The position numbers were made by a program, and so were the translations under genes. Shown piece by piece: positions 1 to 64,000 of a stretch of 64,000 nucleotides of DNA. The notes under the pieces were generated by a model, which saw only the letters and a program-made list of their open reading frames with translations, made no database searches and was not told the origin of the DNA. How positions within the stretch are numbered: the first letter of the stretch is position 1; every line of letters starts with the position of its first letter. The stretch is taken from contig NZ_CP012109.1 of the NCBI RefSeq assembly GCF_000280925.3, forward strand, positions 5,910,501 through 5,974,500, given 5' to 3'. Source of the stretch: Myxococcus hansupus. GTDB taxonomy: Bacteria > Myxococcota > Myxococcia > Myxococcales > Myxococcaceae.

Positions 1-219
1 GTAGATGGAGAGGGAGGGAATCCCCATGCCGTGCCCCATCACCGACAGCCGGCGGCCCCGGAACGTCCCGGTGTAGCCGAGCATGTTGCGCACGGAGGTG
101 ACCTCACGGACGCCCTCCAGGAAGCGCTCGGAGATGTAACGGGCCCGGAGCGGATCGCCGGGCATGAGAACCACGTCAGCGAAGTCACCAGGGGCTGCGG
201 AGATATGAGGAGTCGCCAT
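1..219 (-). CDS. deoD: Purine nucleoside phosphorylase DeoD, N-terminal part
   Basis: Reading the minus strand from the ATG at 219 gives 73 codons that run off the left edge. The protein begins [20 protein letters not shown], followed by GDPLRARYI and [19 protein letters not shown]. This is the usual start of the hexameric bacterial purine nucleoside phosphorylase, including the conserved phosphate-binding segment MPGDPLRA. The enzyme cleaves purine (deoxy)nucleosides with phosphate to give base and (deoxy)ribose-1-phosphate in cytoplasmic nucleoside salvage. The catalytic C-terminal part lies outside the window. The TonB-like gene ends 56 bases upstream on the same strand, so co-transcription is possible but unproven. 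Confidence 0.9.
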
Positions 220-275
220 GGGCGCACCATATACCGCGTGCTCGCCCGGGAGCGCCCTCCCCATTCGTCACCGCG

Positions 276-647
276 CTACGGGCTGGCGACCCAGGCCACG
301 TGGAAGTGGGCATCCAGCGTGGCCAGCGGAAAGCTCTCGGGCAGCGGAGGAAAAGGCGCGGCCTTCTTCACCGCCGACAGCGCGGCGGCATCCCAGGCCT
401 TGGAGCCGGACTCGATGGCGATGTCCGTCGAGACGAGCTTGCCGTCTCGGCCAATCACGGCGCGGACCACCGTCTTCTTGCCCACGGCCGGCCGGGCCTT
501 GGCCCCGGGCTGCCGCCACTTCCCCGCGACGCGCGAATAGACCTTCTGTTGATACGCCGCGTCGGTGAGGTCTTGCTGGAAGAAGGCCTGGAGCTGCGGG
601 CTGCCCGCGGCGGCCAGGGCCACGGGCGCCAGCGCCAGAACGAGCAC
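276..647 (-). CDS. Small exported TonB-C/AgmX-like protein
   Basis: The protein has 123 residues from a GTG start at 647. A hydrophobic N-terminus (LVLALAPVALAAAG) is followed by one domain resembling the TonB C-terminal / AgmX fold: VVRAVIGRDGKLVSTDIAIE, then a helix with WDAAALSAVKKAAPFPPLPE. There is no proline-rich spacer, so it is unlikely to be a classical TonB; related short periplasmic proteins are common in myxobacteria and mostly uncharacterised. The GTG start leaves a signal sequence without positive charge. An in-frame CTG at 689 would add 14 residues (LETLFRKGRLALAA) and sits 6 bases after GAGGAG, giving a better signal peptide. I keep GTG as the conservative start. Confidence 0.7.
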   Translation of the reverse strand: MLVLALAPVALAAAGSPQLQAFFQQDLTDAAYQQKVYSRVAGKWRQPGAKARPAVGKKTVVRAVIGRDGKLVSTDIAIESGSKAWDAAALSAVKKAAPFPPLPESFPLATLDAHFHVAWVASP

Positions 648-837
648 GGCGGCGAGGGCCAGGCGGCCCTTTCGGAACAGGGTTTCCAGAGGCGTCTCCT
701 CGTCAAGAAGCGGCCAATGTTAGTCCGCCACCGTGTTGCCTCCAACGGCTGGGAGCGGGCCCGACTGGCGGTCCCTACCGACACAGGACACCCCGTACAG
801 AGGTTGCGGCCTCCTGCTTCGAAAGGAGCACCCAGCC

Positions 838-2217
838 ATGTCCACCCATTCCGCGGGCGAGTCCACCGCCGCCCCCCTGCCCCCCAGTCCCGTCGGGACG
901 CCGCTGCTCGGCCACATGCGCGTGCTGCGGAGCGACCCGCTCACTTTTCTACAAGCCCAGGTGCGCCAGTACGGTGACGTGGTGCGCATCCACGTCGGCC
1001 CGGCGTCCCTCGTGGTGGTCGCGCACCCGGATGGCGTGCGCCACGTCCTCCAGGACCAGGCGAAGCGCTACGGCAAGCGGACCCGGGGCCTCGCCGCGCT
1101 GCGCGAGCTGCTGGGACACGGCCTGCTCACCAGCGAAGGCAGCTTCTGGCTGCGGCAGCGCAGACTCGCGCAGCCCGCCTTCCACCGGCAGCGGCTGGCC
1201 GGCTTCGCGCGGACCATGGTGGACGCGGCGTCGGACCTCGCCAGCGAGCTGGAGGCCCGCGCGGATGCGGGCACCGCCTTCGACGTGGCCGAGGACTGCA
1301 TGCGGCTGACGCTGCGCATCGCCAGCTCCACGCTCTTCGGAAAGGACGTCAGCGGCGCGTGGCACGACATCGCGGATGCCATGGGCCGGGTGCAGGTCTT
1401 CACCTACAAGCGGCTCACCCAGGCCCTGCCCATCCCGAGGCGGCTGCCGCTGCCCACCCACCGCCGGTTCGAGCGCGACACGCATATGCTCGACCGCGTG
1501 GTGCGAGGCATCATCGAAACGCGCCGCCGCGACACCGGAGCGCACCACGACCTGCTCCAGATGATGTTGGAGCAGCAGGACGCGGACACGGGCGAGCGGA
1601 TGAGCGACACCCAACTGCGCGACGAGGTCCTCACCATGCTCCTCGCCGGGCACGAGACGACGGCGAACGCCCTGTCCTGGACCCTCATGCTGCTGTCGCA
1701 GCATCCGTCCGTGCGCCGTGATTTGGAGGCCGAGCTCGCCCAGGTGCTGGGCGGACGCAAGCCCACCGACGAGGACCTCCCCCGGCTGGCGCTCACCCGC
1801 CGCGTGGTGGACGAAGTGCTGCGCCTCTACCCGCCAGCCTGGAGCCTCTCGCGCGTCGCCATCGAGGACGACGTCATCGGGGGCTTTCGCATTCCCAAGG
1901 GGACCTACCTGCTGCTGTCGCCCTGGGTGACGCACCGGCACCCTCGCGTCTGGGACAACCCCGAGGGCTTCGACCCGGACCGCTTCCTGCCCGAACACGA
2001 GCAGGAGCGGCCCCGCTTCGCCTGGTTCCCGTTTGGCGGCGGGCCCCGCCAATGCATTGGCAACCAGTTCGCGCTCATGGAGCTGGTGCTGGTGCTGGCC
2101 ACGTTGCTCCAACGCGTGCGGCTGAACCTGACGCCGGGCCAGATCATCCGCCCCGCGCCCGCCATCACCTTGCGGCCCAGGTCCGGCGTCTGGGTCACCG
2201 CGGCACGCGCCCCGTGA
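838..2217 (+). CDS. Cytochrome P450 (CYP4-like bacterial type)
   Basis: 459-residue heme monooxygenase. The ATG at 838 follows AAAGGAGC at 821-828; an upstream in-frame start at 733 lacks such a site. Diagnostic motifs are the I-helix oxygen-binding AGHETT at residues 270-275, the ExxR motif EVLR at 326-329, and the heme-binding loop FPFGGGPRQC at 397-406 with Cys406 as thiolate ligand. No reductase domain is fused and no ferredoxin gene is adjacent, so electrons must come from elsewhere. The sequence around PERF and the heme loop resembles bacterial relatives of CYP4-type fatty-acid or terpenoid hydroxylases, but the substrate cannot be read from sequence. Its stop abuts the convergent lipoprotein gene without a gap. 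Confidence 0.95.
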   Translation: MSTHSAGESTAAPLPPSPVGTPLLGHMRVLRSDPLTFLQAQVRQYGDVVRIHVGPASLVVVAHPDGVRHVLQDQAKRYGKRTRGLAALRELLGHGLLTSEGSFWLRQRRLAQPAFHRQRLAGFARTMVDAASDLASELEARADAGTAFDVAEDCMRLTLRIASSTLFGKDVSGAWHDIADAMGRVQVFTYKRLTQALPIPRRLPLPTHRRFERDTHMLDRVVRGIIETRRRDTGAHHDLLQMMLEQQDADTGERMSDTQLRDEVLTMLLAGHETTANALSWTLMLLSQHPSVRRDLEAELAQVLGGRKPTDEDLPRLALTRRVVDEVLRLYPPAWSLSRVAIEDDVIGGFRIPKGTYLLLSPWVTHRHPRVWDNPEGFDPDRFLPEHEQERPRFAWFPFGGGPRQCIGNQFALMELVLVLATLLQRVRLNLTPGQIIRPAPAITLRPRSGVWVTAARAP

Positions 2218-2514
2218 CTACTGGTTGCAGCACACGCGGACCGAGGCCTGCCACGGCGGCCCGTCCGTGTAGAGGCAGAACCGGTTGATGGACTGCACGC
2301 CGCCCAGGCCCGAGCAGAAGTTGGGCGCGAAGTGGCGCGCCATCTCACAGGCCTCCTCCGCGGAGTTGTAGGACTCCGGTCCCGAGACGTACCCGCACGT
2401 CGTCAGCTCCGCCTCCTGCGTGGCGGCTTCGGCGCCATCCTCGGGAACGGGACCACCACACGCCACCATCAGCCCCACCGCCATGGACAACAGAGACACG
2501 TTGCGCAGCTTCAT
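2218..2514 (-). CDS. Small Cys-rich lipoprotein
   Basis: 98 residues, starting at the ATG at 2514 (MKLRNVSLLSMAVGLMVACGG). The N-terminus has Lys/Arg, a hydrophobic stretch and a lipobox VAC, so it is probably a lipoprotein cleaved at that Cys. The remaining domain contains six further cysteines, including a terminal VCCNQ, which suggests disulfides outside the cytoplasm. A short acidic Ala/Glu-rich stretch (PEDGAEAATQEAE) links lipid anchor and domain. I recognise no family. The stop codon lies directly beside that of the convergent P450 gene. Confidence 0.7.
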   Translation of the reverse strand: MKLRNVSLLSMAVGLMVACGGPVPEDGAEAATQEAELTTCGYVSGPESYNSAEEACEMARHFAPNFCSGLGGVQSINRFCLYTDGPPWQASVRVCCNQ

Positions 2515-2664
2515 GTGCCAACCTTCCGGGTTGAACTGCTTGGGGAGCCGCAGAGCATAGGCAGCCACGCCCGCTCGAATGCAAGACGAGCGGGCCTCGG
2601 GCATCTCCCACTGTTCGAGTTGCATCACCCTGCCCCGTCCGGGACATTGCGTCACGGAGTAGGG

Positions 2665-3375
2665 ATGATGCTCGGCTACCAGACGAACCCTCAGTGGCGC
2701 GACATGTCTGACTTCGTGGTCCACTTCACGAAGCCGGGACCGCCCTATCAAGACTCCTACCAGAACATGATGAGCATCCTGGGCAGCCGGTCGCTCATCC
2801 CAGGTGCCGAGGGCTTTGGCATCGCCCGCCGCGAGCGCGCTGTCGCCGAGCGCCACCGGTCGGTGTGCTTCAGCGAGATTCCCATCGACCAGCTCGCCCG
2901 GCTGGTCCAGCGCCGCAGCCTGTATGGCATTGGGTTCAGCAAGAGCTACATCCTCTCGCAGGGCGGCGGACCCGTCTGGTACGTCCAATACGCGTCGCCC
3001 GCGCATGTCGCGCTCAAGCACCAGGTGGAGCGCGCGCTCGCGTCGCCGTCGCCTCACCAGGAGCCGCTCTGGTCCATGACGCCCTTCGTAGACATCCAGG
3101 GTGACCACCACAACGCGCCCTACAGCTACCGCTTCGACTGGGAGCGCGAGTGGCGCGTGCCGGGCATGCTGCGCTTCACCGAGTACGACGTCGCCGCCCT
3201 CTTCCTGCCCGAGGAGCTGCACGACACCGCGCGCGGCTTCTTCGAATGGGCCGTGCGCGAGAAGGCGGGCCCCGGCTACTTCTGCCCCTGCCTGGACCCG
3301 CTGTGGAAGGCGGAGCAGATCGCCGAGGCGCTCGCGAAGCACGCCGAGGACACCGGGCGCCTCAAGGCCAGCTAG
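2665..3375 (+). CDS. AbiGi-like / DUF2971-like protein
   Basis: 236 residues from the ATG at 2665, chosen because GGAG lies at 2656-2659; ATG 2668 and ATG 2704 are alternatives. The sequence has an order I associate with the AbiGi (abortive phage resistance) and DUF2971-like families: FVVHFTK at the start, then RSVCFSEIPI, then SLYGIGFSKSYI, then GPVWYV, and near the end YSYRFDWEREWRVPG and DVAALFLPEE. In those families these stretches mark a conserved core of unknown biochemistry. It is a cytoplasmic protein without signal peptide or membrane segment. It stands alone on its strand, with no obvious toxin, nuclease or helicase partner, so a defence role is only a possibility. Confidence 0.6.
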   Translation: MMLGYQTNPQWRDMSDFVVHFTKPGPPYQDSYQNMMSILGSRSLIPGAEGFGIARRERAVAERHRSVCFSEIPIDQLARLVQRRSLYGIGFSKSYILSQGGGPVWYVQYASPAHVALKHQVERALASPSPHQEPLWSMTPFVDIQGDHHNAPYSYRFDWEREWRVPGMLRFTEYDVAALFLPEELHDTARGFFEWAVREKAGPGYFCPCLDPLWKAEQIAEALAKHAEDTGRLKAS

Positions 3376-3420
3376 GCGCCAGTCCAAGCGCCTCGACGAC
3401 GAGGCGCCACGAGGGCCTTG

Positions 3421-5052
3421 CTACCGAGCAGCACCTTCCAGTGCGTGGGACGCAACTTTGTACACGCCGAGTGACCGAGCGTAGCTGAGGGGGGTCGCGC
3501 CACCGGCCAAGTCTACCCGGGCGATCTGTCCACAGTCGGAGGCATCGAACGCGACGGTCCGCCGCCACGACTCCTTCGGCGAGCAGGACCACTCAATAAC
3601 GGTTTTGTACTGGATCGTGGAGTAGCAACCAGGCGGCGTCTCTTGCTGCGTGGCGGCATTCACCAGCGCACGAAGAATCCTCAGTCCCTCGTCACGGGGC
3701 AGCTTTCGAGAACGGACCTTGAGCGCCTTCTCGCCAGCGTCGGAGTGTCCAGAGAGCAGCACGTGGTTCTTCGAAAGGTCCAGTTCCAACTGGCTTTCGG
3801 TGCCACCGAAGCAGCCCATGATGTCAAACCGCACCTTCACCGCGGCCTCGGGCGTCGTCAGCAAGCAATGGAGCGGAGACTCCAGTCCCTCTGGCGAAGC
3901 GCCGGTAGCCACCGCGAAGTCATAAGCATCCAGCCAGGCAGTGCTCCGCTTCCAGGTGCGGCCTCTGTCCATGGAAACGAACAGCTTCTCCGCCTGCGTC
4001 TGGGCAAAGAGCTTGCCGTCCTTCGTGATGGCCAAGGTACGCAGGGGCGCTTCTGGGACGCGGCCGACGACGAACCAGCTCAGGCCCTGGTCATGGGACA
4101 GAACGATCTGGCCCTCCTTCCAACCGAACCACGAGTCCCGCTTCCAACCGAACCCCGTGTCCTGACGACGGGGGCCCAGGCCGTCGAGCGGCACGAGCAC
4201 GCCCGAACCCGCCGTGGTCAGGGGAGACGTTCGCACGAGCCGCTCGGAGACGTACGTGCTCAGGAGGCCGCGGTTGACCCGCACCACGGTGTCATCCCCC
4301 ATCACCGCGACACGTTCTCTAGAGCGCGGCTTCTCAGGCATTTGCCCGGAAGGCTCCAAACGTCGCCACGTGGTCCCTCCATCCTCCGTCGCCCACAAGA
4401 AGCCTTTCACGCCAGCGGCCCACCCGCGCTCCGCGTCCTGGAAGGACATGTCCACGCAGCGGTCATTTGAGCTGAAGGGCGTCTCACGAAGCTCGATCCA
4501 GGTCGCCCCGGCGTCATCGCTGCGGAAGATGTTTCTGGACGAACCACAAATCCAAGTACGCCCAGCGGCCCGCTCCAAATCATAGACCCAGAGCGCATCC
4601 GCCAGTGGCAACGCCACGTGATTCCAAGTCAGGCCACCGTCGGTCGTCCGCAGCACATTCGCGCCGATGGAGCCCGCCATGAGGCCAATCTCAGGCGTGT
4701 ACCAAACAAGGAAGTCGATGGTTGCGCTGGACGAAGGCTCCTGCGGCTCGCCTGGCGGCTCGAGCGCGTTTTCAACGGCGGCTGTCGCCTCCACATCCGC
4801 GTGCCACGAACGGCCGGCATCCGCGCTCCGAAACACTCGGAGGGGACTGCGCAAGAGCCCCTTCTCGAAGTCCGAGTTCATGCGGGCCAAGGCCCACCAG
4901 TCCGCATCCGTGCGTCGGCTGGTCAGCGACACGCTCCATACGTCCAATTCGCGGACCCCCAGGTCCACAGAGGGCAACGGCGAGGCCGCCTCGGCCCTGG
5001 ACAACGACAGCAACACCCCTGCAAGCAGGGACACCCACACGCCACGCTGCAT
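3421..5052 (-). CDS. Secreted BNR / Ycf48-like repeat protein
   Basis: 543 residues from the ATG at 5052 (MQRGVWVSLLAGVLLSLSRA). The N-terminus is a signal peptide with likely cleavage near AEAA. At least six Asp-box (BNR) motifs follow, such as SADAGRSW, TTDGGLTW, SDDAGATW, TEDGGTTW, SHDQGLSW and SMDRGRTW, spaced as in beta-propellers of the sialidase/Ycf48 type. Asp-boxes are structural, so this does not imply sialidase activity. The last ~120 residues, with several cysteines (PPGCYSTIQ, EWSCSPKES, DASDCGQIA), form a separate C-terminal part. Probably an extracellular or periplasmic beta-propeller of unknown ligand. Confidence 0.8.
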   Translation of the reverse strand: MQRGVWVSLLAGVLLSLSRAEAASPLPSVDLGVRELDVWSVSLTSRRTDADWWALARMNSDFEKGLLRSPLRVFRSADAGRSWHADVEATAAVENALEPPGEPQEPSSSATIDFLVWYTPEIGLMAGSIGANVLRTTDGGLTWNHVALPLADALWVYDLERAAGRTWICGSSRNIFRSDDAGATWIELRETPFSSNDRCVDMSFQDAERGWAAGVKGFLWATEDGGTTWRRLEPSGQMPEKPRSRERVAVMGDDTVVRVNRGLLSTYVSERLVRTSPLTTAGSGVLVPLDGLGPRRQDTGFGWKRDSWFGWKEGQIVLSHDQGLSWFVVGRVPEAPLRTLAITKDGKLFAQTQAEKLFVSMDRGRTWKRSTAWLDAYDFAVATGASPEGLESPLHCLLTTPEAAVKVRFDIMGCFGGTESQLELDLSKNHVLLSGHSDAGEKALKVRSRKLPRDEGLRILRALVNAATQQETPPGCYSTIQYKTVIEWSCSPKESWRRTVAFDASDCGQIARVDLAGGATPLSYARSLGVYKVASHALEGAAR

Positions 5053-5444
5053 GATGAACCGCTCCGGCACCGGGCTGGGAATGCCCCGCCTGAATGGGGG
5101 GCCCACCAGGAGCAGTGCGATCACGTCACATGGACAGCGTGCACAGCCTCACGGTTTCATCACGGTTCCATCACGTCCGCGAGGGACGCGCCTGCGAGAG
5201 CCGCCCCATTGCGCGCCCAAGCGCGCCATTGCCACGTCCGCGATGTGGGGCCCCTGCGGTGCGTGCGCGAACTCAACGGGCACGCCGCACCGGAACCAGC
5301 GCCGCCGCGCTTCGGGCACGTGTTCCCACCTCGCCCACCAGCGTCCACGAGCCGACACCCGATGTGCCCCCAGGGGCTCCCCCGCCTGTCACGGGATGGT
5401 TACTCCTGTCAGTCCAGGTGGAGCGTTCGAGGGGGAGGGCATCG

Positions 5445-7172
5445 GTGGGCGGGAATCGCTTTTCGAGGATGTTCCTGGCGGGAGTCGCCGGGCTGGTGGT
5501 GGCGTGCGCGGGCGGCTCCAGCGGCCCGTCCGCCCTGGGCCCGGACAACGAGCCTCCCGACACCGGAGGGAGCCCCGACGCGGGCCCACCGCCTGGCGGC
5601 GCGGACGACGGCGGCCCCCCCGACGGGGGGCCCGCTCCCGGAACGCCAGACGGCGGACCGCCGCCCGAGCCCAACGCCGTGTGCGCTCCCACCGCGGGCG
5701 AGGCGCGCTGGGTGCTCGAAGGTGAGCCTGTCTCCGCCACCGTGACGTGCGGCACCGGCCACACGGCCGCGGGGCTCCGCTTCGTGGTGGACAACCTGCC
5801 CCCTGGCGCCCAGTTCGACGCGGCCACCGGCGCCCTGAGCTGGACGCCCGGCAAGGACCAGGCCGCCGTGTGGAACCTCACGCTGCGCGAGGAGACCACC
5901 GGCGAGACGGGCACGCTCAAGGTGGGCGTGGCGGACAACGAGTCCGCCCCGGGCAACGTCCCCATCACCGATTCGGCCGCGTACACGGAGGAGTACGGCC
6001 TGCCCGTGTTCCACCTCTCCTTCGAGGGCAGCCTCACGGCCGGCGGCTACCGGCCCGTGCAGCTCGTCTACCGGGGCAAGCGCTTCGACCTGGAGGCGAA
6101 GTACCGGGGCGCCACGTCCAGCGTGTTCCCCAAGCGCAGCATGACGCTGAAGTTCGCGGACGAGGACCTGTTCTCCGAGCCCGTCTTCGGCAACGGCTTC
6201 GAGGACCGCAAGCGCGTGGTGCTCATCACCACGTTCAACGACAACGCGTACCTGCGCTCGCGGCTCGCCTTCGACGTGTGGAGCAAGATGAGCCCAGCTC
6301 ACTTTCACATCCGCACGTACAGCGCCGTGCTCTACATGAACAACAAGTACGTGGGCCTCTTCACGGTGTCGGACCACGTCAGCAAGCGCACCATGGGCGC
6401 CAACGGCATCGACAAGGACAGCGACCTCTTCAAGGCCGATGACAACCGAGCCAACTTCTCCCGACTCCGCAAGGACGGCACGCCCAAGGAGACCCTCCAC
6501 GAGGGCTTCGAGAAGGCCGAGGGCACTCCCGAGGAGGGCCGGCCCGGCGCGTTCGCGCCCCTCGAGGCGCTCACCGCGTTCGTCGCGGACTCGGACACAG
6601 CGGCCTTCCGCGAGGGCTTCCCGCAGCGGATGAACGTCCAGGACTACCAGGACTGGTGGATCTTCAACACGCTCATCCTGGGCGTGGACTCGGCGGCGAA
6701 GAACGCCTTCCACGCGTACGACCCGGCCACCGGCGGCCCCTGGCGCTACATCCCCTGGGACATGGACGCGACCTTCGGCCAGTCCTACGACACGACGCGC
6801 ACCTCGCCCACGGCGCGGCCCACCTTCCGGGAGGACAACCTGCTCTTCGAGAAGATGCTGGCGGACCCCACCCTCGCCGGGCCCATGCGCGAGCGCTACC
6901 GGGCGCTGCTGCGTGACACGCTGAAGGTGGAGGAGGTGCTGGCCCTCATCGACGGCTACGTCCAGGAGACGGCGCCCTCCGCGCGACGCGACTGGGCGAA
7001 GTGGGGCCAGCGGCACCGCGACTTCGGAAACCCGGACGACCCGTGGGGCGGCCACGGCAACTTCCCCAACTGGCACACGCGCCAGGACTTCAACGCCTAC
7101 GAGGAGGAAGTCGAATACGTGCGCCAGTGGATTCGCACCCGCTGGGGCGCGCTGGAGACGCAGCTCCCGTGA
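5445..7172 (+). CDS. CotH-kinase-domain lipoprotein
   Basis: 575 residues from a GTG at 5445, preceded by GGGGGAGGG at 5431-5439; the next in-frame ATG is 5469. The N-terminus has a positively charged part, a hydrophobic stretch and lipobox VVAC, then a Gly/Pro/Asp linker of low complexity (residues ~30-75). A small Ig-like putative domain (~80-160) precedes the CotH domain. CotH hallmarks are KYRGATSSVFPKRSM, SDLFKADD, WWIFNTLILGVD and WRYIPWDMDATFGQ. CotH family members are atypical kinases that phosphorylate secreted proteins in spore formers, and similar domains occur in secreted bacterial proteins. A surface location and substrate in myxobacteria are inference. Confidence 0.85.
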   Translation: MGGNRFSRMFLAGVAGLVVACAGGSSGPSALGPDNEPPDTGGSPDAGPPPGGADDGGPPDGGPAPGTPDGGPPPEPNAVCAPTAGEARWVLEGEPVSATVTCGTGHTAAGLRFVVDNLPPGAQFDAATGALSWTPGKDQAAVWNLTLREETTGETGTLKVGVADNESAPGNVPITDSAAYTEEYGLPVFHLSFEGSLTAGGYRPVQLVYRGKRFDLEAKYRGATSSVFPKRSMTLKFADEDLFSEPVFGNGFEDRKRVVLITTFNDNAYLRSRLAFDVWSKMSPAHFHIRTYSAVLYMNNKYVGLFTVSDHVSKRTMGANGIDKDSDLFKADDNRANFSRLRKDGTPKETLHEGFEKAEGTPEEGRPGAFAPLEALTAFVADSDTAAFREGFPQRMNVQDYQDWWIFNTLILGVDSAAKNAFHAYDPATGGPWRYIPWDMDATFGQSYDTTRTSPTARPTFREDNLLFEKMLADPTLAGPMRERYRALLRDTLKVEEVLALIDGYVQETAPSARRDWAKWGQRHRDFGNPDDPWGGHGNFPNWHTRQDFNAYEEEVEYVRQWIRTRWGALETQLP

Positions 7173-7179
7173 CGGACGC

Positions 7180-7212
7180 CCGGTGTCTCCTCCACCGCGG
7201 AGGAGACACCGG
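7180..7212. terminator. Bidirectional hairpin between cotH-like gene and asnS
   Basis: A perfect 14-bp inverted repeat (CCGGTGTCTCCTCC and its complement) with a 5-base loop lies between two convergent genes. There is no long T-run on either side, so it may act as a weak or factor-assisted terminator or protect 3' ends in both directions. Confidence 0.7.
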
Positions 7213-7232
7213 CGTTGCACCCGGAGCGCGAA

Positions 7233-8633
<1,401 letters not shown>

Positions 8634-8895
8634 TGACGCTCTCCCTATGAGCCGATTCCGGGACCGCGAGTTAGCCGGGCCCCGGCCCCGAGGACAAGGG
8701 CGGTGTGGCCCCCAGCGTTGCCGCTGGGGCTCCAAACATCGTTTTCGGCTGCCTGAAACCCGGCCAACCGTGTCAGACCCCCCAGGTATCTTTTGCTCAT
8801 GGTCGCCCGGAAAGGGCGCCAGCGATTCCACGAAACCCACACGTCCCTCGCAGGCTTCCGGGCCTGCCCTGGCCGTGCCCTACCTGGAGAGTCAC

Positions 8896-9924
8896 ATGGC
8901 TACTCGCAAGACGTCCAAGCGCAACGTCGTCGCCCGCAACCGCTCCACCGAGGCCACCAAGGCCGCCTTCGACGAGCTGGCGCGCAAGGCCCGCAACAAG
9001 CCCATCGTCTCCACCAAGGAGCAGGACGCCCAGGACGTCCACGCCCGGAACGTCCTCGCGGACGTGGCCTCCCTCACCGCCGAATCCGCGGTGAAGAAGG
9101 TCACCGAGGCGGGCCTCACCATCAACAAGACGCTGGCCGGCATCAACGAGCAGGTCATCTCCCTGGTGGAGGAGCTCAAGCAGCTCGACGAGGCCATCCA
9201 CCTCAAGACGGAGGAGCTCAACGGGCTGCATGGCAAGGACGTGGCCGCCAGCGCCATCGACGTGCTCGTGGCCGAGTACGACAAGCGCAAGGCGGAGCTC
9301 GAGGCGGAGATGGAGCGGCTGCGCAAGGACATCGCCGACACCCGCGAGAAGGCGGACGCGGACCAGTCCGCCGAGGAGCAGGCCACCGCGCTGGCCCGCA
9401 AGCGCGACGAGGAGGCGTATGCCTATGACACCCAGCAGCAGCGCAAGAAGGAGCAGGACGCCTTCGCCGAAACGCTGCGCGTGCAGGCCGCCGCCGAGCG
9501 AGACCGCAAGGAGAAGCTGGAGAAGGAGTGGGCCGCGCGGGACGAGGCCCTCAAGCTGCGAGAGAAGGAGCTGGAGGACCTGCGCAAGCAGGTGGCGGAC
9601 TTCCCGCTGGTGCTGAAGAAGGAGACGGACACCGCAGCGTCCATCACCGGCAACCGGGTGAAGTCGGAGTGGGAGCTGAAGCTCACCCTGGCCACCAAGG
9701 ACGCGGAGACGGCGCAGCGCGTCGCCGCCATGGAGATTTCCTCGCTCAAGGAGACGGCCACCAAGCAGGCCCAGTCCCTCCAGACGCTCCAGACGGAGCT
9801 GGCCGAGGCCAAGCGCCAGGTCCAGGCCATCGCGGAGAAGGCGCTCGAGTCCGCCTCCGGCGCCCGCGCGCTCGCCGAGGTCCAGGGTGTCATCGCCAGC
9901 CGCGACTATTCCAAGGGCAAGTAA
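8896..9924 (+). CDS. Long coiled-coil protein of unknown function
   Basis: 342 residues from the ATG at 8896 with GGAGA at 8886-8890. After a basic N-terminus (MATRKTSKRNVVARNRS) the protein is almost entirely charged helix with heptad character: long runs of Glu, Lys, Arg, Ala and Leu from about residue 60 to 320, interrupted near 245-255 by FPLVLKKETD. No signal peptide, membrane segment or nucleotide-binding motif. This suggests an elongated cytoplasmic oligomer, perhaps structural. It is divergent from asnS across 262 bases and is followed by a GC-rich hairpin. Confidence 0.85.
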   Translation: MATRKTSKRNVVARNRSTEATKAAFDELARKARNKPIVSTKEQDAQDVHARNVLADVASLTAESAVKKVTEAGLTINKTLAGINEQVISLVEELKQLDEAIHLKTEELNGLHGKDVAASAIDVLVAEYDKRKAELEAEMERLRKDIADTREKADADQSAEEQATALARKRDEEAYAYDTQQQRKKEQDAFAETLRVQAAAERDRKEKLEKEWAARDEALKLREKELEDLRKQVADFPLVLKKETDTAASITGNRVKSEWELKLTLATKDAETAQRVAAMEISSLKETATKQAQSLQTLQTELAEAKRQVQAIAEKALESASGARALAEVQGVIASRDYSKGK

Positions 9925-9936
9925 CCCTGGGGTGGT

Positions 9937-9961
9937 GCCGCCCCGACCCCTCCGGGGCGGC
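9937..9961 (+). terminator. GC-rich hairpin after the coiled-coil gene
   Basis: GCCGCCCCG at 9937-9945 pairs perfectly with CGGGGCGGC at 9953-9961 across a 7-base loop, 13 bases after the stop codon. No T-run follows, so termination would have to be factor-assisted or the element may only stabilise the 3' end. Confidence 0.55.
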
Positions 9962-10029
9962 CCAACGCACCGCTTGCAACGCTTCACGCGCGGTGATGGC
10001 AACCATTGAACAGGGATAGACTCCGGGAC

Positions 10030-11055
10030 ATGAAAATCATGTCCGAGGAGAATCCCTCTCCCACGCAGCAGCTCTACGAGCGCATCGCTGGCTATTGGAC
10101 CACGCAAGTCATCGGCACCGTGGCCCGTCTGGGCATCGCGGACCTGCTCGCGGTCGGCGCCCGTGACAGTGATTCGCTGGCGGCCGAACTCGGCGTCCAT
10201 CCGGACGCCTTGTTCCGCCTGATGCGGGGCGGCATCACCGCCGGCCTCTTCCATTCCATCGCGGACCGGACCTTCGCGCTCACGCCCATGGGGGAAGGGC
10301 TGCGCGCGGGCGTCCCGGGCTCGCTGCGGGAGGCGGCCATCATCCAGAGCGACGCGTCCCACTGGCGGCCCTGGGGGTACCTGCCGGAGGCGATTCGCAC
10401 CGGGAAGTCGACGACGAAGACGGCCCTGGGGGGCGACATCTGGGAGCACTTCGCCCGGCATCCCGAAGAGGCGACGCACTTCGCCCAGGCCATGGGCAAC
10501 CTGTCCGCGCTGGCCGCCGGGGAGCTGCCGCAGCTCATCGACTTCTCGTCCTTCGCCCGGGTGGCGGACATTGGCGGCAGCCACGGCATGCTGCTCTCGC
10601 ACGTGCTCCGCGCCCAGCCGTCGTGCCGGGGCATCCTCTTCGACCTGCCGCACGTCGTGGAGGGCGCGAAGGCGCAGTTGGAGGCCCAGGGCCTCTCCGG
10701 CCGCGTGGACGTGGTGGCAGGCAGCTTCTTCGAGCCCCAGGTGCCGGCCGCCGAGGCGTACCTGCTCAAGCACATCCTCCACGACTGGGATGACGCGGCC
10801 TCCACCACCATCCTGCGCCAGCTCCACGCGGCGGCGCCGGCCGGGGCGCGGCTCTACGTGCTGGAGATGGTGATTCCCGACAACCGGAACCCCGACCCCT
10901 CCCACCTGCTGGACCTCAACATGCTGGTGCTCGCGGATGGCCGCGAGCGCACCCGGGACGAGTTCCACGCGCTGCTCGGCGCCACGGGGTGGAAGGTGGA
11001 GCGCATCCTCCCGACGCGGAGCGGCTCCAGCATCATCGAAGCGGTGAAGGCCTGA
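10030..11055 (+). CDS. AdoMet-dependent O-methyltransferase (acetylserotonin/plant OMT type)
   Basis: 341 residues from the ATG at 10030 (ATG 10039 and TTG 10006 are alternatives; the ribosome site is weak for all). Residues ~5-85 form the winged-helix dimerisation domain (LYERIAGYWTTQVIGTVARL, then AAELGVHPDALFRLMRGG). Residues ~95-335 are the methyltransferase domain with AdoMet-binding VADIGGSHGMLLSHVL, acidic FDLPHVV, and KHILHDWDD carrying the His expected to act as base. The family methylates hydroxyl groups on aromatic or polyketide metabolites. No biosynthetic cluster surrounds it, so the substrate is unknown. Its stop lies one base from that of the convergent transporter-like gene. 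Confidence 0.93.
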   Translation: MKIMSEENPSPTQQLYERIAGYWTTQVIGTVARLGIADLLAVGARDSDSLAAELGVHPDALFRLMRGGITAGLFHSIADRTFALTPMGEGLRAGVPGSLREAAIIQSDASHWRPWGYLPEAIRTGKSTTKTALGGDIWEHFARHPEEATHFAQAMGNLSALAAGELPQLIDFSSFARVADIGGSHGMLLSHVLRAQPSCRGILFDLPHVVEGAKAQLEAQGLSGRVDVVAGSFFEPQVPAAEAYLLKHILHDWDDAASTTILRQLHAAAPAGARLYVLEMVIPDNRNPDPSHLLDLNMLVLADGRERTRDEFHALLGATGWKVERILPTRSGSSIIEAVKA

Positions 11056-11056
11056 G

Positions 11057-13270
11057 CTACGGCGCGACCTGCTCCCGGAGGAGGAACAGCTCCGCGAGCA
11101 GGTTGTCCACCGGGGCGAAGTCATCCGTCAGCACCAACGCGGGGCCCGCCGACAGGTATGCGTCGATTTCCGCGCGGGGCACCCGGCCCGTGCGGGGCCG
11201 TTCGATGCCCATGCCCTTCAACAGCTCCGGCAGGCGCTCCAACTCCATGGGCTGCCGCGAGCCCGCGACGATGTAGACGCCCTGCCCCTTCGAGCCGCCG
11301 CGGGCATCGTGGAGCACCTCCACGTGGGGGAAGACCGCCTGCACCGTCCGGATGGCCGCGCGCAGGAAGGCGCCACGGGGAATCTCGTCGATGACGGTCA
11401 GCAGGTAGATGCCGTCCGGCTTGAGCAGCGAGCGCACCAGTTCGTCGTACTCGCGCGTCACCAGATGGTAGGGCACCGACAAGTCATTGACGGCGTCCTG
11501 GATGATGAGGTCGTAGGCCCCCCGCTCCGCCATCTCCTGGAGGTACTGCCGCCCATCCAGGCTGAACGAAGCGATGCGCGTGTCGGGCTTCACGCCGAAG
11601 CGCTCCAACGCGATGCGCGTGACGGCGGGGTCGATCTCCACCACCTCCATCCGCACCTGCGGAACGTAGGTCTCCACCCAGCGCGGCACCACGTAGCCCC
11701 CACCGCCAATCATCAACATCCGGGGCTCGGCCGTGCGCGTGGCCACGTGCCGCACCACCTCCGAGTGGATGTAGCAGTACGCGTTGCCCAGGTACGACGG
11801 GTCCTTCAAGTCCACCAGGGTGTGCGTCAGTTGGTCCAACTGCATGGCCAGCAACTTGCGGCCCTGGTAGTCCACCGGGTTGACCTTGATGCAGAAGTAG
11901 TCCGTCTCCTCCGTGCAGGGTGACGCGAACAGCCCCAGCGAACCGAATACGCCCGCCAGCGCGAGCGTCCCGGCGGTGGCGCCGAAGAGCCGCGGCGTCC
12001 GCCACACCTGTCCCACGAAGGCCGCCAGCGCCACCAGGCCCAGGCTGGCCCCCACCACCAACGGATAGACGCCCACTGCGGCGATGAGCCACCAGCCGGT
12101 GAGGAACGAACCGAGCAGCGCGCCCGCGGTGCTCCACGCGGACAGCCGGCCCACCGTGCGCCCCGCCTGTCCCAGGTCGGACAACGCCAGCCGGAGCACC
12201 TGCGGCGACAAGGTGCCCAGCGCCGTCACCGGCACCAGGAACACCGCGGCCGTGTACGCGACGATGCGCCCCTGGAGCCCCAGCCCTTCGAAGGCCTCCC
12301 TCACCACCAGCCACTGGTGGACGGGCGGAATCAGCAGGCAGCTCGCCGCCGCCGCCAGCAACGAGCCCGCGAGCACGCCCTGGCGCGGCCAGCGGTCCGC
12401 GAGATGCCCGCCCACGAAGTTGCCCAGCGCCATGCCCATCAGCACCACGCCAATGATGCCCGTCCAGCTCAGCAACGACACACCCACGGTGGGCGCCAGG
12501 ATGCGGCTGGCCGCCAGCTCGATGGCGAGCGTGCAGAAGCTCGCGCAGGCCACCACGAAACACGCCAGCACGGGGCGCGTGCGCAGGTCCACGCCGGCTC
12601 GCGGCGCCTCCAGCGTCACGCCGTCACCTGACGAGGGCGTTGCCGGGACGGGCGGCGCGATGACGGAGGCCTTGGGCAGCGCCATCAGCGCGCACAGCAG
12701 CAACGTGCCCGCCACGGTGAGCACGATGGTGGGCACGGGGAACCACGCCACCAACACGAAGCCCGTGAGGAAGTTGCCCGCGAGCCCGCCCAGCGTCCCC
12801 AGCGCGTACAGCAGTCCGCCAATGCGTCCGGCGCGCGCCAGGTCCGGCAACAGCAGCCGCAGCGCCAGGGGCGTCACCATGGCCAACACGAAGCTGACGG
12901 GGAAGAAGCCCAGGAAGGTGAGCAGGAAGGTGCGTGGCAACACGGGAATGGCGCGCAGCGCGGCGCCGTCGCCCAGCACGGCCACCCACCCCAATGGCAA
13001 CAGCGCCAGCACCGCGCCCAGGGCGGTGAGGCCCGCGAGCCACCGGAACGACGCTCCGCGCTCCGACAACCGGCCCCCCGCGTAGCTGCCCAGACTGATG
13101 CCCGCGAGCACCACGCCGATGATGCTCGTCCACGTGTGGAGCGAGGCGCCAATGAAGGGCGCCAGGAGCCGGGCCGCGGCCAATTCCAGGACCAGGGTGG
13201 CGCAGCTCGTCACCAGCACGAGGAGCGCGGCGCGAAACACATCCAGACGAGACGCGGTGAGAGAGGCCAT
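11057..13270 (-). CDS. Fused membrane transporter-like / spermidine synthase-like protein
   Basis: 737 residues from the ATG at 13270. The N-terminal ~450 residues hold many hydrophobic segments in two homologous halves: LVLELAAARLLAPFIGASLH with GVVLAGISLGSYAGG (from ~residue 25), and LAIELAASRILAPTVGVSLL with GVVLMGMALGNFVGG (from ~residue 245). The C-terminal ~270 residues form a polyamine-synthase-like Rossmann domain with MLMIGGGGYVVP at 518-529, VEIDPAVT and DLIIQDAVNDLSVP. Such fused MFS/spermidine synthase-like proteins are widespread but poorly characterised; the aminopropyl-acceptor site is not obvious, so true spermidine synthesis is uncertain. It is encoded divergently from the Kelch gene. 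Confidence 0.88.
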   Translation of the reverse strand: MASLTASRLDVFRAALLVLVTSCATLVLELAAARLLAPFIGASLHTWTSIIGVVLAGISLGSYAGGRLSERGASFRWLAGLTALGAVLALLPLGWVAVLGDGAALRAIPVLPRTFLLTFLGFFPVSFVLAMVTPLALRLLLPDLARAGRIGGLLYALGTLGGLAGNFLTGFVLVAWFPVPTIVLTVAGTLLLCALMALPKASVIAPPVPATPSSGDGVTLEAPRAGVDLRTRPVLACFVVACASFCTLAIELAASRILAPTVGVSLLSWTGIIGVVLMGMALGNFVGGHLADRWPRQGVLAGSLLAAAASCLLIPPVHQWLVVREAFEGLGLQGRIVAYTAAVFLVPVTALGTLSPQVLRLALSDLGQAGRTVGRLSAWSTAGALLGSFLTGWWLIAAVGVYPLVVGASLGLVALAAFVGQVWRTPRLFGATAGTLALAGVFGSLGLFASPCTEETDYFCIKVNPVDYQGRKLLAMQLDQLTHTLVDLKDPSYLGNAYCYIHSEVVRHVATRTAEPRMLMIGGGGYVVPRWVETYVPQVRMEVVEIDPAVTRIALERFGVKPDTRIASFSLDGRQYLQEMAERGAYDLIIQDAVNDLSVPYHLVTREYDELVRSLLKPDGIYLLTVIDEIPRGAFLRAAIRTVQAVFPHVEVLHDARGGSKGQGVYIVAGSRQPMELERLPELLKGMGIERPRTGRVPRAEIDAYLSAGPALVLTDDFAPVDNLLAELFLLREQVAP

Positions 13271-13371
13271 GCGGTGTCGTGGACTCTACCACCCCGGTCC
13301 AGAGCCACGAGCCGCATGGGCGTGAAACACGCCATGTGCGGGCCCGCCAGTCCGCCGCATACGATGCCGCC

Positions 13372-14472
13372 ATGACCTCGACACCGCCCGTCCAGCGCAT
13401 CCCCTACCCTGGCCTCTGGCTCGACGCCTTCACCCTGACGGCCGTGCCCGGCGGCGCGCTCGTGGTGGGCGGACAGGTCTGGAGCGCGCAGGGCGGCGGC
13501 ACCACGCCCGCGACCGTCGCCAGCGCGATGCGGTGGGACGCGGGGACGAACACCTGGGAGACGCTGGCCCCCATGCCGCTGCCCCGGCAAGGCCACGCCG
13601 CGGTGCCCCTGCCCGATGGGCACGTGCTCATCGTGGGCGGGCGGAACAACACCGAACTGGAGATGCCGGGCACACTCTTCTGGGAGCCCGACACCCGGCG
13701 CTTCAGGGAAGGCCCCCCGTTGCTCGCGGCGAGGGACCGGCCCGTCGCGGTGGCCCTGCCGGATGGCGCCGTCCTCGTGCTGGGCGCCGACCATGACAAC
13801 ACCGACCTGGAGCGGGGAACCCGGGCGGAGCTGCTCCGGCCGGGCGCCTCGGCCTGGGAGCCCGCGGGGCAGACGGTGCGCCTGTTCCACCCCGGGCCCG
13901 TGTGCGTGAGCGGCGAGCACGTCGTCATCGCGGGAGGCCGGGACAACGGCTTCGGCTTCGCCATCATCGAGGGCACCCACTTCGCGCCACCGCTCGACCG
14001 GAACACGGAGCTCTGGCAGCCCGGCACGCGCACCTGGCGGACGTCTCAGCCGCTCACGGCGTCTCGCGACGAGCCCCAGGGCGTCACACTCTCCGACGGG
14101 CGCATCCTCGTCGTGGGCGGGTGGCACCAAGGGCAACTGCTGGGCACCGCGGAGGTCTGGGACCCGGCCCGTGAACAGTGGACGCCCACCGGAGAACTCA
14201 CCGACCTGCGCTCCAGCGTCGTGCTGGCCGCGCTTCCGGACGGACGGGCGGGCGCGTTCGGCGGGCTCGGACAGAAGAACTTCGAGGCCTCGTCCACGGT
14301 GGAGCTGTGGTCGCCGGACACGGGCGCCTGGACACCCGGACCGCCCATGAGCGCCGCCGTGTCCGACCACCGCGTCACCGTCCTGGACGACGGAACCGTC
14401 CTGGTGGTCGGCCTCATCCGCAAGCAGCCCGACGGAATGCTGGAGACCGTATCGCTGAGGTGGAACCCCTGA
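13372..14472 (+). CDS. Kelch-repeat beta-propeller protein
   Basis: 366 residues from the ATG at 13372; an ATG at 13363 is also in frame. About six Kelch-type blades are visible, each with a Gly-Gly pair and a Trp motif: GGALVVGGQ, DGHVLIVGGRNN, DGAVLVLGAD, VVIAGGRDNGFGF, DGRILVVGGWH, DGRAGAFGGLG and DGTVLVVG, interspersed with NTWETLAPMP, RTWRTSQPLT, EQWTPTGELT and GAWTPGPPM. No signal peptide is evident. Such propellers bind proteins or sugars; no catalytic assignment is possible. It lies 26 bases before the DUF574 methyltransferase, which has its own strong ribosome site, so the two may be co-transcribed. Confidence 0.88.
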   Translation: MTSTPPVQRIPYPGLWLDAFTLTAVPGGALVVGGQVWSAQGGGTTPATVASAMRWDAGTNTWETLAPMPLPRQGHAAVPLPDGHVLIVGGRNNTELEMPGTLFWEPDTRRFREGPPLLAARDRPVAVALPDGAVLVLGADHDNTDLERGTRAELLRPGASAWEPAGQTVRLFHPGPVCVSGEHVVIAGGRDNGFGFAIIEGTHFAPPLDRNTELWQPGTRTWRTSQPLTASRDEPQGVTLSDGRILVVGGWHQGQLLGTAEVWDPAREQWTPTGELTDLRSSVVLAALPDGRAGAFGGLGQKNFEASSTVELWSPDTGAWTPGPPMSAAVSDHRVTVLDDGTVLVVGLIRKQPDGMLETVSLRWNP

Positions 14473-14498
14473 ACGCGCTGTCCCCAAGGAGCTGGAAC

Positions 14499-15308
14499 AT
14501 GGATTCCGAAGCGCTCGCCCGCATCCCGGGCGTCAATCCGAACATCCCCAACGCCGCCCGCATCTACGACTACACGTTGGGTGGGACGCATCACTTCGAA
14601 GCGGACCGGCAAGCGGCGGAGTTCATGTTCTCGCTGCTGCCCGCCACGCCGAAGTGGGTGCGCATGCTGCGCGCCTGCCTGCGCACCGCCGCGCAGCGCC
14701 TGTCCGCCGATGGCTTCCATCACTGGGTGGACTTCGCGTCCGGACTGCCCACCGGGGACCATGTCCACGCCGTGCTGCCCGACATGCGCGTGCTCTACAG
14801 CGACGTCAATCCCCTCACCATCACCACCGCCCAGCATCTGCTGGGCAACACGCCGAACGCGCGCTACCTGGAATGCGACATCCGGAAGGCCGGAGACTTC
14901 CTGCGCCGGACGGATGTGGAGGCCATCCTCCAGGGTGAGCGTCGTGTCGCCTTTGGCGCCAATGGCATCACCGTGTTCCTGACCGCGGAGGAGAACCGCA
15001 AGTTCTTCCGTGACCTCTACGACTGGGCGGCGCCGGGCTCGAAGCTCTTCACCACCTTCGAAACGAAGACACCCGGCCTCACCACGCCCCAGTGGGAACA
15101 GTTCGAAAACACGTTCCGGCAGATGGGCGAGTCCTTCCAGCTCTACTCCCTGCCCGAATACCTGGACCTGTGTGGCCCCTGGGCACGAGACGCCACGGGG
15201 GTGCTGCCCGTCAGTGAATTCCTGGGGCTCCCTCCGGGGCACATCACCGAAGCGGACCGGGAAGGCGTGGGCATCGAGTTCTACGCCGTCGTCCTGGAGA
15301 AGCGCTGA
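14499..15308 (+). CDS. DUF574-type AdoMet-dependent methyltransferase
   Basis: 269 residues from the ATG at 14499 with AAGGAG at 14486-14491. Near the N-terminus, IPNAARIYDYTLGGTHHFEA followed by DR is the hallmark of the DUF574 (Methyltransf_19) family. WVDFASGLPTGDHVH is the AdoMet-binding loop, VLYSDVNP supplies the acidic residue, and GITVFLTAEENRKFFRDLYD is the core of the second half. Family members are most abundant in actinobacteria; targets are mostly unknown. Its position after the Kelch gene may reflect a transcriptional unit rather than shared function. Confidence 0.88.
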   Translation: MDSEALARIPGVNPNIPNAARIYDYTLGGTHHFEADRQAAEFMFSLLPATPKWVRMLRACLRTAAQRLSADGFHHWVDFASGLPTGDHVHAVLPDMRVLYSDVNPLTITTAQHLLGNTPNARYLECDIRKAGDFLRRTDVEAILQGERRVAFGANGITVFLTAEENRKFFRDLYDWAAPGSKLFTTFETKTPGLTTPQWEQFENTFRQMGESFQLYSLPEYLDLCGPWARDATGVLPVSEFLGLPPGHITEADREGVGIEFYAVVLEKR

Positions 15309-15459
15309 CCCGCCTCCATGCAGGGCAGGCGGGAGAGCGAGCCCACGTTCCCATCCACGGTGGGGCGTCGTCTCGACACGCCTCCCTGCCGTCTGCCTCC
15401 CCAGCAGCGCGTGACTACCGTCTTGGCAGGCAACACGCGCACACGAGAGGAGACGGAGC

Positions 15460-16182
15460 ATGTTTCAGGCGAAGAAGCGTCGGGTTTTCGCGGGTGTGAT
15501 GATGGGGGCGGCATTGGCGGTCATGAGCACCGGTTGCAGCTCGTCCCGCGCCGCGAAGGTGGACGAGTCCTGGCTGGCTCGCGTGCCCGAGGACCAGTTG
15601 GGTGATGTCCGCGAGGCGCAAACGCAGAAGCGCATGGCGCAGGACGCGGTCACCCGGTCCGACGTGGCCCTCAATGACTCGCGCCGCGAGCTGGAGGTGG
15701 CCAAGCGCAACTCCGACGCGGCGAAGGCACGCCGGGACGCGCATGACGCCGCGCTGAAGGCCGCCAACGCCACGGGCCAGAGCAACAACATCCGCCAGGC
15801 ACAGTCCGAGCTCAAGGGCGCGGACTCCGGCCTGGGCGCCGCCCAGGCCCAGGTGAAGTACCGCGAGCAGGCCATCAAGACGATGGAGGCCCAGAAGGAG
15901 CTGCGCGAGAACGAGCTGGCGGTGGCCGACGCGAAGCTCAACATGGCCGAATACAACGCCCTGAAGTCCAACCAGGACGTGCGCGCGAAGGACCTGTCCG
16001 AGGCCGACTTCGCCTCCGCCACGGCGGACGCCCAGCGCAAGGTGGAAGAGGCCCAGCGCAAGGTGCAGTCGCAGCAGAACCAGGAGCAGCAGGCCCGCGC
16101 CAACTGGGAGCGGATGCGCAACCAGGTGCAGGGCTACGGCGGTAGCGGCACCCAGTACGAGCAGCGCATCGACAACCCGTAG
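15460..16182 (+). CDS. Coiled-coil lipoprotein
   Basis: 240 residues from the ATG at 15460 with AGAGGAGA at 15445-15452. MFQAKKRRVFAGVMMGAALA is a lipoprotein signal with lipobox STGC. After a short stretch (VDESWLARVPEDQLGDV) residues ~45-225 are highly charged, Ala/Gln-rich helix compatible with a long coiled coil, ending in a Gly-rich tail. It resembles the DUF4398-type periplasmic lipoproteins and Lpp-like spacers. It probably spans part of the periplasm; function unknown. Convergent with the TPR gene across 54 bases. Confidence 0.85.
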   Translation: MFQAKKRRVFAGVMMGAALAVMSTGCSSSRAAKVDESWLARVPEDQLGDVREAQTQKRMAQDAVTRSDVALNDSRRELEVAKRNSDAAKARRDAHDAALKAANATGQSNNIRQAQSELKGADSGLGAAQAQVKYREQAIKTMEAQKELRENELAVADAKLNMAEYNALKSNQDVRAKDLSEADFASATADAQRKVEEAQRKVQSQQNQEQQARANWERMRNQVQGYGGSGTQYEQRIDNP

Positions 16183-16236
16183 CGACGTGTCGCTCGCGGG
16201 CTCGGCCGAGGCACCACGCACGGCCGGGCCCGGGCC

Positions 16237-17691
16237 TCACTTCGGCGGGCGGAACACGTACTGGAAGACGGGCGTGTCGGGCCCGGGCGGGTACTGCGCG
16301 TCCATGAAGGCGAAGTGCGCGTGGCCGGTGATGAGCGCCTCGTTGAGGCTGTCGTAGAGCACCGTCACGCCCGTGGCCTTCCCGGAGGCGTCCACCTGGA
16401 CCTGGACCTTGAGGTTGCCCTTGAGCCCTGGCGCCTCCTTGAGGCGGTTCATGTAGAGCGCGACCAGCCCCATGGACACGCGGTTGTAGATTTGCTCCTG
16501 CGTCCCCCGCGCGGGCTGGGACGGCAGGCGGAAGTGCCTCGCCAGTTCGGCGGCCTCGGCTTCGGCCTCGGGCACCCGCCGCTCCGACGCCGCGAGCGCG
16601 GCGCGGTAGGCGACCAACGCATCCTGGTGCCGTGACTGCTTCAGCACGAGCCGCGCGCGCAGCACGTGGATGTCCCCGCGAGCCGGCGCGCGCTCGGAGG
16701 CCTTCACGAGCTGCGACTCGGCGGCCGCCGCATCCGCGCGGGCCTCGGCCAGCTCGGCCAGCCGCAGCAACGGCTCGGGGTCCGTGGGCGCCGCGGCGGC
16801 GAGCCGGACCAGGGCCTTCTCCTCGTCCTCCTTGCGCGCCAGCTCCCGGTACAGCCGCGCGAGCAACGCCAGCGGCTCGGGCTCCACGCCGCCCAGCTCG
16901 GCGTAGCGCTCCAGGGACTGCGTGGCCTTCACCTTCTCCGAGGCGGCCAGCCACAAGTCGGCCTGGAGCCGGTGCGCGTCACGGTCCCTCGGCTTGAGGG
17001 CCACCAGCTTCTCGCCCGCGGTCGCCGCGGCGCGCACGTCATTGGCGGCCCGGGCGAGCTGCGCCAGCTTCCGCAGCGCCTCCGGCTGCTCCGGCCACGC
17101 CTCCACCGTCCGCGTCAGCTCCGCGCGCGCGTCGGCCTCCCGCGAGGGGATGCCCGCCAGGAGCATCGCCAGGGACGTGCGAATCTGCGGCGCGTCCAGT
17201 TGGGCCAGCGCCTCCCGCAACCGGACCTCGGCCTCCGCGGGCTTGCCCTCCGCCTGGAGCAACAACCCCTCCGCCCAGAGCGCGGGGCCGAAGCCGGGCT
17301 TCAGCTTCAACGCCGCGGCGATGGGGGCCCGCGCCTCCGCCAGCAGCCCCCAGCGGATGTACACCAGCCCCATGCCCACCCGGGGCCATGGGTTGTCCGG
17401 GTCCAGGGTGGAGATGGCCTTCAGCTCGTTCCAGCAGCCGTCCGAAGGGAACGTCAGCCAGGCCCGGTACAGCCGGGGCATCAAGTCGGCTCGCCGCGCG
17501 CGGGCCTGCTCCTCCAGCTCGCTGTCCAGCGCGTTGGCGCGGCCTTGCGCGCGCGCCGTGTCCACCCGGCGCAGCATCGCCATCACTTCGTCGGGCGGAG
17601 GCAAGGCCGGCGCCGCGGCCCCCTGCGCCACCGAAGCGGCGAGCACGAGGGACACGAGGCAGGGCCAGCGCATGAACGGACGGGAAGGCAT
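16237..17691 (-). CDS. Secreted TPR protein with AgmX/TonB-C-like C-terminus
   Basis: 484 residues from the ATG at 17691 (ATG 17673 also possible). Signal peptide at residues ~1-25 (cleavage near VAQGAAA). Residues ~40-370 are TPR-like helical repeats rich in Ala and Leu (NPWPRVGMGLVYIRWGLLAE, EALRKLAQLARAANDVRAA, EPLLRLAELAEARADAAAAE). The last ~85 residues resemble the C-terminal domain of AgmX/PglI and TonB: NRVSMGLVALYMNRLKE, then LKGNLKVQVQVDASGKATGV and TVLYDSLNEALI. AgmX-like proteins are linked to gliding motility and envelope complexes in myxobacteria. Here the lack of a transmembrane anchor points to a periplasmic scaffold; that is inference. Confidence 0.8.
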   Translation of the reverse strand: MPSRPFMRWPCLVSLVLAASVAQGAAAPALPPPDEVMAMLRRVDTARAQGRANALDSELEEQARARRADLMPRLYRAWLTFPSDGCWNELKAISTLDPDNPWPRVGMGLVYIRWGLLAEARAPIAAALKLKPGFGPALWAEGLLLQAEGKPAEAEVRLREALAQLDAPQIRTSLAMLLAGIPSREADARAELTRTVEAWPEQPEALRKLAQLARAANDVRAAATAGEKLVALKPRDRDAHRLQADLWLAASEKVKATQSLERYAELGGVEPEPLALLARLYRELARKEDEEKALVRLAAAAPTDPEPLLRLAELAEARADAAAAESQLVKASERAPARGDIHVLRARLVLKQSRHQDALVAYRAALAASERRVPEAEAEAAELARHFRLPSQPARGTQEQIYNRVSMGLVALYMNRLKEAPGLKGNLKVQVQVDASGKATGVTVLYDSLNEALITGHAHFAFMDAQYPPGPDTPVFQYVFRPPK

Positions 17692-17820
17692 GGGGCGCGC
17701 GGACGATACCAGACGCCCGCCCGGCGGAGGCTGCCTGCTCCCTCATTCGCAGGGAAGCCCCGCTCCGGAAGAGAGCCTCCTCCGGAGCGGCGCCTCACCT
17801 GTCACGTCAGGACAACGGGC

Positions 17821-19572
17821 TCAGCCAATCTCCAGCTTGCAGGTGGAGCTGCAGCCGTCGCGGCTGACGGTGTTGCCGTCGTCGCACTCCTCGCCGTACT
17901 CAGTCTGCTCGATGCCGTCGCCGCAGCGCGGGCCCCAGAGGCAGTTGCGGCCGCACTGGCCATACTCGCCCGTGTTCCCCGCGAAGCCATCGTCGCAATC
18001 CTCACCCTCGTCCACGACGCCGTTGCCGCAGGTGGCGGAGCACTCGGAGCGGGCCGTGAGGAAGTTGTTGAGCGTGAGGCGGTACGAGGAGCCCTCGGTG
18101 TGGCGCTCGGCCTGGAACACCACCACCTCGTAGATGCCACCGATCCGCAGGCCCAGCGCGGTCGCCTGGTTCGCCACGTTGATGGTGCCGTTCTCCGGGC
18201 CGTGCACGCCGCCCAGGTCCAGCGCCAGCCGGCCGTTGACGAACACCCACACGTCGTCGTCGCCGCGGAACGTCAGCACCTCGGAGCCCTTGTACTCGAA
18301 CCAGTAGCGGACCTCGCTGGTGAAGTGGAAGTTGCGCTGCTGACCCAGGAGGTCGCGGCGCGTCCGCTCATGCCCCGCGGCCACCCAGCCCTGGCTGTAG
18401 AGGGGCTCCTGGTCGAGCGGGAAGAACGCGTCCTGGTCGAACACGTACGAGCCGTTTTGCTGCCGGCTCAGCACGAAGGTGCTGACGACGGTCTTGTTGA
18501 CGTTCGGGACCTCCGTGTACCACTGGTTGAAGTTGGCCCGGTTGCTGGTGTTGTTCGACTGCTGACCTTCCTTCGCGTAGACGGGGCGGCCGTTGGCATC
18601 GAGCCGATTCTCGACGATGCCGTTCTCCCGGCCCGCGTTCCGGTTCTGGAAGTCCTCGTGGCCCCGGGGCAGGCCGTTGCCCGCCGGCAGGTCCCACCCG
18701 CGGAAGTCACGGTAGACGACGGGGATGGTCACCTGCGCCGGCGGCTCCTGCTCGATGAGCACGCACGCGAAGCCCTCCTCCAACTGGCAGGTCGGGCTGC
18801 AGCCGTCGTTGGCGCGCGTGTTGCCGTCGTCGCACTGCTCCACGGTGCTGCCGGGGAGGATGAGGCCGTCACCGCACGTCTCCTCGCAGTTGCCGTCGGT
18901 GCAGCGCGGCTCCTTGGTGCACAGCGGCGAGCAACCGTCACCCATCACGGTGTTGCCGTCGTCGCACTGCTCGGTGCCCTCGACGATGCCGTCACCGCAC
19001 GTGGTGCGGCTGCACGGCTCACCCGGCGGGCACTTCCAGCCATCCTCGAGCCGGCAGAACTCGTTGCAGCCGTCGCCGTTCGCCGTGTTGCCGTCCTCGC
19101 ACTCCTCGTCACCGGCGATGATGCCGTCACCACACGCCGCCGCGCGGCACCGGCCGCCCTGCTCCGGGCACGCCCACCCCGGCTCGGTGCGGCAGCTTCC
19201 GTCGCACCCGTCACCGCTGATGACGTTCCGGTCGTCGCACTGTTCGCCGTCCTCGACGACGCCGTTGCCGCAGTTCACCAGGCGCACGCACGGCTGGCCC
19301 GGCGTCTCGCAGAGGTAGCCGCCCTCGATCTGACAGCTCGAGTCGCAGCCGTCACCGCTCACCCGGTTGCCGTCGTCGCAGGTCTCGCCTTCCTGGCGCT
19401 GGCCATCACCACAGGTCGTGCCGCCATCATCCGGCGTGGACCCGTCGAGCACCGGGTCCGTGCCGGCATCTGGCTTCGCCGACCCTCCCCCGCTGTTACA
19501 TGCGACCAACGTGAAGAAAAGAGATGCGAGCAACGCGCTCGCCAGCCGTGTTCCGCGAGGGGGGTTCACCAT
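17821..19572 (-). CDS. Fibro-slime domain lipoprotein with myxobacterial Cys-rich repeats (paralogue A)
   Basis: 583 residues from the ATG at 19572. Lipobox LVAC follows a hydrophobic signal; a short Asp/Gly linker leads to about six DUF4215-type Cys-rich repeats (pattern CGDGxxxxxExCDDGNxxxxDGCxxxC, residues ~55-290). Next is a fibro-slime/PA14-like beta domain (~300-510) with VVYRDFRGWD, GHEDFQNRN, SEVLTFRGDDDVWVFVNGRL, ALDLGGVH and FQAERHTEGSSYRLTL. Two further Cys-rich repeats end the protein. Fibro-slime domains occur in extracellular matrix and adhesin-like proteins; GDDDVWVFVNG resembles a calcium or sugar-binding loop. A paralogue with the same order lies at 61941-63803. Confidence 0.9.
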   Translation of the reverse strand: MVNPPRGTRLASALLASLFFTLVACNSGGGSAKPDAGTDPVLDGSTPDDGGTTCGDGQRQEGETCDDGNRVSGDGCDSSCQIEGGYLCETPGQPCVRLVNCGNGVVEDGEQCDDRNVISGDGCDGSCRTEPGWACPEQGGRCRAAACGDGIIAGDEECEDGNTANGDGCNEFCRLEDGWKCPPGEPCSRTTCGDGIVEGTEQCDDGNTVMGDGCSPLCTKEPRCTDGNCEETCGDGLILPGSTVEQCDDGNTRANDGCSPTCQLEEGFACVLIEQEPPAQVTIPVVYRDFRGWDLPAGNGLPRGHEDFQNRNAGRENGIVENRLDANGRPVYAKEGQQSNNTSNRANFNQWYTEVPNVNKTVVSTFVLSRQQNGSYVFDQDAFFPLDQEPLYSQGWVAAGHERTRRDLLGQQRNFHFTSEVRYWFEYKGSEVLTFRGDDDVWVFVNGRLALDLGGVHGPENGTINVANQATALGLRIGGIYEVVVFQAERHTEGSSYRLTLNNFLTARSECSATCGNGVVDEGEDCDDGFAGNTGEYGQCGRNCLWGPRCGDGIEQTEYGEECDDGNTVSRDGCSSTCKLEIG

Positions 19573-19603
19573 AGAAGCAAATGCTGAAATTGCTTCGCAC
19601 GGC

Positions 19604-19609
19604 TGTCAA
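19604..19609 (-). promoter_or_regulatory. -35-like TTGACA of fibro-slime gene A
   Basis: On the minus strand TTGACA is followed after two bases by CCGTGCGA. Thirty-one bases separate the hexamer from the ATG at 19572. The same hexamer, block and spacing precede the paralogue at 63803. A -10 near 19580-19587 is weak (CAGCAT/AGCATT). If this is the promoter, transcription would start at or next to the start codon, giving a leaderless message. Confidence 0.5.
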
Positions 19610-19647
19610 CGCGTCATGTCCATTGGTCGTAGACAAGGTGCAGACGG

Positions 19648-19661
19648 TGCACAGATGTGCA
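19648..19661. promoter_or_regulatory. Palindromic operator-like site 1
   Basis: TGCACAGATGTGCA is an inverted repeat (TGCACA, 2-base spacer, TGTGCA) 39 bases upstream of the -35-like hexamer of the fibro-slime gene. A related site lies 48 bases away at 19696. GGTGCA occurs three times in this 196-base region (19637, 19646, 19694). No regulator is assigned. Confidence 0.4.
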
Positions 19662-19695
19662 GGCGGAGCGGACTTTCCAGGCGCTTCCCGCGCGG

Positions 19696-19709
19696 TGCAC
19701 ACATTTGCA
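19696..19709. promoter_or_regulatory. Palindromic operator-like site 2
   Basis: TGCACACATTTGCA is a degenerate copy of the site at 19648-19661, in the same orientation, within the AT-richer region upstream of the fibro-slime gene. Confidence 0.35.
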
Positions 19710-19768
19710 TTCATGATAACAGCGGCCGAAACACCACTTTCGCAGAAAGTCCGAAGCGCGCCGCGCCC

Positions 19769-21229
19769 TCAGTGGGCGACGTTGCGAACGTACTGCGCAT
19801 AGAAACGCACGGCGTCCGCGTAGCCCTGCACGGAGACGCGCTCGTCCTTGCCATGAAGCCGTGACAGGTCGGCGCTGTCCAGGCGCAGAGGCATGAAGCG
19901 GTAGACGTTCTCGCTCAGCCCGGTGAAGTAACGCGAGTCGGACGCGCCCAGCATGAGGTACGGGGCGACGACGACGTCGGGGAACACCTGGCGCACGCTG
20001 CGCAGGAGCTGGGTCCACGCCTCGGAGTCCGTGCGCGACACCGGCGAGGGCTCGCTGACGAACCCCAGGGTGCTGACCTTCACCCGAGGGTCGTCCACCG
20101 CGTCGCGCACGTGCTCCAGCACGCTTTCGACGGAGTCCCCTGGAAGAATGCGGAAGTTCACCACCGCGCGGGCGCGGGCGGGCAGGACGTTGTCGCGCTC
20201 GCTGCCCTCGAACATGGTGGCCGCCGTCGTCGTGCGCACCGCCGCGTTGGTGGTGGCCTTCCCGGTGAGCTGGCGCAGCACCAGCGGCTCGAACAGCCAC
20301 AGGTTGGCGAAGAGCACCCGCATGCCGAAGCCCATCTCCGGCCCCGCGAACTCGAAGAGCGCCCGGCTGCCACCGCGCAGGTGCGCCGGCATGGGCGAGT
20401 CCTCCAGCCGGGAGATGGCGCGGCTCAGCACCCCCACGGCCGTCTGGGGCGGCGGCATGGACGAGTGGCCGCCCTCGCCGTTCACGATGAGCTCGGCGCT
20501 GGCGAAGCCCTTCTCCGCCACCCCCACCAGGGCCACGGGAGAGGCCACGCCGGGCACGGTGCCGGACACAATCATCCCGCCCTCATCCAGCACGGACTCC
20601 AGCGTCACGCCCTGCTCGCGAAGCTGCCGGGCCAGCGTCTCCGCGCCCTCGTGCCCGCCCACCTCTTCGTCCCCACCGAAGGCGAGCAGCACCGTGCGCC
20701 GGGGCTGGAAGCCCGCCGCGAGCAGCGCCTCCACCGACTCCAGGATGCCGAAGACGCTGCCCTTGTCGTCCAGCGCGCCGCGGCCCCAGACGTAGCCCTC
20801 CGCCACCAGCCCGCTGTACGGCGGATGCGTCCAGGTCGCCTCCGTGCCGGGCTCCACGGGCACCACGTCCAGGTGCCCCATCAGCATCGCTGGCCGCAGC
20901 GACGCGTCCGAGCCCGCCCACGTGTACAGCACCGAGTGCGCTCCCACCGGCTCACGCTTCAGCGTCTGGTGGATGCGGGGGTACTGCTCCTGGATGTACG
21001 CATGGAGCGCGGCGAAGGCGGCGTCCTCCGCGGGCTTCCCTTCGGACGCGGCCAGCGTCTTCAAGCGCAGCGCGCCTCCCAGCCTCGCCGCCGCGGCGTC
21101 AGCGTCCACGGTGAAGGGCGCGGCCGTCTCCGGCTGCGCCTGCCGCGAAGTGAAGCGGGCCGCCTTCGTGAGAAGGACCCCCGCGAGGACAACGACGACG
21201 GCCAGCAGCGACAGGAGGATGCGTTTCAT
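19769..21229 (-). CDS. Membrane-anchored M20 family peptidase (carboxypeptidase PM20D1-like)
   Basis: 486 residues from the ATG at 21229 (MKRILLSLLAVVVVLAGVLL), whose uncleaved-looking hydrophobic N-terminus probably anchors the protein. Metal-binding motifs of the di-zinc M20 fold are present: GHLDVVPVEPG, GRGALDDKGS and FGGDEEVGGHEG with the catalytic Glu pair, and SDSRYFT near the C-terminus. The dimerisation (lid) domain occupies roughly residues 230-350. The family hydrolyses peptides or N-acyl amino acids; the PM20D1/carboxypeptidase S type is the closest by motif. Outside-facing orientation is inferred. Divergent from the GH18 gene. Confidence 0.9.
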   Translation of the reverse strand: MKRILLSLLAVVVVLAGVLLTKAARFTSRQAQPETAAPFTVDADAAAARLGGALRLKTLAASEGKPAEDAAFAALHAYIQEQYPRIHQTLKREPVGAHSVLYTWAGSDASLRPAMLMGHLDVVPVEPGTEATWTHPPYSGLVAEGYVWGRGALDDKGSVFGILESVEALLAAGFQPRRTVLLAFGGDEEVGGHEGAETLARQLREQGVTLESVLDEGGMIVSGTVPGVASPVALVGVAEKGFASAELIVNGEGGHSSMPPPQTAVGVLSRAISRLEDSPMPAHLRGGSRALFEFAGPEMGFGMRVLFANLWLFEPLVLRQLTGKATTNAAVRTTTAATMFEGSERDNVLPARARAVVNFRILPGDSVESVLEHVRDAVDDPRVKVSTLGFVSEPSPVSRTDSEAWTQLLRSVRQVFPDVVVAPYLMLGASDSRYFTGLSENVYRFMPLRLDSADLSRLHGKDERVSVQGYADAVRFYAQYVRNVAH

Positions 21230-21329
21230 CGTCAAGACTCGAGGAAGGGACACACCACGGTAGCAAATGCCGCCCGGCGCCCCGCGGTTTCTCCCAGGGC
21301 GCCCTGGAGGTCAGGCCCGGCTTCTCGGA

Positions 21330-21358
21330 TTCAACGATTTACAGGATTGTGAATATTT
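21330..21358 (+). promoter_or_regulatory. Candidate sigma-70-type promoter of the GH18-thiD unit
   Basis: TTCAAC at 21330-21335 and ATATTT at 21353-21358 are separated by 17 bases in an unusually AT-rich patch of the 190-base divergent region. Predicted start near 21365 leaves about 55 bases of leader before GTG 21420. Based on sequence pattern only. Confidence 0.4.
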
Positions 21359-21419
21359 TCCAACTTCACCACGAAGCGTAAGTCGTGTACATGACGCGGA
21401 TCGTCGCAGGGGGTGTGCA

Positions 21420-23210
21420 GTGGGAAATCCATCCGCGGTGTGGAAGCAGCGCTGGCTCGGCCTGATGGTGGGGTTTCTGGCCGCGTGCATGGGCGGTGGG
21501 GCGGAGGGTCCCGGTCTCCCCGAAGCCCCGCATACCGCGACAGCCCAGGCCGCGGACGCCGAGGCCCTGGTGACGTGGCTGCCGCCCTCGCGGGACGGTG
21601 GCTTTCCCCTCATGTACTACATCGTGCGGTGTGAGCCCGCGTGCGGCGGCGCCATCGTCACGTCGGAGCAGTTCCAGGCCACCGTGCGAGGCCTCCACAA
21701 CGGCTTCGCGTACACCTTCAAGGTGTCGGCGGTGAACATCAACGGCGAAGGCCCGGCCTCGGTGCAGACGGAGCTGGTGACGCCGCAGCCCGGGCTGTCC
21801 ATTCCGAACCCCACCGTGCCCGGCCAGCCCCGCTCCGTGCGCGCCACGCCGGGCAACGGGCACGCCTACGTGAGCTGGCTGGCCCCCGCCAGCTACGGCG
21901 GCCGGCCGCTGCACCAGTACCGGCTCACCGCGGCGCCCGGCAATGTGTCGGTGACGGTGGACGCGCCGGCCGCGAGCGCCGTCATCCCCGGGCTGGTCAA
22001 CGGCGTGCCGTACCGCATCACCGTGGCGGCCATCAACGAGAAGGGCCAGGGCCCCGTCGCCACCGCCAACACGGTGCAGCCCCGCGCCGGCGGCGAGCCC
22101 ACCGAATGGGTGACGGGCTACTTCGTGGGCTACCAGCTCTGGATGCAGCCGGTGGACGCGGTGGACGTGACGGGCCTCACGCACCTCGTGGTGGGCCGCG
22201 TGAAGCCGAACCCCAACGGCACGCTGAACGCGAACTTCGACGCCAACATCGACGAGAGCCACGGGCGCTCCATGGCCAAGGCGCTGGCGGCGCGCGCGCA
22301 CCAGCAGGGACGCAAGGCCCTGCTCATGCTGGGCGGCTTCGGCGAGCACCAGAACTTCATCCACGCCGCCTCCGAGGCCCAGCGCGCGCACTTCATCCGC
22401 AACATCATCCAGCTCATGGACGAGCTGGGCTACGACGGCATCGACGTGGACTGGGAGCCCATCATCCTGGCCGCGGACATCCCGGAGGGCGCGCCCATGC
22501 AGCCCGACGACGGCGAGCCGCTGCTGGCGCTGCTGGACGGCCTGCGCGCGGCCCGCCCCGACATCATCCTCACGGTGCCGGTGGACTGGCTGAACTCCAA
22601 CTTCCCCATGAGCCGGTACCGCGCGGACTTCATGAAGCGGCTGGCCTCGCGCGTCGACCAGCTCAACATCATGTCCTACAAGATGAGCGGGCACTGGGGC
22701 GGCTGGGAGAGCTGGCACTCCAGCCCGCTCTACGGCCACTCCCAGTTCCACCCCACCTCCGTCTCGCACTCCGTGGAGGGCTACCTGGAGGCGGGCGTCC
22801 CCGCGGGGCGGCTGGGCCTGGGCATCGGTTTCTTCGGGACGTGCTGGGGCGGCGTGACGGAGCCGCACACGCCGCTCGACGGCCGCGAGGGCGTGTTCGA
22901 GGGCCAGAGCGACAACTTCATGAGCTACACCAACATCATGACGCACTACTACCGGGCGGAAGCCAGCCGCTGGGACGACGAGGCCCAGGTGCCCTACCTC
23001 TCGTTCCCCGACGGCAACGGCCCGGGGCTGTGCAACTACGTCTCCTACGAGGACCCGCGCTCGCTCTCCGTGAAGGGCGCGTACGCGAGGGAGAAGAACC
23101 TGGGCGGCGCCATCATCTGGACCATCAGCCAGGGGCACTTCCTCCAGCCGGAGAACGGGCACAGGGACCCGCTGATGGACGCGGTGAAACACGCCTTCCT
23201 GGACCCGTGA
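21420..23210 (+). CDS. Fibronectin-III / GH18 chitinase-like lipoprotein
   Basis: 596 residues from a GTG at 21420, about 7 bases after a G-run (21408-21413). The N-terminus carries a hydrophobic stretch and lipobox LAAC. Two fibronectin type III domains follow (residues ~40-125 and ~135-220). The GH18 TIM barrel occupies ~230-590, with [10 protein letters not shown] at 338-347 matching DxxDxDxE; Glu346 is the expected acid catalyst. Also seen: LLMLGGFGE and [14 protein letters not shown]. Family members cleave chitin or related beta-1,4-GlcNAc polymers, including peptidoglycan-like substrates. It fits the predatory or degradative lifestyle inferred for the organism. thiD begins 40 bases downstream. 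Confidence 0.9.
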
Positions 23211-23250
23211 GCGCTCGAAGCACTGGCGGCGGGGCGCCCGCTCCCGCACC

Positions 23251-24069
<819 letters not shown>

Positions 24070-24089
24070 CCCGGGCCCACCGCCGGGCG

Positions 24090-26306
24090 CTACTTCGCGG
24101 CCTTCGCGGCCTTCTTCGCCGCCGCGGGCTGCGCGCCCGGCACGGGGAAGCCGCGCTTGCGCATCAGCGCCTGGATGCCCGCCTCACGGCCCCGGAAGGC
24201 GCGGTACGCGTCGGCCGGGTCCAGGGTGTTGCCCACGGAGAAGACGTGCTGGCGCAGGAGCGCGGCCACGTCCTTGTCGTAGGCGCCCTTGCCCTCCGTG
24301 AAGCGCTCGAAGGCGTCCGCCGTCAGCGTGTCCGACCACAGGTAGCTGTAGTAGCCCGCCGAGTACCCGTCGCCCGCGAACACGTGGCCGAACTGCGGCG
24401 TGCGGTGGCGCATGACGACTTCCTTCGGCATGCCCAGCGCGTTGAGCGTGTCGCGCTCGAAGGCGTCCGCGTCAATGGGCGTGGCGCCCGCCAGGTGCAG
24501 CTTCATGTCCACCAGCGCGCTGGACAGGTACTCCACCGTCCCGAAGCCCTGGTTGAACGTCGCGGCCTTCTCGATGCGGTCCACCAGCGCCTGCGGGATG
24601 GGCTTGCCCGTCTGGTAGTGCAGCGCGTAGGTGTTGAGCACCTCGGGCGTGGACAGCCAGTGCTCCAGGAGCTGCGAGGGGAACTCCACGTAGTCGCGCG
24701 CCACCGCCGTGCCCGCCAGCGACGGGTACGTCACGTTGGAGCTGAGGCCGTGCAGCGCGTGGCCGAACTCGTGGAACAGCGTGGAGGCGTCCTCCCAACT
24801 GATGAGCACCGCCTCACCGGGCTGCCCCTTCACGAAGTTGGAGTTGTTGGAGACGATGGTGGTGACCTCGCCCCGGAAGCGCTCCTGGCTGCGGTAGGCG
24901 TTCATCCACGCGCCGGAGCGCTTGCCCTTGCGCGCGTACGGGTCGAAGTACCACAGGCCCACGTGCCGCCCACTGGCCTGGTCCTTCACCTCCCAGACGC
25001 GCACGTCGGGGTGGAAGACGGGCACGTCGTTCACCTGCGTGAAGGAGAAGCCGAACAGCTCGCCGGCCACCCAGAACATGCCCTCGCGCAGCTTCTCCAA
25101 CTGGAGGTAGGGCTTCACCTCGTTCTGGTCCAGGTCGTACTTCGCCTTGCGGACCTTCTCCGCGTAGAAGCGGTAGTCCCAGGGCTCGATCTTGATTTTC
25201 GCGCCCTCCTTGTCCGCCACGCGCTGCATGTCCTTGACCTCTTCGTGGACACGGGCGACCGCGGGCTTCCAGACGGCCTCCATCAGCTCCATGGCGCGCT
25301 CGGGCGTGCGGGCCATGGCGTTCTCCAGCCGCCAGTGCGCGTGCGTCTTGTAGCCCAGCAGCGCGGCGCGCTCGGCGCGCAGCTTGAGGACCTCGCCAAT
25401 GATGGCGTTGTTGTCGCGCGCGTCGCCGTTGTCACCGCGGTTGACGTAGTGGCGCCACACCTTCTCGCGCAGGTCGCGGCGCGACGAGTACGTCAGGAAC
25501 GGCTCCATGGAGGAGCGCGTGTTGGTGATGAGCCACTTGCCCTTCTGGCCCCGCGACTCGGCCGCGGCGGCGGCGCCCGCGCGCACGGACTCCGGCAGGC
25601 CCGCGAGGTCCGCCTCCGACTCCAGGACGACGGTGTAGCCCTCCTCGTCCGCGAGCACGTTCTGGCTGAAGTTCGTGTAGAGCGAGGCGAGCCGCTGGTT
25701 GACGGCCGCCAGCTTCTGCTTCGCCGCGGCGTCCAGCTTCGCGCCGGAGCGCACGAAGCGCGTGTAGTGCAGCCACGCGAGCCGCTGCTGCTCGGGCGTC
25801 AGCTTCGCCTTGTCGGGCGACTGGTACACCGCCTCGATGCGGCGGAAGAGCGCCTCGTTCTGGAAGATTTCGTCGTCGAAGGCGGCCATCTTCGGCGCCA
25901 TCTCCCGCTCCAGCGCCTGGAACTCCGGCCCGCTCATGGACGAGCTCCAGATGCCGTAGAGCGTCTCCACCTCGCCCTGCGTCTTCGCCGTGGCCTCCAG
26001 CGCCACCAGCGTGTTCTCGAAGGTGGCCGGGGCCGGGTTGTTGGCGATGGCCGCCAGCTCGGCGCGCGTCTTGTCCATCGCCGCCTCGAGCGCCGGCTTG
26101 AACAGCTCCACCTTCACTTGGTCGAACGGCGGCACGCCGCCATGCGGCCCGGCCCACGACGCGAGCAGCGGGTTGGACGGAGCCTGCGCGGCGGGGGCGG
26201 TCGTCTGGGGCGCGGTGGCCATGGACTGGGACTCCTGCGAGGTCGTCGCACAGCCGGCGGACGCGAGCACGGCCATGCCCGCACCCGCGAAGAAGAGCTT
26301 ACGCAT
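24090..26306 (-). CDS. M3 family peptidase lipoprotein (Dcp/oligopeptidase A-like)
   Basis: 738 residues from the ATG at 26306. MRKLFFAGAGMAVLASAGC is a lipoprotein signal (lipobox SAGC), followed by a Gln/Thr/Ala linker to about residue 45. The remainder matches peptidyl-dipeptidase Dcp and oligopeptidase A, with the zinc motif HEFGHALHG at 512-520 and downstream YVEFPSQLLEHW supplying the third ligand. It should cleave small peptides outside the cytoplasm, unlike E. coli OpdA. An unusual Lys/Ala tail (AAAKKAAKAAK) ends the protein. Divergent from the CoA-transferase gene. Confidence 0.92.
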   Translation of the reverse strand: MRKLFFAGAGMAVLASAGCATTSQESQSMATAPQTTAPAAQAPSNPLLASWAGPHGGVPPFDQVKVELFKPALEAAMDKTRAELAAIANNPAPATFENTLVALEATAKTQGEVETLYGIWSSSMSGPEFQALEREMAPKMAAFDDEIFQNEALFRRIEAVYQSPDKAKLTPEQQRLAWLHYTRFVRSGAKLDAAAKQKLAAVNQRLASLYTNFSQNVLADEEGYTVVLESEADLAGLPESVRAGAAAAAESRGQKGKWLITNTRSSMEPFLTYSSRRDLREKVWRHYVNRGDNGDARDNNAIIGEVLKLRAERAALLGYKTHAHWRLENAMARTPERAMELMEAVWKPAVARVHEEVKDMQRVADKEGAKIKIEPWDYRFYAEKVRKAKYDLDQNEVKPYLQLEKLREGMFWVAGELFGFSFTQVNDVPVFHPDVRVWEVKDQASGRHVGLWYFDPYARKGKRSGAWMNAYRSQERFRGEVTTIVSNNSNFVKGQPGEAVLISWEDASTLFHEFGHALHGLSSNVTYPSLAGTAVARDYVEFPSQLLEHWLSTPEVLNTYALHYQTGKPIPQALVDRIEKAATFNQGFGTVEYLSSALVDMKLHLAGATPIDADAFERDTLNALGMPKEVVMRHRTPQFGHVFAGDGYSAGYYSYLWSDTLTADAFERFTEGKGAYDKDVAALLRQHVFSVGNTLDPADAYRAFRGREAGIQALMRKRGFPVPGAQPAAAKKAAKAAK

Positions 26307-26476
26307 GTAGGGAGGTCTCCCAACGAAAAGGGCTAACAGAAGGGGCGGAGACTAACGGCATCCCGCCACGAACCGGGGGACGGAATCGCGGGCGCCCCAA
26401 CACGCCTGCCCGCCCCCCTGTTCCCGACCCATCCCCGGGCGCCACCGAAAGACGCGGTGTGTTACACCCGGACGCC

Positions 26477-28006
26477 ATGACCGCGACGAGCACGCTGAAG
26501 GACCGAATCGAGAACGCCGCGCTGCTGGCGAAGGTTGTCCCCGTCGAAGAAGCGGTGAAGCACGTCGTCCACGGCAACACCGTGGCCATCAGCGGCTTCA
26601 CCAAGTCGGGTGAGCCCAAGACGTTCTTCCCGGCGCTTGCCTGGCACTTCTCCCAGACGGCGCCGGAGTCTCGCATCACGCTGCTGTCGGGCGCGTCCCT
26701 GTCGGAAGACGTGGAGGGCCCCATGGCGCCCTTCATCGCCAAGCGCGGTCCCTACATGTCCTCGCCCGCCTCGCGGCGCCGCATCCACGCCGGCGAGATG
26801 GACTTCACGGACGTCCACCTGTCCGCCTTCGCGCGCAACCTGATGTACGGCTTCTACGGCGACATCGACGTGGCCGTGGTCGAGGTGTCGCGCATCCGGA
26901 AGAACGGCAGCGTCGTGCTCACCTCGTCGGTGGGCATCAGCACGGAGGCCCTGGCCCGCGCGAAGAAAATCGTGCTCGAGGTCAACACCTCCGGACCGGA
27001 CTACACGGGCTTCCACGACATCGTCCTGCCCGCCGTCCACCCGCACGTGGGCTGGCCGCTGCCGCTCGTGAATGTGCGGGACCGCATTGGCAACCCGTAC
27101 GTGGAGTTCGACCTGAGCAAGGTGGTGGCGGTGGTGGAGTCCCGCACGCCCGACCACCCGGTGCCCTTCAAGGCCGCGGACGACACGGCCAAGCGCATCG
27201 CCGAGCACGTCATCGACTTCCTGCTGAGCTGCCAGAAGCAGTACGAGTGGGGCAAGCGCCTCCCGCCGATTCAATCCGGCGTGGGCAACGTGGCCAACGC
27301 CATCATCGGCCAGCTCTACGACTCGCCCTTCCAGAAAATCCGCTTCTGGACCGAGGTCTTCCAGGACGGAATGCTGCGCTACGTGGAGGACGACGCGAAG
27401 TTCGAATACGCGTCCGCCACCGCGGTGTCCTTCTCCTCCGAGGGCCGCCAGCGCTTCCTCGACATGTTCGAGCGCAGCAAGGACCGGCTGGTGCTGCGGC
27501 CCATGTGGCTGTCCAACAGCCCCGAAATCATCTCCCGCCTCTTCGTCATCGCGATGAACACGCCCATCGAGGTGGACATCTACGGGCACGTCAACTCCAC
27601 GCACATCGACGGCTCGCGCATCGTCAATGGCCTGGGCGGTTCGGGTGACTTCTTCCGCAACGCGTACCTGAGCATCGTCCACACGCCGTCCACGCGGCGG
27701 CTGCGGGACGGCCGCACGGTGAGCTGTGTCATGCCGTACGTGCGCCACATCGACCACACCGAGCACGACATCAAGTGCGTCGTCACCGAGCAGGGCTACG
27801 CGCTCAACATGGACATCCGCTCGCCCAAGCGACGCGCACAGGACATCATCGACCGCTGCGCGCATCCGTACTTCCGGCCCATGCTACACGCCTACCTCGA
27901 CATGGCGGGCCCCGGCGACGAGCCGCGTGCCACGGACATGAAGGTCCTCCAGTCGTGGTGGAACGACTACGACGCGGCGACGCGCGCCTTCCCGAACACG
28001 CCGTGA
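26477..28006 (+). CDS. Acetyl-CoA hydrolase / succinyl-CoA:acetate CoA-transferase family protein
   Basis: 509 residues from the ATG at 26477. The family exchanges CoA between acyl-CoA and carboxylates. Motifs: GNTVAISGFTKSGEPK near the N-terminus, QSGVGNVANAIIGQL, and FWTEVFQDGML, where the Glu aligns with the catalytic Glu that forms the acyl-glutamyl anhydride in class I CoA-transferases; NGLGGSGDFFRNAYLSI is the C-terminal glycine-rich segment. It is cytoplasmic. Specificity (hydrolase or transferase, acetate or propionate) cannot be read. A TPR gene follows 10 bases downstream with a GTG start, indicating an operon. Confidence 0.92.
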   Translation: MTATSTLKDRIENAALLAKVVPVEEAVKHVVHGNTVAISGFTKSGEPKTFFPALAWHFSQTAPESRITLLSGASLSEDVEGPMAPFIAKRGPYMSSPASRRRIHAGEMDFTDVHLSAFARNLMYGFYGDIDVAVVEVSRIRKNGSVVLTSSVGISTEALARAKKIVLEVNTSGPDYTGFHDIVLPAVHPHVGWPLPLVNVRDRIGNPYVEFDLSKVVAVVESRTPDHPVPFKAADDTAKRIAEHVIDFLLSCQKQYEWGKRLPPIQSGVGNVANAIIGQLYDSPFQKIRFWTEVFQDGMLRYVEDDAKFEYASATAVSFSSEGRQRFLDMFERSKDRLVLRPMWLSNSPEIISRLFVIAMNTPIEVDIYGHVNSTHIDGSRIVNGLGGSGDFFRNAYLSIVHTPSTRRLRDGRTVSCVMPYVRHIDHTEHDIKCVVTEQGYALNMDIRSPKRRAQDIIDRCAHPYFRPMLHAYLDMAGPGDEPRATDMKVLQSWWNDYDAATRAFPNTP

Positions 28007-28016
28007 GGGGCTGAGG

Positions 28017-28733
28017 GTGGAGCGCAACGGACGAGAAGCCTGTCCTCCGGAGCTGGCCGCCCAGCTCCGCGAGGTGGACCGCCTGCGACGCAGCGGGCGG
28101 TACGCGACGGCGCTCGCGCTCGCCCGGACCTTGGCGGAGGCGCATCCCCGGCAGGCCCGCGTGCTGATGGAGCTGGCGCAGACGCTGGCCATCTGGGGCG
28201 AAGTCCCGGAAGAAGCACTGGCGTGGTACGAGCGCGTGCTGACGCTGGCGCCCGGTCACCTCACCAGCCGGCTGTACCGCGCCCTCGCGCTGTGCCGTCT
28301 GGGCCGCCATGAAGAGGCGGTGGCGGACTTCGACACGCTCGTCGGCTCGGGCTACCGCAAGGCGCTGGTGCTGCACATGAAGCGCGCCGAGGCGTTGGAG
28401 GCGCTGGGGCGGGACGAAGCGGCGGAGCGGGATTGGACGCTCGCGCTTGAGGAGTCCCCGGGCAACCCGTGGCTGCTCCAGCAGCGCGCCGCCGCGAGGG
28501 CTCGACTGGGCCGGCTGGACGACGCGGCGAAGGACCTCACGGAGGCGCTCGCGTCGCAGTCGGGTGATGACGTCGACCCGGAGCTGCTGCACGCGCGCGG
28601 GGTGGTGCGTGAGCGCCAAGGCGACCTGGACGGTGCTCGCGCGGACTTCGAGGCGGGGCTCGCGGCCTTTCGCGAAGGCGACCCGCTGGCGCTGCTGGAC
28701 GCGCTCCGTGAAGGAACCATGCGCAAACCATGA
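28017..28733 (+). CDS. Cytoplasmic TPR protein
   Basis: 238 residues from a GTG at 28017, 10 bases after the CoA-transferase stop. Five or six tetratricopeptide units cover residues ~35-230 (YERVLTLAPGHLTSRLYRAL, ALCRLGRHEEAVADFDTLV, EALEALGRDEAAERDWTLAL, RARLGRLDDAAKDLTEAL). No signal peptide or membrane span. Presumably a protein-protein adaptor; partner unknown. Confidence 0.85.
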   Translation: MERNGREACPPELAAQLREVDRLRRSGRYATALALARTLAEAHPRQARVLMELAQTLAIWGEVPEEALAWYERVLTLAPGHLTSRLYRALALCRLGRHEEAVADFDTLVGSGYRKALVLHMKRAEALEALGRDEAAERDWTLALEESPGNPWLLQQRAAARARLGRLDDAAKDLTEALASQSGDDVDPELLHARGVVRERQGDLDGARADFEAGLAAFREGDPLALLDALREGTMRKP

Positions 28734-28962
28734 CGGGTGCGCGCGCGCTTTGAATGCGACAACCCTGTCCATGCACGCGGCGGCTTCGGCCGTCCGGGCA
28801 CGTCCGGGCGTGATGCACCCGGATGACAAGGGGAGCACGGGTGGAGCTTCGCGCTCCGGGGTGCGTCAGGAGTCCGGGTGAGGGCGCCGGCTTGGAGCGG
28901 CGTCTGGGGACATCCGGGCACCGAACGCACCCGGGCGCGCGGGCTTCACGGAAGGGCGTGAG
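28734..28962. other. Intergenic region between two convergent genes
   Basis: This 229-base stretch contains GC-rich direct and inverted short repeats (CCGGGC, GTCCGGGC) but no open frame with credible start and codon pattern. It leads into the long hairpin at 28963-29020. Confidence 0.4.
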
Positions 28963-29020
28963 CCAGAGGGAATCGCATGCCGGTCCTGGGGAGCTGTTCC
29001 CGGCCTGCGGTTCCCTCTGG
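28963..29020. repeat. Long imperfect inverted repeat (RNA hairpin)
   Basis: Two 21-base arms (28963-28983 and 29000-29020) match at 19 of 21 positions around a 16-base loop. On plus-strand RNA one mismatch becomes a U-G wobble. The hairpin ends 16 bases from the stop of dusA (minus strand) and 230 bases after the TPR gene. There is no T-run. It may be a bidirectional 3' end structure or a REP-like element. Confidence 0.65.
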
Positions 29021-29036
29021 TGTCAGGTGGCCTGAT

Positions 29037-30032
29037 TCAGGCCGCCACGTCCTCCGGCTCCCGCCGCACCTTCGCGAGCGCCGCCACCACGACATCCGGA
29101 CCCGCGCCCGGCTTGTGGGCATTCTCACTGAGGTGCCGGCGCCACGCGCGCGCACCGGGCAGGCCCTGGAAGAGCCCCAGCATGTGCCGGGTGATGGCGC
29201 CCAGCGGCGCGCCGCGGCCGCGGGCCTTCTCGATGTACGGCAGCATCGCCTCCACGACTTCGTGCCGCTGAGGCACCGGCGTGGTGGCGCCGAAGAAGCG
29301 CCGGTCGGCCTCCGCCAGCAGGTAGGGGTTCTCATAGGGCGCGCGCCCCATCATCACCCCGTCCACGTGCTGGAGCTGCTCGGCGGCGGCGTCCAACGTC
29401 TTGATGCCGCCGTTGATGCTGATGTCCAGGTGGGGGAACTCCGCCTTGAGGCGGTGGACCAAATCGTAGCGCAGCGGCGGGACGTCGCGGTTCTCCCGGG
29501 GACTCAAGCCCTGGAGCCACGCCTTGCGCGCATGCACGATGAAGCGCGTGCAACCCGCGGCCGACACGGTCCGGATGAAGCCCTCCAACGTCGGCCACTC
29601 CTCCAGCTCGTCGATGGCGATGCGCGACTTCACCGTCACGGGGATGTTCACCGCGTCCCGCATGGCGCCCACCAGACGGGCGACGAGCTCCGGCTCCGCC
29701 ATGAGACACGCGCCGAAGCGGCCCGACTGGACGCGGTCGCTCGGGCAGCCGACGTTGAGGTTGATTTCGTCGTAGCCCCACTGCTCACCGATGCGGGCCG
29801 ACTCGGCGAGCGCCTCGGGCTCGGACCCGCCGAGCTGCAGCGCCACGGGGTGCTCCGCCGCGTCGTAGCCCAGGAGCCGGTCCCGGTCTCCGTGGATGAC
29901 GGCGCCCGTCGTCACCATCTCCGTGTACAGCAGCGTGTGACGGCTGAGCAGCCGGTGGAAGTACCGGCAGTTCCGGTCCGTCCAGTCCATCATCGGCGCG
30001 ACAGACAGCGGCGTGGGGCGAATCGGCATCAT
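29037..30032 (-). CDS. dusA: tRNA-dihydrouridine synthase A
   Basis: 331 residues from the ATG at 30032 (ATG 30029 is an adjacent alternative). The FMN enzyme reduces uridines 20/20a in the tRNA D-loop with NADPH. The sequence starts RPTPLSVAPMMDWTDRNCRY, typical of DusA; INLNVGCPSDRVQSGRFGA contains the Cys that protonates the uracil; VTVKSRIAIDE, FIVHARKAWLQGLSP and INGGIKT follow in the TIM barrel, with the helical C-terminal domain from ~residue 240. It is convergent with the TPR gene and divergent from the oxidoreductase. Confidence 0.95.
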   Translation of the reverse strand: MMPIRPTPLSVAPMMDWTDRNCRYFHRLLSRHTLLYTEMVTTGAVIHGDRDRLLGYDAAEHPVALQLGGSEPEALAESARIGEQWGYDEINLNVGCPSDRVQSGRFGACLMAEPELVARLVGAMRDAVNIPVTVKSRIAIDELEEWPTLEGFIRTVSAAGCTRFIVHARKAWLQGLSPRENRDVPPLRYDLVHRLKAEFPHLDISINGGIKTLDAAAEQLQHVDGVMMGRAPYENPYLLAEADRRFFGATTPVPQRHEVVEAMLPYIEKARGRGAPLGAITRHMLGLFQGLPGARAWRRHLSENAHKPGAGPDVVVAALAKVRREPEDVAA

Positions 30033-30264
30033 GCTTGAACCCGGGAAGGCGGCCGGAGCGTCCCAACCCACGGGCCGCTCCCCTGCTGCCGCCTGCATCT
30101 ACCCGGGTTTGCCACCCCTGCCCACCCCCTTGCCGTCCAGCGCTCGGACGGCGCGAGGGACGAGGGGCCAGAAGATTACACTCCGAGCAAACCCAGCCAG
30201 GAAGCGGGCCCCTCCCTCATCAGTTGCCTGGCGGCCTCGCCCGTCCGTGGCTAGTCATGCGCGC

Positions 30265-31275
30265 ATGAGAGCCTATGAGCTGCAGCAGACGGGGAGCGTC
30301 GATGCGTGGGTCCAGGTGGAGCGGCCGCAGCCCCAGCCGGGTCCAGGCCAGGCGCTGGTCCGCATCCGCGCGGTGTCCCTGAACTACTGTGACCTCTACA
30401 TCGCCCTGGGTCGCTACCCGGGCGCACGTCCCCCGTCCCTCATCCCCGTCTCCGACGGCGCGGGCGAGGTGGTCGCCGTGGGCGCAGGCGTGTCGCGCGT
30501 GACGCCGGGCGACCGCGTGGCCGCCACCTTCTTCCAGACGTGGACAGACGGCCCGGCCACCCCGGAGAAGACGGGCAACGCGCTAGGCGGCAGCGTGAAT
30601 GGCGTGCTGACCGAGTACGCTGTCGTGGACGCGGAGGGGCTCATCCTCCTCCCGGAGCACCTGTCCTTCGAGGAAGGCGCCACCCTTCCCTGCGCGGCCG
30701 TCACGGCCTGGAACTCGCTGGTGGCCGAGGGCCGGCTCCAGCCGGGCCAGACGGTGCTCGCCCAGGGCACCGGCGGCGTGTCCATCTTCGCGCTCCAGTT
30801 CGCCAAGGCGCTGGGGGCGCGCGTCATCATCACCTCCAGCCAGGACGCGAAGCTGGAGCACGCCCGGAAGCTCGGCGCGGACGGCACCATCAACTACCGC
30901 AAGCACCCGGACTGGGAGACGGAGGTCCTCGCCCTCACCGGCGGCCAGGGCGTGGACCACGTCCTGGAGGTCGCGGGCGAGGAGACCTTCCCCCGCTCGG
31001 TCAAGGCCACCCGGCCCGGCGGCCACATCTCCCTCATCGGCATGCTCAGCGGCGGCTTCGCCAAGCCGGACCCGGCCCTGGTGGAGCCGAAGAAGCTGGA
31101 CGTCCAGCGGACCTACGTGGGCAGCCGCGCCATGTTCGAGGACATGAACCGGCTCATCACCCAGCACCGGCTCAAGCCCGTCATCGACCGGAGCTTCCCG
31201 TTCGAGCAGGCGCGAGAGGCCCTGGCCTACATGGAGTCGGGGGCGCACTTTGGAAAGATTGTCGTCGCCGTTTGA
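30265..31275 (+). CDS. Zinc-independent quinone oxidoreductase / MDR family dehydrogenase
   Basis: 336 residues from the ATG at 30265 (MRAYELQQTG). It belongs to the medium-chain dehydrogenase/reductase superfamily: GroES-like N-terminal domain (residues ~5-140, with NYCDLYIALGRYPG and PVSDGAGEVVAVGAGV) and Rossmann domain (~145-300, with LAQGTGGVSIFALQFAKALG). The cysteines and His that bind catalytic and structural zinc in alcohol dehydrogenases are missing, so it is a zinc-free type using NAD(P)H. Substrate unknown. Confidence 0.9.
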   Translation: MRAYELQQTGSVDAWVQVERPQPQPGPGQALVRIRAVSLNYCDLYIALGRYPGARPPSLIPVSDGAGEVVAVGAGVSRVTPGDRVAATFFQTWTDGPATPEKTGNALGGSVNGVLTEYAVVDAEGLILLPEHLSFEEGATLPCAAVTAWNSLVAEGRLQPGQTVLAQGTGGVSIFALQFAKALGARVIITSSQDAKLEHARKLGADGTINYRKHPDWETEVLALTGGQGVDHVLEVAGEETFPRSVKATRPGGHISLIGMLSGGFAKPDPALVEPKKLDVQRTYVGSRAMFEDMNRLITQHRLKPVIDRSFPFEQAREALAYMESGAHFGKIVVAV

Positions 31276-31344
31276 GCGCGCCTAGCGAGGGAGCGAGCCA
31301 CAGGCAAGCAGAAAGGAAGGCTGGAGATTCTCTCCACTTAGGGT

Positions 31345-31373
31345 AGTCACGGGCGCGCCAGGGGCCCGTGACT
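31345..31373. terminator. Perfect hairpin after the oxidoreductase gene
   Basis: AGTCACGGGC at 31345-31354 pairs exactly with GCCCGTGACT at 31364-31373 across 9 bases. No T-run. It could end the oxidoreductase message or belong to the 5' leader of the phosphate transport genes. Confidence 0.55.
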
Positions 31374-31400
31374 GCCATCTCGACGGCCCTCGTGAACGGC

Positions 31401-31420
31401 GTCGCCTGCATTCAGGCGAC
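31401..31420 (+). promoter_or_regulatory. Stem-loop immediately before the DUF47-pit ribosome binding site
   Basis: GTCGCCTG and CAGGCGAC form a perfect 8-bp stem with a CATT tetraloop, ending 2 bases before the Shine-Dalgarno GGAGGG at 31423-31428. The position suggests a leader element that may affect initiation or message stability. Confidence 0.5.
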
Positions 31421-31432
31421 TTGGAGGGCCGG

Positions 31433-32059
31433 ATGCTCGAGAAGCTGATGCCGAAGTCGGACGAGTTCTTCGACGACTTCGATGCGCAATGTGCCGTCAC
31501 CGTCGAAGGCGCGAAGATGCTCTACGCGCTGCTCAGTGACTACCGCGACGTCCCCGCGCGGGTCCAAGCGCTCAAGGACGTGGAGCACCGTGGGGACGAG
31601 GTCACCCACACCGCCTTCAACCGCCTGCACCAGCAGTTCATCACCCCGTTCGACCGGGGGCAGATTCACTCGCTGCTGTCGCGCATCGACGACGTGTTGG
31701 ACCTGACGAACGCCGCCGCCGCACGCCTGCACTACTACGAAATCCCGTCCAGCCTGCCGGACGCCACGGAGCTGGCGCGCCTGCTGGTGCTCTCCACGGA
31801 GAAGGTGCAGGAGGTGGTGGCCGCGCTGCGCCTCATCAAGAAGCCGGAGCAGATTCTGGCCGGGTGCAAGGAAATCAAGCGCCTGGAGACGCAGGCGGAT
31901 GAAGCCCTGCGCGCGGGGGTCGGCCGGCTCTTCAAGAGCGGCGCGGACACGCTGCTCATCATCAAGTGGAAGGAGATTTACGACTTCATCGAGACCGCCA
32001 CCGACAAGTGCCAGTCGGTGGCGAACGTCATCGAAGGCGTGGTGCTGGAGCACAGCTAA
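31433..32059 (+). CDS. DUF47 (PhoU-like) phosphate transport accessory protein
   Basis: 208 residues from the ATG at 31433, placed by GGAGGG at 31423-31428 (TTG 31421 is in frame but overlaps it). All-helical, charged, with the DUF47 pattern: MLEKLMPKSDEFFDDFDAQC at the start, RVQALKDVEHRGDEVTHTAF and FITPFDRGQIHSLLSRIDDV with acidic residues that may bind metal, and LLIIKWKEIYDFIETATDKC near the end. DUF47 proteins are often next to Pit transporters and are thought to modulate their activity, similar to PhoU. The stop codon directly abuts the pit start. Confidence 0.92.
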   Translation: MLEKLMPKSDEFFDDFDAQCAVTVEGAKMLYALLSDYRDVPARVQALKDVEHRGDEVTHTAFNRLHQQFITPFDRGQIHSLLSRIDDVLDLTNAAAARLHYYEIPSSLPDATELARLLVLSTEKVQEVVAALRLIKKPEQILAGCKEIKRLETQADEALRAGVGRLFKSGADTLLIIKWKEIYDFIETATDKCQSVANVIEGVVLEHS

Positions 32060-33085
32060 ATGCTACTCGCCGCCGTCATCCTCATCGTCGCGGTCGCACT
32101 CATCTTCGACTTCATCAACGGCTTCCACGACGCGGCGAACTCCATCGCCACGGTGGTCTCCACCCGAGTGCTCTCCCCCAACCTGGCCGTGGCCTGGGCC
32201 GCCTTCTTCAACTTCGTGGCGGCCTTTGGCGGGGGCGTCCATGTGGCCAACACCATGGGCAAGGGCATCATCAACTTCGAGATGCTCCGCGCCGAGGGCC
32301 CCAGCGCGGTGCTCTCCGTCATCTTCGCCGCGCTCATGGGCGCCATCGTCTGGAACCTGCTGACGTGGTGGTGGGGCCTGCCCTCCTCGTCGTCGCACGC
32401 GCTGGCGGGCGGGATGATTGGCGCCACGCTGCCGGTGCTCGGCTTCGCCGGCCTCGTCGGCTCGGGCATCGCGAAGATTGCCGCCTTCATCGTGCTCTCG
32501 CCGCTCATCGGCATGACGCTGGGCATCAGCCTGATGGTGTTGAGCACGTGGGTCGTGCACCGCCAGACGCCGCTGAAGGTGGACTCGTGGTTCCGCAAGC
32601 TGCAGCTCGTATCCTCCGCCATCTTCTCCTACAGCCACGGCACCAATGACGCGCAGAAGGTGATGGGCATCATCGCGGTGGTGCTCTTCGGCACCATCTG
32701 GAAGGACCGGCCGTTCCACATCGACTGGTGGATGATCATCTCCTGTCACGCGGCCATCGCCCTGGGGACCTTCTTCGGCGGGTGGCGCATCGTGCGCACC
32801 ATGGGCCACAGCCTCACCAAGCTGGCGCCCATTGGCGGCTTCGCCGCGGAGACGGGCGGCGGCGTCACCATCATCGCGCTCGCGCAGTTGGGCATCCCGG
32901 TGTCCACCACGCACACCATCACCGGCGCCATCGTGGGCGTGGGCTCCACCAAGGGCTGGCGCGCCGTGAAGTGGGGCGTCGCGGGCCGCATCATCTGGGC
33001 CTGGGTGTTCACCATTCCCGCGGCGGCCATCACCGCGGCGGTCGTCTACGGCCTCACGCAACTGGTCGTGATGCTCGCAAGCTGA
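32060..33085 (+). CDS. pit: Low-affinity inorganic phosphate transporter (Pit family)
   Basis: 341 residues from ATG 32060, immediately after the DUF47 stop, indicating translational coupling. It is an inner-membrane phosphate/metal symporter of the PiT family with about ten membrane segments in two inverted halves. Each half has the family signature: FDFINGFHDAANSIATVVST in the N-terminal half and IFSYSHGTNDAQKVMGIIAV in the C-terminal half. GLPSSSSHALAGGMIGA and GIPVSTTHTITGAIVGVGS are the matching second motifs. No PhoB-like box was recognised upstream. Confidence 0.95.
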   Translation: MLLAAVILIVAVALIFDFINGFHDAANSIATVVSTRVLSPNLAVAWAAFFNFVAAFGGGVHVANTMGKGIINFEMLRAEGPSAVLSVIFAALMGAIVWNLLTWWWGLPSSSSHALAGGMIGATLPVLGFAGLVGSGIAKIAAFIVLSPLIGMTLGISLMVLSTWVVHRQTPLKVDSWFRKLQLVSSAIFSYSHGTNDAQKVMGIIAVVLFGTIWKDRPFHIDWWMIISCHAAIALGTFFGGWRIVRTMGHSLTKLAPIGGFAAETGGGVTIIALAQLGIPVSTTHTITGAIVGVGSTKGWRAVKWGVAGRIIWAWVFTIPAAAITAAVVYGLTQLVVMLAS

Positions 33086-33095
33086 ACCCCGGGGC

Positions 33096-33126
33096 GGGCC
33101 CGCGTTCACCTCCGTGAACCGGGCCC
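33096..33126 (+). terminator. Hairpin after pit
   Basis: GGGCCCG-C-GTTCAC pairs with GTGAAC-CGGGCCC, 13 base pairs with one bulged C and a 4-base loop, 10 bases after the stop. A second perfect hairpin (GGGGACCT/AGGTCCCC) follows at 33135-33153. Neither has a T-run. Confidence 0.6.
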
Positions 33127-33160
33127 CGGCACGCGGGGACCTGCCAGGTCCCCTGCTTGA

Positions 33161-33174
33161 CTTGCCGCGGCAAG
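33161..33174. promoter_or_regulatory. 14-bp perfect palindrome at the thr leader promoter region
   Basis: CTTGCCGCGGCAAG is a perfect palindrome starting inside a TTGACT hexamer (33157-33162) that could be the -35 of the thr leader transcript. No convincing -10 was found downstream. It could be an operator; regulator unknown. Confidence 0.4.
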
Positions 33175-33193
33175 TTCGGCCAGCCTTCGTTTC

Positions 33194-33331
33194 ATGAGCG
33201 GCGTCAACGGCCAGCACGTGCAGCGCGAGGGAACGACGTTCCCCGCCAGCCCGTGCCGTGCGACGACCGCCCAGACCTCCACGACGACGACCACCACGAC
33301 TACGACTTCCCGCCGGGCGCGGGTGGTCTAG
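33194..33331 (+). CDS. thrL: thr operon leader peptide (attenuator)
   Basis: 45 codons from ATG 33194 to TAG 33329-33331, too short for routine gene calling. Codons 30-38 are nine consecutive threonine codons (33281-33307), with additional Thr at 14, 15, 24, 25 and 28, so 14 of 45 codons. It lies 159 bases upstream of thrA and is followed by a strong terminator and an alternative antiterminator pairing. By analogy with E. coli thrL, low charged tRNA-Thr should stall the ribosome in the Thr run and let thrA be transcribed. Unlike E. coli there are no Ile codons. No Shine-Dalgarno is visible before the ATG, so leaderless initiation is possible. Analogous, not obviously homologous, to known leaders. 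Confidence 0.82.
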   Translation: MSGVNGQHVQREGTTFPASPCRATTAQTSTTTTTTTTTSRRARVV

Positions 33332-33369
33332 CTCAGGAACCCCCTTCGGTTTCCAGCTCGGCCCCGCGC
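33317..33369 (+). promoter_or_regulatory. Antiterminator pairing of the thr attenuator
   Basis: GCGCGGG at 33317-33323, inside leader codons 42-44, is exactly complementary to CCCGCGC at 33363-33369, which forms the left arm of the terminator stem. A ribosome stalled early in the Thr run would leave 33317-33323 free; a ribosome reaching the stop codon would cover it and allow the terminator. The mutual exclusion is inferred from base complementarity. Confidence 0.65.
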
Positions 33370-33390
33370 TCTCCGGCGCGGGGCTTTTTT
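33361..33390 (+). terminator. Intrinsic terminator (attenuator) upstream of thrA
   Basis: GCCCCGCG at 33361-33368 pairs perfectly with CGCGGGGC at 33377-33384, followed directly by six T (33385-33390). It is the best intrinsic terminator in the window and lies between the leader stop codon and thrA, which is the position of an attenuator rather than of an operon end. Confidence 0.88.
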
Positions 33391-33490
33391 GTTGTCAAAC
33401 GCCTCAGGAGTCCCGAATGCAGCCCACCCTCCAGACGACGTCCCGCAGACAGCAGCCCCGGCTTCTCGCTTCCCGCAGCGAGGTGCGGTC

Positions 33491-35950
33491 ATGAGGGTGA
33501 TGAAATTCGGTGGGACGAGCGTGGGCAATGCCCAGCGCATGCGCGGCGTGGTGGACCTGGCCGAGGCCGCGCGCAAGGAGACGCGGGTGATGGTGGTCGC
33601 CTCCGCCGTCTCCGGCATCACCAACCTCCTGGTGGAATCGGCGCGCGCCGCCCAGGAGGGAAACCCCGTGGAGTCGCTCCACGGCCGCTTCGAGGAGGTC
33701 CACCGCGGCATCGTCCGCGAGTTGGCGGCGGAGCTGGGTGAGGCGCGGCTGCGCTCGCTGGAGGAAGGGCTGTCCACGCTGTCCTCCGAGCTGCGGGGGC
33801 TGCTGCAAGGCGTGGGACTCCTGCGGGAGTGTTCGCCGTCCGTGCTCGCGCACCTGTCCGGGCTGGGCGAGCGCGCCTCGTGCCTCATCCTGGGCGCGCT
33901 GATGGCCGCGCGAGGCCTGTCGCCGCACGCGGTGGAGCCGCGCGACGCCATCCTCTGCGCGGGCGACCCGCTCCAGGCCACGCCGCTCCAGGAGGAGAGC
34001 CGCGCCCGCTTCGCACCGCTGCGTGACGCAAGCGGCCCCGGGCTGATGCTGATGCCGGGCTTCTTCGGCGGCGACGGCAAGGGCAAGACGATGTGCCTGG
34101 GCCGAGGCGGCTCGGACTACTCGGCGGCGCTGGCGGCGGCGGCGCTGGACGCGGCGCTGCTGGAAATCTGGACGGACGTGGACGGCATCTTCAGCGCGGA
34201 CCCGCGCCTGGTGCCCGAGGCCTTCCCCCTCCCCGAGGTGAGCTTCGAGGAGGCCATGGAGCTGGCCTACTTCGGCGCGAAGGTGCTCCACCCCAAGACG
34301 ATTGCGCCCGCGCGCGAGCGCGGCATTCCGGTGCGCGTCTGCAACAGCTTCCGCCCCGAGCACCCGGGCACGCGCGTCACCGACGACGCCGCGCCGCCCG
34401 AGCACCCGGTGCGCGGCCTGTCCTTCCTCCCCGGCATCGCGCTGCTGAACCTGGCCGGCGCGGGCTTGAAGGGCGTGCCCGGCACCGCCGCCCGCGTCTT
34501 CGAGGCCATGGCCCACGCGAGCATCTCCGTGGTGCTCATCACCCAGGGCTCCAGCGAGTGCTCCATCAGCTTCTGCGTCCAGCAGGCCGACGCGGAGCGC
34601 GCCGTGAAGGCGCTGGAAGCGGCCTTCGAGATGGAGCGCGCCGCGGGCAAGGTGGACACCATCGAGCAGCAGCGCGGGCTCGCCGTGCTCAGCATCGTCG
34701 GTGACGGCATGCGCCACCGCGTGGGCGTGGCCGGCACGTTCTTCAGCGCGCTGGCGGACGTGGGGTGCAGCATCGCCGCCATCGCCCAGGGCTCCAGCGA
34801 GCGCAGCATCTCCGCCGTCATCTCGGAGACGGACGGCCCGCGCGCGCTGGCGCACGTGCATGGCCGCTGCTTCGGCACCACGGAGGTGGTGGAGCTGCTG
34901 CTGGCCGGCGTGGGCAGCGTGGGCGGCGAGCTGCTCAAGCAGGTGCACCAGCAGGCGCCCAAGCTGCGCGCCCACGGACTCGACTTGCGCGTGTGCGTCA
35001 TCGCCAACAGCAAGCGCTGCGTGGCCTCCGGCGAGGGCCTGCCCCTGGAGGACTGGAAGGCGCGGCTCGCGGCGGGGAATGACGGCGCGCCGCTGGACAC
35101 CTTCCGCGAATGGGCCCGCGCCAAGCGTCCGGGCCGGCCCGTCTTCGTGGACTGCACCAGCAGCGAGGACATCGCGCTCGCCTACCCGTCGCTGATGGAG
35201 GCCGGGCTCCACGTCGTCACCGCCAACAAGAAGGCCAACGCGGGGCAGTGGAGCCACTGGCGCAAGCTGCGCGAGACGGCCTCGCGTCACCAGCGGCGCT
35301 TCTTGTACGAGACGAACGTGGGCGCGGCGCTGCCCGTCATCGACACGTTGAAGAACATGCTGCGCACCGGTGACCGCGTGCTGCGCGTGGAGGGCATCCT
35401 CTCCGGCTCGCTGTCGTTCATCCTGGGCCTCACCGAGGAAGGCGTGCCCCTGTCCCGCGCGGTGGGCACCGCCATGGAGAAGCGCTTCACCGAACCGGAC
35501 CCGCGCGACGACCTGCACGGGACGGACGTGGCGCGCAAGGTGCTCATCCTCGCGCGCGAGCTGGGCCGCACCGTGGAGCTGGAGCAGGTGACGCTGGACT
35601 CGCTGCTGCCCTCGGACTTCGACGCGACGGGGCCGCTGGATGACTTCCTCGCCCGCCTGCCGCAGGTGGACGCCGCCTTCCAGCGCCGCGTGGAGGCGCT
35701 GCGCAAGGAGGGCAAGGTGCTGCGCTACGTGGGCAGCGTCACCGAGGACGGCTGCTTCGTCGGGCTCGTCCCCGTGTCCCTGGAGCACCCGCTGGCCGCG
35801 GTCAAGGGCGGGGAGAACGCGCTTAGCTTCACGTCGGAGCGCTACAGCCCCACACCGCTCGTGATTCGCGGCTACGGCGCGGGCGCCGCGGTGACGGCCG
35901 CGGGCGTGCTGGCGGACGTGCTGCGGCTGGTCGACGGCCCCCTGCCCTGA
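33491..35950 (+). CDS. thrA: Bifunctional aspartate kinase / homoserine dehydrogenase I
   Basis: 819 residues (E. coli ThrA has 820) from the ATG at 33491 with GAGGTG at 33480-33485. It catalyses the first and third steps from aspartate to threonine and methionine. The kinase part starts MRVMKFGGTSVGNAQRM and includes WTDVDGIFSADPR and AMELAYFGAKVLHPKT (residues ~1-290). Two ACT regulatory units follow (LNLAGAGLKGVPGTAARVFE and LSIVGDGMRHRVGVAGTFFS, ~315-460), then NAD-binding LLLAGVGSVGGELL at ~471 and homoserine dehydrogenase motifs FVDCTSSEDIA, VVTANKKANAG and GILSGSLSFILG. It is preceded by the Thr attenuator. No thrB or thrC follows. Confidence 0.96.
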   Translation: MRVMKFGGTSVGNAQRMRGVVDLAEAARKETRVMVVASAVSGITNLLVESARAAQEGNPVESLHGRFEEVHRGIVRELAAELGEARLRSLEEGLSTLSSELRGLLQGVGLLRECSPSVLAHLSGLGERASCLILGALMAARGLSPHAVEPRDAILCAGDPLQATPLQEESRARFAPLRDASGPGLMLMPGFFGGDGKGKTMCLGRGGSDYSAALAAAALDAALLEIWTDVDGIFSADPRLVPEAFPLPEVSFEEAMELAYFGAKVLHPKTIAPARERGIPVRVCNSFRPEHPGTRVTDDAAPPEHPVRGLSFLPGIALLNLAGAGLKGVPGTAARVFEAMAHASISVVLITQGSSECSISFCVQQADAERAVKALEAAFEMERAAGKVDTIEQQRGLAVLSIVGDGMRHRVGVAGTFFSALADVGCSIAAIAQGSSERSISAVISETDGPRALAHVHGRCFGTTEVVELLLAGVGSVGGELLKQVHQQAPKLRAHGLDLRVCVIANSKRCVASGEGLPLEDWKARLAAGNDGAPLDTFREWARAKRPGRPVFVDCTSSEDIALAYPSLMEAGLHVVTANKKANAGQWSHWRKLRETASRHQRRFLYETNVGAALPVIDTLKNMLRTGDRVLRVEGILSGSLSFILGLTEEGVPLSRAVGTAMEKRFTEPDPRDDLHGTDVARKVLILARELGRTVELEQVTLDSLLPSDFDATGPLDDFLARLPQVDAAFQRRVEALRKEGKVLRYVGSVTEDGCFVGLVPVSLEHPLAAVKGGENALSFTSERYSPTPLVIRGYGAGAAVTAAGVLADVLRLVDGPLP

Positions 35951-36045
35951 GGCAGGCAGCCAATGTGCGTTTGAAGTTGGCTCCAGAGTTGCCGACAATG
36001 TCCCGCCTGCCCTCGAATGCGCGAGGGCAAGGGGGAGAGAATCGA

Positions 36046-37665
36046 ATGGACGTGACGCGCAAATCGACGCGACGCCTCACCCGCAAGGTGCTGGCGCTTG
36101 CATTCACCCTGGCGCTGGCACCTGCGTGTAACGGTGACGATGACAACGACGACGACGGCGGTGGCGACGGCCCTCCGGGAGACCCCGTCACCGTCAGCGG
36201 ACTGGTGACGTACGACTTCGTCCCCGCCGTCTACTCCCCGACCACGCGCCGGGGCACGCTGGAGTTTAATCAAGCGTCCGTGCGGCCCGTGCGCAACGCC
36301 GTCATCCAGGTCCGGCAGGGCACGCGGGTGCTCGTCGACGGAACGACGGATGAAGAAGGCCGCTACACCGTCACCTACCAGCCACGAGGCACCGGGGCCC
36401 TGACGGTGGTCGCGCTCGCCAAGACGACCACGCCGGAAATCCAGATCGAGGACAACACCGACAACAACGCCATCTGGGCCGTGGGCAACTCGCTCGCCGC
36501 GTCGGAGACGACCAAGAACCTGCACGCGACCCACGGCTGGTCGGGGACCCGGTACACCGCGAACCAGCGCGTCGCCGCGCCCTTCGCCATCCTCGACAGC
36601 ATGTACACCGCGTCGCGGGCCTTCATGGATGCCCGCGAGGTCAACTTCCCCCTGCTCAAGGTGAACTGGAGCCCGAACAACGTCCCGCAGTCGGGCAACA
36701 AGGCGCGGGGCCAGATTGGCACGTCGCACTTCTCGTTCTCCGAAAACGAAATCTACGTGCTCGGGCGAGACGGCGTGGACACCGACGAGTTCGACGCCCA
36801 CGTCATCGTCCATGAGTGGGGGCACTACTTCGAGGCCAACCTGTCTCGCGCGGACAGCCCGGGTGGGCCGCACTCCAGCGGCGAGAGCCTGGACCCGCGC
36901 CTGGCCTTCGGCGAGGGCTATGGCAACGCGCTGGCCAGCATCATCCTGCCGGAGCCCATCTACGTCGACACGCTGTGGAGCGGCACGACGCTGGCCGCCT
37001 TCGGCTTCGACGCGGAGAGCGAGCCCGTGCCCACCACCGACGACCCCATCTCGTCCCGGGGCTCCTTCTCCGAGATGAGCGTCTTCCGGATGCTCTACGA
37101 CTTGTACGACTCCGGCAGCAACGAAGCCCATGACCGCGTGTCGTACGACATCGGCATCTTCTACGACGTGCTGGTGGGCCCCCAGAAGTCGACGCCCGCG
37201 CTCACCACCATTGGCTCGTTCATCCACAGCATCAAGGCTCAGCCGGGCGTGAACGCCGCGGACGTGGACACGCTGGCGGCCTTCTACAACATCGGGTCCA
37301 TCACCTCGGACTTCGGTGACGGCGACGCGCCGCTGCGGAGCATCTACACGAACGTGGACCGGATTCCGTACAACACCACCGTCACGCTGCGCGGCGGCGT
37401 GGACTACAACAAGCGCCCGCAGAACCAGTACTTCGTGTTCCAGGGCACCGGGCAGTCCATGACGTTCACCGCGACGCACTCGGAGGACGTGGGCATCGAG
37501 GTCTACCACCGCGGCGAGGTCGTCGGCAGCGCCGACCGGTACCTCTCCGGCACGGAGACCATCACCATCCCCACGCAGGCCGACGAGCCCTATGTCCTGG
37601 TGCTGGTGGGCTTCTCCGAAATCAACGCCAACTACACGCCGACCCTCGCCATCACCTCCCCGTGA
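36046..37665 (+). CDS. HEXXH metalloprotease-like lipoprotein
   Basis: 539 residues from the ATG at 36046 with GGGGGAGAGA at 36031-36040. The N-terminus RRLTRKVLALAFTLALAPAC is a lipoprotein signal; a poly-Asp/Gly stretch (DDDNDDDGGGDG) follows. Residues ~45-120 look like a carboxypeptidase-regulatory-like beta sandwich (DEEGRYTVTYQPRGTG). HEWGHYFE at 256-263 is a zinc-binding HEXXH motif, with FGEGYGNALASI downstream possibly providing the third ligand. The C-terminal ~110 residues are beta-rich (pre-peptidase-like). Likely an extracellular protease; family uncertain. A small lipoprotein follows 13 bases downstream, so the two are probably an operon. Confidence 0.8.
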   Translation: MDVTRKSTRRLTRKVLALAFTLALAPACNGDDDNDDDGGGDGPPGDPVTVSGLVTYDFVPAVYSPTTRRGTLEFNQASVRPVRNAVIQVRQGTRVLVDGTTDEEGRYTVTYQPRGTGALTVVALAKTTTPEIQIEDNTDNNAIWAVGNSLAASETTKNLHATHGWSGTRYTANQRVAAPFAILDSMYTASRAFMDAREVNFPLLKVNWSPNNVPQSGNKARGQIGTSHFSFSENEIYVLGRDGVDTDEFDAHVIVHEWGHYFEANLSRADSPGGPHSSGESLDPRLAFGEGYGNALASIILPEPIYVDTLWSGTTLAAFGFDAESEPVPTTDDPISSRGSFSEMSVFRMLYDLYDSGSNEAHDRVSYDIGIFYDVLVGPQKSTPALTTIGSFIHSIKAQPGVNAADVDTLAAFYNIGSITSDFGDGDAPLRSIYTNVDRIPYNTTVTLRGGVDYNKRPQNQYFVFQGTGQSMTFTATHSEDVGIEVYHRGEVVGSADRYLSGTETITIPTQADEPYVLVLVGFSEINANYTPTLAITSP

Positions 37666-37678
37666 GCCCGGAGCGCAC

Positions 37679-38176
37679 ATGAACCTCAAGGCAATCGCAG
37701 CCCTGTCCAGCCTCCTCGCGCTCGCGGCGCCGGTGGCCTGCACCTCTCAGTCGAAGTCCAACCCCACGCCCGCGGACAGCTCGGACACCACCAAGGCGGG
37801 CGCCCCCGTCCGGGTGGACGCGAAGCTGGGTGAAGACCAGGCCCGCATCGCCCTGCGCTTCGAAAAGGCGGCGTCGGACGTCCAGGTCCACCTCTCCGGC
37901 GTGGATGGCCTCGACGTGAAGAGCGCCCCCACGCCCGTGAGCGGGAGCTTCGCCCAGGACTCCGTGTCGGAGTTCGACGTGCTCTTCACCCCGGGTGAAG
38001 GCCGGTCGCTCCTGGTGGTCACCGTCACCGGGACTTTCGACGGCGCGCACCTGTCGCGCGTCTTCAGCTTCGACGTCGGGACGCCCACCGAAGCGCAGCA
38101 GAAGGCCACGGGCACCACGGTGACGGGCGACGACGGGCAGCCCATCAAGGTGCTCCCCTCGTCCAACGCCGAGTAG
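37679..38176 (+). CDS. Small lipoprotein encoded with the metalloprotease-like gene
   Basis: 165 residues from ATG 37679. Signal MNLKAIAALSSLLALAAPVAC with lipobox PVAC, then a Ser/Thr/Pro-rich linker and a beta-rich domain (RVDAKLGEDQARIALRFEK, SEFDVLFTPGEGRSLLVVTV). A hydrophilic Gly/Asp/Thr tail ends the protein. No family recognised. Thirteen bases from the upstream gene, suggesting a pair working at the same site. Confidence 0.75.
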   Translation: MNLKAIAALSSLLALAAPVACTSQSKSNPTPADSSDTTKAGAPVRVDAKLGEDQARIALRFEKAASDVQVHLSGVDGLDVKSAPTPVSGSFAQDSVSEFDVLFTPGEGRSLLVVTVTGTFDGAHLSRVFSFDVGTPTEAQQKATGTTVTGDDGQPIKVLPSSNAE

Positions 38177-38190
38177 TCACACGGTGGAAT

Positions 38191-38217
38191 GCCGGCGCCC
38201 GGGAGACCGGGCCCGGC
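38191..38217 (+). terminator. Hairpin after the small lipoprotein gene
   Basis: GCCGGCGCCCGG pairs with CCGGGCCCGGC (11 bp, one bulged C) around a GAGA loop, 14 bases after the stop codon. No T-run on the plus strand. Confidence 0.5.
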
Positions 38218-38220
38218 GAA

Positions 38221-38267
38221 CCCCAGAAAAACACAGCGGGGAGCGCGCCCCCCGACGCACTCCCCGC
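38221..38267 (-). terminator. Intrinsic terminator, minus strand (second of a tandem pair)
   Basis: A 12-bp stem (38236-38247 with 38256-38267) has a C-rich loop on the plus strand. Its one non-Watson-Crick position is C-A on the plus strand but a G-U wobble on the minus-strand RNA. On the minus strand the stem is followed by five T within TGTGTTTTTCTGGGG. Confidence 0.7.
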
Positions 38268-38290
38268 CGCGTGAGCCGCTCGAACGAGAG

Positions 38291-38337
38291 CTCCAGAAAA
38301 AACATTGGGAGCACGCCCCCTCGACGTGCTCCCAATG
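38291..38337 (-). terminator. Intrinsic terminator, minus strand (first of a tandem pair)
   Basis: CATTGGGAGCACG at 38303-38315 is perfectly complementary to CGTGCTCCCAATG at 38325-38337, loop CCCCCTCGA, with six A before it, so six T follow the stem on the minus strand. It lies 200 bases after the stop of the TAXI gene, leaving a long 3' region or an unrecognised small RNA. Its loop and downstream CTGG match the neighbouring hairpin while the stem sequence differs. Confidence 0.78.
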
Positions 38338-38536
38338 ACTGCGCGTCCCATCTCAGGGATGCGCCCTCGCCCTCCGGAAGCAACAGCCCCCCCGGGCTTG
38401 CTCCCTCACCATCCCCACTTCGAATTTCAAAACGCACGGCGCCGAAAACCTTGAGGCCGTCGTGGCGTTTTTTTTCGAAGGGCCTGGTGACGCCCTTCGC
38501 CCACAACGACACACATTCACGATGCGTGCGGATGAG
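38338..38536. other. Noncoding region between tandem terminators and the TAXI gene
   Basis: Almost 200 bases without a credible coding frame. It includes a run of eight T (plus strand) near 38468-38475 followed by an 8-bp inverted repeat CGAAGGGC/GCCCTTCG. It may be a long 3' untranslated region or contain a small RNA on the minus strand ending at the tandem terminators. Confidence 0.4.
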
Positions 38537-39904
38537 CTACGCCGTCTTCTCCGCCGCCCGCATGGCCGGAGGCAGCGTCCCGCCCGACTCGGTGATGCGC
38601 CGGGCCAGCCTGCGGCGGACCACGTCGACGTGCTCGCGGAAGAAGTAGAGGTTCTCCGCGTAGGCCAGGGGCATGGGGATGCGGTTCACCTCCCGCTCGG
38701 CCTCGTCGAGCCGCCGGAGCATGTCGTCCAGCCGCTCCGGGGCCGGGCTCTCCTCGAGCTGCAGCTCGATTTCCTTCAGCCGCGCGTACCAGCGGAAGAT
38801 GCGCGAGCGCACGCGCCACTGGTACAGCGCCGGCGCCAGGCGCCCCAGCGGCACCAGCACGGCGATGAAGGGCACCAGCATCACCCACAACCGGTCCACC
38901 AGGTTGGCCGCCCAGAAGGGCAGATAGCGGTGCAGCAGCGGGACGCCGGACTCGTAGTAGCGGCGCGCCTCGCTGCTGTAGGGGAAGCCCGCCTCCAGCG
39001 CCGCGGGGAACTCGCCAGTGCGGTCCAGGATGCCCGCCTTGCCGTGGACCTCGCTGGCCGCGCGCAGCAGGAGGTACGCCAGCGCCGGGTGGAGTGAGTC
39101 CGTCGCCAGCAGGTTCGCGGTGGGCGCCAGCAGCACCACGTCGTGGTCCGGGATGTCCGCCCCCAGGTCGAAGACGCCGCGCGGGAGCAGGTGCTTGGAC
39201 AGGTAGGGGAAACGGCGCGTGTAGGCCTCCGCCCGCGAGAAGCTGAGGACCTGGATGTCCGGCACCGCCGCCAGCCGCTGGATGGGCGGCGACTCCGCGG
39301 GGGACACGATGAAGACGGCGTCGACCTTGCCCTGCTTGAGCTGCTCGATGCCCTCGTCACGGCCCAGGTTGAGCAGCTCCGTGGGCGCGGCGCCCACGTG
39401 GTTGGCCGCGAGCAGCTTGAGGGACAAGGCCCGCGTCCCACTCGTCTCGGGCCCCACGACGATGCGCTTGCCCTGGAGCTGGTTGAGGTCCTGAAGCGGC
39501 GCGCCCCGGTAGAAAATCCACAGCGGGACGTAGGAGAGGCTCCCCAGGGAAACGACGTGGGGGGCCATCGCGGCGTCCGAGGCGCCGCTCTGCACGAAGG
39601 CCACGTCCACGCCGGAGCGCTCATCCTCCAGCAGCTTGACGCTGGTGAGAGAGCCATCCGTCGGGAGAATCTCCACGGTGACGCCGTGCTGCGCGAGGTA
39701 CTCCTGATACTTCCGCGCGAAGTACCGGAAGCCGCCTTCATCCCCGGCCGCGGCGATGACGAGCTTCTTCGGGGGCGCGGGCTTGACGAAGTAGAATGTG
39801 ACGGCGAACGCGATGCTGACAATCACGGCTGCGGGGCCCAGCGTCAGCCAGAGGTCCCACCGCAACTTGCGGCGCAGGCGTTCCTTGAGCGAGTCCTTCT
39901 TCAT
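38537..39904 (-). CDS. Membrane-anchored TAXI-family substrate-binding protein
   Basis: 455 residues from the ATG at 39904. An N-terminal membrane segment (residues ~20-45, LTLGPAAVIVSIAFAVTFYF) precedes a TAXI/NMT1-like type II periplasmic binding domain (~50-320: KLVIAAAGDEGGFRYFARKY, VDVAFVQSGASDAA, LQGKRIVVGPETSGTRAL, GIEQLKQGKVDAVFIVSP). A second hydrophobic segment (~345-370, VDRLWVMLVPFIAVLVPLG) and a charged helical tail of ~85 residues face the cytoplasm if topology follows. TAXI proteins usually serve TRAP transporters, but no DctM/DctQ-like gene is nearby. Tandem terminators lie downstream. Confidence 0.87.
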   Translation of the reverse strand: MKKDSLKERLRRKLRWDLWLTLGPAAVIVSIAFAVTFYFVKPAPPKKLVIAAAGDEGGFRYFARKYQEYLAQHGVTVEILPTDGSLTSVKLLEDERSGVDVAFVQSGASDAAMAPHVVSLGSLSYVPLWIFYRGAPLQDLNQLQGKRIVVGPETSGTRALSLKLLAANHVGAAPTELLNLGRDEGIEQLKQGKVDAVFIVSPAESPPIQRLAAVPDIQVLSFSRAEAYTRRFPYLSKHLLPRGVFDLGADIPDHDVVLLAPTANLLATDSLHPALAYLLLRAASEVHGKAGILDRTGEFPAALEAGFPYSSEARRYYESGVPLLHRYLPFWAANLVDRLWVMLVPFIAVLVPLGRLAPALYQWRVRSRIFRWYARLKEIELQLEESPAPERLDDMLRRLDEAEREVNRIPMPLAYAENLYFFREHVDVVRRRLARRITESGGTLPPAMRAAEKTA

Positions 39905-40018
39905 GATGGGCGCGGAGTATAGACACGCCGCCCCGCCCGAGTTCGCGCCCGGCCGCAAGCCCCGCGGCCGGGGCGTCGAGAGGCGGTCATTCCACCCGCC
40001 TCCCGAACCTCGACCGTC

Positions 40019-41107
40019 TCAGTCGCGCCGGCGCTTGGAGCGCAAGGCATCCCAGGCCATCGTCGTCCGGGCCCGCTCGTGCCGCCGGTTCTCCCGCTCG
40101 GGGGTCACGCTCGCCTTCCGGGCTTGGAAGGCCTGCTCACGCCGCAGCCGCTCGTAGCTGGCGAGCCGCGCTTCCGGGAGCGCCCCGGACGCCACCGCAG
40201 CGCGCACCGCGCATCCCGGCTCGCCCTGGTGCTGGCAATCCGAGAAGCGGCAGCCCTCCGCGAGTTCGAGGATGTCCGAGAACGTCTGCTCGATGCCCTC
40301 GTCCTCGCCGCCCAACAACCCCAGCTCGCGCATCCCCGGCCCGTCGATGAGCAGGCCTCCGCCCGGCAACACGAAGAGCTCGCGGTGCGTGGTGGTGTGG
40401 CGGCCCTTGTCGTCCTCCTCGCGCACGGCCTGGGTCACCAGCCGCGAGTCGCCCAGGAGCCGGTTGACCAGCGTGGACTTGCCCACGCCGGAGGAGCCGA
40501 GCAGCGCTCCTGTCTTGCCGGCGGGCAGGTGCGCGCTCACGGACTCCACGCCCTCGCCCGTCCGGGCGCTCAGCGCGAGCACCGGGACGCCCGGCGCCAG
40601 CGCCTCCACCTCGGCGACGAGCGAGGCCGCGCCGGGCTGGAGGTCCGCCTTGGTGAGCAGCACCACGGGCGAGGCGCCGCTGCTCCATGCCAGGGAGAGC
40701 GCGCGTTCGATGCGGCGGGGATTGAAGTTGCCGTCCAACCCGGCGGCGAGGAACACGACGTCCAGGTTGGCGGCGATGAGCTGCCCGTCGCGCTCACTGC
40801 CCGCCTCACGCCGCGCGAGCACGCTGGTGCGTGGGAGCACCGCGTGAAGCAGCGCCTCGCCCTCCCCGTCCGGGAGCTGGAGCGCGACCCAGTCTCCAAT
40901 GGTGGGCAGGGCCTGCGCGCCGGGCGCCTGGTGGAGGAGCCTTCCCGCGGTGCGCGCGAGCACGGCGCGGGAAGCCGTCTGGACCGTGAGCAGACCCCGT
41001 TGCTGGCGCACGACGCGGCCGGGAACGAGGGGATGCGGGAACTGCGAAACGAGCGAAGCGAAAGCGTGAGTGAAGGCTGGACCCCAGCCGAGGGATTCAA
41101 GCGACAT
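40019..41107 (-). CDS. rsgA: Ribosome small-subunit-dependent GTPase A
   Basis: 362 residues from the ATG at 41107 (MSLESLGWGP). RsgA (YjeQ) is a circularly permuted GTPase that helps mature and check the 30S subunit. Layout: N-terminal OB fold (~25-115), then G motifs in the permuted order LLTKADL (G4), GSSGVGKSTLVNRLLG (G1) and DGPGMRELG (G3), followed by a C-terminal zinc domain with CRFSDCQHQGEPGC. GRHTTTHRE between G1 and G3 is the switch region. It follows no clear partner; the gene upstream on the plus strand is 366 bases away. Confidence 0.95.
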   Translation of the reverse strand: MSLESLGWGPAFTHAFASLVSQFPHPLVPGRVVRQQRGLLTVQTASRAVLARTAGRLLHQAPGAQALPTIGDWVALQLPDGEGEALLHAVLPRTSVLARREAGSERDGQLIAANLDVVFLAAGLDGNFNPRRIERALSLAWSSGASPVVLLTKADLQPGAASLVAEVEALAPGVPVLALSARTGEGVESVSAHLPAGKTGALLGSSGVGKSTLVNRLLGDSRLVTQAVREEDDKGRHTTTHRELFVLPGGGLLIDGPGMRELGLLGGEDEGIEQTFSDILELAEGCRFSDCQHQGEPGCAVRAAVASGALPEARLASYERLRREQAFQARKASVTPERENRRHERARTTMAWDALRSKRRRD

Positions 41108-41473
41108 GTGGAAAGGACTCCGGACAGAGCGGTGCCTGCGGCGCACCTGGATTTCAGGGCACCCCGAGGAGAGCAGGACCGCGCTGTGCGGGACCTTCGT
41201 GGCCGCTCAGACGGACTGCGCTCCCGAGGCGAACAGGATTTCCACCACCGTCAGGACAAGGGGCGCGTTCACGATGCCTCCAGGGAATCCACGGGCGATG
41301 ACGCTCACCGCCCGGCACCCCCTGTCTACTCCGGCCGGAGCCGGCGGGGAATGGCCCCGTTTTCCGGAGGGTTCGCGGAGGACCGCGCCAGGGGGGCGCT
41401 CGCTCCACGGGTGGGTTCCGGTGGAATCACTCCCGCCCCATTGTTAGGGGCAGATGTTCTCCAAGGAGCAGCC
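41108..41473. other. Divergent intergenic region rsgA / zinc-finger gene
   Basis: 366 bases with no supported gene. Short open frames on the minus strand (for example 41154-41408) lack a ribosome site and have Arg/Pro-rich composition typical of out-of-frame high-GC DNA. It presumably carries both promoters; none could be assigned with confidence. Confidence 0.4.
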
Positions 41474-41944
41474 GTGTTCCGATTCGAAAACGACCGGGCG
41501 CTCATCGAATCCTTCCGCCCCAGGGACCGCCGCGTCATCGAGATGCCCGTGGGCATCACCTTTCCCCTCTTCGTGCGGGACTACCTCGCCTGGACGGAGA
41601 CGTCGGGCGCGCGCGTGTACCTCATCTTCTCCGCGCCCGGCAGCCGCAGGCCCATTGGCCTCATCTTCCGCCGCGACTCCCTGGGCGGAGAGCCCGTCAC
41701 CCGCATGTGCGAGTGGTGCCACAGTTATGGCTCGGCCCATGAGGTGTGTCTGCTCACCACAGCCGTGGACAACAAGCGGCGCGTGGGGGTGAACCTCTGC
41801 GCTGACCTCCGCTGCAAGGAGAAGATGGAGGACGCGGCGGACCGCGCCGGCCGGCACCCGCTCGAATTTCTGGGAAAGCTCAATGAGCGAATGTTTCGCT
41901 TCGCACATGAGGCCCTGGGCATCGAGGCCCAGCCCGCCGCCTGA
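41474..41944 (+). CDS. FBP-type treble-clef zinc-finger protein (EF-G-binding-like)
   Basis: 156 residues from a GTG at 41474 with AAGGAGC at 41463-41469. Cys79 and Cys82 (CEWC) with Cys109 and Cys114 (NLCADLRC) form the treble-clef zinc site typical of the C-terminal domain of the elongation factor G-binding protein FBP (fusidic acid resistance FusB-type). The preceding part, IEMPVGITFPLFVRDYLAW with LIFSAPGSRRPIGLIF, matches the same family layout. Such proteins bind EF-G and release it from stalled ribosomes. A cytoplasmic translation role next to rsgA is suggestive, not proven. Confidence 0.8.
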   Translation: MFRFENDRALIESFRPRDRRVIEMPVGITFPLFVRDYLAWTETSGARVYLIFSAPGSRRPIGLIFRRDSLGGEPVTRMCEWCHSYGSAHEVCLLTTAVDNKRRVGVNLCADLRCKEKMEDAADRAGRHPLEFLGKLNERMFRFAHEALGIEAQPAA

Positions 41945-42000
41945 TATCCGCGGGCAATCAGGCTTGACCGAGGGGGCATCCTTCGCTCTTTAGCGAAGTG

Positions 42001-44304
42001 ATGCCCCTTGCACGCCTCCTCGTTCTCGCCTCGTTGCTGGCCTCGGGGCTCGCCGCCGCCGCGCCCGTCGTGCAAGTGCCGGAAGGTGGCCGCTCCGTCG
42101 AAGTGCTGACCCAGGGCGTCATTTGCGGCCCGGTCCGCAATGGATGGAGCCTGGGCCCGGATGGGCGCTCCGTCCATCCCCCCGCGAAGCCGGACGAAAG
42201 CGCGCGGACGCAGGACCTCAAGGTGGCGGACACCGCGGCGCAATGCGCCACCACGGAGCGCATCGTCACGGTGATTGCGACGGGCCCTCTGCCGCGCATC
42301 GACGCCTCCGGGACGTCGTTCTACCCGGACGAAGGCCGACTGGAGCTGCGCGGCGTGGGGCTGCTGAACGTGGGCATCGCCTGGTCCGGACAGCCGCGCG
42401 GCGAGCCGGAGCGGCCTCCCATGGAGGGCCAGGACATCTGCCTGTCTCCCTCCAAGCCGAAGGGCCTGGCCGACTGCGCCGTTCCCGTGCCGCAGGGCCT
42501 TCCCACGGACACGTCGCTCTATTGGATTCCGCCCTACGGCCGCATCGGCCCCGAGGTGAGGACGTACGATGCCTACGGCAACCTGGTGGACCCCGAGACG
42601 CTCCGCGTCCGCCCCGGTCGCACCATCCTCACCGAGCCCCTGGTGCTGTCCAACGGCATCGACGTGTCCAAGGGCCCGGGCAGCGTCCCCGTCAGCCACT
42701 CCGAGGCAATCGCGACCACCGACTGCGGCATCGCCCGGTGCGAGCCCGACGAGGGCTTCATCTCCGTGCGCAACGTGCCGGGCGTGGACGCGAGCATCAC
42801 GCTGCGCGCGCGCCTGGTGCCCCGCGTCTTCTTCTCTCGCGGCGACGTGTTGGACCAGGTCATCACCACCACGCTGTCGGTGCTGGCGTGCCCGTTGTCC
42901 TCCGTGGAGGGCTCGGTGTTGCGCGGGGCGGAGAACTCCGCGTTGGTGGTGCGGTTGGATCCCGTCTGCGCGCACGACCCGCGCACCCTGGTGTGGACCG
43001 TCAACGGCATCCGCGTCCGCGTGGAGCGCGTGGTGAAGCTGGCGGAGGGCACCTACGTGATGCTGCGCACCGCGGGGACCTCCGACCAGCAGGTGACCAT
43101 CACCGCGCTGACCTCGCGGCAGGACGGCACGGTGGTCGCGTCGGAGACGACGAAGACGCTGCCGCTGCCGGTTCCGCGCGCCAGCCTGGACCTCCCCGGC
43201 CATGGCGCCATCGACTTCATCCCCACCAACCGGCCGGCGGAAGTGCACATGGCCTCCAACGCGGGCCTGGGGCGCTTCGTGTTGGAGCCGCTGCCGGGCG
43301 CGTACAGCGTCACGACGCGGGAGTCCGCCACGCTCATTCAAGGCGAAGCCGCGCCGGGCGCCTTCGTCGCGCTGCGGTTCGGCTACCGGCTTCCCACGCT
43401 GCCCGCGGAGCTGGCCACCACGGACCTGGTGTCGGTGGACGAGCGCTTTCAACGGGTGGTGCGCGAGGCCAGCGTGCCCGCTCGTATCGAGAAACTGGTG
43501 GAGTTCGTCTGCGCGGACGCGGAGGGCAAGGACCAGCAACTGGAGCCGAGCCGCCCTCACCGGATTCCGTACGCGATGCGCAACACGTGCCGCGTCATCG
43601 TGCATCGCGAGCGCCTGAAGCCCGAGGAAGGCAACCAGGAGGTCTTGCTCCGCATCAACGTCACCAAGCCGGACGGTTCGGGACGCGGGGAGAGCAACGT
43701 CGAACAGCGCATGTTCCTGCGGCCTCAAGGCGACCAGCGCGACATCCCCGTGCCGGGCAACCTGGGGCAGTACGACCGCATCACCGTGCAGGTGTCGCAC
43801 GTGGCGGATGAGTCGCGGTATGCGCTGAGCACCACGGACCGCACCGGCCTGCCGTCCGCGCAGTGGACCGCCATCGTCACCGGCGGCCTCTTCCGGCTCT
43901 ACACGACGGCCGCCATCCCCGCGGGTCTCTACCGCGCCACCGAGCCCACCGGACAGCTCGCCATCAACTTCGGTGTCGTGTCACGCCTGGCCTTGTTGAA
44001 CAACGAAGGCCAGGAGCGACTGCTGGGAATCGAAGCGGGATTGATGGGATTGGGGCTCGTGCCGCAATCAGGAGACATCCAGTTTCCGCCCACGCTCGCC
44101 GTGGTGCTCGGATTGGGTTTGCGTGTTCCGATTGGCCCCGGCGCCGCCGTGGGTGCACAGGCGTGGATGGCCTATGAGTTCCGCGGCGACATCCGCCGCC
44201 GCACCGGTGGCGACCCGTCGCTGGACCCTGTCGTTCCGTCGAGCAAGTGGTCCTTCATCTTCGGACCGAGCATTTCTGTCGGTAATGTTGGCTTCAATCT
44301 CTGA
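42001..44304 (+). CDS. Large secreted protein of unknown function with a beta-rich C-terminus
   Basis: 767 residues from ATG 42001 (a GTG codon directly precedes it). A signal peptide, MPLARLLVLASLLASGLAAA, is clear. Residues ~25-600 are beta-rich with scattered cysteine pairs (CGPVRNGW, CATTERIV, ICLSPSKPKGLADCA, TDCGIARCEPDEGF), suggesting Ig-like domains with disulfides. The last ~150 residues alternate hydrophobic strands and Gly turns (LAINFGVVSRLALL, LAVVLGLGLRVPIGPGAAVG, WSFIFGPSISVGNVGFNL), which resembles an outer-membrane barrel half or a beta-sandwich. I recognise no family. The gene stands alone, followed by a 1.2-kb region with a minisatellite. Confidence 0.8.
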   Translation: MPLARLLVLASLLASGLAAAAPVVQVPEGGRSVEVLTQGVICGPVRNGWSLGPDGRSVHPPAKPDESARTQDLKVADTAAQCATTERIVTVIATGPLPRIDASGTSFYPDEGRLELRGVGLLNVGIAWSGQPRGEPERPPMEGQDICLSPSKPKGLADCAVPVPQGLPTDTSLYWIPPYGRIGPEVRTYDAYGNLVDPETLRVRPGRTILTEPLVLSNGIDVSKGPGSVPVSHSEAIATTDCGIARCEPDEGFISVRNVPGVDASITLRARLVPRVFFSRGDVLDQVITTTLSVLACPLSSVEGSVLRGAENSALVVRLDPVCAHDPRTLVWTVNGIRVRVERVVKLAEGTYVMLRTAGTSDQQVTITALTSRQDGTVVASETTKTLPLPVPRASLDLPGHGAIDFIPTNRPAEVHMASNAGLGRFVLEPLPGAYSVTTRESATLIQGEAAPGAFVALRFGYRLPTLPAELATTDLVSVDERFQRVVREASVPARIEKLVEFVCADAEGKDQQLEPSRPHRIPYAMRNTCRVIVHRERLKPEEGNQEVLLRINVTKPDGSGRGESNVEQRMFLRPQGDQRDIPVPGNLGQYDRITVQVSHVADESRYALSTTDRTGLPSAQWTAIVTGGLFRLYTTAAIPAGLYRATEPTGQLAINFGVVSRLALLNNEGQERLLGIEAGLMGLGLVPQSGDIQFPPTLAVVLGLGLRVPIGPGAAVGAQAWMAYEFRGDIRRRTGGDPSLDPVVPSSKWSFIFGPSISVGNVGFNL

Positions 44305-44509
44305 GCGGCCACGGCCGCTCGGGTGGAGCCCGCCATTCCGGGTGGCTTCGGCACCCGTGCGTTGAAGTGAACCGGTCCTCGCGAATGTGATCCTCCGCTG
44401 AGGACCGGCTCCCACTCACCCATCCCACACGCCCGAGCCGTCCGACCTGAAACGGGACCCCCGCCCCGTTGTGCTGCGTCACGCCCTGCATGACCGCTGA
44501 CCTGCGCTG
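44305..44509. other. Spacer between the large secreted protein gene and the minisatellite
   Basis: About 200 bases with no gene. It includes a stretch of paired GC-rich words (GAGCGGCCACGGCCGCTC at 44301-44318 is a perfect inverted repeat overlapping the stop codon of the upstream gene) and GAGGACCGG/CCGGTCCTC-like pairs at 44371-44406 that could act as terminator. Confidence 0.5.
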
Positions 44510-45297
44510 CCTTGTGCTGCGTGCTGCCTCGTGATGCGTGCTGCCCTGTGGTGCTTGTACCGCCCCGTCCTGCCCGCCGCCCGTGATGCATGCTGCCCCG
44601 TTCTGCCCCGTACCGCCCTGTCCTACGTGCTGCCCCGTCCTGCCCGTACCGCCCCGTCCTACGTGCTGCCCCGTCCTACCCGCCGCCCTTGCTGCCCCGT
44701 CCTGCCGTACCGCCCTGTCCTACGTGCTGCCCCGTCCTACCCGCCGCCCTTGCTACCCCGTCCTGCCGTGCTGCCCCGTCCTACCCGCCGCCCTTGCTGC
44801 CCCGTCCTGCCGTGCTGCCCCGTCCTACCCGCCGCCCTTGCTGCCCCGTCCTGCAGTGCTGCCCCGTCCTACCCGCCGCCCTTGCTACCCCGTCCTGCCG
44901 CGCTGCCCCGTCCTACCCGCCGCCCTTGCTGCCCCGTCCTGCCGTGCTGCCCCGTCCTACCCGCCGCCCTTGCTGCCCCGTCCTGCCGTGCTGCCCCGTC
45001 CTACCCGCCGCCCTTGCTGCCCCGTCCTGCCCGTACCGCCCCGTCCTACCCGCCGCCCTTGCTGCCCCGTCCTGCCCGCCGCCCTTACCGCCCCGTCCTA
45101 CCCGCCGCCCGTACCGCCCCGTCCTACCCGCCGCCCGTACCGCCCCGTCCTACCCGCCGCCCTTACCGCCCCGCCCTACCCGCCACCCTTGCTGCCCCGT
45201 CCTGCCGTTCCGCCCCGTCCTGCCCGCCGCCCTTGCTGCCCCGTCCTGCCCTTACCGCCCCGTCCTACCCGCCGCCCTTACCGCCCCGTTGCGCTGC
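44510..45297. repeat. Minisatellite of 18/26-base units, strongly strand-skewed
   Basis: Roughly 790 bases are built from a short unit CTGCCCCGTCCTGCCGTG (18 bases) and a longer unit that begins CTGCCCCGTCCTACCCGCCG and continues CCCTTG (26 bases). They alternate to give a 44-base composite period in the middle, and 26-base units dominate the end. I count about 28 exact copies of CCCCGTCCT plus several variants. Copies are degenerate at the left edge. The plus strand is C/T-rich, the minus strand G-rich with closely spaced G-runs. All three plus-strand frames stay open, which is an effect of the repeat and not evidence of coding. Confidence 0.9.
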
Positions 45298-45472
45298 TGC
45301 CTGACCCCATAGCAGGGCGCGTGCCGCGCGATGTCTGCATCCCAAGCCCAGCATTTCCAAGCACTTGCAGACATCCATCTGGTCCCGCGGGGCCAGCCTG
45401 CGATCGGCACCAGTAAGAAATCCGGTCCGCCTACACTGGAATACCCTCCCTGCCATTCAGGGTTGCCTGACG
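45298..45472. other. Leader region of the DUF488 gene
   Basis: 175 bases of less GC-rich, non-repetitive sequence between minisatellite and gene. It likely contains the promoter, but no clear pair of hexamers could be assigned. Confidence 0.35.
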
Positions 45473-45853
45473 ATGCCGATCAAAACCAAACGCTGGTGTG
45501 TGCCAATGGAGCAGGATGACGGATATCGCGCCTTGATATGCCGCTATCGGCCCCGGGGGCTGCCCAAGGCCAAGGAGACCTGGGACGCGTGGCAGAGCAA
45601 CCTGGCGCCGAGCCCGGAGCTCTTCGACGCCTTCTATGGAAAGGGGCGCACGCCCATCACCCTGGACGCCTACCGCGACCGCTACCTCCAGGAGATGGCA
45701 TCCCAACAGGACGCCATCACCGAGCTCGCCAGCCGCGTGAAGCGCGGTGAAACGGTGACGCTCCTCTGCTCGAAAGACTGCATCCTCGAACAGGTGTGCC
45801 ACCGCACCCTGCTGGCCGGCCTCATCGAGGCGGAAGTCGCCCGGAGCCGCTAG
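45473..45853 (+). CDS. DUF488-domain protein
   Basis: 126 residues from ATG 45473 (MPIKTKRWCVPMEQDDGYRA). RYRPRGLPKAKETWDAWQ followed by NLAPSPELFDAF and the end segment VTLLCSKDCILEQVCHRTLL match the DUF488 family, whose function is unknown although a role in nucleic-acid or redox chemistry has been proposed from conserved Cys and Arg residues. The stop codon overlaps by 4 bases with that of the convergent oxidoreductase gene. Confidence 0.75.
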   Translation: MPIKTKRWCVPMEQDDGYRALICRYRPRGLPKAKETWDAWQSNLAPSPELFDAFYGKGRTPITLDAYRDRYLQEMASQQDAITELASRVKRGETVTLLCSKDCILEQVCHRTLLAGLIEAEVARSR

Positions 45854-46944
45854 AGCGCCTCCGTCACCGACTGCCGCTGTCCCGTCGAGGACGCGCGCCC
45901 AATGGCATCCAGCAACCGGTGCAGCTTCAACGCCTCATGGAAGTCAGGCGCCAACCGCGTCCCCCCATCCACGTCGCGCGCATACGCCGTATACAGATGC
46001 CCCACGTCATGGGCATCCGGGCTCAGCTCTCCCCGAGGCAACCACGAGTACTCAGCGGGCGCAGGCAGCGGCTCGAACGACTGATCCTCGCCCTGCGTCC
46101 CGGAGAGCTGAAGATGCTCGGACATGAGCAGGTCTCCTTCGGTCCCCGTGAAGTGGAAGTAGATGCCACCCCCACTGCGCTTGCCCGTTTCGAAGTGCGC
46201 GGAGAGCACCGCGCCCCCCTCCAACGTCCCTTGAACGAGGACCTGGTCGGGCGACGTCACCGGAAGGGGCTCCTCCGTCTCGATAATCGTCGCCTCCTCG
46301 AACTGGCGAGTGACGACACCCGACACGTCCCGCAGGGGCCCGACCGCCGAGAGCACCGTGTCGAGGAAATGCGCCGCGAAGACGGTGAACATGTCCGCCC
46401 CGTTCTTCACGTCCGCGGCATAGGCCTCGCGAGCCTTGTAGCGTGAGCCCAGCATGGGAACCGCCGCATGCAACGTCACGGAGCGCAGCGTCCCCACGCC
46501 GCCTTCCGTCAGCAAGTCCCGCAGGTAGCGCACGCCCGGCGACAACCGGCGCTGCAAGCCCACCACGGTCCGGACCTTCGCCGCGTCCGCCAGCTTCGTG
46601 AGCGAGGCGGCCTGCGACGTCGACGTCCCCAGCGGCCACTCGCAGAAGACATCCTTGCCGGCGGCAATGGCCGCGCGAACGAGCGCCTCGTGCTGAGGCG
46701 CCTTCACGGCGACGACCACCAGGTCCACGTCCGGATGCGACACCAGCGCGTCCGCGCGGTGAAAGACATGTGGCACGCCGTAACGGCGAGCGACCTCTTC
46801 CGCGTGCTCCCGCACAGTGGCGCACACGGCCGTCACCTCGAACCGTGGCAAGGCCTTGAGCGCGGGCAGATGCCCATACAGCGCCCAACCGCCCTCCGAG
46901 CTGGCGCCGATGATGCCGACCCGAATCTTCCGCATGCCGCTCAT
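45850..46944 (-). CDS. Gfo/Idh/MocA family oxidoreductase
   Basis: 364 residues from the ATG at 46944 (ATG 46935 is the other option). The N-terminal Rossmann domain starts IRVGIIGASSEGGWALYGHL, and DLVVVAVKAPQHEALVRAAI with CEWPLG contains the family motif where EKP is usual; here the Lys is replaced by Trp, so the usual catalytic Lys appears absent. The C-terminal alpha/beta domain follows (~130-360). These NAD(P)-dependent enzymes act on sugars or their derivatives. Substrate unknown. Confidence 0.88.
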   Translation of the reverse strand: MSGMRKIRVGIIGASSEGGWALYGHLPALKALPRFEVTAVCATVREHAEEVARRYGVPHVFHRADALVSHPDVDLVVVAVKAPQHEALVRAAIAAGKDVFCEWPLGTSTSQAASLTKLADAAKVRTVVGLQRRLSPGVRYLRDLLTEGGVGTLRSVTLHAAVPMLGSRYKAREAYAADVKNGADMFTVFAAHFLDTVLSAVGPLRDVSGVVTRQFEEATIIETEEPLPVTSPDQVLVQGTLEGGAVLSAHFETGKRSGGGIYFHFTGTEGDLLMSEHLQLSGTQGEDQSFEPLPAPAEYSWLPRGELSPDAHDVGHLYTAYARDVDGGTRLAPDFHEALKLHRLLDAIGRASSTGQRQSVTEAL

Positions 46945-47064
46945 CGCGGCAGGATAGACGAAACCCCGGACCCGGCTGCGCGAGAGCCTCCACGAAAAAG
47001 CGGCCCGGGCCGCGATGGGCGTGCCCCACCGCGACCCCGACCGCGAACATCCACTTCGCGTGGA

Positions 47065-47514
47065 CTACTTGTTCATCTTCTCGACGGAGGACGCCATGTT
47101 CTCGGTCGTCTTCTCCACGTTGAAGCGAGTCCGGACCTGGTCGCCTTCCTTGATTTCACGCCGGAGGTGGCTGTGAATGTCCCGGTGCTTCTCGATGGTC
47201 TTCCCATCGATTTGCGTGGAGTGCGTCACTCCCACGGGAACCACCGCGCCGTTCTCGTCCTTGATGTACAGCTTGTCGCGCTTCACGGCCACGATGGAGC
47301 CGCTCAGCTCCTGCTGGCCTTGCATCTGGCTGCCGCCCATGCCGCCGGACATCTCGGAGCCGCTCCGTGGCGGCTGCGTGCCCGCCGGGTCCTGCGGCAT
47401 GGATGGATCCTGCATCGGCGGCTCTTGCGGCATCGTGGAGTCCTGCGTCCCCTGAGCCAGTGCAGCGCCACCCCATGCCAGACCGGCAATCATCCCCATC
47501 ACCTTGAGCTTCAT
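47065..47514 (-). CDS. Small secreted protein with Met/Pro/Gln linker
   Basis: 149 residues from ATG 47514, with AAAGGGG 6 bases upstream on the coding strand. Signal peptide MKLKVMGMIAGLAWGGAALA cleaved after ALA. A low-complexity linker rich in Gln, Pro, Met and Asp (EPPMQDPSMPQDP) and Gly/Met (SEMSGGMGGSQMQGQ) leads to a small beta domain: LSGSIVAVKRDKLYIKDENG and VGVTHSTQIDGKTIE, resembling OB-like periplasmic folds. Function unknown. Divergent from the nitronate monooxygenase gene. Confidence 0.78.
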   Translation of the reverse strand: MKLKVMGMIAGLAWGGAALAQGTQDSTMPQEPPMQDPSMPQDPAGTQPPRSGSEMSGGMGGSQMQGQQELSGSIVAVKRDKLYIKDENGAVVPVGVTHSTQIDGKTIEKHRDIHSHLRREIKEGDQVRTRFNVEKTTENMASSVEKMNK

Positions 47515-47722
47515 GACTGACCCCTTTCGTCCAGGAGGGCGCATCACGCCTCCGACACCAACCGTGGCCACGCCTCGCCGCGTTGCCAGCCGGTGCCCAG
47601 GTGCGAACCGGGCCATGGAGCGGGAATCACGCTCGTCCCCCCCTCCTCCCGATACGATGACAGCGGCGGCTCGGAGCGGCCCCCGTTATCCCTGTTCCCC
47701 ATCCGGAAAGAGGAGCCACCCG

Positions 47723-48796
47723 ATGCGCCAGACGTCCTCCAATGAAGCCATCCAGAAGTTGGGCATCCGTCATCCCATCATCCAAGGGCCCTTCGGTGGC
47801 GGGCTCTCGACGGAGCGCCTCACAGCCGCGGTGTCGAACCTCGGCGGCCTGGGTTCGTACGGCGCCTATCAGCTTCCTCCGGACGAAATCGGCCGCGTGG
47901 CGGACCGGATTCGCGCGCAGACGGACAAACCCTTCGCGCTGAACCTCTGGGTCTCCGACCACGACGCGGGCGGGGACGCACTCAGTCCAGAGGACTTCGA
48001 GCGCTTCTACCGCCTCTTCGAACCGTATTACCAAGAGCTCGGCGTCGAGAAGCCCCAGCCGCCCGAGCGCTATCACCACCGCTTCGAGGACCAGGTGGAG
48101 GCGCTGCTCGAAGCCCGCCCACCCGTCTTCAGCTTCGTGTTCGGCGTGCCGCCCGCGGCCGTGCTGGCCGAATGCCGGCGCAGGGGCATCCTCACCTCGG
48201 GCGCGGCCACCACGCTCGCGGAGGCCGAGGCCCTGGACGCGGCCGGAGTGGACCTCATCGTGGCCACGGGCTTCGAGGCCGGCGGCCACCGCCCCTCGTT
48301 CCTCGCGCGCGCCGAGGACTCCCTGATGGGGACGCTCGCGCTCACGCCGCTCGTGGCGGACCGGGTGAAGGCGCCCGTCATCGCGGCGGGAGGACTCGCG
48401 GAGGGCCGAGGCATCCGCGCCGTGCTCACCCTGGGAGCCCAGGCAGCGCAGTTGGGAACGGCGTTCCTCGCCTGCGAGGAATCCGGCACGACGGACGCCC
48501 ACCGCGAGCTGCTCTTCAGCGACCGCGCCCGGAACACCACCTTGACGCGTGCCTTCACGGGTCGGCTCGCACGCGGCATGCGCAACCGGTGGACGGAGGA
48601 GATGGCGTCACGGCTTGGAGAGCTTCCGCCCTTCCCCATCCAGAGCTGGTTCCTCGGGAAACTGAAGCCCGCGGCCATCCGCGCTGGCCGCACGGACCTC
48701 GTGTCCCTGTGGGCCGGACAGGCCACGCCCAACCTGCGTCACCGGACCGTGCCCGCGCTGATGGCGTCCCTGCTCGAGGAACTGTCGGCCCCCTGA
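47723..48796 (+). CDS. Nitronate monooxygenase (2-nitropropane dioxygenase family)
   Basis: 357 residues from ATG 47723 with AAAGAGGAG at 47707-47715. FMN-dependent TIM-barrel enzyme that oxidises nitronates such as propionate-3-nitronate. Motifs: LGIRHPIIQGPFGGGLSTER at the N-terminus, FSFVFGVPP, VDLIVATGFEAGGHRP with the His that acts as base, VIAAGGLAEGRGIRAVLTLG and AAQLGTAFLACEESG for phosphate binding. Cytoplasmic. No other gene shares its unit. Confidence 0.93.
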   Translation: MRQTSSNEAIQKLGIRHPIIQGPFGGGLSTERLTAAVSNLGGLGSYGAYQLPPDEIGRVADRIRAQTDKPFALNLWVSDHDAGGDALSPEDFERFYRLFEPYYQELGVEKPQPPERYHHRFEDQVEALLEARPPVFSFVFGVPPAAVLAECRRRGILTSGAATTLAEAEALDAAGVDLIVATGFEAGGHRPSFLARAEDSLMGTLALTPLVADRVKAPVIAAGGLAEGRGIRAVLTLGAQAAQLGTAFLACEESGTTDAHRELLFSDRARNTTLTRAFTGRLARGMRNRWTEEMASRLGELPPFPIQSWFLGKLKPAAIRAGRTDLVSLWAGQATPNLRHRTVPALMASLLEELSAP

Positions 48797-48846
48797 AGGC
48801 CCGGCCCCGAGCGGGAAACGGCACGGCATCCGCTCGCTCAGAAATC

Positions 48847-48864
48847 ATTCAATTGCATTTGAAT
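48847..48864. promoter_or_regulatory. AT-rich inverted repeat upstream of the CARDB lipoprotein
   Basis: ATTCAA, six bases, TTGAAT: a perfect inverted repeat in an AT-rich island that stands out in this GC-rich region, 76 bases before ATG 48940. A small hairpin CCCCG/CGGGG at 48878-48892 lies between. Could be an operator or promoter; regulator unknown. Confidence 0.4.
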
Positions 48865-48939
48865 ATGGCGTGCATCACCCCGTCTGTCGGGGCTCTCGCG
48901 AGGCGCTGGCCGGCAGCCCTCGTACGAGGAAACCGACAA

Positions 48940-51303
48940 ATGCAGCCACACAAGAGACGTGTCCCTTATGCCACGGGAATCGCGACGCTATTGACTGTCG
49001 CGGCGTGTAGCGAGCCTCCCACGGCCACCCCACCACCCCCGGAAGCCGCTGCCACGCCCCCCGCGGCGGAACAAACGCAGACGCAATCCTTGCAGCAACC
49101 GACGTACCCGCAAGCAGACTTCGCGGTGACGTCCGTGACGGGTCCCGGGAGCATCCGTTTGGGAGATTACTTCCTGGCGGCGGTGACGGTCTGCAACCAA
49201 GGCACCGAGACGGACACGACCGTCGTCTCGCTCTACCTGTCAGCGGACATGGTCATCACCCCCGACGTCCCGCTCACGCCCGCTTCCGACCAGCGCCTCA
49301 AACAATTCGGAACGCCTTCGCTGGCGCCGGGCCAATGCCATACGGAAACGGCCCACGTCCAGGCCTCCGCCAGCATCCAGGGAACCTACTTCCTGGGCGC
49401 CATCGCCAGGCCCAGCAACGCCTTCGAACCGAACCAGGCAGACAACACGCGGGTCAGCGCGCCCATTGGCATCGGGGACCAACCTGATTTCGTGGTGACC
49501 TCGGTCACGGGCCCCACCAGCGTCCCGCAGGGACAGCCCTTCCCCGCGAGCGTCACGGTGTGCAATCCCGGCACGGCGCCGGGCACGCCCCACGTCGCGC
49601 TCTATCTGTCAGCGGACGCGGTCATCACCCCCGACTTCCCGCTCACGCCCGCCTCCGACCTCCTGCTCGGCTCGCGTTCCATGGGCATGCTGGCGCCCGG
49701 CAAGTGCCAGACGGAGACCCTCACCGTCTCCGCCTCGGTCCACCGTGAGGGCGCCTACCACCTGGGCGCCATCGTGGACCCGGCCCAGGCCGTGCCCGAG
49801 CTCGTCGAAATCAACAACACCCATGCGGCCACCCGCATCGGCGTGGGCGCTCGGCCCGATTTCGTGGTGACCTCCGTCACCGGCCCGGAGAGCGCCCTTC
49901 CCGGACAAGCGCTCAGCAGCAACGTTCAGGTCTGCAACCAGGGCACGACGCCTGGCAGCGCGCCGGTGGAGCTCTATCTGACGGCGGATGACATCGTGAC
50001 GCCGCAGATGCCCCCCAACCTCTTCCCGGACGTGTGGATGGGAATGCAAACGTCAGGCACGCTCGAACCCGGCGCGTGCAAGACGCTGTCCTTCATGCAC
50101 ACGCCGCCCGGCGTCGCCCCCGGCGCCTTCCGGCTGGGTGCCATCGTGAATCCCATGGGCGATGCCCTCAGCGAACTCCGCTCGGACAACAACATCGGGC
50201 TGAGTCCGCGCTTCGGCATCGGCGTGGGCCCGGACCTCATCGCGACGGCCATCAACGGCCCGGTGAGCCACGCGCCGGGGCAGCCGTTCAGCGCGAGCGT
50301 GGAGGTGTGCAACCAGGGCACCGCGTCGGCGGGCGCAACGCAGGTGACCCTCTCCCTCGTCGCCAGTTCGGGTGGGCGCGCGCTCGTCGGGACGGCGTCC
50401 GTGAATCCGCTGGCGGCCGATGCGTGTGAGACCGTGGTGGTCGCGGGCACCCCGCACCTGTTCGAGCACGGAACCCATACGCTCGACGCCCACGTCGACC
50501 CGTCCGGGATGGTGAACGAGCTCGTCGAGGACAACAACGCCCGCGTGGGTCACCGCGTCGGCGTGGGAATGCTCCCGGACCTCGTCATCCGGGCCATCAC
50601 GGGTCCCGCCAGCATCCAGCCCGGTCAGCCCTTGTCGGCCGACATCGAGGTCTGCAATCAAGGCACCCACCCCATCGATACGTCCGTCGACCTGTATGTG
50701 TCCTCGGACGCCGACATCACGCCCGGCGCGGATGTCCACGTGGGCCGCGTCTACTCGAACTTCCTGGCGCCGGGGGACTGCCAGGTGGTGACGGCTTCCG
50801 GCGACACGTTTGGCGTCACCCCCGGCGCGAAGTACCTCGGCGCCATCGCGGACGTGATGAACAACGTGCCCGAGCTGTTCGAGGACAACAACGCCCACAC
50901 CGGTCCTCGACTGGGCGTGGGCAATGGCCCGGACTTCATCGTGAAGACGGTGACGGCTCCCGCCACCCTCTCGCTGGGCACGCCCATCGCCGTCACCCTG
51001 GAGGTCTGCAATCAAGGCACCCAGACCGGACAGACGCCCGTGGACCTGTTCCTGTCCCAAGACACCCTCATCACCCCGCCGGGTGGGCCGAACCAGCCCG
51101 GGGACTACCCCCTCCGCATGCTCTTCACCGACCCGATTGCGCCCGGCCAATGCCAGACGCTGTCCACCCTGGTTCACAACGGAGGCGGAGGCGGGACGGG
51201 CACCTCCTACCTGGGCGCCATCGCGAACCTCACGCGCTTCGTTCCGGAGCTCATCTACGACAACAACACCCAGGTGAGCGCGCCCATCACGTTCACCTAT
51301 TGA
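48940..51303 (+). CDS. Lipoprotein with six CARDB repeats
   Basis: 787 residues from ATG 48940, chosen because GAGGA lies at 48926-48930; an upstream ATG at 48865 lacks this. Lipobox VAAC follows ATGIATLLTV. A Pro/Ala/Gln linker leads to six repeats of ~115-125 residues starting near residues 60, 183, 307, 432, 547 and 665, each opening with D(F/L)xVTxVTGP and closing with a P-E-L-x-x-D/N-N-N motif. This is the CARDB fold (cell adhesion related domain in bacteria). Every repeat has two cysteines (VCNxGT and a second ~50 residues later), suggesting one disulfide per domain. Likely an extended surface stalk. A terminator follows. Confidence 0.88.
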   Translation: MQPHKRRVPYATGIATLLTVAACSEPPTATPPPPEAAATPPAAEQTQTQSLQQPTYPQADFAVTSVTGPGSIRLGDYFLAAVTVCNQGTETDTTVVSLYLSADMVITPDVPLTPASDQRLKQFGTPSLAPGQCHTETAHVQASASIQGTYFLGAIARPSNAFEPNQADNTRVSAPIGIGDQPDFVVTSVTGPTSVPQGQPFPASVTVCNPGTAPGTPHVALYLSADAVITPDFPLTPASDLLLGSRSMGMLAPGKCQTETLTVSASVHREGAYHLGAIVDPAQAVPELVEINNTHAATRIGVGARPDFVVTSVTGPESALPGQALSSNVQVCNQGTTPGSAPVELYLTADDIVTPQMPPNLFPDVWMGMQTSGTLEPGACKTLSFMHTPPGVAPGAFRLGAIVNPMGDALSELRSDNNIGLSPRFGIGVGPDLIATAINGPVSHAPGQPFSASVEVCNQGTASAGATQVTLSLVASSGGRALVGTASVNPLAADACETVVVAGTPHLFEHGTHTLDAHVDPSGMVNELVEDNNARVGHRVGVGMLPDLVIRAITGPASIQPGQPLSADIEVCNQGTHPIDTSVDLYVSSDADITPGADVHVGRVYSNFLAPGDCQVVTASGDTFGVTPGAKYLGAIADVMNNVPELFEDNNAHTGPRLGVGNGPDFIVKTVTAPATLSLGTPIAVTLEVCNQGTQTGQTPVDLFLSQDTLITPPGGPNQPGDYPLRMLFTDPIAPGQCQTLSTLVHNGGGGGTGTSYLGAIANLTRFVPELIYDNNTQVSAPITFTY

Positions 51304-51328
51304 GTCACACCGTGACGGCGTGAATCAG

Positions 51329-51364
51329 GACCGCCTCGTGCCCCGCGCACGGGGCGGTCTTGTT
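51329..51364 (+). terminator. Terminator after the CARDB lipoprotein gene
   Basis: GACCGCC at 51329-51335 pairs with GGCGGTC at 51353-51359, with an inner GTGCCCC/GGGGC-type pairing possible, followed by TTGTT. Confidence 0.65.
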
Positions 51365-51536
51365 CATTCATGAGGACGGACTTCACATGCCGCCCCGCGT
51401 CAACGCGGCGCACCCGCGACGCCGAGCCTGAACGGCTGGCAGGGGCCCGAGAGGTCCAACGCGGCGACTTCCCTCGACGTGCGGGGATGCTCAACGTCCA
51501 TGGATGGTCCTTCGGTGACTTCAAGGAGCCTCGCCC

Positions 51537-52178
51537 ATGACCCACCCGGACACCCTGGTCCGCCTCGACGTCTGGAGCGATTACGTCTGCCCCTTCTGCT
51601 ACCTCGAACTGCCTGTCATCGAGCAACTCCACGCCGCGCTGGGCCCCGACCTGGACATCCACTGGCGGGCGTTCGAGCTGAGCCCCACGCCGGTGCGGAC
51701 GCGCGCGCTGACGGAGTCCCCTGACCCGGCCGCATGGGCCCGCGCCGCCTCCCCGCTCGCCGGGCAGCGAGGCGTGGCGCTGAAGCCGCCACCTGTCCAG
51801 CCGCGCAGCCGGTTGGCCCTCGAGGCGGCGGAGTTCGCGAAGGACGCGCAGGCGTTCGCGCCGTTCCACAGCGCCCTCTTCCGTGCCTTCTTCGAGGATG
51901 GCCAGGACATTGGCGACCTGCGCGTGTTGGGAGCGCTGGCGCGGGACGTGGGCCTGGACCCCGAGTCCATGACGCGCGCACTGGAAGCAGGCCGGTACAC
52001 CGCGCGCGTGCTCGACGACGAGGAGGAGGCCCAGCGCCTGGGTATCCGCGGCGTCCCGGCCATGCGGCTCGCGGGCGAGGGACCCGTGTTGCTGCTCACG
52101 GGGGCGCAACCCGAAGAAGCCGTTCGCGCGGCGTTGGCACGCGTCCGCCCTGGCCCCGCGCCGAGCGCGGTGCACTGA
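51537..52178 (+). CDS. DsbA-family (FrnE-like) thioredoxin-fold protein
   Basis: 213 residues from ATG 51537 with AAGGAG at 51522-51527. VRLDVWSDYVCPFCYLELPV contains the CxxC active site CPFC of FrnE-like DsbA family oxidoreductases; RGVPAMRL supplies the cis-Pro loop next to the active site. The helical insert (residues ~80-175) is typical. No signal peptide, so it acts in the cytoplasm, unlike periplasmic DsbA. FrnE-type proteins take part in disulfide chemistry, oxidative stress and polyketide biosynthesis. The RNase H gene starts 53 bases downstream. Confidence 0.9.
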   Translation: MTHPDTLVRLDVWSDYVCPFCYLELPVIEQLHAALGPDLDIHWRAFELSPTPVRTRALTESPDPAAWARAASPLAGQRGVALKPPPVQPRSRLALEAAEFAKDAQAFAPFHSALFRAFFEDGQDIGDLRVLGALARDVGLDPESMTRALEAGRYTARVLDDEEEAQRLGIRGVPAMRLAGEGPVLLLTGAQPEEAVRAALARVRPGPAPSAVH

Positions 52179-52231
52179 GACGGGCCTTCGTGTTCCTGGC
52201 GAGAGCCCGCCACGCCGAATAGGGTGCCGGC

Positions 52232-52999
52232 ATGACGCTTCACCCGACCCTCGTCTTCGCGGATGGCGCCTGCTCGGGCAACCCTGGCCCTGGTGGATGG
52301 GGGACCCTCATCGTCACGCCGGATGGACTGGTGACGGAGCTCGGAGGCCACGAGCCGGAGACCACCAACAACCGGATGGAATTGACGGCGGTGGGCAAGG
52401 CGCTGCGCCACCTGGAGCGCACACCGGGCCCCATCCACATCCATACGGATTCCACCTATGTGATTCAGGGCGCCACGCGCTGGGCCTTCGGCTGGAGCCG
52501 GCGCGGATGGAAGACGGCCGAGGGCGGCGAGGTCGCCAACGCCGTGTATTGGAAGCGGCTGATGGCGCTGCTCGCCCAGCGCAAGGAGAACCACGACGCG
52601 GCCGCCGCGGCCGTCGCGTGGTTCTACGTGCGCGGACACGTGGGCGTCCCGGGCAACGAGCGCGTGGACGCCATCGCCGTGGCCTACTCCAAGGGCAAGG
52701 ACGCGCGGCTCTACACCGGGCCGCTGCACGGCTATGGCGTGGCGGTGCACGACCTGCCAGAGGACATGTCCCTGCCGCCGGAGAAGACGCGCGAGCAACG
52801 CGAGACGGCGGCCAAGGCGTACTCCTACCTGAGCCAGGTGGGCGGCAGCGTGAAGCGGCACGCCACCTGGGCGGCGTGCGAGCGGCGCGTGAAAGGTGTG
52901 TCCGGCGCCCGCTTCAAGAAGACAAAAAGCGCGCAGGATGAAGCCAAAGTGTTGGAGGACTGGGGCTTCAAGGGCCAGGACGTCCCGTCGGAGGACTGA
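52232..52999 (+). CDS. rnhA: Ribonuclease HI with C-terminal viroplasmin-like domain
   Basis: 255 residues from ATG 52232. The N-terminal ~155 residues are RNase HI, which cuts RNA in RNA-DNA hybrids. All four metal-binding acids can be seen: Asp11 (ADGACSGNPGP), Glu50 (NNRMEL), Asp73 (HTDSTYV) and Asp146 (NERVDAIA). After a linker, residues ~195-250 (AKAYSYLSQVGG, TWAACERRVKGVSGARFKKT) look like the viroplasmin/hybrid-binding fold, in which W, C/V and GARxKK are conserved. That domain is normally N-terminal in eukaryotic and some bacterial RNases HI, whereas here it is C-terminal. Confidence 0.92.
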   Translation: MTLHPTLVFADGACSGNPGPGGWGTLIVTPDGLVTELGGHEPETTNNRMELTAVGKALRHLERTPGPIHIHTDSTYVIQGATRWAFGWSRRGWKTAEGGEVANAVYWKRLMALLAQRKENHDAAAAAVAWFYVRGHVGVPGNERVDAIAVAYSKGKDARLYTGPLHGYGVAVHDLPEDMSLPPEKTREQRETAAKAYSYLSQVGGSVKRHATWAACERRVKGVSGARFKKTKSAQDEAKVLEDWGFKGQDVPSED

Positions 53000-53079
53000 G
53001 GCGGCCCCTTGAAGCCCATTGCTCCGACGGGCCATTGCGCCTATGGGACGGTGCCACTCCCATTCCGCGAGGACGCAGC

Positions 53080-55128
53080 ATGGCTCAAGAGCCTCTCCAA
53101 ATCGCATCGGAGTTCCCGGCCCCATCGGTGGATGACTGGCGCCGGCTGGTGGACAAGGACCTGAAGGGCAAACCCTTCTCGGTTCTACAATCCCAGCTTG
53201 AGGGCGGCCTGTCGCTCCAGCCGCTCTACACCCAGCAGGACGCCGCCACCGCGCAGCCCGAGCCACCCGGTGTGGCCCCCTATCTGCGGGGCACCCAGGC
53301 GTTGGGGCTCACCGAGGGTGGGTGGATGCCATGCCAGGAGTACAGCGAGCCGGACGTGACGCAGGCGGCCAACGCCATCCGCACGGACCTGGAGCGCGGC
53401 ACCTGGGGCGTGTGGCTGCACCTGGGTGAGGCACACGGCATCCGCGCGCCGGACGCCGCGGCGATGCAGCGGCTGCTCGCGCACGCACCGCTCGACACGA
53501 CGCACGTCCACCTGGAGCCCGAGGCGGAGCCGCTCTCCGCCGCGAACCACTTCCTGCGCGCGGCCGAGCAGACTGGCGTGGCGCGCTCCGCGTTGAAGGG
53601 CTGCCTGGGTGTCGACCCGCTCGGCATCCTGGCGCGCACGGGAACGCTGCCCCGGGGCCTCGACGCGACGCTGGCCGAGGCCGCGCAGCACGTCACCTCC
53701 CTGCGTGAGTCCGCGCCGGGCCTGCGGGTGCTGCTGGTGTCCACGCGCGCCTACGCGGACGCGGGCGCCACGTCCGTGCACGAGCTCGCGTGGGCCATCG
53801 CCACCGGCGTGGAGTACCTGCGCGGCCTGGAGCGCGCGGGCGTGTCTCCGGACGTCGCGGCGCGCTCCATCCAGTTCGCGCTGTCCGTTGGCGGACAGTT
53901 CTTCCCGGAGATTGCCCGGCTGCGCGCGGCCCGGCTGCTGTGGGCCAAGGCCGTGGCTGCGTGCGGAGGTTCGCCGGAGGCGCAGGCCATGGTGCTGCAC
54001 GCGCGCACCGCGAGCACCACGAAGACGCAGCGCGACCCGTGGGTGAACATCCTCCGCGCCACCGCGGAGTCCTTCGCGGCCGTCGTGGGCGGCGCGGACA
54101 GCATCAGCACCTCGCCCTTCGACGAGCCGCTGGGGACGCCCGACGCCTCCGCCCGCCGGCTGGCGCGCAACACGCAGCTCATCCTGCGTGACGAGTCGAG
54201 CCTCAACCGCGTCGCCGACCCCGCGGGTGGCAGCTACTACCTGGAGCAGCTCACGCAGGAGGTTGCCCGCGCGGCCTGGGCGGAGCTGCGGCGCATCGAA
54301 TCGGTGGGCGGCATGGCCCGCGCGCTCACCGACGGTGACGTCGCCCGGGTGCTCGAGGAGACGAACAAGGCGCGCGACAAGGCCGTGCGCGCCCGCAAGC
54401 TGCCCATCGTCGGCGTGAGCGAATTTCCCCACCTGGGCGAAGCGCCCGTGTCGCGGGAGCCCCGCCCCGCGCCGTCCAGCAGCGCGGCGGCCCCCGAACC
54501 CAGCCCCACACCGTCCAGCAGCGCGGCGGCCCGCGAGCTCAGCCCCGCGCCGTCCAGCAGCGCGGCGGCCCGCGAGCTCAGCCCCGCGCCGTCCAGCAGC
54601 GCGGCGGCCCGCGAGCCCCGCCCCATGCAGTCCAGCAGCTCGGCGCCCCCGGGCGCGGCCCTGCCCCTGCGCCCGATGCGCGTGGCGGAGCCCTTCGAGT
54701 CTCTGCGCGACGCCAGCGACCGGCACCTCGCCGCGACAGGCGTGCGTCCGCGCGCCTTCATGGCCAGCCTGGGCACGGTGGCCGAGCACACGGCGCGCTC
54801 CACGTGGACCGCCAACGTCCTCGCCGCAGGAGGCATCGCGCCGGAGGACGTGCACGGCTTCAAGGACGTGACGGACGCGGCGGACCGCTTCACCGCGTCT
54901 GGCGCGCCCTTGGCCGTCATCTCCGGCCCGGACGCGCTGTACCCCGAATGGATCCCCGCGCTGACCGCGGCGCTCAAGGCGAAGGGCGCGCGCGCGGTGG
55001 CCGTGGCGGGCCGTCCCGGTGAACACGAGGCCGCCTTCCGCGCGGCGGGCGTGGACGTCTTCCTCTACGCGGGAGCGGACCTCTTCTCGCTCCTGTCCTC
55101 GCTGCACCAACAGCTCGGAGTGGCCTGA
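53080..55128 (+). CDS. mutA: Methylmalonyl-CoA mutase small (alpha-like) subunit
   Basis: 682 residues from ATG 53080 with GAGGA at 53069-53073. It has the mutase TIM barrel (~30-450: [53 protein letters not shown]-like segment [31 protein letters not shown]) and a degenerate B12-binding-like C-terminal domain (~545-682) lacking the DxHxxG His, as in other small subunits that only support MutB. Between them is a 65-residue Ser/Ala/Pro linker with four to five copies of a 13-residue unit. mutB starts by overlapping its stop codon. Confidence 0.94.
54463..54645 (+). repeat. 39-base tandem repeat inside mutA
   Basis: Four to five copies of a 39-base unit encode [13 protein letters not shown] and close variants, residues ~462-522 of MutA. 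Copies differ at a few positions (PRPAP, PSPTP, LSPAP, PRPMQ). In-frame repeat lengths would let the linker grow or shrink without frameshift. Confidence 0.85.
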
Positions 55129-57317
55129 TGCGCACGCACGTACCGGACTTCTCGGGCATCGACTTCGACGCCCCCGAAACGCTCTCCGCCGCGCCCGCGC
55201 GCGAGCAGCAACTGCGTCAGGCTGGTGAGGCCACGCGCGCCGCCGAAGTGTGGGACACGCCCGAGGGCATCCCCGTCAAGCCGGTGTACACGCGCGAGGA
55301 TTTGGCGGGCGTGGAGCACCTGGGCTCGCTGCCAGGCCTGCCGCCCTTCGTGCGCGGCCCCTACTCCACCATGTACGTGCAGCAGCCGTGGACGGTGCGG
55401 CAGTACGCCGGCTTCTCCACGGCCGAGGCCTCCAACGCCTTCTACCGCCGCAACCTCGCGGCCGGACAGAAGGGCCTGTCCATCGCCTTCGACCTCGCGA
55501 CGCACCGGGGCTACGACAGCGACCATCCCCGCGTGGCGGGCGACGTGGGCATGGCGGGCGTGGCCATCGACTCCATCAAGGACATGCGCATCCTGTTCGA
55601 CCGGATTCCGCTCGACCAGATGAGCGTGTCCATGACGATGAACGGGGCGGTGCTCCCGGTGCTGGCGCTCTACGTGGTCGCCGCCGAGGAGCAGGGCGTG
55701 CGCCCCGAGCAGCTCAGCGGGACCATCCAGAACGACATCCTCAAGGAGTTCATGGTCCGCAACACGTACATCTACCCGCCCGGTCCGTCGATGCGCATCA
55801 TCGGCGACATCTTCCGCTTCACGGCGGAGAAGATGCCGCGCTTCAACAGCATCAGCATCAGCGGCTACCACATGCAGGAAGCCGGGGCGACGCAGGACCT
55901 GGAGCTGGGCTACACGCTGGCGGATGGCGTGGAGTACGTGCGCGCCGGGCTCGCGGCGGGACTGGGTGTGGACGCCTTCGCGCCGCGCCTGTCCTTCTTC
56001 TGGGCCATTGGCATGAACTTCTTCATGGAAGTGGCCAAGATGCGCGCGGCCCGGCTGCTCTGGGCGAAGCTCATCAAGGGCTTCTCCCCGAAGACGGACA
56101 AGAGCCTCGCGCTGCGCACGCACAGCCAGACGTCTGGCTGGAGCCTCACCGCGCAGGATGTCTTCAACAACGTCGTGCGCACCTGCGTGGAGGCCATGGC
56201 CGCCACCCAGGGCCACACGCAGAGCCTGCACACCAACTCGCTGGACGAGGCCATCGCGCTGCCCACCGACTTCAGCGCGCGCATCGCCCGCAACACCCAG
56301 CTCTATCTCCAGATGGAGAGCGGCACCACGCGCGTCATCGACCCGTGGGGTGGCAGCTACTACGTGGAGCGCCTCACGCACGAGCTGGCGCGCAAGGCCT
56401 GGGCCCACATCCAGGAAGTGGAAGCGCTGGGCGGCATGACGAAGGCCATCGAGGCGGGCCTGCCCAAGCTGCGCATCGAGGAGGCCGCGGCGCGCACCCA
56501 GGCGCGCATCGACTCCGGGCGGCAAGCCATCATCGGCGTGAACAAGTACCCGCCCGAGCGCGAGGACTCCATCGAGATTCTCAAGGTGGACAACTCCGCG
56601 GTGCGCGAGGCGCAGATTGCGCGCCTGCGCGAGCTGCGCGCCGAGCGCAACGCGGAGGACGTGCGCCGCAAGCTGGACGCGCTCACCGAGGCGGGCCGGC
56701 GCAATGAAGGCAACCTGCTGGCCCTGGCCATCGACGCGGCCCGCGCCAAGGCGACGGTGGGCGAAATCAGCGACGCGCTGGAGAAGGTCTATGGGCGCTA
56801 CGAGGCCACGGTGCGCAGCGTGACAGGTGTGTACTCCAGCGAGGCGGGCAAGGACTCCCAGGGCATCATCGATGCGCGCGCGAAGGCGGACGCGTTCCTC
56901 GCGCGCTTCGGCCGCCGGCCGCGCATCCTCATCGCGAAGATGGGCCAGGACGGCCATGACCGCGGGCAGAAGGTCATCGCCACCGCGTTCGCGGACCTGG
57001 GCTTCGACGTGGACATCGGGCCGCTGTTCCAGACGCCGGAAGAGTCCGCGCGCCAGGCGGTGGAGAACGACGTGCACGTGGTGGGCGCCAGCTCGCTCGC
57101 CGCCGGCCACCTGACGCTGGTGCCGCAGCTCAAGGAGGCGCTCAAGGCGCTGGGCCGCGAGGACATCATGGTTGTCGTGGGCGGCGTCATCCCCGCACAG
57201 GATTACGACGCGCTGCGCGCCGCGGGCGCGGCGGCCATCTTCGGCCCGGGCACCGTCATCTCCAAGGCGGCCATCGAGTTGCTCGACAAGCTGGCGGCGG
57301 CGCTGGAGGAAGCGTGA
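55128..57317 (+). CDS. mutB: Methylmalonyl-CoA mutase large (catalytic) subunit
   Basis: 729 residues from ATG 55128, which overlaps the mutA stop by one base (TGATG). It converts (R)-methylmalonyl-CoA to succinyl-CoA with adenosylcobalamin. TIM barrel residues ~60-440 include [20 protein letters not shown] (with the Tyr that helps radical formation), [18 protein letters not shown] (Arg of the carboxylate site), [16 protein letters not shown]. The C-terminal B12-binding domain contains [13 protein letters not shown] at 605-617, with His610 as lower axial cobalt ligand, and [11 protein letters not shown]. The length and His number match the Propionibacterium enzyme. meaB follows with a GTGA overlap. 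Confidence 0.97.
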
Positions 57318-58297
57318 AGCTGCTGCCCGCGGACGCCTACGTGGACGGGGTGCGCGCGGGCGACCGGGCCTTGCTCGCGCGCGCCATCACCCTGGTGGAG
57401 AGCGAGCTCCCGCGCCACGCGGCGCTGGCCCAGGAGGTCCTCACGCGGCTGCTCCCTCACACGGGTGGCAGCCGGCGCGTGGGCATCAGCGGCGTGCCGG
57501 GCGTGGGCAAGAGCACCTTCATCGACGCGCTGGGCATGCACCTGGTGAACGCGGGCAAGCGCGTGGCGGTGCTGGCCATCGACCCGTCCAGCACGGTCTC
57601 CGGCGGCAGCATCCTGGGAGACAAGACGCGCATGGCGCGGCTGTCACGCGAGTCCGCGGCATACATCCGCCCCAGCCCCTCCAGCGGCACGTTGGGCGGC
57701 GTGGCGCGCAAGACGCGCGAGACGCTGCTGCTCTGCGAGGCGGCGGGCTTCGATGTGGTGCTGGTGGAGACGGTGGGCGTGGGCCAGTCGGAGACGGTGG
57801 TGGCCGACCTGGTGGATTTCTACCTGGTGCTCATGCTGGCGGGCGCGGGGGATGAGCTGCAGGGCATCAAGCGCGGCATCCTCGAGGTGGCGGACATGCT
57901 CGCCATCAACAAGGCGGACGGGGACAACAAGCCGCGCGCGGAGCGGGCCCGTTCGGAGCTGCGCGCCGCGTTGCACCTGATGCGCCCGGGCGCCGAGCCG
58001 GAAATCACCACGTGCAGTGCCCTGGAGGGCAGCGGCATCGAGAAGTTGTGGACCTCCATCGACACGCAGCTCGGGCGCGCACAGGCCTCTGGCGCGGTGC
58101 AGCGCCGCCGCACCACGCAGCAGGTGCAGTGGATGTGGACCATGGTGCAGGACGGCCTCCGGGCGGCCTTGCGTGCGCACCCCGAGGTGTCCGCGCTGGT
58201 GCCCACGCTGGAGGCGGACGTGCGTGAAGGCCGCGTCACGCCCACCTCGGCCGCACTGAGGGTGCTGGGCGCGTTCCTCCCCGAAACGAGGGCCTGA
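57314..58297 (+). CDS. meaB: Methylmalonyl-CoA mutase chaperone GTPase MeaB
   Basis: 327 residues from GTG 57314, whose last bases form the mutB stop (GTGA). MeaB is a G3E-family GTPase that gates cofactor loading and protects the mutase. Motifs: [18 protein letters not shown] (P-loop at ~57-74), [20 protein letters not shown] (Mg and switch), [11 protein letters not shown] (switch/Walker B) and INKADGDN (base specificity NKAD). The C-terminal helical arm mediates dimerisation. Translational coupling to mutB fits a stoichiometric partner. Confidence 0.95.
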
Positions 58298-58336
58298 CAG
58301 GCCGCGTCGTGGAGCGGTCAGTCACGCTCCAATCCC

Positions 58337-58366
58337 TTGCCTCGGCATTCACGGCGCTCTTACTGT
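58337..58366 (+). promoter_or_regulatory. Candidate icmF promoter close to the start codon
   Basis: TTGCCT at 58337-58342 and TACTGT at 58361-58366 are 18 bases apart. A start 7 bases after the -10 would fall at the GTG at 58374, so the message may be leaderless. No Shine-Dalgarno is visible. Sequence pattern only. Confidence 0.45.
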
Positions 58367-58373
58367 ACGCGCC

Positions 58374-61300
58374 GTGCGAAACGTCCAGCAGACACCCGTT
58401 CCTACGCCTTACAAGCCCCGTTTCCACGTCCGCATCGTGACGGCCGCCTCGTTGTTCGACGGGCATGACGCCGCCATCAATGTGATGCGCCGCCTCATGC
58501 AGGCCTCGGGCGCGGAAATCATCCACCTGGGGCACAACCGCTCGGTGTCGGAGATTGTCGACTGCGCCATCCAGGAGGATGTGCAGGGCATCGCCATCAC
58601 CTCCTACCAGGGCGGTCACGTCGAGTTCTTCAAGTACATGATTGACCTGCTGCGCGAGCGGAAGGCCAACATCAAGGTCTTCGGCGGCGGCGGCGGCACC
58701 ATCCTCCCTTCGGAGATTGAAGAGCTCCACCGCTACGGCGTCACGCGCATCTACTCGCCGGACGACGGCCGGGCCATGGGCCTGCAGGGGATGATTGACG
58801 ACCTCATCACCCAGTGTGACTTCGAGAAGCGGCCGGCGGAGTTCGCCCCCCTGCTCGACGGCCCCACGCTGCGCGAGCCCACGCGCATCGCGCCGCTCAT
58901 CACCATCGCGGAGAACTTCGCCTCCCAGGGCGAGGCCCTGCGCGAGGCGATGACGCACATCCAGGCCAAGGGGCCGCGCGTCCCCGTGCTGGGCATCACC
59001 GGCACCGGCGGCGCGGGCAAGTCCAGCCTCGTGGATGAGCTGGTGCGCCGCTTCCTCGCGGACTTCCCGGACAAGACGCTCGCCGTGCTCTCCGTGGACC
59101 CGTCCAAGCGCAAGTCCGGCGGCGCGCTGCTCGGCGACCGCATCCGGATGAACGCCATCGACAATCCGCGCGTGTACATGCGCTCGATGGCCACCCGCCA
59201 GAGCAACCTCGCCCTGTCCAAGCACGTGGGCGACTCCATCGAAATCTGCAAGGCCGCCGGCTTCGACCTCATCGTGGTGGAGACCTCCGGCATCGGCCAG
59301 TCGGACACCGAAATCACCGAGCACTCCGACGTGGCGCTCTACGTGATGACGGCCGAGTACGGCGCGGCGACGCAGCTCGAGAAGATCGACATGCTCGACT
59401 TCGCGGACGTCATCGCCATCAACAAGTTCGACAAGCGCGGCTCGCTGGACGCACTGCGTGACGTGCGCAAGCAGTGGAAGCGCAACCACAACGCCTTCAC
59501 CACCGCGGATGACGCCGTGCCCGTGTACGGCACGATTGCCTCGCAGTTCAACGACCCGGGGATGAACCAGCTCTACCGGGCCCTCATTGAAACGCTGTCC
59601 ACGAAGACGGGCGCGCCGCTGAAGTCCGGCTTCGAGCTGTCGCCGGGCATGAGCGAGAAGAAGTGGATCATCCCGCCCGAGCGCACGCGCTACCTGGCCG
59701 AAATCGTGGAGGCCTGCGAGTCCTACGACGGCTTCGTGAAGGCCCAGGCCGCCATCGCCCGGCGCATGTACCAGCTCCACGGCACCATCGAGGCGCTGCG
59801 CACCAACGTGGGCAAGAAGCGCCTGGAAATCGTCGAGCCCAAGGACGCCTCGGACACGGTGCAGGTCACCGAGCGCGTCGAGGGCGAGCCCGCCTACCTG
59901 ACGGAGCTGGTGGAGCTGTACAAGGATTTGGAGTCGCGGCTCCACGCGGACTGCCGTCGGCTGCTGGCCGAGTGGCCCGCGACCAAGCGCCGCTACGCCG
60001 CCTCCAAGTACCAGTTCCAGGTCCGCGACCGCGTCATCGAGCTGGACCTCTACACGGAGACGCTGTCACACCTGCGCATCCCGAAGATCGCCCTCCCCCG
60101 CTACGAGGACTGGGGCGACATCCTCATCTGGCTGCTGCGAGAGAACGCCCCCGGCGCCTTCCCCTTCACCTCCGGCGTCTTCCCGCTCAAGCGCGAAGGT
60201 GAAGACCCGGCGCGCATGTTCGCCGGCGAAGGCGGCCCGGAGCGCACCAACAAGCGCTTCCACTACGTGTCGCGGGGCCTGCCCGCCAAGCGCCTGTCCA
60301 CCGCGTTCGACTCGGTGACGCTGTACGGCGAGGACCCGGACCACCGGCCGGACATCTACGGCAAGGTCGGCAACTCGGGCGTGTCCATCGCCAACGTGGA
60401 CGACGCGAAGAAGCTCTACTCCGGTTTCGACCTGGCGGACCCGTCCACCTCCGTGTCGATGACCATCAACGGCCCCGCGCCGATGCTGCTCGGCTTCTTC
60501 CTCAACGCCGCGGTGGACCAGCAGTGCGAGAAGTGGATTCGCGAGAATGGCCAGGTGGAGGCGGTCGAGAAGAAGATCGACGCCCTCTACCGCGAGCGCG
60601 GCGTGCCGCGTCCGCGCTACCAGGGCGAGCTGCCGCAGGGCAACGACGGCCTGGGCCTGATGCTGCTCGGCGTCTCCGGTGACGAGGTGCTGCCGCGCGA
60701 CGTCTACGAGCGCATCCGCGCGAAGACGCTCCAGGCGGTGCGCGGCACCGTGCAGGCGGACATCCTGAAGGAGGACCAGGCGCAGAACACCTGCATCTTC
60801 TCCACGGAGTTCGCCCTGCGGGTGATGGGCGACATCCAGCAGCACTTCATCGACCAGAAGGTGCGGAACTTCTACTCGGTGTCGATTTCCGGCTACCACA
60901 TCGCCGAAGCCGGGGCGAACCCCATCTCCCAGCTCGCCTTCACGCTGGCCAACGGCTTCACCTTCGTCGAGTACTACCTGTCGCGGGGCATGGACATCGA
61001 CGACTTCGCGCCCAACCTCTCGTTCTTCTTCTCGAACGGAATGGACCCGGAGTACGCCGTGCTGGGCCGCGTGGCGCGCCGCATCTGGGCCAAGGCCATC
61101 CGGGACAAGTACGGCGGCAATGACCGCTCGCAGAAGCTGAAGTATCACATCCAGACGTCGGGCCGGAGCCTCCACGCGCAGGAGATTGCCTTCAACGACA
61201 TCCGGACCACGCTCCAGGCGTTGCTCGCGCTCAACGACAACTGCAACTCGTTGCACACCAACGCCTACGACGAGGCCATCACCACGCCCACCGAGGAGAG

Positions 61301-61841
61301 CGTGCGCCGCGCGCTCGCCATCCAGTTGGTCATCAACAAGGAGTTCGGCCTCGCGAAGAACGAGAACCCCAACCAGGGCGCGTTCATCATCGAGGAGCTG
61401 ACCGACCTGGTGGAGGCGGCGGTGCTGGCGGAGTTCCGCGCCATCTCCGAGCGCGGCGGCGTGCTGGGCGCCATGGAGCGCATGTACCAGCGCTCCAAGA
61501 TTCAGGAGGAGTCGCTCTACTACGAGACGATGAAGCACGACGGGACGCTGCCCATCGTCGGGGTGAACACCTTCCTGGACCCCAAGGGCTCGCCCACGGT
61601 GACGCCGCCCGAGGTCATCCGCGCCACGACGGAGGAGAAGAACTACGCCATCGACGCGCGTGACGCCTTCTGGAAGCGCAACGCACAGACGGCGCCCAAG
61701 GCCCTGGAGGCCGTGCGCCGCGCGGCGCTCGACAACGGCAACATCTTCGCCGCGCTGATGGACGCCTGTAAGGTCTGCACGCTCGGCCAGCTCTCCCGCG
61801 CGCTGTACGAGGTGGGCGGGCAGTACCGGCGCAACATGTAG
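58374..61841 (+). CDS. icmF: Fused isobutyryl-CoA mutase IcmF
   Basis: 1155 residues from GTG 58374. Three modules in one chain: N-terminal B12-binding domain (~15-150) with [10 protein letters not shown] and His31 as cobalt ligand; MeaB-like G domain (~200-440) with P-loop [12 protein letters not shown] at ~206, [12 protein letters not shown] and NKFDKRG; and C-terminal mutase TIM barrel (~600-1130) with [19 protein letters not shown] and [20 protein letters not shown]. The AQN in the last motif stands where MutB has VRN (Arg to Gln), which is the switch linked to isobutyryl-CoA rather than methylmalonyl-CoA. It isomerises isobutyryl-CoA and n-butyryl-CoA. It lies 76 bases after meaB. Confidence 0.95.
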
Positions 61842-61904
61842 CGTGGAGTGCTCCGACTCCACCGGGCCCCGCGACGGACGCGGGACACGGTGGAGGCTGG
61901 AACG

Positions 61905-61936
61905 GGCCGAGGCGCTGGGAGCGCCTCGGCCTTTGT
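61905..61936 (+). terminator. Intrinsic terminator after icmF
   Basis: GGCCGAGGCGC at 61905-61915 pairs perfectly with GCGCCTCGGCC at 61921-61931 over a TGGGA loop, followed by TTTGTC. It lies between the convergent icmF and fibro-slime genes. Confidence 0.82.
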
Positions 61937-61940
61937 CATT

Positions 61941-63803
61941 TCAGCGGCCCACTTCCAACCGGCAGGTCGCGCTGCATCCGTCGCCGCTGGAGGTGTTGCT
62001 GTCGTCGCACTCCTCGCCCTCGGAGTACTGGACCACGCCGTCACCGCAACGAGGCGCCAACATGCATCCTGGCGTGCAGCCGCCGTAAGAGCCGTCATTG
62101 TTCATGCCGTTGTCGCACTCCTCATCCTCGTCGATGATGCCGTTTCCGCACAGGGCGACGCACTCCGTCCGGGCCGTGCTGAAGCGGGCCAGCGAGAGGC
62201 GATAGGAAGAGCCGCTGGTATGCCGCTCCGCCTGGAAGAGGGCGACCTCGTAGATGCCGCCAATTCGCAGGCCCAGCCGCTCCGCCGTGGGGACCGCGGC
62301 GAGCGAGATGCTTCCCGCCTCGGGCGTATGGACGCCGCCCAGGTCCAACGCCAGACGGCCGTTGATGAACACCCACACATCGTCGTCGCCCCGGAACGTC
62401 AGGACCTCCGAGCCCTTGAACTCGAACCACGCACGCATCTCGCTGGTGAAGGAGAAGTTGCGGGGCACCGAATCGGCGTCGGGTCGCGCCGGCTCGTGCC
62501 CGGCGGCCACCCAGCCCAGGCCATCCAACGGGAAGAAGCGCTGGTCATCGAACAGGTAGGCGCCATTGCCCGTATGTGACAGGTGAAGCGATGAAACGAC
62601 CGGGATGTTCACGTTCGGGACATCGCGGAACCACTGGTCGAACGCGGCCTGTCCATGCGTGGTCTGGGAGCTCCCCGGGGTGCGCGCGTACACGGGCTTT
62701 CCATCCAGGCCGAGCCACTCCTGGACAATGCCCCGCTCCGCGCCATTCTTGTTCTGGAAGTCGATGTGCCCTCGCGGAAGGCTGGAGGTCGCCGGCAGGT
62801 CGTACCCTCGGAAGTCCCGATAGACGATCGGGAGGGACACCTGGCTCGGAGGCTGCTCCGTGACGAGCGTGCAAGCGAAGCCGCTCTCGAGCCTGCACTC
62901 CGGCGAGCAGCCATCGTTCGCGCGGAGGTTGCCGTCGTCGCACTCCTCCGTGGACCCCGGATGAATCACCCCGTCACCACAAATGCTCTCGCAGTTGCCA
63001 TCGCGGCAACGCGGCTCGCGGCGGCAGTCGGGTGAACAGCCGTCACCAAAGTCGTGGTTGCCGTCGTCACACTGCTCGGTGCCCTGGACCACGCCGTCAC
63101 CGCACACCGTGCGGGAGCAGACCGAGCCCACCGTAGGACAGTGCCATCCTTCCTCTACCCGACACGTGTCAGAGCAGCCGTCGCCGCTGACGGAGTTCCC
63201 GTCCTCGCACTCCTCGGCGCCCGCGACGATGCCATCTCCGCACAACGCGGCGGAGCAGCGTCCCCCCGCCGCCGGGCAGACCCAACCCACTTCCAGCTCA
63301 CGACAGGTGGCGGAGCAGCCATCGCCGCCCACGGTGTTGCCGTCGTCACACACCTCCGGCGACTCCACCACGCCGTCGCCACAGACAGCGCCACCCGCGT
63401 CGGGCGCGGTGCCCGCGTCGAGGTCCGTCCCAGCATCAGACTCAGTGCCCGCGTCCGGCTCCGTCCCGGCATCAGACTCAGTGCCCGCGTCCGGCTCCGT
63501 CCCGGCATCAGACTCAGTGCCCGAGTCCGGCTCCGTCCCGGCATCGGACTCAGTGCCCGCGTCCGGCTCCGTCCCGGCATCCGCGTCCGGCTCCGTCCCG
63601 GCATCCGATTCGGTGCCCGCATCATCGTCGGGACGGACGCCGCCATCGTCGCCGCCGTCGCCCGCGTCGACGGGGCCGGATGCATCCGGCGCGTCCCCCG
63701 CATCAGGCCGCGGAGAAGGGTCTCCCCCACACGCGGCAAGCACCACGACCAAGACCGCAAGCATCTGCCTTGCGGCCGCAGTTCGACTCACGCTGTTCAC
63801 CAT
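61941..63803 (-). CDS. Fibro-slime domain lipoprotein with myxobacterial Cys-rich repeats (paralogue B)
   Basis: 620 residues from ATG 63803 (MVNSVSRTAAARQMLAVLVV, lipobox LAAC). An Asp/Ala/Gly/Thr linker follows (~residues 30-140), with a repeating DAGTES/DAGTEP hexad. Then about six Cys-rich DUF4215 repeats, the fibro-slime domain (IVYRDFRGYD, RGHIDFQNKN, SEVLTFRGDDDVWVFINGRL, ALDLGGVHT) and two C-terminal repeats. Same order as the protein at 17821-19572, and both start MVN. The linker is much longer here. Possibly a matrix or adhesion protein on the outer surface. Confidence 0.9.
   Translation of the reverse strand: MVNSVSRTAAARQMLAVLVVVLAACGGDPSPRPDAGDAPDASGPVDAGDGGDDGGVRPDDDAGTESDAGTEPDADAGTEPDAGTESDAGTEPDSGTESDAGTEPDAGTESDAGTEPDAGTESDAGTDLDAGTAPDAGGAVCGDGVVESPEVCDDGNTVGGDGCSATCRELEVGWVCPAAGGRCSAALCGDGIVAGAEECEDGNSVSGDGCSDTCRVEEGWHCPTVGSVCSRTVCGDGVVQGTEQCDDGNHDFGDGCSPDCRREPRCRDGNCESICGDGVIHPGSTEECDDGNLRANDGCSPECRLESGFACTLVTEQPPSQVSLPIVYRDFRGYDLPATSSLPRGHIDFQNKNGAERGIVQEWLGLDGKPVYARTPGSSQTTHGQAAFDQWFRDVPNVNIPVVSSLHLSHTGNGAYLFDDQRFFPLDGLGWVAAGHEPARPDADSVPRNFSFTSEMRAWFEFKGSEVLTFRGDDDVWVFINGRLALDLGGVHTPEAGSISLAAVPTAERLGLRIGGIYEVALFQAERHTSGSSYRLSLARFSTARTECVALCGNGIIDEDEECDNGMNNDGSYGGCTPGCMLAPRCGDGVVQYSEGEECDDSNTSSGDGCSATCRLEVGR
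63430..63615 (-). repeat. 36-base tandem repeat in the fibro-slime B linker
   Basis: A unit of 36 bases (two 18-base halves, encoding DAGTES and DAGTEP) is repeated about five times, with small variants such as DSGTES and an inserted DADAGTEP. It keeps frame, so length changes would be tolerated. Confidence 0.82.
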
Positions 63804-63834
63804 GAAACGGATGGTGAAAGCAGCTCGCACGGAA

Positions 63835-63840
63835 TGTCAA
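63835..63840 (-). promoter_or_regulatory. -35-like TTGACA of fibro-slime gene B
   Basis: TTGACA on the minus strand, followed after two bases by CCGTGCGA, is separated by 31 bases from ATG 63803, as in paralogue A. No good -10 consensus; the conserved block may itself be a regulator site. Confidence 0.5.
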
Positions 63841-63906
63841 CGACAGCCTGTGAAGCGCCCCCACCATCGCTGAGCCGATGCGGGCAGCGCCCCAGGTCCC
63901 CGCGGC

Positions 63907-64000
63907 TCAGGGCACCACGGCGTCCGCGGGAGCAGGCAGCAGCGGTTGACCCTTCAGCGAGGGCAGCCGCTCCAGCACGTAGTCCACCATGCTCCGCGCC
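63907..64000 (-). CDS. C-terminal end of an unidentified protein
   Basis: The open frame on the minus strand enters from the right edge and ends at TGA 63909-63907 with SMVDYVLERLPSLKGQPLLP followed by APADAVVP. Thirty residues are too few to assign a family. It ends about 65 bases upstream of the -35-like hexamer of the fibro-slime gene, same strand. Confidence 0.55.
   Translation of the reverse strand, partial: ARSMVDYVLERLPSLKGQPLLPAPADAVVP

Follow-up and report, generated by a model that had tools for sequence, protein, structure and literature searches.

The array and its surroundings

The window, a 64,000-nucleotide stretch of the Myxococcus hansupus chromosome, holds a long tandem array of 18- and 26-base units flanked by a gene for a DUF488 protein on one side and a gene for a 768-aa protein on the other (Table 1). 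A first-pass annotation had described a large G-rich repeat with some 28 exact copies of its unit, and the count stands: CCCCGTCCT occurs 28 times, always on the plus strand and between 44563 and 45266, against a mean of 1.27 and a maximum of 4 in 100 shuffles, and 32 times if up to one mismatch is allowed. The 44-base composite period claimed for the array holds in its middle part only. From about 44712 to 45076 the 18- and 26-base units alternate (8.3 copies, 95% match), whereas to the right of about 45076 the spacing is mostly 26 bases and to the left of about 44712 it is 17-20 and 26 bases. The strong strand asymmetry that had been remarked on is evident in a GC skew reaching -0.46, with the minus strand as the G-rich one, and of the edges said to degrade, the low-coordinate edge (about 44506-44560) is indeed degenerate.

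Table 1. Features of the array locus, in window coordinates
Feature	Position	Strand	Basis and remarks
768-aa protein gene, convergent neighbour, outside the RNA	41998..44304	+	without Pfam or NCBIfam match
Conserved 3' domain, GGACGGCTCGGGCGTG..GGATGGG..GGGAGCCGGTCCTC..GAGGACCGGTTC	44362..44453	-	models R1 and R3, fold; hairpin at about 44367-44410
G-rich repeat body of predicted RNA	44454..45300	-	53% G, 22% C; the -12 element puts the predicted start near 45300
Tandem array, units of 18 + 26	44510..45297		feature of the first-pass annotation
Sigma-54-type -24/-12 promoter, CGGCACGCGCCCTGCTATG, GG-N10-GC, pointing into the array	45308..45326	-	alignment, model R2, consensus
Proximal upstream motif, candidate activator site	45354..45367		TTTCCAAGCACTTG on +, CAAGTGCTTGGAAA on -; alignments by eye
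Distal upstream motif, GGACCGGATTTCTTACTGG on -, candidate activator site	45410..45428		alignments
DUF488-N3a gene, divergent neighbour, outside the RNA	45473..45853	+	Pfam PF22751, E 2e-28

Searched as DNA, the array is present at one place in its own genome and is matched in 24 of the 27 genomes of the genus, its own counted. Given that matches also lie in other genomes assembled as one contig (G007, G009, G010, G016, G018 and G024), an assembly artefact, a possibility raised at the outset, is an unlikely source. The array had also been described as free of genes. In favour of a protein-coding repeat region, each of the three plus-strand frames is open along 84-94% of the body in the window, but the unit lengths of 17-20, 26 and 44 bases are, 18 excepted, not multiples of three; most bodies at other loci have several frames open at once, as their composition predicts, with no one frame favoured across species; and the 257-aa plus-strand frame is without a Pfam or NCBIfam match. 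A coding function is thus scarcely credible.

A predicted sigma-54 promoter and its upstream motifs

In Myxococcus xanthus the sigma-54 consensus is TGGCACG-4N-TTGC(T/A), as given in the available part of PMC7910581; the site facing into the array, CGGCACG-CGCC-CTGCT, retains the GG-N10-GC of that consensus and has C for T at two positions. In an alignment of 15 of the 17 promoter-pattern loci (L006 and L015 failed the distal-motif rule and were left out), GGCACG-N5-TGCTA is kept in 15 of 15, with two other spacer bases in one locus, a conservation that is partly circular on its own because the loci were chosen with a pattern for this very site. The pattern has a single match in the window and exactly one in each of fifteen loci (68 kb). 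A model of the promoter region built on sequence only (R2) finds it in 23 of the 27 genus genomes at E <1e-15 and, weakly, in the remaining four. By number alone the pattern is not enriched, with 47 matches in the 27 genomes against 104 for a reversed control, so that position is what gives it weight: cassettes of the kind described below account for 24 of the 47, and a leader-type locus for 15. No sigma-70 promoter was found by a scan of 44250-45500.

Upstream of the promoter lie the two conserved motifs that are candidate activator sites, the proximal one about 30 bases away and the distal one at 91-93 bases in one species group and 102 in another, a difference of about one helical turn. Two activators were compared with these motifs by eye and rejected, as neither the NmpR site, GCGCA-N5-TGCGC in the accessible text of PMC11841059, nor the Nla28 half site in that of PMC7910581 resembles them.

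The 3' hairpin and the strand of the predicted RNA

At its other end the array gives way to a conserved 3' domain of 92 bases with a long hairpin (fold -40.5 kcal/mol, z -2.75), which in the window meets the convergent gene. When 29 aligned 3' domains are read as minus-strand RNA, standard pairs fill 480 of 493 cells (97.4%), against 394 of 493 for the opposite strand, and there are 88 G-U cells on the minus-strand RNA compared with 2 A-C cells, which would be G-U if read on the opposite strand. One pair covaries (AU 15, CG 9, UA 2, GC 1, UG 1). Double-sided changes amount to 15 cells against 4.8 in shuffles and to 3 pairs against 1.3, in a structure derived from these same 29 sequences, which are related. 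Pairing, G-U bias and covariation together point to a minus-strand RNA, in keeping with the direction of the promoter. A stem is present, but no U tract follows the hairpin; a scan of 44250-45500 returned no intrinsic terminator.

Distribution and neighbours

Model R1 locates the 3' domain in 25 of the 27 genus genomes. Across the order, model R3 locates it in 39 of 145 genomes, which all belong to one family (by genus, g1 25/27, g2 1/1, g3 3/6, g7 4/4, g8 5/7, g9 1/1 and g6 0/16). The domain thus occurs in five genera besides that of the window. R3 describes the 3' domain with the promoter left out, and 29 of its 53 matched sequences were its training set. Of these 53 matches, 33 show promoter, G-rich body and hairpin in this order on the same strand, an arrangement here called the cassette, and 15 have a contig end 93-485 bases upstream, inside G-rich sequence. 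The other five are not cassettes. In G023 the hairpin is kept while promoter, array and DUF488 gene are gone; G018 contributes the reverse strand of a true match; one in G032 (L139, at 3716796) lies in coding-like DNA and, by eye, looks like a chance match; and the two in G010 (L118 and L119) are bare 3'-domain-like hairpins near gene ends, without an array, and perhaps represent a general end-of-transcript element. By the R1 and R2 searches G012 and G014, both drafts, lack the cassette, so it is either dispensable or lies in gaps.

The genes around the cassette vary. Among 20 loci that were fetched, 14 adjoin a DUF488 gene, which is 14 of the 17 that reach past the array, since L003, L013 and L017 stop inside it at a contig end; L010, L018 and L019 extend further, and the DUF488 gene is absent from their available stretch. 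The 768-aa neighbour gene is present at 4 of the 20. The cassette is therefore more conserved than its neighbours. That the long noncoding G-rich array is real holds good, while the view of it as an isolated minisatellite undersells a locus whose conserved promoter, hairpin and wide conservation had been missed.

A wider contig scan gave 15 stretches, of which seven were taken as cassettes (six in Myxococcus or Pyxidicoccus records and one in a record labelled Comamonas sp.) and eight, from unrelated taxa, as chance. The record labelled Comamonas sp. KCTC 72670 (L025) was taken to be contig G013:C11 of the window's own genus, and its label looks wrong. A phage or plasmid origin was rejected for lack of any match in the phage and plasmid collections. 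Likewise, none of 4227 Rfam models matched in 44250-45500 at E up to 1 or in 16 related loci at E up to 0.1, and a search of open papers found the element undescribed among the matches listed.

Composition and folding of the G-rich body

Bodies were measured by script in 32 of the 33 cassettes (that of G062 was missed by the pattern), and they range from 44 to 893 nt with 43-61% G and 13-28% C; 30 of the 32 reach 120 nt or more. Body length and repeat unit vary between species, yet GGGC[AG]G[TC]ACGGG is retained: 27 of 30 bodies contain it, in 165 copies altogether, where 50 shuffle sets gave at most 8, and CGGGT[TCA]GG has 189 copies in 28 of 30 against a shuffle maximum of 23. Both motifs were picked after the 9-mer list had been seen, in bodies from related species that are not independent; the unbiased 9-mer test is itself weak, the best 9-mer occurring in 26 of 30 bodies and shuffles giving up to 23. 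Gene conversion between copies could also have kept the motifs alike. Across the phylum the double motif is present in 26 of 195 genomes, all in family f1, with none for the reversed control; in its exact form it is present in 9 of the 27 genus genomes, and the search added six g6 genomes and G068. Runs of three and four G are enriched in the bodies (668 against 382 and 439 against 207 expected), and runs of five or more are nearly absent (14 against about 262).

Whether such runs form G-quadruplexes, as the first-pass annotation had suggested for the minus strand, has a mixed answer for the window array. G4Hunter scores are high (mean -1.31 on the plus strand) and pattern counts exceed those of shuffles (three-tier 15 against a maximum of 10, two-tier 31 against 26), but with quadruplexes allowed the array folds at -279.5 kcal/mol compared with -414 +/- 31 for dinucleotide shuffles, and is thus less stable. 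The window body is similarly less structured than its composition would give (-217 against -237 +/- 5.5 in shuffles). Elsewhere, among 20 of the 30 bodies, those of 120-400 nt, each set against 20 shuffles, 12 are more stable than shuffles with quadruplexes allowed and 8 less; g3 bodies and most g7 bodies fold better.

These figures bear on a role at the level of DNA, in which quadruplexes or R-loops on the G-rich strand would serve in recombination, replication pausing or local supercoiling and transcription would do nothing but open the duplex. Strand asymmetry, the G4Hunter score, the pattern counts, the enrichment of runs of three and four G with depletion of longer ones, and the g3 and g7 folds are all in keeping with it. 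Against it, the window array is less stable than shuffles when quadruplexes are allowed, and the better retention of hairpin pairing on one strand argues for RNA. Such a role is judged improbable.

Leaders of the same type at other loci

Beyond the array, the window's genome holds one further exact match to the promoter pattern, at 921000. There the promoter core is identical and the upstream motifs are alike by eye, and a G-rich leader follows of about 690 nt (728 to a later ATG), ahead of a gene for a 200-aa protein. At this second promoter's locus (L178, G000:C1:916500-926500), some 100 bases of the leader are, by eye, duplicated in tandem. The protein has no Pfam match; its structural model, built from 13 sequences, has eight beta strands and a mean pLDDT of 72.3, with residues 1-33 mostly below 50, and is suggestive of a beta-barrel-like fold. 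In the genus, 14 leader-type loci carry the promoter core with upstream motifs alike by eye.

A homologue of this predicted beta-barrel protein is encoded in g8 and g9, and body and hairpin lie directly 5' of it at 6 of 6 loci, with the promoter present at two and the other four cut by contig ends. G068 supplies a seventh locus, where body and hairpin with a promoter stand directly before the beta-barrel gene. The Myxococcus homologue is 45-51% identical to those of g8 and g9 and has the same hydrolase neighbour. At 9 of 10 loci (L194 gave no row) it is preceded by a G-rich leader, whose length up to the last ATG ahead of a conserved motif is 423-728 nt. Given that bodies of this type form the 5' leader of the beta-barrel gene in genera other than the window's, the copy in the window probably represents a leader-type RNA in free-standing form.

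The same loci give substance to another explanation, namely that the element is an orphaned or cis-acting 5' leader through which an envelope gene downstream has its translation or stability tuned, the window copy having lost that gene and being a relic or acting only as an end-of-transcript region. The seven loci at which body and hairpin directly precede the beta-barrel gene, together with the G-rich leaders of the Myxococcus homologue, speak for it. Yet 17 Myxococcus genomes retain promoter, upstream motifs and hairpin despite changing neighbours, which is unexpected for a relic, and on the whole this explanation seems unlikely.

A second protein has comparable leaders. In five g6 genomes a motif-bearing body lies between a CGGCACGGCAGTTGCTCTT site and a gene for a 78-aa basic protein, and in a sixth, G043, the contig ends within the body. 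Relatives of the small basic protein (L220-L239) occur in 27 of 27 genus genomes, and at 15 of 20 loci no more than about 210 bases separate a sigma-54-like site from the conserved protein motif. Since the Myxococcus leader is short and its g6 counterpart holds an array, the array is optional for the small-protein leader. Arrays thus appear to recur in the predicted untranslated RNA of sigma-54-type units and to be optional in at least one of them. At a further locus (L217, G064:C1:10129500-10134500), a sigma-54-type site leads into a long G-rich body that contains 28-base repeats, and a stem with a short T-rich tail comes after it, a candidate for another free-standing RNA.

Optional arrays are also what neutral slippage would leave behind, if a C-poor untranslated leader tolerates the growth of a minisatellite and selection maintains promoter and hairpin on other grounds. 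The range of body lengths, the units that differ by species, the short Myxococcus small-protein leader beside array-bearing g6 counterparts and the loss of the array in G023 all accord with this, and common descent plus slippage could account in part for the recurring motif and the limits on G runs. The same motif nevertheless recurs across genera far above shuffles, with G runs held to three or four, and slippage as the whole explanation is rather improbable.

A proposed untranslated repeat RNA

Taken together, the evidence makes it very likely that the array belongs to a transcription unit, and likely that what functions is the RNA rather than the DNA. The reading favoured here, if with modest confidence, is that the array forms the body of a sigma-54-dependent unit transcribed from the minus strand, whose product would be an untranslated, G-rich repeat RNA; the parts with support in the sequences are the conserved architecture of a transcription unit, the G-rich body, which at each of the 33 complete loci lies on the same strand as the promoter, the recurring motif and the hairpin favoured on one strand. 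That the RNA serves as a multivalent platform is a more tentative proposal. Many sigma-54 activators run myxobacterial development; an activator at the upstream motifs would switch on the sigma-54-type promoter, and the resulting untranslated RNA would present copies of GGGC[AG]G[TC]ACGGG and CGGGTNGG as repeated binding sites for a protein or RNA partner. Repeat copy number would set the strength of such a sponge or scaffold, the 3' hairpin would protect or end the RNA, and the RNA, we infer, would act in trans. A sponge or scaffold is preferred because the motif is retained while length, order and spacing vary, and because the body in the window has little structure for a sequence of such composition.

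More broadly, the array appears to be part of an undescribed RNA gene or leader common to many myxobacteria. A bolder and correspondingly more doubtful extension is that of a new class of long G-rich repeat RNAs in one myxobacterial family, sigma-54-driven scaffolds or sponges of variable length that exist both free-standing and as mRNA leaders, with repeat number as an evolvable control of dose. If true, this would be a second, widespread sigma-54-linked RNA family and a testable handle on RNA control in myxobacteria, and the array an unusual bacterial minisatellite, like a functional RNA rather than like coding or phase-variable DNA.

Relation to known systems

Sponge RNAs of the CsrB/RsmZ type are untranslated and carry many copies of a short protein-binding motif. 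The predicted RNA likewise has many copies of short motifs in one untranslated molecule, but its motif is not a GGA hairpin loop, and a CsrA sponge was rejected, PF02599 being found in 0 of 1 for the window's own genome and in 3 of 14 in the control rings. The pilE quadruplex of Neisseria, together with its small RNA, and the immunoglobulin switch transcripts are cases of sterile transcription through G-rich DNA, which is also what is predicted here. A CRISPR array was rejected in turn, as the units are contiguous and drifting and have no spacers.

Within the myxobacteria, Pxr was the one sigma-54-linked small RNA described among the matches listed. In the available parts of PMC5568312 and PMC5684412, Pxr of M. 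xanthus is an RNA of about 108 nt with three predicted stem-loops, and its predicted sigma-54 promoter has an enhancer region upstream; the former places pxr with nla19/pxrR on one side and a predicted NADH dehydrogenase gene on the other. The predicted RNA of the window and Pxr are alike as noncoding myxobacterial RNAs with a sigma-54-type promoter and upstream sites; they differ in that the window has a repeat body, of which these parts of the sources make no mention for Pxr. The array RNA is not Pxr itself, since its neighbours are the DUF488 and 768-aa genes and not nla19/pxrR. Long 5' leaders from far-upstream sigma-54 promoters have also been proposed in M. xanthus, again in the available part of PMC7910581. 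They share with the present element a distant sigma-54 promoter and a long untranslated RNA, whereas, as far as that part of the source goes, repeat motif, hairpin domain and free-standing form are described only here.

Other repeats in the window

Two further repeats lie within reading frames. A 39-base tandem repeat at 54457-54649 (4.9 copies) is in frame in a 697-aa ORF (53035-55128, plus strand) and looks like an ordinary coding repeat. Repeats of 36 and 24 bases at 63409-63607 are in frame in a 629-aa ORF (61941-63830, minus strand) rich in DAGTEPDAGTES.
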